Positions 1-27,502 of a stretch of 27,502 nucleotides of DNA are shown piece by piece. A model generated the notes under the pieces. The model did not search any database. It saw only the letters and a list, made by a program, of their open reading frames with translations, and had not been told where the DNA came from. The position numbers and the translations under genes are program-made. Source of the DNA: an uncultured beta proteobacterium (GTDB lineage Bacteria > Pseudomonadota > Gammaproteobacteria > Burkholderiales > SG8-39); assembly GCA_902826155.1 (NCBI GenBank), contig CADEDU010000007.1, positions 44,368 through 71,869 of the forward strand. The letters are read 5' to 3'. Within the stretch, counting starts at the first letter, position 1. The number at the start of each line of letters is the position of its first letter.

Positions 1-6
1 CGGTAC

Positions 7-1398
7 TCACTTCTTCGGTCGCAGATCGATCAGCCGGATCGGCTTCTGGCGCGAGTCGATGCCGGTCTCCGCCGCGAGTGCATGGCGCACGACGAGTGAA
101 ACGTCGACCTCGACGCCCAGCCGTCGCCGCAGCAGCTCTCGATAGACCGGTTCGAGCGCGGCGGCCTGCGCCGCATCGATCACCTCGATCGCCACCATCA
201 TCGTCTCGCGGCCGTTCGCGTCGCGCTGCAGCCGGCACACATAGTCGCCCGCGTAGTCGCTGCGCTCGGTGAGGATCGCGCCGATCGCCTGCGGAAACAC
301 GTTGATGCCGCGCAGCTTGACCATGTTGTCGCTGCGCCCGAGAAAACCGCGGATGCGGCGCAGGCGCAGATCAAGGGGTGAAGCGTCAGTGCGATAGGCG
401 GTCACGTCGTGGGTGTTGAAGCGGATCATCGGATAGATGTCGTCCTTGAACAGCACCGTGACGACCATATCGCCCAGTTCGCCATCGGGCACCGGCTTGC
501 CCGATTCGATGTCGAGCAGCTCCAGGTACTGCGCGTCTTCCATGACGTACAGCCCGGCGCGATCGGGGCCTTCGCCGGCGATGATGCCGGTGTCGCCCAC
601 GCCGTACCAGTCGAACACCGGCGCGCCGCCCCAGGCTGCGCTCGCCGCATCGCGGTCTTCGCCGAAGTGGCCGCTGATCATGCGGATCTTCAGATCGCGC
701 CCCGGCTCCAGGCCGTTGTCGCGCGCCACCTGCGCCAGGTGCTTGATGTAGTCGCCGAAGCCCACGATCACCGTCACGCCGAAATCGCGCATCAGCTCCA
801 CCTGCGTCTGCGAACGGGTCTCGATGCCGGTGCCCGCCGGAAGCAGGATCGCGCGGGTCCAGTGCGCGAGGGTCTCGCGGATGTAGTGACCGCCGTTCAC
901 CATGCCGTGGCCGTACACCGAATGCACGATGTCGTCGTCGCGCAGCCCTTGAAACAGATACGCGCGCGCAAGCAGCAGATTCTGTACTTCGCGCCCACGC
1001 GGGCCGAACAGCAGCACCTGCGGTTTGCCGGTGGTGCCGCTGGTGGTGTGCAGGATCACGGCGGGACGCTCGGCCGGGCTGTAGGCGTCCATGCCGTGGA
1101 AATCGCCGAACGGAGGACGCCGCGCCAGCGACTCCATGATGTCGGACTTGTCGAATGTCGGCAGCCTGGAAAGATCGTCGAGCCCGCGGATGTCGCCGGC
1201 TTCGATGCCGCGCGCGCCCCACAATCTCTGGTAGAAGGGCGTGCGCCACGCCAATGCAAGCACCTTGGCGAAGCGCGCCTCCTGCTGGGCGCGCAACGCG
1301 TCGGCACTGATCGTTCGGAATTGCTCGACGAACGCCGGCCCGATCGGGAACTCCGCAGCCAATGCGTGGGCGTTCGTGGCAGTCAGATAGTTGTTCAT
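7..1398 (-). CDS. phenylacetate-CoA ligase-like (PaaK family) acyl-CoA synthetase
   Basis: A 463-residue member of the adenylate-forming family related to PaaK, which activates an aryl or other carboxylic acid with ATP and CoA in the cytoplasm. The phosphate-binding loop TTSGTTGKPQ is at residues 118-127. The C-terminal half carries the hinge-like segment GRSDNMVKLRGINVFP, typical of phenylacetate-CoA ligases. Length fits the family (about 430-460). The stop codon is complete at 7-9, so the gene is whole. It is divergent from the TRAP transporter genes across 155 bases; uptake and CoA activation of the same acid would make sense but is inference. No strong Shine-Dalgarno is visible before the ATG at 1398. 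Substrate cannot be read from the sequence; phenylacetate itself is not assured because no paaABCDE genes are nearby. Confidence 0.88.
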   Translation of the reverse strand: MNNYLTATNAHALAAEFPIGPAFVEQFRTISADALRAQQEARFAKVLALAWRTPFYQRLWGARGIEAGDIRGLDDLSRLPTFDKSDIMESLARRPPFGDFHGMDAYSPAERPAVILHTTSGTTGKPQVLLFGPRGREVQNLLLARAYLFQGLRDDDIVHSVYGHGMVNGGHYIRETLAHWTRAILLPAGTGIETRSQTQVELMRDFGVTVIVGFGDYIKHLAQVARDNGLEPGRDLKIRMISGHFGEDRDAASAAWGGAPVFDWYGVGDTGIIAGEGPDRAGLYVMEDAQYLELLDIESGKPVPDGELGDMVVTVLFKDDIYPMIRFNTHDVTAYRTDASPLDLRLRRIRGFLGRSDNMVKLRGINVFPQAIGAILTERSDYAGDYVCRLQRDANGRETMMVAIEVIDAAQAAALEPVYRELLRRRLGVEVDVSLVVRHALAAETGIDSRQKPIRLIDLRPKK

Positions 1399-1492
1399 GG
1401 CTCGCTGGCCGCGCGTCGCGCACGGAGAGGTTCGATCGATGTTAGCACCGCGTCATCGCCGCCTCGCTCCGACAGGCATTGCGCGGTTTCGA

Positions 1493-1522
1493 TTGACCAT
1501 GGCCGGCGGGATTTGCTAGCTT
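1493..1522 (+). promoter_or_regulatory. candidate sigma70-type promoter of the TRAP operon
   Basis: TTGACC at 1493-1498 is followed after 18 bases by TAGCTT at 1517-1522. This would start transcription close to 1530, just ahead of the strong ribosome binding site at about 1541-1547. The -10 match is poor, so this is only a suggestion. Confidence 0.3.
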
Positions 1523-1553
1523 GCCGCGCAACCACACATCCAAGGAGGATGAC

Positions 1554-2552
1554 ATGCGTACCACTCTCGTTCGAGTCGCCACCGCCGTCAGCGCCGGCCT
1601 CGTCGCATTGGCGTCGCACGTTGCATTGGCGCAGACCAAGCTCGACATTTCGCTGCCTTGGGGTCCGACCGAGTTCCACACCACCAACGCGCAGCAGTAC
1701 GCGGCACGCATCGGTGAGCTCACCAAGGGGCAGGTGGCCATCGCCGTGCATCCGGGCGGCGCATTGGGGGTAAAAGCGAATGAATCGGTGCGCGCGCTGG
1801 AGGACGGCACGGTAGCCATGGCCGAGTTCGCCGGCTTCCAGAACGTGGGCGATCTGCCGATCCTGGGCATGGAGAGCCTGCCGTTCCTGGTCGACGATTA
1901 CGACCAGTTGCGCGTGATGCATCAGGTTGCGCGGCCGACCTGGGAGGCGGCACTCGCCAAGCGCAATCAGCGGCTGCTCTATTCGGTGCCGTGGCCGAGC
2001 CAGAATTTCTTCATCAAGAAGCAGGTCAAGACGATCGACGATCTCAAGGGCGTGCGCATGCGCACCTACGATCGCAACACCGCCGAGATGGTGTCCAAGC
2101 TCGGCATGGTGCCGCAGCAGCTCAACAACCCGGACATCGTGCCGGCCCTGGCCTCGGGCCGCATCGACGGCGTCATGACCTCGGGCACGACCGCGGTGGC
2201 GCAGAAGTACTGGGAATTCCTCAAGCACACCTACAACACCAACCATCTCTGGGCATCGAACCTGATGGTGATCGGCAACAGCGCCTGGAACAAGCTCACG
2301 CCCGATCAGCGCGCCATCATGGAGAAGACGGCCAAGGACATGGAGCCCGGCTTCTGGGATGTCTCCAAAGCCGAGCACTCGCAGCGCATGGATCAGCTCA
2401 AGAAAAACGGCATGACGATCGAGCCGGCCACCAAGGAGCTGCTCGATCGCATGCGTACCGTCACCCGGCCGATGTGGGACGAGTTCGGCAAGGCCGCCGG
2501 CCCCGACGCGGCCAAGCTGCTGGCCGAATTCCGCGCCAAGACGGGCAAGTAG
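1554..2552 (+). CDS. dctP: TRAP transporter substrate-binding protein (DctP family)
   Basis: A 332-residue periplasmic solute receptor of a tripartite ATP-independent periplasmic transporter, which captures an organic anion and delivers it to the QM membrane pair. The start at 1554 is chosen because AAGGAGG lies 7 bases upstream and the protein then opens with a clear Sec signal peptide (positive MRTTLVR, hydrophobic core, ALA cleavage site near residue 26). A longer in-frame start at 1521 would put the signal peptide inside the protein. The segment GVRMRTYDRNTAEMVSKLG contains the arginine that in this family usually salt-bridges the substrate carboxylate. Next come dctQ (51 bases later) and dctM. 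Substrate is unknown; the adjacent CoA ligase hints at a carboxylic acid. Confidence 0.93.
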   Translation: MRTTLVRVATAVSAGLVALASHVALAQTKLDISLPWGPTEFHTTNAQQYAARIGELTKGQVAIAVHPGGALGVKANESVRALEDGTVAMAEFAGFQNVGDLPILGMESLPFLVDDYDQLRVMHQVARPTWEAALAKRNQRLLYSVPWPSQNFFIKKQVKTIDDLKGVRMRTYDRNTAEMVSKLGMVPQQLNNPDIVPALASGRIDGVMTSGTTAVAQKYWEFLKHTYNTNHLWASNLMVIGNSAWNKLTPDQRAIMEKTAKDMEPGFWDVSKAEHSQRMDQLKKNGMTIEPATKELLDRMRTVTRPMWDEFGKAAGPDAAKLLAEFRAKTGK

Positions 2553-2603
2553 TCACCGCACCGCATCGCCCCGGCGCGCGGTGATTCGCGGCGGACGACG
2601 CTC

Positions 2604-3146
2604 ATGGTCGAGGCGCTGCGCCGCTTTGCCGCTCTCGTCGACCGTCTCAACGTAATCGGCGCCTGGTTTGCCGCCGCCGCCTGCGCGGTGCTGGCGACAA
2701 TGCTGGTGATCGAGGCGATCACCACCGCCGCCATTGCGTGGTCGCAGCCTTGGGCGGTGGAGTACGCCTCGTACTTCTGCGCGATCACGTTGTTCGGCGG
2801 CGCCGGGTATGCCTTGCGGCATTCGTCGCACATCCGCGTCGCCGTCGCGCTGCACTACCTGCCGCGGCGCCTCACGCGCGCGCTCGATGCTGCGTGCACG
2901 CTGGCCGCACTGGCGATCACCACACTACTGGCGTACGGACTGATCGACCTGGCAGTCAAGAGCGTCGAGCGCGGCAGCAAGTCCTACTTCGTCATGCAAA
3001 CGCCGCTCGGCTGGCCGCAGGGAGCGCTGGCAGCGAGCGTGGTGCTGCTCGCCCTGGCACTGGTTGCGCGGCTGGTGCGGCTGCTCATCGGTGACCCACC
3101 CGATCTGGTCGAAGAGCGCGCCACCGGCGAAGGAGCAGCGGAATGA
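2604..3146 (+). CDS. dctQ: TRAP transporter small permease (DctQ family)
   Basis: A 180-residue inner-membrane protein with four predicted hydrophobic segments at about residues 15-37, 49-66, 90-112 and 135-158, the standard topology of the DctQ subunit. The WAVEYASYF stretch after the first helix matches the conserved W-x-E region of the family. It forms the membrane complex with the large DctM subunit encoded next; the two reading frames overlap by four bases (ATGA at 3143-3146), which suggests translational coupling. The ATG at 2604 has only a weak ribosome binding site, so translation may depend partly on coupling to dctP. Confidence 0.9.
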   Translation: MVEALRRFAALVDRLNVIGAWFAAAACAVLATMLVIEAITTAAIAWSQPWAVEYASYFCAITLFGGAGYALRHSSHIRVAVALHYLPRRLTRALDAACTLAALAITTLLAYGLIDLAVKSVERGSKSYFVMQTPLGWPQGALAASVVLLALALVARLVRLLIGDPPDLVEERATGEGAAE

Positions 3147-4438
3147 TGCTGCCGTCGCTCTTCGTGCTGTTCGTCATGCTGCTACTGCTGATGTCGAGCC
3201 TGTGGATCGGCTTCGCGCTGATGGGCACCGGCGTCATCGCACTCGAATATTTTCGCGACACGCCGATCCACCGCATGCTCGGGCAGGACGTCTGGTCGCG
3301 CATCACCGGCGACGAACTGGTCACGTTGCCGCTGTTCATCCTGATGGGCGACATCCTGTTCCACACGAAGCTGTCGGAGTCGCTGTTTCGCGGGCTCGCG
3401 CCGTGGGTCAACCGCCTGCCTGGCGGGCTGCTGCACGTGAACGTGCTCGGCTGCACGCTGTTCGCGGCGGTATCGGGATCATCGGCCGCCACCACCGCCA
3501 CGGTGGGCCGGATGACGCTGGCCGAACTGCTCAAGCGCGGCTACGACCGCAATCTGGCGATGGGCTCGCTGGCTGGTGCAGGCACCATCGGTCTGCTCAT
3601 CCCGCCGAGCATTCCGATGGTCGTCTACGGCGTGCTGGCCGAGGCGTCGATCCTGGAGCTGTTCATCGCCGGGATCATTCCCGGCCTCATCGTCGCCGCG
3701 TCGTACATGGGCTGGATCATGTACCGCGCGCTGACCGACCCGAAGGTGCAACCGGCCGAGCGCGACCGGGTGACCTGGCCGCAGCGCGTCGCGGCGCTCA
3801 AGGATCTGCTGCCGGTGGTGTTCCTTATCGCGGTGGTCATCGGCTCGATGTACAGCGGGCTGGCGAGCGTCACCGAAGCCGCGGCGGTCGGCGTTGCCGG
3901 CGCGTTGATCGTCGCCGCCGCGCAACGTTCGCTCACCTGGGCGAACATCAAGCGCGCGCTGCTCTCCACCGTGCGCACCTGCTCGATGATCGGGCTGATC
4001 CTGTGCGGCGCGTTGTTCCTGGCCAAGGTGATGACGCTGCTCGGCATTCCCGCCGCGGTGTCGAAGTGGGTGCAATCGCTCGGGCTGTCGGCCGCGATGT
4101 TGATCCTGATGCTGTTCATCGTTTATCTGATCCTGGGGACCGCGCTCGACGGTCTCTCGGCAATGGTGATGACGCTGCCGCTCGCGCTGCCGCTGGTGCT
4201 TGCGGCCGGCTTCGACAAGATCTGGTTCGGCATCTTCCTGATCGTCACCATCGAGCTGTCGAACGTCTCGCCGCCGGTGGGCTTCAATCTGTTCGTGATC
4301 CAGCAGATGACCGGCGATACGCAGACGCGCGTGGCGATCGCCTCCATTCCGTTCTGCGTACTGCTGTGTCTGTTCATCGTGCTCATGACGATCTGGCCCG
4401 AACTGATCGCGTGGTTGCCGAAAACGATACGGTCGTGA
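3143..4438 (+). CDS. dctM: TRAP transporter large permease (DctM family)
   Basis: A 431-residue polytopic inner-membrane protein, the ion-coupled transport subunit of the TRAP system. It is hydrophobic throughout with roughly a dozen membrane segments. Family hallmarks are visible: SGSSAATTATVG at residues 111-122 and GTIGLLIPPSIP at 147-158, the re-entrant loops that form the substrate and sodium sites. Length is normal for DctM (about 425-440). It overlaps dctQ by four bases and is the last gene of the transporter operon. I see no obvious terminator hairpin after its stop. Confidence 0.95.
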   Translation: MMLPSLFVLFVMLLLLMSSLWIGFALMGTGVIALEYFRDTPIHRMLGQDVWSRITGDELVTLPLFILMGDILFHTKLSESLFRGLAPWVNRLPGGLLHVNVLGCTLFAAVSGSSAATTATVGRMTLAELLKRGYDRNLAMGSLAGAGTIGLLIPPSIPMVVYGVLAEASILELFIAGIIPGLIVAASYMGWIMYRALTDPKVQPAERDRVTWPQRVAALKDLLPVVFLIAVVIGSMYSGLASVTEAAAVGVAGALIVAAAQRSLTWANIKRALLSTVRTCSMIGLILCGALFLAKVMTLLGIPAAVSKWVQSLGLSAAMLILMLFIVYLILGTALDGLSAMVMTLPLALPLVLAAGFDKIWFGIFLIVTIELSNVSPPVGFNLFVIQQMTGDTQTRVAIASIPFCVLLCLFIVLMTIWPELIAWLPKTIRS

Positions 4439-4677
4439 GTTCCCTCGTTCCGGCGGCGGCCGATCGGGAGCGGTGCGCGTCAGGGGCGATCCACGCCTGA
4501 GCGGACCGACCGGTTGCCAGGAACGGTCAGGAACAGGTCAGCAACGGAATCTTCAGCTTGGCCTCAGGCCGACGGCGCAACGGCTACGTTCGTCGACCTT
4601 TTGCACCGATGTGACGACGCGACTCGCACAATTCCGCGCAGGCGCAAGGACACTGACACGGCCATCGGAGGTGGGGC
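4439..4677. other. intergenic region before the peroxidase operon, with short direct repeats
   Basis: Nothing coding is convincing here. Three imperfect direct repeats sit end to end: AGGAACGGTC (4519-4528), AGGAACAGGTC (4529-4539) and AGCAACGGAATC (4540-4551), about one helical turn apart. GGAGGT at 4666-4671 is the ribosome binding site of the peroxidase gene. No clear terminator for the TRAP operon or consensus promoter is visible. Confidence 0.4.
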
Positions 4678-5730
4678 ATGTCTCGGTCGCATTTTCAGTC
4701 GCAGCATCGCTCGCCACACCACGGCCGCGTATCCGCGCTTGCTGCTGGCCCGCTCGCACGGCTCCGACACTGGGCAGCCGCCGCGCTCGGCGTGCTTGCG
4801 CTAGGCGTCACCTGCGCCGCATCGGGCCAGACGCCCCTGAACAAGGAACCGATCAAACCGCTGCCGACGCTCGAGTCGCTCAATCTCAATCCGGGCAAGA
4901 TCAGGTTGGGCGAAAAGTTGTTCAAGGACCCCCGGCTTTCCAAGGACAACACCATCTCGTGCTCTTCGTGCCATCTGCTCGATAAAGGCGGTGCCAATCC
5001 GAAGAAGTTCTCGATCGGGATCCGCGAGCAGACCGTGCCGGTCAACGAGCCGACGGTGTTCAATTCCGGCTTCAATTTCCGCCAGTACTGGAACGGTCGC
5101 GCCGCAACACTCGAGCAGCAGGTCGACATGGTGGTGCAGGGCGAACGCACGATGAACGGCTCCTGGCCCGACATCGTCGCCAAGCTCTCGGCGGACCCGC
5201 CTCTGGTCGAGGAATTCGCGGCGATATTCAAGGACGGCATCCAGCCCCACAACATCCGCAGCGCCATCGCCGAGTTCGAGCGCTCGCTCATCACCCCGTC
5301 ACGGTTCGATCGCTATCTGCGCGGCGAACGCGACGCGATCACGCCCGAGGAGCAACGCGGCTACCAGCTGTTCAAGAGCTACGGCTGCATCGCATGCCAT
5401 CAGGGCGTCAATGTCGGCGGCAACATGTACCAGAAGTTCGGCGTCATCGGCGACTACTTCACGGCCCGCGGCAATCCGGCTCCGGCCGACCTGGGCCGCT
5501 TCAACGCCACCAAGAAGGAGAGTGATCGCTACGTGTTCAAGGTCCCGTCGCTGCGCAACGTAGCGCTCACCGCGCCGTACTTCCATGATGGGTCGGCGCA
5601 GACGCTGGAGCAGGCGGTCGAGATCATGTTCCGTTACCAGCTCGGCAGGCCGGCCCCCGCGCAGGACCGTGCATCGATCGTGCGGTTTCTGCATGCACTC
5701 ACCGGCGAACGCATGGAGGGCCGGCAATGA
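4678..5730 (+). CDS. di-haem cytochrome c peroxidase family protein
   Basis: A 350-residue periplasmic peroxidase that would reduce hydrogen peroxide with electrons from cytochrome c or quinol. Two c-type haem sites are present, CSSCH at 95-99 and CIACH at 237-241, plus the family signature VPSLRNVALTAPYFHDGS at 289-306. The N-terminus has a positively charged region followed by a hydrophobic core at about residues 31-50, so export is Sec-type, giving a mature protein of usual size. The ATG at 4678 is supported by GGAGGT six bases upstream. The stop overlaps the start of the histidine kinase gene by four bases (ATGA), so the enzyme is co-translated with a two-component system. That suggests the kinase responds to a condition related to the peroxidase. 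MauG-like roles cannot be excluded. Confidence 0.92.
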   Translation: MSRSHFQSQHRSPHHGRVSALAAGPLARLRHWAAAALGVLALGVTCAASGQTPLNKEPIKPLPTLESLNLNPGKIRLGEKLFKDPRLSKDNTISCSSCHLLDKGGANPKKFSIGIREQTVPVNEPTVFNSGFNFRQYWNGRAATLEQQVDMVVQGERTMNGSWPDIVAKLSADPPLVEEFAAIFKDGIQPHNIRSAIAEFERSLITPSRFDRYLRGERDAITPEEQRGYQLFKSYGCIACHQGVNVGGNMYQKFGVIGDYFTARGNPAPADLGRFNATKKESDRYVFKVPSLRNVALTAPYFHDGSAQTLEQAVEIMFRYQLGRPAPAQDRASIVRFLHALTGERMEGRQ

Positions 5731-7553
5731 TCCGCCTCGGACGGGCGCTCGCGATCGCCGCGTTCGCCATGCTGCTGGCCGGGGTACTGGGCTGGCTGAT
5801 CGCCAAGACCAGCGCACTCGACACCGGCAGCCGCGCGCGCATCATCGAACAGTTGCGCGGGTTGAGCCAGCTCGATGCGAACTGGAGCCTGGCGCTGCTG
5901 CGCACCAAGGTGGATGTCGACAACAACTACGACGCCCTGAACGATGCCGCCGGCGCGACCGAGCGCGCCGTCGAGCCGCTGGCGGCGGATCTGCTCGATC
6001 TGAACGACAAGCTGCTCAAGCCGACCGTCGACGCGCTCGGTGCGGGCATCCGCGAGAAGCGTGAGCTCACCGAGTCGTTCAAGACCCAGAACTCGGTGCT
6101 CAAGAACTCGCTGCGGTTCTACTCCACGGCGATCACGCAGCTGCGTGATCGGATCGAAGCCGCCCGCGGCGCACGCGCGGTGCCGCCGGCGCGCAGCAAC
6201 GCGCTCGACGTGATCGCGACTGAGCTCCTGGCCACCACAATGGAGTTCAACCTGACCTCCGAGTCGGACGCCAGGTCCCGCATCGAGCAGCTCATCGGGC
6301 GCCTGCAAAGCGAGCGCGCCGGTGCATCAGCCGCTCTCGTCGAAACGATCGACGTGGTCGCCAGCCACACCGGTATCGTGGTGCGCCAGAAGGAACTCGA
6401 AGACGCCCTGTTCGATCGCGTCGCGGCGATTTCGACGACCCGCTCGATCGAGCAGTTGGGTACGCTGGTCGATGGCGAGTTCGCGCGGGCGCTCGCCGAG
6501 CGCGACCGTTGGCGCATCGCGCTGATCGGCTATGCCGCGCTCATGCTGGGCCTGCTGGCGTTCCTGGGTGTGCGGTTGTTGTTGAACTATCGCGCCCTGA
6601 ACAACGCCAACGCGGCGTTGACGGAATCGAACGAGCGGCTGGAACAGCGCGTTGCCGAACGCACCGAGGATCTGGAGCAAGCGCTCGCCGAACTCAAGGA
6701 ATCGCAGACCCAGTTGGTGCACACCGAGAAGATGGCGACGCTCGGACAACTGGTCGCGGGCATCGCGCACGAGATCAACACGCCGCTGGCCTACCTCAAG
6801 AGCGGGCTGCAGGTCGCGCAAGCACGGGTGCGCGACGTCGACAGTCTGGTCATCGAATCGGCGGCGCTTGCCGACCTGATGGCCAGTGACGAGGCCGGCG
6901 AGGAGACGCTCACCGAACAGTTCGGCAAAGTGAGCGAGATCGCGCAGGCATTCATCGAGGTCGGCGCGGTGGGTGAATTGCAGACCTTGCTCGATGACGG
7001 ACTGCACGGCATCGACCACATCAACGTGCTGGTGACCAATCTGCGCAATTTCAGCCGCATCGATCGGGCGCAGATCGCCGACTTCGACGTCAATGAGGGG
7101 CTCGAGAGCGCGCTGATCATCGCTCGCAACATCGTCAAGCACCGGCGCATCATCAAGATGTTCGGCGACCTTCCGCCGATCACCTGTGCCCCGTCGCAGA
7201 TCAATCAGGTTTTCTTGAATCTGATCACCAACGCGTGTCAGGCCACGCCGGAAACCGGTTCGCTCGCGCTGGTCACGCGCATGATCGACGGTGACAGGGT
7301 TCGGATCGACATCTTCGACAACGGCACCGGGATCGCCGACGACGTCAAGGCGAAGATCTTCGAGCCGTTCTTCACGACGAAGAAAGTCGGTGAAGGAACC
7401 GGGCTCGGGCTATCGATCGTCGAGCGGATCGTGCGCGACCATGGCGGCGAGATCATGCTGCATTCGAAGCTGGGAATCGGCGCCAAGTTCGCGGTCGTCC
7501 TGCCGCTGCGGGCCAGTACCCCGACCGGCGACGAACTTGCCATGGCCGCCTGA
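5727..7553 (+). CDS. membrane sensor histidine kinase with all-helical periplasmic domain
   Basis: A 608-residue hybrid-free sensor kinase. Transmembrane helices lie near residues 7-26 and 264-284 and enclose a roughly 235-residue, almost wholly helical periplasmic domain that resembles the DAHL-type sensor region (recognition by appearance only). After TM2 comes a coiled coil (about 290-335), then the H-box VAGIAHEINTPL with phospho-acceptor H348, the N-box QVFLNLITNACQA (494-506), DNGTGI (531-536), FEPFFTTK (545-552) and GEGTGLGLSI (555-564). All catalytic boxes are intact. An extended helical insert separates the H-box helix from its partner (about 365-430). It overlaps the peroxidase gene by four bases and is followed 20 bases later by the response regulator, its likely partner. 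The periplasmic ligand or redox signal is unknown. Confidence 0.93.
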   Translation: MIRLGRALAIAAFAMLLAGVLGWLIAKTSALDTGSRARIIEQLRGLSQLDANWSLALLRTKVDVDNNYDALNDAAGATERAVEPLAADLLDLNDKLLKPTVDALGAGIREKRELTESFKTQNSVLKNSLRFYSTAITQLRDRIEAARGARAVPPARSNALDVIATELLATTMEFNLTSESDARSRIEQLIGRLQSERAGASAALVETIDVVASHTGIVVRQKELEDALFDRVAAISTTRSIEQLGTLVDGEFARALAERDRWRIALIGYAALMLGLLAFLGVRLLLNYRALNNANAALTESNERLEQRVAERTEDLEQALAELKESQTQLVHTEKMATLGQLVAGIAHEINTPLAYLKSGLQVAQARVRDVDSLVIESAALADLMASDEAGEETLTEQFGKVSEIAQAFIEVGAVGELQTLLDDGLHGIDHINVLVTNLRNFSRIDRAQIADFDVNEGLESALIIARNIVKHRRIIKMFGDLPPITCAPSQINQVFLNLITNACQATPETGSLALVTRMIDGDRVRIDIFDNGTGIADDVKAKIFEPFFTTKKVGEGTGLGLSIVERIVRDHGGEIMLHSKLGIGAKFAVVLPLRASTPTGDELAMAA

Positions 7554-7573
7554 AGACAACCGGGATCGCATCG

Positions 7574-8845
7574 ATGGCACAACGGCTCGCTAGCGTTGTC
7601 GAACTGGCCAAGATCCGTCGCGCGCGTCGCGAGAATGCTGCCAGCGAGCGCCCGGCGAAGATCCTGTTCGTCGATGACGAGGAGCGCATCCTCAAGGCGA
7701 TGCGGGCGTTGTTTCGTCTGCACTACGACGTCGTGACCACCACCAGCGCCGCCGAGGCGCTCGCCATGCTGGGGCAAGAGCGCTTCACGCTGATCGTGTG
7801 CGACCAACGCATGCCCGAGATGCAAGGCATCGACGTGCTGCGCCGCGCGCGCGAGATCGCACCGACCACCGTTCGCATTCTGCTGACCGGATTCTCCGAC
7901 CTCGCCGCGATCGTCGGCTCGGTCAACGAGGGCGAGGTCTATCGCTATGTCTCCAAGCCTTGGGAGAACGAGGAACTCGAGGAGACGCTGGCCGATGCCG
8001 TAATGGTCGGCACCGAGCTGGCTCGCGTCGTACCGCCGCCGCTGCCCGCCCCGCCCCCATTGCCCGTCGCACCCTCTGCGACGCCGGCCGATCGGAGCGA
8101 ACCGCCACATCTGCCGGCGCCACCGGGTCGCAACGTCCAGCAAAGCGAGCAAGGAGCGGTCGCAATCCACTCCAACTCGATTGCCGACGCAGCCGTTCCC
8201 GGCACCAACCGCGGCGACGTCGAAATCGGCGCGGCACCGATCCGCGTCTCGCTCGATGACGAGGCAATCGCCGGGCGTCTGCTGGCCGCGATGGGCGCCA
8301 ACGGCGACGCTCAGCCCGTAGTCCGGCCCGATCTTCCGGCGGTGCTCGTCATCGAACATCAGCAGATGCTGGCACCGCAACTGGCCGGACTGGGATTGGA
8401 AATCGGGTCGCTCGTCTCGGCACGCAACGCGACCGAAGCGCTCGATCACATGCAACATCAGGCCTTCGCCCTCGTCATCGCGTCGATCGACGGTGCCGAC
8501 CGCGACAACATCGACTTCCTGCGACAACTCAAACTGGCCCACCCACACGTCCTGGCGCTCGTGGCGACCGAGATGGGCGATTCCGACACCGTGATCGGGC
8601 TGGTCAACGCGGTGCGGATCTATCGGGTCATCCTCAAGCCGATCCGCGACGGACTGCTCTCGCAGTTCATGCGATCGGCACTCGCACAGGCGAAGCTCTA
8701 TTCGAGCGAGCCCGGTTGGGTCGAGACGCAGCGCGCAACGACAAAGACGCTCGCGCCGAGCGTCCATCCCGAGCTGCGCGCGGTGATCACCGAGCGCCTG
8801 CGCTCCATTCGCAGCCACTTTCGGCGCGTCCGATCGCCCGCATAA
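7574..8845 (+). CDS. response regulator with receiver plus degenerate second receiver, no output domain
   Basis: A 423-residue soluble protein. The N-terminal receiver (about 28-146) is complete: acidic pair D34-D35, phospho-acceptor D77 in CDQRMPEM, T105 and K128 in SKPW. A proline-rich linker (about 152-185) and a short unstructured stretch lead to a second receiver-like domain (about 255-376). There the acidic pair is EH (261-262) and the phospho-acceptor position is serine (S304), while the lysine is kept (K355 in ILKPI). So the second domain is probably a pseudo-receiver. The last 45 residues are basic. No helix-turn-helix, GGDEF, EAL or HD-GYP domain is present, although receivers with the SKPW motif are often joined to HD-GYP. 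It probably acts by protein-protein contact downstream of the adjacent kinase. Confidence 0.88.
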   Translation: MAQRLASVVELAKIRRARRENAASERPAKILFVDDEERILKAMRALFRLHYDVVTTTSAAEALAMLGQERFTLIVCDQRMPEMQGIDVLRRAREIAPTTVRILLTGFSDLAAIVGSVNEGEVYRYVSKPWENEELEETLADAVMVGTELARVVPPPLPAPPPLPVAPSATPADRSEPPHLPAPPGRNVQQSEQGAVAIHSNSIADAAVPGTNRGDVEIGAAPIRVSLDDEAIAGRLLAAMGANGDAQPVVRPDLPAVLVIEHQQMLAPQLAGLGLEIGSLVSARNATEALDHMQHQAFALVIASIDGADRDNIDFLRQLKLAHPHVLALVATEMGDSDTVIGLVNAVRIYRVILKPIRDGLLSQFMRSALAQAKLYSSEPGWVETQRATTKTLAPSVHPELRAVITERLRSIRSHFRRVRSPA

Positions 8846-9010
8846 GTCGACCGCAAAAAGTCGGGGCGCGCACAGCGCCGGCGCGAGGTTCCTGCTTCAT
8901 CCGCCGAACGGCCGGTTCCCGAATTGTCAGGGCGCGGGTTACTCTTCCGCACAACTCCGTCCCCTCCCTCCGCCGCGCGAAAGCGTGTCGCCCTCCCGAG
9001 GAGTCCTGCC
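8846..9010. other. gap between response regulator and CHAT gene
   Basis: This 165-base gap has GC-rich short inverted repeats around 8870-8886 but no T-tract, so no convincing terminator. GAGGAG at 8998-9003 is a good ribosome binding site seven bases before the GTG at 9011 and decides the start of the next gene. Whether the CHAT gene has its own promoter is not visible. Confidence 0.45.
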
Positions 9011-12000
9011 GTGGCTCAAGCCCGCAAACGTTCCACGCCCACTGACATCCTGATTCCCGGACGTCGTATCGAGGCGGCTTCCGCCCAACCCGCCGGCGGC
9101 GCGGCATTCAAGCTCACCAGCACGGCCGAGTTCGTCTTCGATCGCGCACGTGCCGCCGGTGAAGCCCCCGAGCGGGTGGCGATCGGCGACGACGAGCTGG
9201 TGGTCCTGGAGCTGGAGAACGGCATCCGCATCTGGACCTCGGGCAAGCACGCGCGCGAGGACTACGGCGCCAGGCCCGCTGCCGGCCGCGGCGCCGACGG
9301 CGCTGAATTCGAGCTGATCACGACCTTGCCGATCGATTCACCGTCGCGCGGCGTGGTGAGCTGGGCGCTCAAGGCGCTGCGCATCTTCAAAGTCGATCCG
9401 GTGGATGTCGCCGCCAGCGCGAGCGCGGCCGTCATCGCCGACAAGATCGAGGCGCAACTCATCGGCAAGCCGGGGCTGTATCGATGCAAGCCGCCGGAGG
9501 CTCATCGCTCGGCCGATCGTGCGGCCAAGGAGCCGATCGTCGGCGGCGACCCGATCATCCCGCCGCAGACGATTCCCGCCGTACCCGATCGCAAGGCGTC
9601 GCTGGTGTTCGTCCATGGCACTGCGTCGAGCTCCACCGGCAGCTTCGGCGGCCTGTGGGCCGAGGCCAATCGCGCCGAAACCGCGAAGCTGTTCGAACAC
9701 TACGAAGGCCGCATCTACGGATTCGAGCACCGCACGCTTTCGCTCAGCCCGATCGACAACGCGCTCCAGCTCGCGCAAAGCCTGCCCAACGGCGCCACCG
9801 TGCACCTGGTCTCGCATTCGCGCGGTGGCCTGGTGGCCGAGCTGCTGTGCCGGGGCAACATCGCGCGCGGCGCCAAACCGTTCGGTCCGGCGGACTTCGC
9901 GGTATTCGAGCGCGCCGCCGGCGAAGCCGAAGGAGCGGCCAAGCAGGCGCTGCTCGCCCAGCGCGACACACTGAAAAAACTGAGCGACCTGCTCGAAGCC
10001 AAGCAGATCAAGGTCGAGCGCTTCGTGCGCGTGGGGTGCCCGGCACGCGGTACCACGCTCGCATCGGGACGGTTCGACCGGTGGCTGTCGATCGCGCTCA
10101 ACCTGGTCGACCGGCTGGCCGATGCGGTGCCCGGCGTGGGCGACATGACCGACGTGCTCACCGATCTGGTGGCGGCGGTCGTGAAGAAGCGCCTCGACCC
10201 ATCCGAACTCCCTGGCCTGCACGCGCAGACGCCGGTATCGCCGCTGGTGCGCATGCTCAATCGGCCCGAGGTGATGACCGGCGCCGATCTCGCGGTGATC
10301 GCGGGCGAAGTCAAGGCGGGCGGCATTCTCGACAACCTCGCCGCGCTCGCCGCGAACTGGTTCTTCGGCCAGGAGAACGATCTGGTCGTCGACACCCGAT
10401 CGATGGATGGTGGGGCCGATCGCGCCACCGCGTGGCGCGCGCTCGACGACTCCGAGCAGGTCAATCACCTGCGCTACTTCACCAATCCGCGCACGGTGAA
10501 GCGGCTCAGCGCCGGGCTGATCGGCAACGACAGCGCGCGACGCGAGGCGTTCCAGCCGCTCGATGTTCAGCCCGGAACCATGCCCTCGCGCGGGGTCACC
10601 ACGGCACGGCGCGCACCGACGCCGAATGCGCCGGTGGTGTTCGTGCTGCCTGGCGTCATGGGCAGCCGGCTCGACGTCAACGGGCAGTGCGTATGGCTCG
10701 ACAAGTTGAAGATGGCCGGCGGTGCGATCGCCGAGCTGGCGCTCGACAAGAAAGTGAAGCCCGCCGCGCTGCTGGCCGAGTACTACCAGCCGTGGGCCGA
10801 TGCGATCGCCAATTACGGCGAGGCGGTGCTGTTCCCGTACGACTGGCGCCAGTCGGTTCAGGACAACGCCGATGAGCTCGCGCGGCAGGTGAGCGGCGTG
10901 CTCGACCGGGTCGGTACGCAGCGTGCCGTCCAGTTTGCGGCCCATTCGATGGGCGGGTTGGTCGTGCGCACGATGATCGCGCGCCATCCCGAGCTGTGGC
11001 GCTCGATCACCCAGCACGACGATGCTCGCCTCGTCATGTTAGGCACGCCCAACCAAGGCTCGCACGCGATGGCGGCGCTGCTGCTGGGCCGCGACACGCT
11101 GATCCAGCTGCTCGCGATCGCCGATTTCTCGCACTCGCTGAACGACATCCTCGGCATAATCAAGCGCTTTCCGGGGGTGCTGGAGCTGCTGCCGCACAAG
11201 TCCGACGACTTCGACTACTTCAGCGAAGCGGGATGGAAAGCACTCGAGGTGGCAACCGGGTTCCAGTCGAAGGGCGCGCCCGACAAGGCCGATCTGCAGC
11301 GAGCCGCGCGCATTCGCGACGTGCTGGCCTCGAGCCCGATCGATCCGCGGCGGATGTACTACATCGCCGGCTGCGGCGAACCCACCGTCGAGCGCGTCGA
11401 GAAGAACGGCGATATGATCGAACTGGTCAACACGCTCGAGGGCGATGGCAGCGTGCTGTGGCGCACCGGCATTCCCGAGGAGCTGCGCGAGACCAACACC
11501 TGGTATGCCGAAGTGAGTCACGGCGATCTCACCGGCGATGCGACCAGCGTTGGTGCGTGCGTCGAGATCCTGCGCAGCGGCACCACGAATCTGCTCGCCA
11601 AGCGCGCACCGAGCGTGCGGGCCGCGCGGGAGAAACTGCGCTACGAACGCGAACCGATCCGGGCATTTCCGACCACGCGCGACGTGCTCGATGCCGCACT
11701 GGGCAAGCGCCGCTCGCGCCCGGCCGCGCGGCGTGCCGCGGCGGTCACCAAGGTGAAGGTCACCGTGCGCCATGGTGATCTGCGCAACGCGAGCTACCCG
11801 CTGTTCGTCGGGCACTACTTCGGCGATCCGATCGTCAGTGCCGAGGCGGTAATCGACCGGCAGCTGGATGGCCGCCTGCTCCAGCGTCACGCGCTGGGTC
11901 TGTATCCCGGACGCGCAGGCGAAACCGCGCTGTTCCCCAATCCGATCGTCGACCCGGAAGGCCCGGAGCCGTTTCCCGGCGCGGTCGTGCTCGGGCTGGG

Positions 12001-14530
12001 TCAGGTGGGCGAACTCGGCGGCGGCTCGCTTTCGCAAACATTGCGGCGCGGCGTGCTCGAGCTGGCCAGTGCCGTCAGCGAAGGACGGTTCGCCCAGAGC
12101 CGGCTCGATGGCGACGGCGTCGGCCTCAGTACGCTCGCAATCGGTACCGGCACCGGCGGCATCGGCGTGCAGGATTCGATCAACGCGATCCTGAAAGCGA
12201 TCGTGGACGCCAACGACACGATCCTTGCCCAACGCCAACGGGGCGAGCTGCGCCTGATTCGCGAACTCGAGATCATCGAGTTGTACGAGGATCGTGCGCA
12301 CGAATTCTTTCACCAGGTGCGGGCGCTGCAGCAGCAAGCGGATTACGCGGAGTCGATCGAACTGGTACCGGTGATCTCGCAGACCGACGGGTCGCTGCGA
12401 CGGGTGCGCTTCGGCGAGGATCGCGGCTGGTGGCGGCGCATCCAGATCACCGAGGAGTCGCGTGGGAGCGGCGGCGAGGCCGACAAGGGCATGCGCTTCA
12501 AGCTGCTTACCGACACGGCGCGATCGGAGGTGTACGTCGCTTCCGGTCAACGCAAGGCGGTGGATCGGCTGATCGACAGCGCCGTGCGCGCCACCACGCC
12601 CGACCTCTCGAAGACGCTGTTCGAACTGCTGATCCCGAATGCGCTCAAGGACGCGGCACCGCGGAACGAGAGCCTGGTGTTGCTGCTGGACGAACAGACC
12701 GCCGCCTATCCGTGGGAGCTGCTGCAGGACGGCCAGCAACGCGACTCCAAGCCGATGGTCACCGAGGCGCCGATGATTCGCCAGTTCTCGCTCGATGTGG
12801 GGGCGTTCCGCGCCAACCCGCGGCTGGCGACGAGCAACCGCGCGCTGGTGATCGGCGACACCGACACGGCCAGCATGCGCGACACGTTCGCCGAGCTCGC
12901 CGGCGCGCAAGCCGAAGCCAGACTGGTCGCCGAGAAGCTCGCGGCTGCCGGCTTCGATGCGCCGGCCCACCTGAAGGTCGGCGCGCTCGACGCGCTGCAG
13001 CTGCTGTTCTCCGGGGACTATCGCGTCGTGCACTTCGCCGCGCACGGCGTGCATCAGTTCAGGCCGGCCGCGAGCGAAGAGCCGGTGACCGGCATGGTGC
13101 TGGGCGATGGCCTGTACCTGACTCCCGCGCAGATCGAGCAGATGCGCGTGGTGCCCGAGCTGGTATTCCTCAATTGCTGCTATCTCGGCCTGGTCGCCGG
13201 CGAACGCGGCTCGATGAGCCGGCTGGCGGCAAACCTCGCGACCCAGTTCATCCGCAACGGTGCCAAGTGCGTCGTGGCGGCGGGCTGGTCGATCCATGAC
13301 GACGGCGCGAAACTGTTCGCCGGCACGTTCTACGAGATGCTGCTCGCCGGCCAGCCGTTCGCTCAGGCGGTGTTCCGCGCGCGCCAGCAGACGTTCAAGG
13401 CGCTTCCCGGTGTGAACACCTGGGGGGCGTACCAGTGTTACGGCGATCCGGACTATCGGCTGCGCAAAGACAGCCTCAGCAATGCAGTGCGCACAGCGCC
13501 CACGTTCGCTTCGCCTTCCGAGTTGCGGGCACGACTCGAAACGCTGGAGGCGCGGGCCGCCGATGATGGCACGGGCAGGTCGAGCGAGCTGTTGGACGAG
13601 CTGGCGCTTCTGCGCAAGGCTGCACCGGAAGACTGGATGAAGCGCGATGGCACGCTGTGCGAAGCGTTCGGGCTCGCCTACGGCGCGCTGGAGAATTTCG
13701 ACGCCGCCACCGAATGCTTCGAGCTGGCGCTACTTGCCAAGCGGCGTCCGCCCTCGATCGGCGCACTCGAACAGCTCATCAATTTCCAGGCGCGTCAGCT
13801 GGCACGCACCGCCATGCACTCGCCGCGCGGCGACCGTGGCGGAAACGCCGCGGCACGAAGCGAAACCGCAACGCGCAACGCGGCAAGAAGCAAGGCCACG
13901 AAGCAGCTTCTTGGGTTGATCGAGCAGGTCGAAAGCCTGGTCGCGATCTACCCGACCGCGGAGCGCCGCAGCATTCTCGGCAGCGCCCATCGGCGGCTGG
14001 CCATCGTTGCTGCCGCCGAGGCCAACGCAACGGGAGTCAAAACGGCGCTGGATCGATCGATCGAACAATACCGATTGGCCAACGAACTCGATCCGGATCC
14101 CTATCCGGCTTCGCAGGTGACCTTGAGCGAGTTGCTGCGGGATTGGACCGCGCGCGACGCGGTGCGTGCGCACCGTGCCAGCGTCCAGGGGCTGCACGAG
14201 CAGGTGCGCAAGCATGCCGATGCCTCGAATTCATTCTGGTCACGCGTGTACGCCGCCGATTGGTCATTGCTGGCGGCCCTGCAGTCGATCGCCGCGAGCG
14301 ACGCCCGCCGCGCTGATCTCAACGCCGAGATCGCCAACGTGGTCGGCGACTACCAGGCGGCACTCAAGCGCGGCGCCAATCGACGCCAGCGACGCTCACT
14401 GGGCGAGACCTTCGATTTCGTGAAAGTGATCCTGCAGCATCAGCGCGGCCGCACCCGCGATGCCGGCCGCCAGCGCTCGATCGACGCCGCACTCGGCTTC
14501 ATCGACGCGGTGAAGGCCGGAGTCGGGTAA
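9011..14530 (+). CDS. giant dual alpha/beta-hydrolase - CHAT protease fusion protein
   Basis: An 1839-residue cytoplasmic-looking protein (no signal peptide or membrane segment). The start is GTG 9011, preceded by GAGGAG; residues are numbered from it. Domains in order: N-terminal region (1-190); hydrolase 1 (about 195-490) with oxyanion VHG 201-203, nucleophile S270 in SHSRGG, acid D457 in NDLVVD and H486; hydrolase 2 of LCAT/PGAP1 type (about 540-850) with LPGVMGSRL 546-554, nucleophile S646 in AHSMGG, D812 and H838 in SHGDL; a glycine-rich alpha/beta domain (about 912-1110) that recalls macro/M17 N-terminal folds; a CHAT caspase-like protease (about 1170-1485) with H1345 in HFAAHG and C1390 in FLNCC; and a helical, TPR-like tail (1495-1839). 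CHAT proteins are known as proteases in bacterial immune and death systems. The substrate and role of this one are unknown. No partner gene of a known CHAT system lies beside it. Confidence 0.85.
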   Translation: MAQARKRSTPTDILIPGRRIEAASAQPAGGAAFKLTSTAEFVFDRARAAGEAPERVAIGDDELVVLELENGIRIWTSGKHAREDYGARPAAGRGADGAEFELITTLPIDSPSRGVVSWALKALRIFKVDPVDVAASASAAVIADKIEAQLIGKPGLYRCKPPEAHRSADRAAKEPIVGGDPIIPPQTIPAVPDRKASLVFVHGTASSSTGSFGGLWAEANRAETAKLFEHYEGRIYGFEHRTLSLSPIDNALQLAQSLPNGATVHLVSHSRGGLVAELLCRGNIARGAKPFGPADFAVFERAAGEAEGAAKQALLAQRDTLKKLSDLLEAKQIKVERFVRVGCPARGTTLASGRFDRWLSIALNLVDRLADAVPGVGDMTDVLTDLVAAVVKKRLDPSELPGLHAQTPVSPLVRMLNRPEVMTGADLAVIAGEVKAGGILDNLAALAANWFFGQENDLVVDTRSMDGGADRATAWRALDDSEQVNHLRYFTNPRTVKRLSAGLIGNDSARREAFQPLDVQPGTMPSRGVTTARRAPTPNAPVVFVLPGVMGSRLDVNGQCVWLDKLKMAGGAIAELALDKKVKPAALLAEYYQPWADAIANYGEAVLFPYDWRQSVQDNADELARQVSGVLDRVGTQRAVQFAAHSMGGLVVRTMIARHPELWRSITQHDDARLVMLGTPNQGSHAMAALLLGRDTLIQLLAIADFSHSLNDILGIIKRFPGVLELLPHKSDDFDYFSEAGWKALEVATGFQSKGAPDKADLQRAARIRDVLASSPIDPRRMYYIAGCGEPTVERVEKNGDMIELVNTLEGDGSVLWRTGIPEELRETNTWYAEVSHGDLTGDATSVGACVEILRSGTTNLLAKRAPSVRAAREKLRYEREPIRAFPTTRDVLDAALGKRRSRPAARRAAAVTKVKVTVRHGDLRNASYPLFVGHYFGDPIVSAEAVIDRQLDGRLLQRHALGLYPGRAGETALFPNPIVDPEGPEPFPGAVVLGLGQVGELGGGSLSQTLRRGVLELASAVSEGRFAQSRLDGDGVGLSTLAIGTGTGGIGVQDSINAILKAIVDANDTILAQRQRGELRLIRELEIIELYEDRAHEFFHQVRALQQQADYAESIELVPVISQTDGSLRRVRFGEDRGWWRRIQITEESRGSGGEADKGMRFKLLTDTARSEVYVASGQRKAVDRLIDSAVRATTPDLSKTLFELLIPNALKDAAPRNESLVLLLDEQTAAYPWELLQDGQQRDSKPMVTEAPMIRQFSLDVGAFRANPRLATSNRALVIGDTDTASMRDTFAELAGAQAEARLVAEKLAAAGFDAPAHLKVGALDALQLLFSGDYRVVHFAAHGVHQFRPAASEEPVTGMVLGDGLYLTPAQIEQMRVVPELVFLNCCYLGLVAGERGSMSRLAANLATQFIRNGAKCVVAAGWSIHDDGAKLFAGTFYEMLLAGQPFAQAVFRARQQTFKALPGVNTWGAYQCYGDPDYRLRKDSLSNAVRTAPTFASPSELRARLETLEARAADDGTGRSSELLDELALLRKAAPEDWMKRDGTLCEAFGLAYGALENFDAATECFELALLAKRRPPSIGALEQLINFQARQLARTAMHSPRGDRGGNAAARSETATRNAARSKATKQLLGLIEQVESLVAIYPTAERRSILGSAHRRLAIVAAAEANATGVKTALDRSIEQYRLANELDPDPYPASQVTLSELLRDWTARDAVRAHRASVQGLHEQVRKHADASNSFWSRVYAADWSLLAALQSIAASDARRADLNAEIANVVGDYQAALKRGANRRQRRSLGETFDFVKVILQHQRGRTRDAGRQRSIDAALGFIDAVKAGVG

Positions 14531-14565
14531 ATTCAGCGAATCCTCGCCTGACTCCATTCATCGTT

Positions 14566-14583
14566 CCACGGCATGGGCCGTGG
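14566..14583 (+). other. perfect 7-bp hairpin with an ATG in its loop
   Basis: CCACGGC (14566-14572) and GCCGTGG (14577-14583) form a perfect stem around the four-base loop ATGG. It lies 35 bases after the CHAT stop and directly before the CoA-transferase start region. No T-run follows, so it is not a standard terminator. An in-frame ATG at 14573 sits in the loop, which argues that the real start is one of the later ATGs. Confidence 0.4.
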
Positions 14584-14587
14584 CGCG

Positions 14588-15805
14588 ATGAATACCTCAT
14601 CGCTCATGAATCAATCCCTGCCTCTTGCGGGCCTGCGCGTCCTCGCCGTCGAGCAATACGGCGCCGGGCCGGCCGGCACGATCTACCTCGCCGACCTCGG
14701 TGCCGAAGTCATCAAGATCGAGAACCTGAAGGAAGGCGGCGATTTCGGTCGCGACGTCGGCCCGCATTTCTTCGGCCCGAAGGACAGCCAGTTCTTCCAG
14801 ACCTTCAATCGCAACAAGAAGAGCATCGCGCTCGATCTGAAGCAGCCCGAAGGCGCGGCGGTGTTCCGCGATCTGGTCAAGACGGCCGACGCGGTGCTGA
14901 ACAATCTGCGCGGCGATCAGCCGGCGAAGCTCGGTCTCACCTACAACGCGCTCGGCGCGATCAATCCGAGAATCGTCTGCGCGCATCTGTCGGCTTACGG
15001 GCGCACCGGCTCGCGCGCGGCATGGCCCGGCTACGACTACCTGATGCAAGCCGAGGCCGGGTTGATGTCGCTCACCGGCGACCCGGACGCGCCGCCCACC
15101 AAGTTCGGCGTGTCGATCATCGATCTCATGACCGGGCTGGCGGCTTCGTTCGCGCTGCTGGCGGGCGTGACCAGCGCACGCGCCACCGGCGTGGGCCGCG
15201 ATATCGACACCAGCCTTTTCGATCTGGCGCTGTTCAACCTGAACTATCCGGGCACCTGGTTCCTCAACGGCGGCCACGAGACCGCACGCGTGCCGCGCTC
15301 GGGCCATCCGTCGCTCGTGCCAAGCGAGCTGTACCGCACGCAGGACGGCTGGTTGCTGATCATGTGCAACAAGGAGAAGTTCTGGGGGATCCTCGCCGAT
15401 GCGCTCGATCACCCGGAATGGAAGACCGATCCGGCGTTGTCCACCTTCAAAGCAAGGTTAGCGAATCGCGACCGCGTTCGCACACTGCTCGACGATGCGC
15501 TGTCGACGCATCCCACCGTCTATTGGGTCGAAAAGCTCGGCGGGGATGTCCCGGTGTCGCCGGTGTACACCGTCAAGGAAGCACTCGAAAGCCGGTTCGT
15601 GCGTGAACGCGAACGGGTCGCGGATTTCAACTATCCCGACGGCAACACGGTGCGGATGGTGGCCGGTCCGATTCAATGTCCCGGGGTCGAATTGCCCAAG
15701 CGCGCCGCGCCGGCTCTCGGTGCCGACACCGATGCATTGCTTCAGGAACTGGGCTACACCGCCGAACGCATCGCCACGCTGCGCGGTGGTGGCGTCATTC
15801 AATAA
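14588..15805 (+). CDS. CaiB/BaiF family (family III) CoA-transferase
   Basis: A 405-residue enzyme that moves CoA between two carboxylic acids through a glutamyl/aspartyl-thioester intermediate. The N-terminal segment LPLAGLRVLAVEQYGAGPAG, then LADLGAEVIKIEN, and the GYDYLMQAEAGLMSLTG segment containing the likely catalytic Asp (D150) are family signatures. Length is typical (about 390-410). The start is uncertain: ATGs at 14573, 14588 and 14606 are in frame and none has a strong ribosome binding site; 14588 is preferred because 14573 is inside a hairpin loop and 14606 leaves only six residues before the conserved core. It could supply or recycle the CoA ester for an acid-degradation route, in line with the CoA ligase at the left end, but no partner gene fixes the substrate. 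Confidence 0.88.
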   Translation: MNTSSLMNQSLPLAGLRVLAVEQYGAGPAGTIYLADLGAEVIKIENLKEGGDFGRDVGPHFFGPKDSQFFQTFNRNKKSIALDLKQPEGAAVFRDLVKTADAVLNNLRGDQPAKLGLTYNALGAINPRIVCAHLSAYGRTGSRAAWPGYDYLMQAEAGLMSLTGDPDAPPTKFGVSIIDLMTGLAASFALLAGVTSARATGVGRDIDTSLFDLALFNLNYPGTWFLNGGHETARVPRSGHPSLVPSELYRTQDGWLLIMCNKEKFWGILADALDHPEWKTDPALSTFKARLANRDRVRTLLDDALSTHPTVYWVEKLGGDVPVSPVYTVKEALESRFVRERERVADFNYPDGNTVRMVAGPIQCPGVELPKRAAPALGADTDALLQELGYTAERIATLRGGGVIQ

Positions 15806-15909
15806 CGCAGCGACAACTGGCGCACACAGCAACCGGGCACGATTGCGCGTTTGCAAGGCGCGGCCCGACGAACAACCGGCTCTTCTCACGCTTCAGCCAA
15901 GGAGGAACG

Positions 15910-16305
15910 ATGAGCACCGCGCAACGATCACTCCCCAAGACGATGACCTACTCGGTGGCCAACGCCTCGATCAAGGCCGACGTGATGGACGCACTCGAAG
16001 GCCAACCGAACACACCCGGCGGCGCATCGATCAAACCGCTCATCGTCGGCGACGACATGCTGCTGCTCGAGATCTTCCAGAAGAAAGGTCTGCGCGTACC
16101 CAGGCACCAGCACGACGATCACGAGTCGGTGATCTACTTGATCAAGGGTCGGATGTGGCTGTGGATCGACGGCAAGGAGTTCACCGCCGGGCCGGGCGAT
16201 TCGTGGATCCATCCGAAGGGCGTGCCGCACTACAGCGAAGCGCTGGAGGATTGCGTGACGATCGAGGTGAAATCGCCTCCCAGAAAGACGTGGGAAGCGC
16301 GATAG
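15910..16305 (+). CDS. small cupin-domain protein (copy 1)
   Basis: A 131-residue single-domain cupin with a complete putative metal site: H66, H68 and E72 in HQHDDHES, and H107 in WIHPKGVPH. The second motif G-x5-P-x-G-x2-H is intact (residues 96-107). AAGGAGG seven bases upstream of the ATG at 15910 fixes the start. It follows the CoA-transferase by 104 bases and is followed by a clearly homologous second cupin, the two sharing HQHDDHES, IDGKEF, PHYSEALEDC and VKSPPRKTW. Single-domain cupins of this type can be dioxygenases, isomerases or sugar- or ligand-binding proteins, so no reaction can be assigned. The location next to aromatic-type catabolic genes makes an oxygenase or lyase accessory role possible. 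Confidence 0.88.
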   Translation: MSTAQRSLPKTMTYSVANASIKADVMDALEGQPNTPGGASIKPLIVGDDMLLLEIFQKKGLRVPRHQHDDHESVIYLIKGRMWLWIDGKEFTAGPGDSWIHPKGVPHYSEALEDCVTIEVKSPPRKTWEAR

Positions 16306-16376
16306 CGCTTCGCGTCCTTCACTCTTCACCCTTCCCTCTTCCACCTTCCACCTTCACTTCACCGCTCCTCCCACCC
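16306..16376 (+). other. pyrimidine-rich tract between the two cupin genes
   Basis: About 60 of these 71 bases are C or T on the plus strand, with internal CCACCTT and CTTCAC repeats. No Shine-Dalgarno is present before the second cupin, whose ATG at 16377 directly follows CTCCTCCCACCC. Confidence 0.6.
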
Positions 16377-16778
16377 ATGAAACCCACCGACGCTGCACGG
16401 TTGCTGGCCAAGTCGAACACCTTCTTCATCGAGGGCAGTTCGGTGCCCGATGAACGCATCACCGCCGTCGAAGGCGTGAAGGAAGATCCACACAAACTCA
16501 CCTTGAAGCAACTGCTGGTGGGCGAGGACGTGGTGCTGTTGCAGGCGTTCAAGGGCAAAGGCGTGGTCGATCCGATCCATCAGCACGACGACCACGAGTC
16601 GGTGGCGTATCTGGTGTCGGGCAAGATGAAGCTGATCATCGACGGGAAGGAGTTCATCGCGCATCCAGGTGATGCGTGGATCCATCCGCGCGGAGTGCCG
16701 CACTACAGCGAAGCCCTCGAAGACTGCATCCAGGTGGAGGTCAAGTCGCCACCAAGAAAAACGTGGGTGAGCGAATAG
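16377..16778 (+). CDS. small cupin-domain protein (copy 2)
   Basis: A 133-residue paralogue of the preceding cupin. Metal-ligand candidates H68, H70, E74 (HQHDDHES) and H109 (WIHPRGVPH) are all kept. The C-terminal two thirds align with copy 1 without gaps from the LxVG segment onward, while the first 40 residues differ, which suggests divergence in the N-terminal strand or different partners. The ATG at 16377 is the only start that gives normal length, but it lacks a ribosome binding site and follows a pyrimidine tract. Its last ten codons are repeated 94 bases downstream in a decayed third copy. Function is unknown beyond the cupin fold. Confidence 0.85.
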   Translation: MKPTDAARLLAKSNTFFIEGSSVPDERITAVEGVKEDPHKLTLKQLLVGEDVVLLQAFKGKGVVDPIHQHDDHESVAYLVSGKMKLIIDGKEFIAHPGDAWIHPRGVPHYSEALEDCIQVEVKSPPRKTWVSE

Positions 16779-16800
16779 GGCTCGAGCCGCCTGGTCCAGC

Positions 16801-16872
16801 AGTCCGCGATCGGGTGCTTGCGAGCGGACGGTCGCTCAATCGCCACCTAGAAAAACGTGGGTGAGCGAGTAA
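16801..16872 (+). pseudogene. 3' remnant of a third cupin gene
   Basis: Bases 16840-16872 encode SPPRKTWVSE followed by a stop codon, identical in protein to the end of cupin copy 2 at 16746-16778. The DNA differs at synonymous positions: CCA to CCT, GAA to GAG, and TAG to TAA. Over 39 aligned bases 35 match. The similarity fades upstream, where only the C at the position of the DC motif still lines up. This pattern of silent differences shows that the piece was once under coding selection, so it is the tail of a deleted paralogue and not a recent copy. Confidence 0.65.
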
Positions 16873-16886
16873 CGCTCGCGGCTCAC
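16861..16886 (+). other. stem-loop at the end of the cupin remnant
   Basis: GTGAGC (16861-16866) pairs with GCTCAC (16881-16886), with further GAG/CTC pairing inside. It overlaps the remnant's stop codon. No T-run follows, so a terminator role is doubtful, though it could protect or end the cupin transcript. Confidence 0.35.
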
Positions 16887-17063
16887 ACCTTCCGTCGGCC
16901 AATGGGCGCCGCTCGACACTCCTAACCCTGGACGCATTGCCGCATTGACGTGAACGATTCGTGTCACGCCGAATCCAACCGGCTGGCCCGTGCATGAATC
17001 GGGGTTCCGGCAACGCCGGAGCGGGCCCAACAATATCGAAAACCCTCTGGGAAAGGTCGAGCC
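16887..17063 (+). other. non-coding stretch before the lipoprotein gene
   Basis: No gene is seen. A small inverted repeat TCCGGC-AAC-GCCGGA occurs near 17007-17021. A GGGAAAGG stretch at about 17049-17056 is a fair ribosome binding site for the lipoprotein gene. No confident promoter can be named. Confidence 0.35.
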
Positions 17064-17537
17064 ATGACTCGCACAACGATCGCCACGCTTGCCGCCGCTG
17101 CAGTGCTCTCGAGCGGCTGCTCCTTCATCAACAAGGCGGACATCGCGCGCTACGACTTCGCCACGGTCAACGCAAATTCCGGGTCGGGCGCACCTGCCGC
17201 TGCCGATCTCGAACTGCGCACCAAGGCGTGGAAGCACGAGTGGCGCTGCAACTATCTGGAGCAGTGCGACACCGAGTTCGCCAGCGCGCTCTACGTGTTC
17301 GACCGTCGCAACGGCAAGCAGATCAAGTGGAACCGTATCGAGGTGTTCTCGCGCGACGATTGCGAGGCCTCCACCGACGATCGCCGCAACTACAAGACGA
17401 TCACCGATGCCGATCTGGTATCGATCGGCTGGCCGAAGCGGCGCGAAGGCAAGTACGACAAGGTGAGCGCTTTCCTGGTGTTCTACGCCGACTGGGGCAA
17501 CGTCAGCGCGCGGGTGAAGACCGACGTTTGCAAGTAG
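17064..17537 (+). CDS. small putative lipoprotein of unknown function
   Basis: A 157-residue protein with an N-terminal export signal (MTRTT, then an alanine-rich hydrophobic core) ending in LSSGC, so C19 is the likely lipidated cysteine. The residue at -3 is serine where leucine is usual, so the lipobox is imperfect but plausible. The mature part is charged and contains four further cysteines (in WRCNYLEQCDTEF, DDCEAS and the C-terminal DVCK), which could form two disulphides in the periplasm. I do not recognise the family. It ends 18 bases before the convergent DUF1330 gene and is unlikely to belong to the catabolic operon. Confidence 0.72.
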   Translation: MTRTTIATLAAAAVLSSGCSFINKADIARYDFATVNANSGSGAPAAADLELRTKAWKHEWRCNYLEQCDTEFASALYVFDRRNGKQIKWNRIEVFSRDDCEASTDDRRNYKTITDADLVSIGWPKRREGKYDKVSAFLVFYADWGNVSARVKTDVCK

Positions 17538-17555
17538 CGCCGCGCTATACGCACT

Positions 17556-17843
17556 CTACGCGCCCTCCACCACCACCATATTGAAATCGGCCGCGCCCAG
17601 GCGGTGCGAACGCGCCTCCTGGTAGTCGACCGAATGGTAGAAGGCCCTGGCGGCCTCCACCGACGCGAACTCCGCGATCACCACGCGCGCCTGAGGAATC
17701 GAACCCTCGAGCGCCGTCTTCACGCCGCCGCGCGAGAGAAACTTGCCGCCATGCTTGGCCAGCGCCGGGCCGGCGCGCTTGGCGTATTCCTGATACTGGA
17801 CCGGGTTGTTCACATCGATCAACGACAGCACGTAAGCAGGCAT
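17556..17843 (-). CDS. DUF1330 family protein (ferredoxin-like fold)
   Basis: A 95-residue protein of the DUF1330 family, recognisable by the opening MPAYVLSLIDVNNPVQYQEYAKRAG (quoted here only as MPAYVLSLIDVNNP...YQEYAKRAG), the central GGKFLSRGG, and the ARVVIAEFASVEAARAFYHS block. These proteins adopt a dimeric alpha/beta barrel like the antibiotic biosynthesis monooxygenases; their chemistry is generally undefined. AGGGAAA lies ahead of the ATG at 17843. It is the last gene of the leftward marR-adh-VOC-VOC series, 87 bases after the preceding VOC gene with a GC-rich hairpin between them, so it may be expressed at a lower or separate level. A role as an accessory isomerase or binding protein in the pathway is speculative. 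Confidence 0.85.
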   Translation of the reverse strand: MPAYVLSLIDVNNPVQYQEYAKRAGPALAKHGGKFLSRGGVKTALEGSIPQARVVIAEFASVEAARAFYHSVDYQEARSHRLGAADFNMVVVEGA

Positions 17844-17864
17844 CGCGTTTCCCTAGAAAGGTTG

Positions 17865-17881
17865 CGGCGCCGAGCGCGCCG
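17865..17881 (-). terminator. intercistronic GC-rich hairpin between VOC and DUF1330 genes
   Basis: CGGCGC and GCGCCG form a perfect six-pair stem with a five-base loop. Read on the minus strand it is followed by CAACCTTTCT, a short weak T-stretch. It may be an attenuating or mRNA-processing hairpin rather than a full terminator. Confidence 0.35.
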
Positions 17882-17930
17882 ATGATCCTGTTGTGATTCG
17901 TGGTCCGCGGTCGTAGCGCACTCCACCGAG

Positions 17931-18854
17931 CTACTTGGCGACCCGCATCTGCGGCTTCGCCGTGTTCTTGCTGGTATCGAACTCGGCGATGTCGGGCCGC
18001 GCGCCCCACATGCAGAACGACTTCGGCTCGAACGGGAACTGCCGCGGGCGATACGACGCCTCCTGCTCGGGCAGGATGTGCTTCACCCCGACCGAGTACT
18101 CGTAGACCATCTTGTCCGGCCCCTCGAAGTAGAGGAACACCGCCGAGGACGACGGGTGCCGCCCCGGGCCGAACACGATCTTCACGCCCTGCTCGCGCAG
18201 GAAGTAGAACGAGCGCATCACGTCGTCGATGTCCTCGACCTGATGGTTGATGTGCTGGATGCCGGGCCGGTTCGACGGAAACAAGGCAAGCGAATGGTGG
18301 ATGGTGTCGATGCGCAGCAGCGCCGCGTCACCGATCCAGTCCGAGACGCGCGCGTTGCAGATCCGCGTCCAGAACGCCTCGTCGCGCGCCGCATTCGAGG
18401 TGCGCAGGCCGATGTGACTGAAGTGCGTGATGCCGGCATCGCGGGTGGGGTGGTAACGCACCCCGCTGTGGTACGGCCGCACCACGACTTCGATCTTGTT
18501 GCCCGTGGGATCGTTGAACGACAGAAACTGCTTCACGCGCCGCTGCTCGGCTTCATCCTTCGTTCCGAAGTGGACCGGATGCCCGGCCTTCTCCAGTTCG
18601 GCCGCCACCGCATCGAAATCGTCGGGATTGCGCAGATCGAAGCCGCTCGCGTTGTCGGCCGGATCGCCCTCGAAGTACACCAGCGTGTGATCGCGCGTAT
18701 CGCCGCGCACCGGCGCGCGGTCACTGCGGAAGTACGCCGCCTTGCCTTCGCGGCCCACCAGTTGCAACCCGACGATCTTGGTCGCGAACTCGATCGCCTG
18801 ATCCAGATTGGGCGTGCCCACGCGCACGTAACGGATGTCGTAGAGATTGATCAT
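17931..18854 (-). CDS. VOC-superfamily type I extradiol dioxygenase-like protein (copy 2)
   Basis: A 307-residue two-module vicinal-oxygen-chelate protein. The residues expected of a BphC-like ring-cleavage dioxygenase are at matching spacing: metal ligands H147 (FSHIGL), H204 (INHQVED) and E252 (VYEYS), second-sphere HH at 186-187 (HHSLALF) and Y242 in YFEGPD. It would cleave a catechol or hydroquinone-like ring beside the hydroxyl groups using Fe(II) and oxygen. GGAGG lies just ahead of the ATG at 18854. The protein is 80% identical, with no gaps over 290 residues, to the gene upstream, from which it is separated by only 18 bases; only the last 15 residues differ greatly. The tandem pair probably differs in substrate preference. 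A non-oxygenase VOC role remains possible. Confidence 0.85.
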   Translation of the reverse strand: MINLYDIRYVRVGTPNLDQAIEFATKIVGLQLVGREGKAAYFRSDRAPVRGDTRDHTLVYFEGDPADNASGFDLRNPDDFDAVAAELEKAGHPVHFGTKDEAEQRRVKQFLSFNDPTGNKIEVVVRPYHSGVRYHPTRDAGITHFSHIGLRTSNAARDEAFWTRICNARVSDWIGDAALLRIDTIHHSLALFPSNRPGIQHINHQVEDIDDVMRSFYFLREQGVKIVFGPGRHPSSSAVFLYFEGPDKMVYEYSVGVKHILPEQEASYRPRQFPFEPKSFCMWGARPDIAEFDTSKNTAKPQMRVAK

Positions 18855-18872
18855 CGGGTCCTCCGTGTTCCC

Positions 18873-19787
18873 CTACACCGGCCGCAGATTCGGCGCGGGC
18901 TTCTTCACTTCGAACTCGGCCACGTCGGGCACCGCGCCCCACATGCACAGCGAATAACGCTCGAACGGGAACTGCCGCGGCCGATAGCTCGCTTCGTCTT
19001 CGGGCTTGATGTGCTTCACCCCCACCGAGTACTCGTACACCATCCGGTCGGGCCCTTCGAAATACACCATGATGGCGCTCGAGAGCGGATGACGGCCCGG
19101 CCCCCACACGATCCTCACGCCCTGCTCGCGCAGGAAGTAGAACGAGCGCATCACGTCGTCGGCGTCCTCGACCTGATGATTGATGTGCTGGATGCCCGGA
19201 AACGTCGAGGGGAACAGCGCGAGCGAATGGTGGATCGTGTTCACCCGCAACAGCGGCGCATCGCCGATCCAGTCCGACACGCGCGCGTTCATCACGGTGG
19301 TCCAGAACTTCTCGTCGCGCACCGGGTTGCTGGTGCGCAGCCCGATGTGACTGAACTCGGTGATGCCGGCATCGCGCGTCGGGTGGTAGCGCACCCCGCT
19401 GTGATAGGGCCGCGCGACGATCTCGATCTTGTTGCCGCTCGGATCGCGCGAGATCAGGCACTGCTTGACGCGACGCAGTTCGCACTCATCCTTGCTGGCG
19501 AGTTGCACCGGATACCCGGCCTGTTCCAATGCCGCGCACACCGCATCGAACTGCGCCGGCTCCCGCAGATCGAAACCGATGGCGTGGTCGGCCGGATCGC
19601 CCTCGAAGTACACCAGCGTGTGATCGCGCGTGTCGCCACGCACCGGTGCGCGGTCGCTACGGAAGTACGCCGCCTTGCCTTCGCGCGCGACCAGCTGCAG
19701 CCCGACGATCTTCGTGGCGAACTCGATAGCGTCGTTCAGCCGCGGAGTGCCGATGCGCAGGTAACGGATGTCGAACAGGTCGATCAT
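18873..19787 (-). CDS. VOC-superfamily type I extradiol dioxygenase-like protein (copy 1)
   Basis: A 304-residue paralogue of the preceding entry. Two repeated VOC modules are seen, with the metal site in the second: H147, H204 and E252, with H186-H187 and Y242 nearby, as in 2,3-dihydroxybiphenyl dioxygenases. The differences from copy 2 cluster at residues 91-115, 155-166 and 230-241, surface or pocket-lining positions in this fold, and not at the metal site. A modest GAGG precedes the ATG at 19787. It lies 58 bases after the Fe-dependent dehydrogenase gene in the marR operon. Ring cleavage of a hydroxylated product of the divergent flavin monooxygenase is the natural reading, but the substrate is not known. 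Confidence 0.86.
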   Translation of the reverse strand: MIDLFDIRYLRIGTPRLNDAIEFATKIVGLQLVAREGKAAYFRSDRAPVRGDTRDHTLVYFEGDPADHAIGFDLREPAQFDAVCAALEQAGYPVQLASKDECELRRVKQCLISRDPSGNKIEIVARPYHSGVRYHPTRDAGITEFSHIGLRTSNPVRDEKFWTTVMNARVSDWIGDAPLLRVNTIHHSLALFPSTFPGIQHINHQVEDADDVMRSFYFLREQGVRIVWGPGRHPLSSAIMVYFEGPDRMVYEYSVGVKHIKPEDEASYRPRQFPFERYSLCMWGAVPDVAEFEVKKPAPNLRPV

Positions 19788-19845
19788 TTGAAGCCTCGTT
19801 CAAGCAAAATTTGCGAGCGAATGATGCCGTCTCAGGCGAAATACC
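19788..19845 (-). other. short spacer with inverted repeats before VOC copy 1
   Basis: Contains TTGAA-N6-TTCAA (19788-19803) and GCAAA-A-TTTGC (19804-19814), two small adjacent inverted repeats ahead of the VOC pair. They do not match the TTGCA-N2-TGCAA pattern of the MarR sites. Possible mRNA structure or a secondary binding site; significance is low. Confidence 0.25.
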
Positions 19846-21054
19846 TCAGGCGAAACACGACTCGTAGATCTGGCGCGCCTGACCGACGTTGGCCTTGCGC
19901 ACGTTGGGCGAATGGATCAGCGTGTCGTCGCGCACCTCGCCCTCGGGTCCGCCGCCCCACAGTCCGCGCGCCGCCTCGCGTGCCATTTCCATGATGCGGT
20001 CCGGCGCGAACATGCCCGGCTCGAAGTAGCGCGGGAAGGCGATGTCGTCGTACAACCGGTACATCTCGTCGAGCACCGACGCGGCGAGCGTGTCGGCACG
20101 GCGAGCGTGACGTCTGATGCCGAACGCTTCGGCCACCGCGCGCAGCTTGGCGACGTCGGCCGGCGCGTTGAACGCGAGCACCCGCGGCATCAGCACGCCC
20201 ACGCCGAGCCCATGCGCGAGATCGAGCCGGCTCTCCAGCGGAAACGACAGTGAGTGCGCCAAGCCCAGGCGAGCGTTGCCGCAGGCGATGTTGGCCATGG
20301 CCGCGGCCAATAGCACCTGATTGCGCGACGCCTCCGAGCGCTCGTGGATCGAAGCGCGCAGGCTATCGAGCTGACAGCGCAGCGCGGCAAGCGCCATTGC
20401 GTCGGTGAGCGGTGTGGCCAGTTCAGTGAAACATGCTTCCAGCGCATGCGTCATCGCATCGATGCCGGCGATCGCTGCAACCTTGCCCGGTACGCTCGCG
20501 AGCACAACCGGATCGAGAATCGCCACTTCCGGAAAACTCAGCGGACCGCCACCGACGAGCTTGCGATGGCTGGCTTCGTCCTTGACGATGGTGTACTGCG
20601 ACACCTCGGAGCCGGAACCGGCCGTGGTCGGCACCATGATCTGCGGCAGCGCCTTCGTGGCGAACGCGGCATAACCGACGTGATTGCTGAAGCTTGCTGA
20701 ATTCGCGGCGGTGATCGCCACCGCCTTGCCGGTGCACATCACCGAACCGCCGCCGATGGCAATCACCGCGCCGACGCCGGTTTCGCGCACCCGCGCAGCC
20801 AGGCTGTCAACGTGCGCCAGCCGTGCATCGATGCCGCACTGCTCGAACAGTTCCAGCGCAATGCCCGCACCGCGCAGATCGTCGAGTGCCTGGCGATAGA
20901 AATCGAGGCGCGCGATCGTCGGGTCGCTCACCACCAGTGCCTTGGCGATGCCCATCCCTTTGGCCAGGGCGGCAAGCTCATGCAATGCGTTCGTGCCATG
21001 CACCACACGCGTGGGCATGTGGAATGTCATCGCTTGAGAAAGGCCGGTGCTCAT
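19846..21054 (-). CDS. iron-containing alcohol dehydrogenase / maleylacetate reductase family
   Basis: A 402-residue NAD(P)-dependent oxidoreductase of the group III (Fe-ADH) family. The dinucleotide site is GGGS at 101-104 and TTAGSGSE at 143-150. Metal ligands are D199 and H203 (GIDAMTHALEA), H267 (GLAHSLSFP) and H281 (LDLAHGLGVGVLMP). All four are present, which fits the classical Fe-ADH subgroup; maleylacetate reductases belong to the same superfamily but often lack some of these ligands, so an alcohol or hydroxy-acid dehydrogenase role is at least as likely. Its ATG at 21054 overlaps the marR stop by four bases, so it is translationally coupled to the regulator. It would oxidise or reduce an alcohol/aldehyde or a keto-acid intermediate of the locus. 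Confidence 0.88.
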   Translation of the reverse strand: MSTGLSQAMTFHMPTRVVHGTNALHELAALAKGMGIAKALVVSDPTIARLDFYRQALDDLRGAGIALELFEQCGIDARLAHVDSLAARVRETGVGAVIAIGGGSVMCTGKAVAITAANSASFSNHVGYAAFATKALPQIMVPTTAGSGSEVSQYTIVKDEASHRKLVGGGPLSFPEVAILDPVVLASVPGKVAAIAGIDAMTHALEACFTELATPLTDAMALAALRCQLDSLRASIHERSEASRNQVLLAAAMANIACGNARLGLAHSLSFPLESRLDLAHGLGVGVLMPRVLAFNAPADVAKLRAVAEAFGIRRHARRADTLAASVLDEMYRLYDDIAFPRYFEPGMFAPDRIMEMAREAARGLWGGGPEGEVRDDTLIHSPNVRKANVGQARQIYESCFA

Positions 21055-21614
21055 ACAGCGCTGGCTGTCGATGCCGTGGACCTGCGGCGTGCGTTGGAGC
21101 GAGTGTTCGATCCGCGCTTGCGTGTGGCTTGCAACGCCCCGGAGTGGGATGCGCGCCGCCGCACCGTGGGATCGATGCCCGCGATGTTGACATAGATCCG
21201 CTCGAGCAGCCGCTTGAGCAGCGCGATCTCGGCGTCGTCGAAGCCGGCCAGCGCCACCTGCTCATACAGGCGCGCGAGCGGGATGATGCGCTCGGTCAGC
21301 GTGCGACCGGCGGCGGTGAGCTCGATGCGCAGCGTGCGGGCGTCATCACCGGCGCGCCGTCGCATGGTGCCGTTGCGCACGCCGGCGGCGACCAGTCGCG
21401 ACACCGTGGAGAGCTCGATGCTCGTATGCGCAGCCAGATCGGTCACCGACTGCCCGGCCTGATGGTAGAGCGAGGCGAGCGCGCGCCAGCGCTGCAGCGT
21501 CAGGCGGTGACGCTTCATCTCCTCGTTGAACGCGTTGCCGATGCGCACACCCGCGCGGTTCAACAGGTAGGGCAGCGTCGTCTCGAGATCGAATTCTTCT
21601 TTCCTGGAGGCCAT
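21051..21614 (-). CDS. MarR family transcriptional regulator, likely repressor of the divergent catabolic locus
   Basis: A 187-residue winged-helix repressor. The start at 21614 (MASRKEEFD) is preferred over a longer frame from 21698 because the latter would run through the operator and promoter. Helix-turn-helix at about 50-80 with recognition helix TSIELSTVSRLVAAG, and a wing with the D-x-R motif in GDDARTLRIELT (89-100), as in MarR/HpaR-type regulators. The C-terminal 37 residues form a very basic Ser/Arg/Ala-rich tail that is not typical of the family. It heads the leftward operon and overlaps the dehydrogenase gene by four bases. Two TTGCA-N2-TGCAA palindromes in the upstream region are its probable operators, one of them controlling its own gene. 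The effector is presumably an aromatic substrate or its CoA ester. Confidence 0.9.
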   Translation of the reverse strand: MASRKEEFDLETTLPYLLNRAGVRIGNAFNEEMKRHRLTLQRWRALASLYHQAGQSVTDLAAHTSIELSTVSRLVAAGVRNGTMRRRAGDDARTLRIELTAAGRTLTERIIPLARLYEQVALAGFDDAEIALLKRLLERIYVNIAGIDPTVRRRASHSGALQATRKRGSNTRSNARRRSTASTASAV

Positions 21615-21642
21615 GGCAACCGACGCGATCAATCGTGGCCGG

Positions 21643-21671
21643 ATGCTAGGAGCAATCCATTGCAGCTGCAA
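21643..21671 (-). promoter_or_regulatory. candidate leftward promoter of the marR operon
   Basis: On the minus strand TTGCAG (21671-21666) and TAGCAT (21648-21643) are separated by exactly 17 bases. Transcription would start near 21636, about 22 bases before the marR ATG. The -35 box is part of the palindromic operator at 21658-21673. Confidence 0.5.
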
Positions 21672-21673
21672 TG
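21658..21673. promoter_or_regulatory. MarR operator 1, 16-bp perfect palindrome
   Basis: CATTGCAGCTGCAATG is a perfect 16-base palindrome with core TTGCA-GC-TGCAA. It overlaps the likely -35 box of the leftward marR promoter. Dyads of this size are typical MarR-family operators. It is centred 70 bases from operator 2, which has the same core. Confidence 0.7.
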
Positions 21674-21728
21674 ATTTCGCCGTGCGGCGTCGCAGCATCC
21701 CGTCACCCGATTCAACGGCGGGCGGATT

Positions 21729-21742
21729 CTTGCAAATGCAAG
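21729..21742. promoter_or_regulatory. MarR operator 2
   Basis: CTTGCA-AA-TGCAAG repeats the TTGCA-N2-TGCAA core of operator 1 with a different centre and flanks. It overlaps the likely -35 box of the rightward monooxygenase promoter, so one regulator bound at both dyads could shut off both transcripts. Confidence 0.65.
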
Positions 21743-21758
21743 GATCGCGTGATTGAAT
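21730..21758 (+). promoter_or_regulatory. candidate rightward promoter of the monooxygenase operon
   Basis: TTGCAA (21730-21735) and TTGAAT (21753-21758) are spaced by 17 bases, giving a predicted start near 21765 and a leader of about 87 bases. The -35 lies inside operator 2 and the -10 overlaps the first copy of the 27-base tandem repeat. Confidence 0.45.
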
Positions 21759-21807
21759 CCGCCGCTACACCAAGGCGGTGTGAATCCGCCGCTACACCAA
21801 GGCGGTA
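21754..21807 (+). repeat. two-copy 27-bp tandem repeat in the monooxygenase leader
   Basis: Bases 21754-21780 and 21781-21807 match at 26 of 27 positions. Each copy contains CCGCC-N10-GGCGG, able to fold into a small hairpin, and the GAATCCGCC part is complementary to GGCGGATTC at 21721-21729. The copies differ only in the last base. It lies between the likely promoter and the ATG at 21852. Confidence 0.85.
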
Positions 21808-21851
21808 CGCATGCTGCGCCGCCGCCATTGGCATCGACCGGGAGCCACCGC

Positions 21852-23096
21852 ATGACCCAGCTGGCAGCGACGCAGCCCGCCACGACACTCGCCTCGGCGC
21901 GGTGTGACGTCCCCACCATCGAGGAACTGCGCGAACGCGTGCGCGCCATCGTGCCGCGCGTGAAGGAACTCGCCGAGCAGACCGAGCGCGATCGACAACT
22001 CTCGGCCGAGATCGCCGCGCGGTTCAAGGAAAGCCAGATCCTGCGTTTAATGCAACCCAGCCGCTTCGGCGGATTCGAATACGGCTTCAGCGCGCTGCTC
22101 GCGTTGAGTCCGGAGTTCGGCCGGGCGTGCGCGTCGACCGCATGGTGCTTCGGCCTGGGCGTGGTGCATCAATGGATGCTCGGGGCGTTTCCAGCGCAGG
22201 TGCAGGACGAGATTTTCGGCGCCGATCACGACGTCATCATCGCCGGCGCGTATGCGCCCTCTGCACAGGCCGAGGCGGTGCCTGGCGGCTTCAAGATCAA
22301 GGGCCGCTGGGGATTCGCCAGCGGCGTCGACAATGCCTCGTGGTCGCTGTTCGGCGTGATGTTCCCGGCGTGCGACGAAACCGGCGGCAAGCCTGCACCG
22401 GGTTTCCTCATCCTGCCCAAGGCCGACTACGAGATCGAAGACAACTGGCACACCGTCGGCCTGGCCGGCACCGGCAGCAAGAACATGCTGATCCGCGAAG
22501 ACGTGTTCGTGCCGCGCCATCGCATGCTCACGTTTCCACAGCTCTCGTCGAACAATCCGCCGGGCACGCTGGTCAATCGCAATCCGCTGTATCGGATTCC
22601 GTTCCTTGCCGGGGTGCCGGTCACGCTGGTGTCGCCGGCGCTGGGTGCGTTGCGCGGCGCTATCGACGATTTCGTGGCCACTTCCACCGCGCGTACGACC
22701 AAGGGCGCCACCGCCGGCGCCGGCAACAAGATGCACGAGTTCGCGACGATTCAGATCCGGCTGGCCGAAGCCGAAGCGTGCTTGGATGCGGCGACGCTGC
22801 TGCTGGAGCGCGATCTGCGCGAACTGGAAGAAACAGCGGCGGCCGGCGGATTCATCGACATCGACATGCGCATCCGCAACCGGCGCGATCAGGCGTTCGC
22901 CACCAAGCTGGCCTGCCAGGGCATCGACACGTTGAACACCGCGGTGGGCGGTGCGGGACTGTTCCTGTCCACCGGCATCCAGCGCGCGTGGCGCGATATC
23001 CATGGCGTGTCCAAGCACATCAGCCTGAACTGGGACTGGGTCGGCTCGATGTACGGTCAGCATCGCCTCGGTCTGGTGCCGCAAGGGCAGTACTGA
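21852..23096 (+). CDS. acyl-CoA dehydrogenase-fold flavin-dependent monooxygenase, oxygenase component (group D)
   Basis: A 414-residue enzyme with the acyl-CoA dehydrogenase fold, most like two-component hydroxylases such as HsaA or the p-hydroxyphenylacetate hydroxylase oxygenase. Supporting segments are GRWGFASGVDNASW (151-164), WHTVGLAGTGSKNM (199-212), and a C-terminal helical domain ending in the HISLNWDW-like sequence typical of this group. The catalytic glutamate of true acyl-CoA dehydrogenases is not apparent. GGAG at 21841-21844 places the start at ATG 21852. It would use reduced flavin to hydroxylate a phenol. The next gene encodes a flavoprotein reductase, and the gene is divergent from marR with a shared operator region. 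It may be co-transcribed with the reductase, although a 186-base gap with its own promoter-like sequence separates them. Confidence 0.88.
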   Translation: MTQLAATQPATTLASARCDVPTIEELRERVRAIVPRVKELAEQTERDRQLSAEIAARFKESQILRLMQPSRFGGFEYGFSALLALSPEFGRACASTAWCFGLGVVHQWMLGAFPAQVQDEIFGADHDVIIAGAYAPSAQAEAVPGGFKIKGRWGFASGVDNASWSLFGVMFPACDETGGKPAPGFLILPKADYEIEDNWHTVGLAGTGSKNMLIREDVFVPRHRMLTFPQLSSNNPPGTLVNRNPLYRIPFLAGVPVTLVSPALGALRGAIDDFVATSTARTTKGATAGAGNKMHEFATIQIRLAEAEACLDAATLLLERDLRELEETAAAGGFIDIDMRIRNRRDQAFATKLACQGIDTLNTAVGGAGLFLSTGIQRAWRDIHGVSKHISLNWDWVGSMYGQHRLGLVPQGQY

Positions 23097-23140
23097 AGCG
23101 CTTGGAATCGATTTGAGCCGCTCCGTGCTGCCGGGTTCGC

Positions 23141-23170
23141 TTGACCAGCCGGCTTTGCGAGCGCTACAAC
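23141..23170 (+). promoter_or_regulatory. candidate internal promoter before the reductase gene
   Basis: TTGACC (23141-23146), 18 bases, then TACAAC (23165-23170). It would start transcription near 23178, within the 186-base gap. A degenerate MarR-like site TTGCC-GG-TGCAT lies downstream at 23214-23225. Confidence 0.4.
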
Positions 23171-23282
23171 ACTGATACTGAACGCACGGGTGCGGCCCGA
23201 TCGATGGTCTGCCTTGCCGGTGCATAGCCACGTTATTTGCCGCCGACATACCGATCGGCACACAACCAGGCAGAAGCCAAGC

Positions 23283-24326
23283 ATGGAATACCAGATCACG
23301 CTCAAACCGAGCGGTCGCACCTTCAAGGTTCCCGCCGGCGCGAGCATCCTACGAACCGGTCTGGAAGCCGGGCTGATGATGCCGTACAGCTGCCGGCAAG
23401 GCGTGTGTCGCACCTGCCGCGGCACCATCGTCGAAGGCAAGGTCGACTACGGCGAGGTGCACGCGCACTACCTGCCCGATGCCGACAAAGCCAAAGGCTA
23501 TGCGCTGCTGTGCCAGGCCACGCCGCTGTCGGACCTGGTGATCGAAGTCACCGAGCTCGATGCGGCCGGCGGCATCAAGCCGAAGATCTTCCCGTGCCGG
23601 GTGATGAAGATCGACAGGCCCGCCCCCGACGTGGCAATCCTCAGCCTGCGCCTGCCGATGAACGACAACATGGTGTTCCTCGCCGGTCAGTACGTCGAGA
23701 TCTTGCTGAAGGAAGGCAGGCGGCGCGCCTACTCGATCGCCACCACGCCCGCCAGCGAAGGCACGATCGATCTCGAACTGCACGTGCGGCACACGCCGGG
23801 CGGCGTGTTCACCGATCACGTGTTCGGCGCGATGAAAGAGCGCGAGCTGCTGCGCTTCGAAGGGCCGCTGGGCACGTTCTATCTGCGCGAAGACAGCACC
23901 AAGCCGATCGTGTTCCTGGCGAGCGGCACCGGCTTCGCGCCGATTAAATCGATGATCCAGTACGCGTTCCGCAAGAAGCTCGATGAGCAGCGGCCGATGG
24001 TGCTGTACTGGGGTTGCCGCACGCGTGCCGATCTGTATCAGCTCGATCTGCCCACGGCGTGGGCCGCCGAACATCCGAACTTCAAGTTCGTGCCGGTGCT
24101 TTCCGATGCCACGCCCGCCTGCGCCTGGACCGGCCGCACCGGTTTCGTCCATCGGGCGGTGATGGAGGATTTTCCCGATCTCTCGGGACACCAGGTCTAT
24201 GCATGCGGCGCACCGGTGATGGTCGATGCCGCCAGCAAGGATTTCACCACGCAGGGCCGGCTGCCCGAAGACGAATTCTTCGCCGATTCGTTCCTCACCG
24301 AGGCCGACAAGGCCGCCGTCCGCTGA
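23283..24326 (+). CDS. 2Fe-2S ferredoxin / FAD / NAD(P)H oxidoreductase, likely monooxygenase reductase
   Basis: A 347-residue electron-transfer protein. An N-terminal plant-type 2Fe-2S domain has C37, C42, C45 and C77 in the C-x4-C-x2-C...C arrangement. It is followed by an FAD-binding barrel with RRAYSIATTP (147-156) and an NAD domain with GTGFAP (215-220) and YACGAP (306-311). This order (ferredoxin first) matches reductases of toluene/benzoate-type oxygenases, HsaB-like partners and CDP-6-deoxy-glucoseen reductases. The start is ATG 23283; the longer open frame from 23190 adds residues unlike the family. It would pass NADH electrons to flavin or directly to the oxygenase encoded upstream. 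An iron-sulphur reductase with a group D flavin oxygenase is a little unusual, since most such partners are small flavin reductases. Confidence 0.9.
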   Translation: MEYQITLKPSGRTFKVPAGASILRTGLEAGLMMPYSCRQGVCRTCRGTIVEGKVDYGEVHAHYLPDADKAKGYALLCQATPLSDLVIEVTELDAAGGIKPKIFPCRVMKIDRPAPDVAILSLRLPMNDNMVFLAGQYVEILLKEGRRRAYSIATTPASEGTIDLELHVRHTPGGVFTDHVFGAMKERELLRFEGPLGTFYLREDSTKPIVFLASGTGFAPIKSMIQYAFRKKLDEQRPMVLYWGCRTRADLYQLDLPTAWAAEHPNFKFVPVLSDATPACAWTGRTGFVHRAVMEDFPDLSGHQVYACGAPVMVDAASKDFTTQGRLPEDEFFADSFLTEADKAAVR

Positions 24327-24408
24327 GAGGCGACGCGCCGTTCCCGCGCAAACTCATTCGAACTCACGGCAAACCAGACAGCACGCCGTACCAACCGAGG
24401 AGACCACC

Positions 24409-24948
24409 ATGGCCAGCACCGCCGAGCTTATCCAGGACCCGATCGTCGAACCCGCCAACAAGCAATCGGTCATCAAGCCGTACGTGCTCTCGCACGGCAC
24501 GCTCGAGTGCTTCAACCTGAAGGATTCACGCACGTTTTACGAGGAGTTCCTCGGACTGGAGTGCGTGCGCCACGCCAAGCCGGCGATGGCGGTGCGCTGC
24601 GGCCTGAAGTTCCACATCGTCTGCGTTGAAGTCGGCAGTGCCGTCCATCCGTGCAACGTGCTCAACCACTGGGGCGTCGACGTGCAGTCGAAAGAGGCGG
24701 TCGACGAAGCGCACCAGGCGGCCCTCAAGTTCAAGGAGAAATACAAGATCCGCCAGGTGCTGCCGCCGGTGTCGCAGCACGGCGTGTACTCGTTCTATCT
24801 CGAGGATCTCGACCACAACTGGTGGGAGATCCAGCACTACTCGAGCTTCCAGCACGACGACCTGTTCGATTTCGGTGATCGTTTCGCGATGGACGACGGC
24901 GCCGATCTGAAGGAACTGAAGGAGCTCAACATCAAGACGACGCAGTAG
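24409..24948 (+). CDS. small VOC-family protein
   Basis: A 179-residue single VOC (glyoxalase-fold) domain. Candidate metal ligands are the His in LSHGTLECFNL, the His in LNHWGVDV and the Glu in NWWEIQHY, spaced as in Fe(II)-type VOC enzymes. ACCGAGGAGACC ahead of ATG 24409 is a good ribosome binding site. It follows the reductase by 82 bases and is followed 15 bases later by the FAH-family hydrolase gene, so these two are probably co-translated or at least co-transcribed. It might be an alternative dioxygenase, a methylmalonyl-CoA epimerase-like isomerase, or a ring-fission product handling protein. It is clearly different in length and sequence from the VOC pair on the other arm. Confidence 0.85.
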   Translation: MASTAELIQDPIVEPANKQSVIKPYVLSHGTLECFNLKDSRTFYEEFLGLECVRHAKPAMAVRCGLKFHIVCVEVGSAVHPCNVLNHWGVDVQSKEAVDEAHQAALKFKEKYKIRQVLPPVSQHGVYSFYLEDLDHNWWEIQHYSSFQHDDLFDFGDRFAMDDGADLKELKELNIKTTQ

Positions 24949-24963
24949 CGGACGGCGGCCTGC

Positions 24964-25890
24964 GTGTTCGCTCTGGCCACCATCGCCCGCGGCAAAGGTT
25001 CGGTTGCCGCGTTGCGCGTCGATCAGCGCTTCTGGCCGATCGCAGCGAGCGCGCGTGCGGCAAGCATCGCCGGCCTGGAAGGCGCGCTGATCGATCTGTT
25101 CGCCGACTGGCCGCGCACCTGGCCGCGGTTGAAGCGCCTGGCCCGCGCCATCGAACTGGGCAAGGTGCCACGGCGCGTCGCCGTCGACGTGCTACAGGCC
25201 AGCGTGCAAACACCGCTGCAGTTCCCGCGCAAGGCGTACTGCGTCGGCGCCAACTACGCCGACCATCTCGAGGAGATGAACGCCGCGCATCTCATCAAGA
25301 AGGTGCCGGGCGTGCCGCCGTTCTTTTTCATGCGTCCGCCTTCGTCGAACATCGTCGGCCCCGGCAAGACCGTGCATATCCCGCCGGGTTGCAACAACTT
25401 CGACTGGGAAGCGGAGATGGTGGTGGTGTTCGGCAAAGGCGGCCGCAACATCGCGCCGAAAGACGCGCTCGATCACATCGCCGGCTACACGCTCGGCATC
25501 GACTTCACCGCGCGCGATCTGTTCGTCGCACCGGACTCGTTCTTCAAGTTCAACTTCACGCTGGGCAAGTGCCAGGACACCACTGGCCCGGTCGGTCCGA
25601 CGATCGTGCCCAAGGCATTCGTCGATGGCGAGGATCTGGCGTTCTCGCTGTCGGTGAATGGCGCGCGCAAGCAGCACACGTCCACGGCGAAGATGATCTA
25701 CTCGCTGGCCGAGCAGATCGCCGGCGTGAGCCGCGCGATCGCGATCGAACCCGGTGATGTGATGTTCACCGGCTCACCGGCGGGCGTGGGCATGCCGCGC
25801 GGCGAGCGGCTCAAGCCCGGCGATCGCGTGAATGTGTCCAACGATGCGATCGGCGCGATGGAAGTGGTGATCCAGGCGCCGCGCAAGTAG
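24964..25890 (+). CDS. fumarylacetoacetate hydrolase (FAH) family protein
   Basis: A 308-residue member of the FAH superfamily, which includes HpaG/HpcE-type decarboxylases, acylpyruvate hydrolases and 2-keto-4-pentenoate hydratases. Conserved features are GANYADHLEE (95-104), the metal-binding E149 and E151 in DWEAEMVVVFGKG, D180 in LGIDFTARD, and GDVMFTGSPAGVG (264-276). The start is GTG 24964, only 15 bases after the VOC gene; no other start gives a normal N-terminal domain. Ring-cleaved products from extradiol dioxygenases are classical substrates, so this enzyme probably splits or decarboxylates the ring-opened acid. It is the last gene of the rightward arm and ends 14 bases from the convergent SDR gene. 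Confidence 0.9.
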   Translation: MFALATIARGKGSVAALRVDQRFWPIAASARAASIAGLEGALIDLFADWPRTWPRLKRLARAIELGKVPRRVAVDVLQASVQTPLQFPRKAYCVGANYADHLEEMNAAHLIKKVPGVPPFFFMRPPSSNIVGPGKTVHIPPGCNNFDWEAEMVVVFGKGGRNIAPKDALDHIAGYTLGIDFTARDLFVAPDSFFKFNFTLGKCQDTTGPVGPTIVPKAFVDGEDLAFSLSVNGARKQHTSTAKMIYSLAEQIAGVSRAIAIEPGDVMFTGSPAGVGMPRGERLKPGDRVNVSNDAIGAMEVVIQAPRK

Positions 25891-25904
25891 CGCCGCCGCA
25901 ACGA

Positions 25905-26684
25905 TCAGCGCTTCGCGATATCCGCGCCGCCCAGGAAGATCCGGTTCCAGGTCGGGCTGATCAGCATCTCGTTCACGCACACGCGCGGCGGCATCTCGGC
26001 GATGAAGCGAATCGCGCGCCCGAGGTCTTCGGGCTGCATCATCCGCTCCAGCTCTTCCTTGGCCGGCGGCACCGGACGATTGGTCATGATCGGCGTGTTC
26101 GCCTCGCCCGGCATGATGCATGTGGCGCGCAGGCCGTTCACGCACTCCTCCATGTTGAAGTCGTGGGTGAGCGCGACCACCGCGTGCTTGGTGGCGTTGT
26201 AGGCCGGACCGGTGAGATACGCCGCATGCCGCCCGGCCCACGATGACACGTTGATGATCACGCCGTCGCGCTGCGAGCGCATCGTGGGCAGCACCGCATG
26301 CATGCAATAGAGCATGCCGTTGAGGTTCACATCGACGATCTGCCGCCAGCCCTCGACCTCCACGTTCTTCCAGAAACGCTTCGGCAGGTTGATGCCGGCG
26401 CTGTTCACCAGGATGTCGAGCCGCTTGTGGCGGCCGATGATCGCCTCGGCCACGCGCTTGACCGCTGCCGGATCGGCCACGTCGAGCACGTGCGCCTCAC
26501 CTCGCGCGCCCGCCGCTTCGATCCGCCTGACGGTCTCATCGAGCTCGTTGCGGCGCCGGCCCGATACCGCGATCGTCGCCCCGGCCGCCGCGAGAGCTTC
26601 GGCGCCTGCGCGGCCGATGCCCGTGCCGCCACCCGTGATCCATGCCACCTTCCCCGTCAAAGCGCCCGTCGTCAAAGTGCTCAC
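25905..26684 (-). CDS. short-chain dehydrogenase/reductase (SDR)
   Basis: A 259-residue classical SDR. The Rossmann motif TGGGTGIG is at 17-24, NSAG at 94-97, the catalytic Ser in NVSSWAG (about 147-148), and Y162 and K166 in YNATK. The start is GTG 26684: GGAGG lies five bases upstream on the minus strand; the open frame extends to another GTG at 26696, but that would overlap the ribosome binding site. It is convergent with the FAH gene, 14 bases apart, and may not share its regulation. It probably oxidises or reduces a hydroxy/keto intermediate; cofactor preference is unclear, although the G-R-R-R-N after beta-2 would favour NADP. Confidence 0.9.
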   Translation of the reverse strand: MSTLTTGALTGKVAWITGGGTGIGRAGAEALAAAGATIAVSGRRRNELDETVRRIEAAGARGEAHVLDVADPAAVKRVAEAIIGRHKRLDILVNSAGINLPKRFWKNVEVEGWRQIVDVNLNGMLYCMHAVLPTMRSQRDGVIINVSSWAGRHAAYLTGPAYNATKHAVVALTHDFNMEECVNGLRATCIMPGEANTPIMTNRPVPPAKEELERMMQPEDLGRAIRFIAEMPPRVCVNEMLISPTWNRIFLGGADIAKR

Positions 26685-26738
26685 TGGTGCCTCCACCCGG
26701 CGCCTCGCGCCGCAAGTTGTTCACATCGATCGATCGAA

Positions 26739-26759
26739 GCTCGGTGCCCGCCACCGAGC
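26739..26759. other. perfect 8-bp inverted repeat in the divergent SDR/hypothetical region
   Basis: GCTCGGTG and CACCGAGC form a perfect eight-pair stem around CCCGC. It lies 54 bases upstream of the SDR start and 109 bases before the hypothetical gene. No T-run is present on either side, so a protein-binding dyad or leader structure is more likely than a terminator. The rest of 26685-26868 shows no other clear signal apart from an ATCGATCGATCG run just beside it. Confidence 0.45.
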
Positions 26760-26868
26760 CCGCCAAGGGCTTCCTCGCGCCGAGCGCGCGCAACGATTCC
26801 AATGTCGTGCACAACCACGTTGCGCTTCGCTCGAACGAACCGCAGCACCGCCATCGGGGAGCGCACAC

Positions 26869-27489
26869 ATGGGTCGCGCAGGCAAGATACTCGTCTTCAT
26901 CCTAGCATTCGGCGCCGTGTCGGTTCTCACGCGCACCGCGCTCGATTCGTACAGCAAGCGCAAGGCCGTGGCCAAGGCCGAGCAGGCACTCGATCAGCTC
27001 AAGAAGGATGCAGCATCGAAGCATCCCAACGCGACGGCCTCCGAAGCGATGCAACGCGAAGCCTCCGCGCAGATGAGCAGCAATCTCGCCGCGCAGAGCA
27101 GCGACCGCAAGCGCCTGGAGACGGCTGCCGGCAACTTCATGGGTTTCTATCTGGTCAACGTGCGTGAGCGCGACGAGTACTGCCGTGAGCGCGGCGTCGA
27201 CATCGGCCCGTTCGTCGCGGCGTTCCAGCGCGGCCACACCAACGAACTGGGCAAGGCGCGCGACGCGCTGGCCGGCACGGCGTTCGGTGAAGACGAGCTC
27301 TACAAGCGACTCAAGCCGCAGCTCACGTCGGTGATCGCGCAGGACATGCAGGACATCGCCGCGCAGAACAAGATCTCGGTCAAGCAGGCTTGCGAACTTG
27401 TCGCCGAGAACGGCGCATCGCTTGCGGCCGAGATGCATCTGTCGAAGGCGCAGCCGGCGGTGCATCGCGCGCTGATCGGTGCGCGCTGA
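26869..27489 (+). CDS. hypothetical single-pass membrane protein
   Basis: A 206-residue protein I do not recognise. One hydrophobic segment at about residues 6-22 is probably an uncleaved signal anchor; the remainder is helical, charged and rich in alanine, lysine and glutamine, with likely coiled coil at 30-90. It contains two cysteines (in EYCRERG and KQACELV). GGGGAG nine bases before ATG 26869 supports the start. Much of the protein should lie in the periplasm if the anchor is N-in. No neighbour on this strand remains in the window, so context gives no clue beyond the divergent SDR. Confidence 0.7.
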   Translation: MGRAGKILVFILAFGAVSVLTRTALDSYSKRKAVAKAEQALDQLKKDAASKHPNATASEAMQREASAQMSSNLAAQSSDRKRLETAAGNFMGFYLVNVRERDEYCRERGVDIGPFVAAFQRGHTNELGKARDALAGTAFGEDELYKRLKPQLTSVIAQDMQDIAAQNKISVKQACELVAENGASLAAEMHLSKAQPAVHRALIGAR

Positions 27490-27502
27490 TCGCGCCACGC
27501 TG

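What the first reader, a model, noticed from the sequence alone, without database searches (positions are those of the whole stretch)
9011..14530. One chain with two complete lipase/esterase-type hydrolases and a CHAT caspase-like protease
The protein carries two independent alpha/beta-hydrolase triads (S270-D457-H486 and S646-D812-H838), a macro/M17-like domain, a CHAT protease with an H1345/C1390 dyad and a helical tail. CHAT proteases in bacteria often act as regulated death or immunity executors. Tethering to two lipid- or ester-cleaving domains suggests a self-contained system in which proteolysis could free or activate hydrolases. No gasdermin, CRISPR or STAND partner is encoded nearby, so a stand-alone mechanism is a real possibility.
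Basis: partly seen in the sequence, partly recalled or inferred. Interest (0 to 1): 0.78.

Follow-up and report, generated by a model that had tools for sequence, protein, structure and literature searches.

The report
Caspase-like protease fused to two lipases
This bacterial gene makes one large protein that joins two lipase-like enzymes to a caspase-like protease and a sensor-like tail; relatives in other bacteria often sit beside caspase, TIR and cell-wall-cutting genes, so it may be an undescribed cell-death or defence executor.

Summary
The CHAT dyad is intact in 312 of 312 domains, the triads in 310 of 316 and 243 of 251. Relatives are patchy: 3 of 397 other genomes sampled from a phylum, 28 of 120 from one family. 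In relatives a metacaspase gene lies just upstream in 27 of 80 loci and an M15-type peptidase gene just downstream in 21 of 80; TIR domains occur as neighbours or fused. The window's own clade lacks these partners. Best reading: a CHAT-controlled two-lipase executor of a conflict or cell-death system. Folds, conservation and context are shown; signal, cleavage of the lipases, lipid substrate and defence are inferred. My ten paper searches found no description of this architecture, but the key TPR-S paper is not held.

The parts
9011..14530 (+). whole gene, GTG start, 1839 aa; GAGGAG ribosome-binding-like site at 8998-9003
9011..9580 (+). variable N-terminal domain (res. 1-190), no named family
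   Evidence: no Pfam hit; mean identity of relatives 0.30; fold barely tested
9593..10570 (+). first alpha/beta-hydrolase, DUF7379 (res. 195-520); S270 at 9818-9820, D457 at 10379-10381, H486 at 10466-10468
   Evidence: Pfam 130.1 bits, cut-off 33; triad intact in 310 of 316; weak lipase profile matches
10613..11635 (+). second alpha/beta-hydrolase, LCAT/lysosomal-PLA2-like (res. 535-875); S646 at 10946-10948, D812 at 11444-11446, H837 at 11519-11521
11744..12355 (+). macro / M17-N-terminal-like domain (res. 912-1115)
12356..13456 (+). CHAT caspase-like protease with its N-terminal part (res. 1116-1482); H1345 at 13043-13045, C1390 at 13178-13180
13508..14527 (+). TPR-S sensor-like domain (res. 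1500-1839)
5727..8845 (+). context only: DAHL-type histidine kinase (5727-7553) and double-receiver response regulator (7574-8845) upstream; no link to the gene shown

Best explanation
A cytosolic executor of a bacterial conflict or regulated-cell-death system. The TPR-S tail and the macro domain hold the CHAT protease off until a signal arrives, most likely an ADP-ribose/NAD-type nucleotide or a protein partner. Active CHAT then cuts its own chain in the disordered linkers and/or a partner zymogen, such as the metacaspase encoded upstream in many relatives. This frees or unmasks the two lipase-like domains, which attack membrane lipids and stop or kill the cell. Shown: domains, folds, intact conserved active sites, patchy spread, immune-type neighbourhoods of many relatives. 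Inferred: the signal, what CHAT cuts, the lipid substrate, the death or defence outcome.
Against: No activity is shown. No conserved cleavage site was identified in the linkers. The window's locus has no caspase, TIR or other defence partner in the ORFs scanned, and many relatives have ordinary neighbours (e.g. S-adenosylmethionine synthetase, urate oxidase, nitroreductase, arginyl-tRNA synthetase). Most of the metacaspase association is one clade, so it is few independent events. The distal control included both strands and probably antisense ORFs, unlike the proximal sets. 7 of 251 second hydrolases lost the serine. NAD-type sensing rests on a recalled paper and on fold.
Confidence: 0.45

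Rival explanations
1. Protease-cascade initiator: CHAT mainly activates another protease (metacaspase, clostripain, a second CHAT), and the two hydrolases are regulators, for example deacylating proteins or sensing lipids, rather than the killing activity.
For: Metacaspase next door in 27 of 80 loci; clostripain in that slot in L017; a TIR-CHAT protein plus a metacaspase in L088. SAVED-CHAT is described as acting by a cascade of proteolytic activity (PMC11229360, passage).
Against: The window's clade has no such partner, yet both triads are conserved there as well. The second hydrolase resembles phospholipases rather than protein thioesterases.
Confidence: 0.25
2. Effector or cargo of an export or contractile injection system, acting on other cells.
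Against: The four loci are one related group (62-82% identical). I saw no tube gene in the other 76 loci with that probe, and no export signal was noticed (not tested by a predictor). A 200-kDa chain with TPR-S and CHAT looks like a cytosolic sensor.
Confidence: 0.1
3. A lipid- or envelope-metabolism enzyme with regulatory domains, no role in conflict.
For: In the window the gene lies between a two-component pair and a CoA-transferase gene; its GC3 (0.838) is like that of seven neighbours (0.80-0.90), so it is not a visibly fresh import.
Against: Patchy: 3 of 397 other phylum genomes, 28 of 120 family genomes; on plasmids, once beside a type I restriction system; immune-type neighbours in many relatives.
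Confidence: 0.1

Closest known systems
Craspase TPR-CHAT protease (Csx29, type III-E CRISPR)
   Different: Csx29 is run by the gRAMP/Cas7-11 RNA-guided complex and has no lipase or macro domain; no Cas family in the window ORFs scanned.
SAVED-CHAT (CBASS/type III CRISPR)
   Same: CHAT protease gated by a nucleotide-sensing part, next to further proteases (PMC11229360, passages); dyad motifs align.
   Different: No SAVED domain here; the sensor parts are TPR-S and macro; lipases are on the same chain.
Protease-activated nucleases and caspase-nuclease (canu) systems
   Same: A caspase- or trypsin-family protease unmasks a partner hydrolase in phage defence (PMC12799240, abstract and section 8).
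   Different: The payload there is a nuclease on a separate chain; here two lipase-like domains are on the protease chain, with no cleavage shown.
Caspase / alpha-beta-hydrolase pairs of VMAP ternary systems
   Same: A caspase domain there always has a neighbouring alpha/beta-hydrolase gene (PMC7159879, passages).
   Different: Separate genes with MoxR/vWA partners; whether that hydrolase is DUF7379 was not tested.
Lysosomal phospholipase A2 / LCAT / Tle4
   Different: Those are separate enzymes; this one sits inside a sensor-protease chain and has no known substrate.
TPR-S proteins and the ASK1 central regulatory region
   Same: Pfam TPR-S over cut-off and ASK1 fold.
   Different: The proposed NAD-derived ligand is recalled from Burroughs and Aravind 2020 (not held) and is untested here; ASK1 carries a kinase, not CHAT and lipases.
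Type IV Thoeris (TIR + caspase-like protease)
   Same: TIR and caspase-family proteases together in relatives; the Thoeris mechanism is recalled, seen only as a reference-list entry.
   Different: The window has no TIR gene in the ORFs scanned; lipases, macro and TPR-S were not compared with the Thoeris protease (paper not held).

Membership tests
CHAT protease (PF12770) | profile match over the curated cut-off | tested here: met
   120.8 bits, cut-off 24
CHAT protease (PF12770) | His-Cys dyad and caspase/separase fold | tested here: met
CHAT protease (PF12770) | proteolytic activity | not testable with these tools
   needs an assay
LCAT/lysosomal PLA2-like lipase (PF02450) | profile, fold and Ser-Asp-His triad | tested here: met
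LCAT/lysosomal PLA2-like lipase (PF02450) | phospholipase or acyltransferase activity | not testable with these tools
   needs an assay
DUF7379 alpha/beta-hydrolase (PF24096) | profile match over cut-off | tested here: met
   130.1 bits, cut-off 33
DUF7379 alpha/beta-hydrolase (PF24096) | alpha/beta-hydrolase fold with triad in place | tested here: inconclusive
   triad conserved but fold rows were filled by the second hydrolase, D457 loop under pLDDT 50, solved-structure profile hits sub-threshold
TPR-S (PF20308) | profile match over cut-off and ASK1-like fold | tested here: met
TPR-S (PF20308) | binding of a NAD-derived ligand (recalled proposal) | not testable with these tools
   needs binding data; paper not held
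Craspase (type III-E CRISPR) | gRAMP/Cas7-11 partner gene nearby | tested here: not met
   no Cas family in the 15 window ORFs scanned, up to 21,698
SAVED-CHAT | SAVED domain on the CHAT chain | tested here: not met
   not among the 13 Pfam families listed at E <= 1
Type IV Thoeris | TIR gene paired with the caspase-like gene in the locus | tested here: not met
   no TIR in the 15 window ORFs scanned; present in some relatives
M17 leucyl aminopeptidase | metal-binding catalytic C-terminal domain | tested here: not met
   only the N-terminal macro-like fold is matched; no M17 catalytic family among the Pfam hits

The most novel reading that the evidence does not exclude
A self-contained bacterial caspase-activated phospholipase: one chain with sensor, caspase-family protease and two caged lipases, in which a nucleotide signal triggers self-cleavage and the freed lipases open the membrane. 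In many relatives it would also start a metacaspase cascade and let cytosolic wall peptidases (M15) reach the wall, an ordered lysis programme run from one operon.
Probability: 0.25. Interest if true: 0.82.

Novelty: new variant of a known kind. Interest (0 to 1): 0.6.

Why it matters
If right, it would add lipases to the effectors that caspase-family proteases switch in bacteria (nucleases in PMC12799240; gasdermins are recalled) and give a one-gene model, in the window's clade, for how an ASK1-like sensor fold may control a protease. It would tie metacaspases, TIR signalling and cell-wall hydrolases into one operon type, so that a bacterial caspase cascade becomes testable in named isolates such as Dechloromonas hankyongensis (L080) or in E. 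coli K-12.

Tried and rejected
Single-protein scan of genome contigs: 7 pattern stretches, no relative; the alignment scan then confirmed 538 of 555 stretches. Whole-protein PDB sequence search: one hit at E 0.28. N-terminal domain against macro profile: no relation. First against second hydrolase: only the nucleophile elbow came into register, not the Asp and His. The window's kinase and regulator were searched in L001-L080: no regulator match, and no kinase match just upstream on the same strand except a piece at the edge of L021. Phage records: no match. Viral contigs: 7 pattern stretches, no relative. Craspase, SAVED-CHAT, type IV Thoeris and M17 membership rejected (tests above).

Literature: ten searches gave no paper on this architecture among the listings I saw. 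Seven papers were opened: passages of PMC7159879, PMC8195603, PMC10907252, PMC11229360, PMC11417357 and PMC9729208; passages, abstract and section 8 of PMC12799240. Burroughs and Aravind 2020 and the type IV Thoeris paper are not held, so an earlier description of TPR-S/CHAT/hydrolase fusions there cannot be excluded.

Rows left out before counts: 54 of 69 listed same-strand upstream neighbours and 51 of 75 downstream ones were scanned; most left out were short. The distal control took 105 of 363 ORFs, both strands. 6 of 80 loci (L021, L044, L065, L069, L073, L079) gave no main ORF in my gene call but count in the tblastn tallies. Conservation counts use domains at least 85% complete. Antisense ORFs in GC-rich loci distorted the first neighbour count; one search replaced it. 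The tree is a single FastTree run rooted at midpoint.

Full report

Active sites. They are intact in 310 of 316, 243 of 251 and 312 of 312 domains (database proteins and locus ORFs pooled, redundancy not removed). Seven second hydrolases carry Gly, Cys or Ala in place of the Ser. S646 aligns with S165 of lysosomal PLA2, the residue mutated in 4x92. Mean identity to the window is 0.49 for CHAT, 0.46 for the first hydrolase, 0.40 for the second and for macro, 0.30 for the N-terminal domain and 0.26 for TPR-S.

Family. The protein search scored 7992 candidates and found 2136 relatives at E <= 0.001, 120 listed. An alignment scan of species genomes confirmed 538 of 555 stretches; the best 80 became L001-L080, mostly proteobacterial, with Desulfuromonadales-type, Nitrospirota, Acidobacteriota and a few other titles. 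Among the 359 proteins returned by three searches, 121 have the full order, 14 lack only the LCAT-like domain (1430-1541 aa), 31 start with the LCAT-like domain, and 55 have macro-CHAT-TPR-S with no hydrolase by my profiles. Some shorter ones will be contig-end fragments, but P0345 (one hydrolase) and P0326 (LCAT-like only) lie on contigs of 2.9 and 4.5 Mb. TIR_2 is precomputed on 14 of the 120 proteins listed; in the four I mapped, the other domains fill the chain up to about residue 1795, so the TIR must be C-terminal. The gene is patchy: 29 of 121 genomes of one family (E <= 1e-50) and 4 of 398 of the phylum (E <= 1e-100), the centre genome counted in both. 31 plasmid records match, 5 of them over at least 80%, one beside a type I restriction system, Fic genes and a recombinase.

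Neighbourhoods of relatives. A metacaspase gene lies just upstream on the same strand in 27 of 80 loci (71 have more than 1.2 kb upstream), an M15-type peptidase gene just downstream in 21 of 80 (73 have more than 1.2 kb). Pfam on 54 chosen upstream neighbours: Peptidase_C14 in 17, TPR-S in 5, clostripain 2, astacin 2, TIR_2 2. On 51 downstream neighbours: M15_3 in 8, TIR_2 in 7, AAA_16 in 4, nSTAND1 in 2. Both lists also hold ordinary genes (S-adenosylmethionine synthetase, urate oxidase, nitroreductase, arginyl-tRNA synthetase and others). PADLOC marks 17 caspases and 5 TIR effectors upstream (25 of 79 families shown), and TIR-type and phospholipase effectors downstream. Among 105 distal ORFs of the same loci the 25 of 40 families shown include no caspase or TIR, and the commonest has 3 members. 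The upstream slot holds clostripain in L017, astacin-like in L009 and L014, transglutaminase-like in L063, muramidase in L018, and an unrelated AAA/DUF4143 gene in L048. L088 has a TIR-CHAT gene, a metacaspase, the main gene and a TIR gene in a row; L090 has CHAT-DUF7379 in reverse order next to a TIR-CHAT gene. Caspase SGHG is present in 18 of 18 and DSCHS in 17 of 18 cluster members, and the M15 S-x-H-x-x-G-x-A-x-D motif in 9 of 9. The metacaspase association is mostly one large clade, with L024 and L019 elsewhere; the window groups with P0002 and P0003 in a part without it. In four related loci two contractile-tube genes lie 5-8 kb upstream.

The window itself. Upstream lie a DAHL histidine kinase, a double-receiver regulator, a MauG-like gene and a TRAP transporter gene; downstream a CoA-transferase, cupin- and dioxygenase-type genes. 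No defence partner appeared in the 15 ORFs scanned (gene included; ORFs beyond 21,698 not scanned). GC3 is like the neighbours'.

Mechanism. The enzymes are constant and the ends vary; protease and hydrolase recur together in two orders; TIR, caspase and patatin genes accompany many relatives; macro plus TPR-S suggest nucleotide sensing. The economical reading is a signal-gated protease that switches lipases and, where present, a metacaspase. Precedents: SAVED-CHAT cascades (PMC11229360, passages), Craspase (PMC9729208, passages), protease-activated nucleases (PMC12799240, abstract and section 8), caspase/alpha-beta-hydrolase pairs (PMC7159879, passages). That TPR-S reads NAD-derived signals is recalled from Burroughs and Aravind 2020, not held. 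Cleavage sites, ligand, lipid substrate and biological outcome are untested.

Verdict. Real, well conserved, widespread but patchy, and not described in the papers I could search. I place it as a new variant of a known theme, caspase-family proteases controlling bacterial effectors, set apart by two lipase-like payloads on the same chain.

Noticed in passing
L012, L025, L030, L041 (2.1-4.8 kb in each locus): Two T4-gp19-like contractile-tube genes, on the opposite strand, 5-8 kb upstream of the gene in 4 of 80 loci; these four relatives are 62-82% identical.
   Followed up: partly
L012:15959-17509; same family downstream, same strand in 11 of 80 loci: A ~517-aa protein with an apparent N-terminal membrane segment and no Pfam family follows the gene in 11 loci.
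   Followed up: partly
L023:6960-8936, L034:6793-8931, L096:218-2239: Upstream proteins that begin with an (F/I)V-x-(M/R)-PFG-type domain without a Pfam name and carry TPR-S where scanned (L023, L096).
   Followed up: partly
L040: Two copies of the gene in one locus, 1830 and 1874 aa.
   Followed up: no
L009, L033, L063, L064, P0024, P0262, P0353: Second hydrolase keeps Asp and His but has Gly, Cys or Ala at the serine, so it may be inactive there.
   Followed up: no
L089:2272-6294: DUF7379 hydrolase at the C-terminus of a 1340-aa protein whose first ~1000 residues match no Pfam family.
   Followed up: no
window 5727-8845: DAHL-type histidine kinase and double-receiver regulator upstream of the gene; not found beside L001-L080 relatives except a kinase piece at the edge of L021. 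A regulatory link is untested.
   Followed up: partly
L001, L039, L067 (cluster c18) and L018: Further neighbours look like peptidoglycan-acting enzymes: PG_binding_1 in 3 of 54 upstream neighbours and a muramidase in L018.
   Followed up: partly
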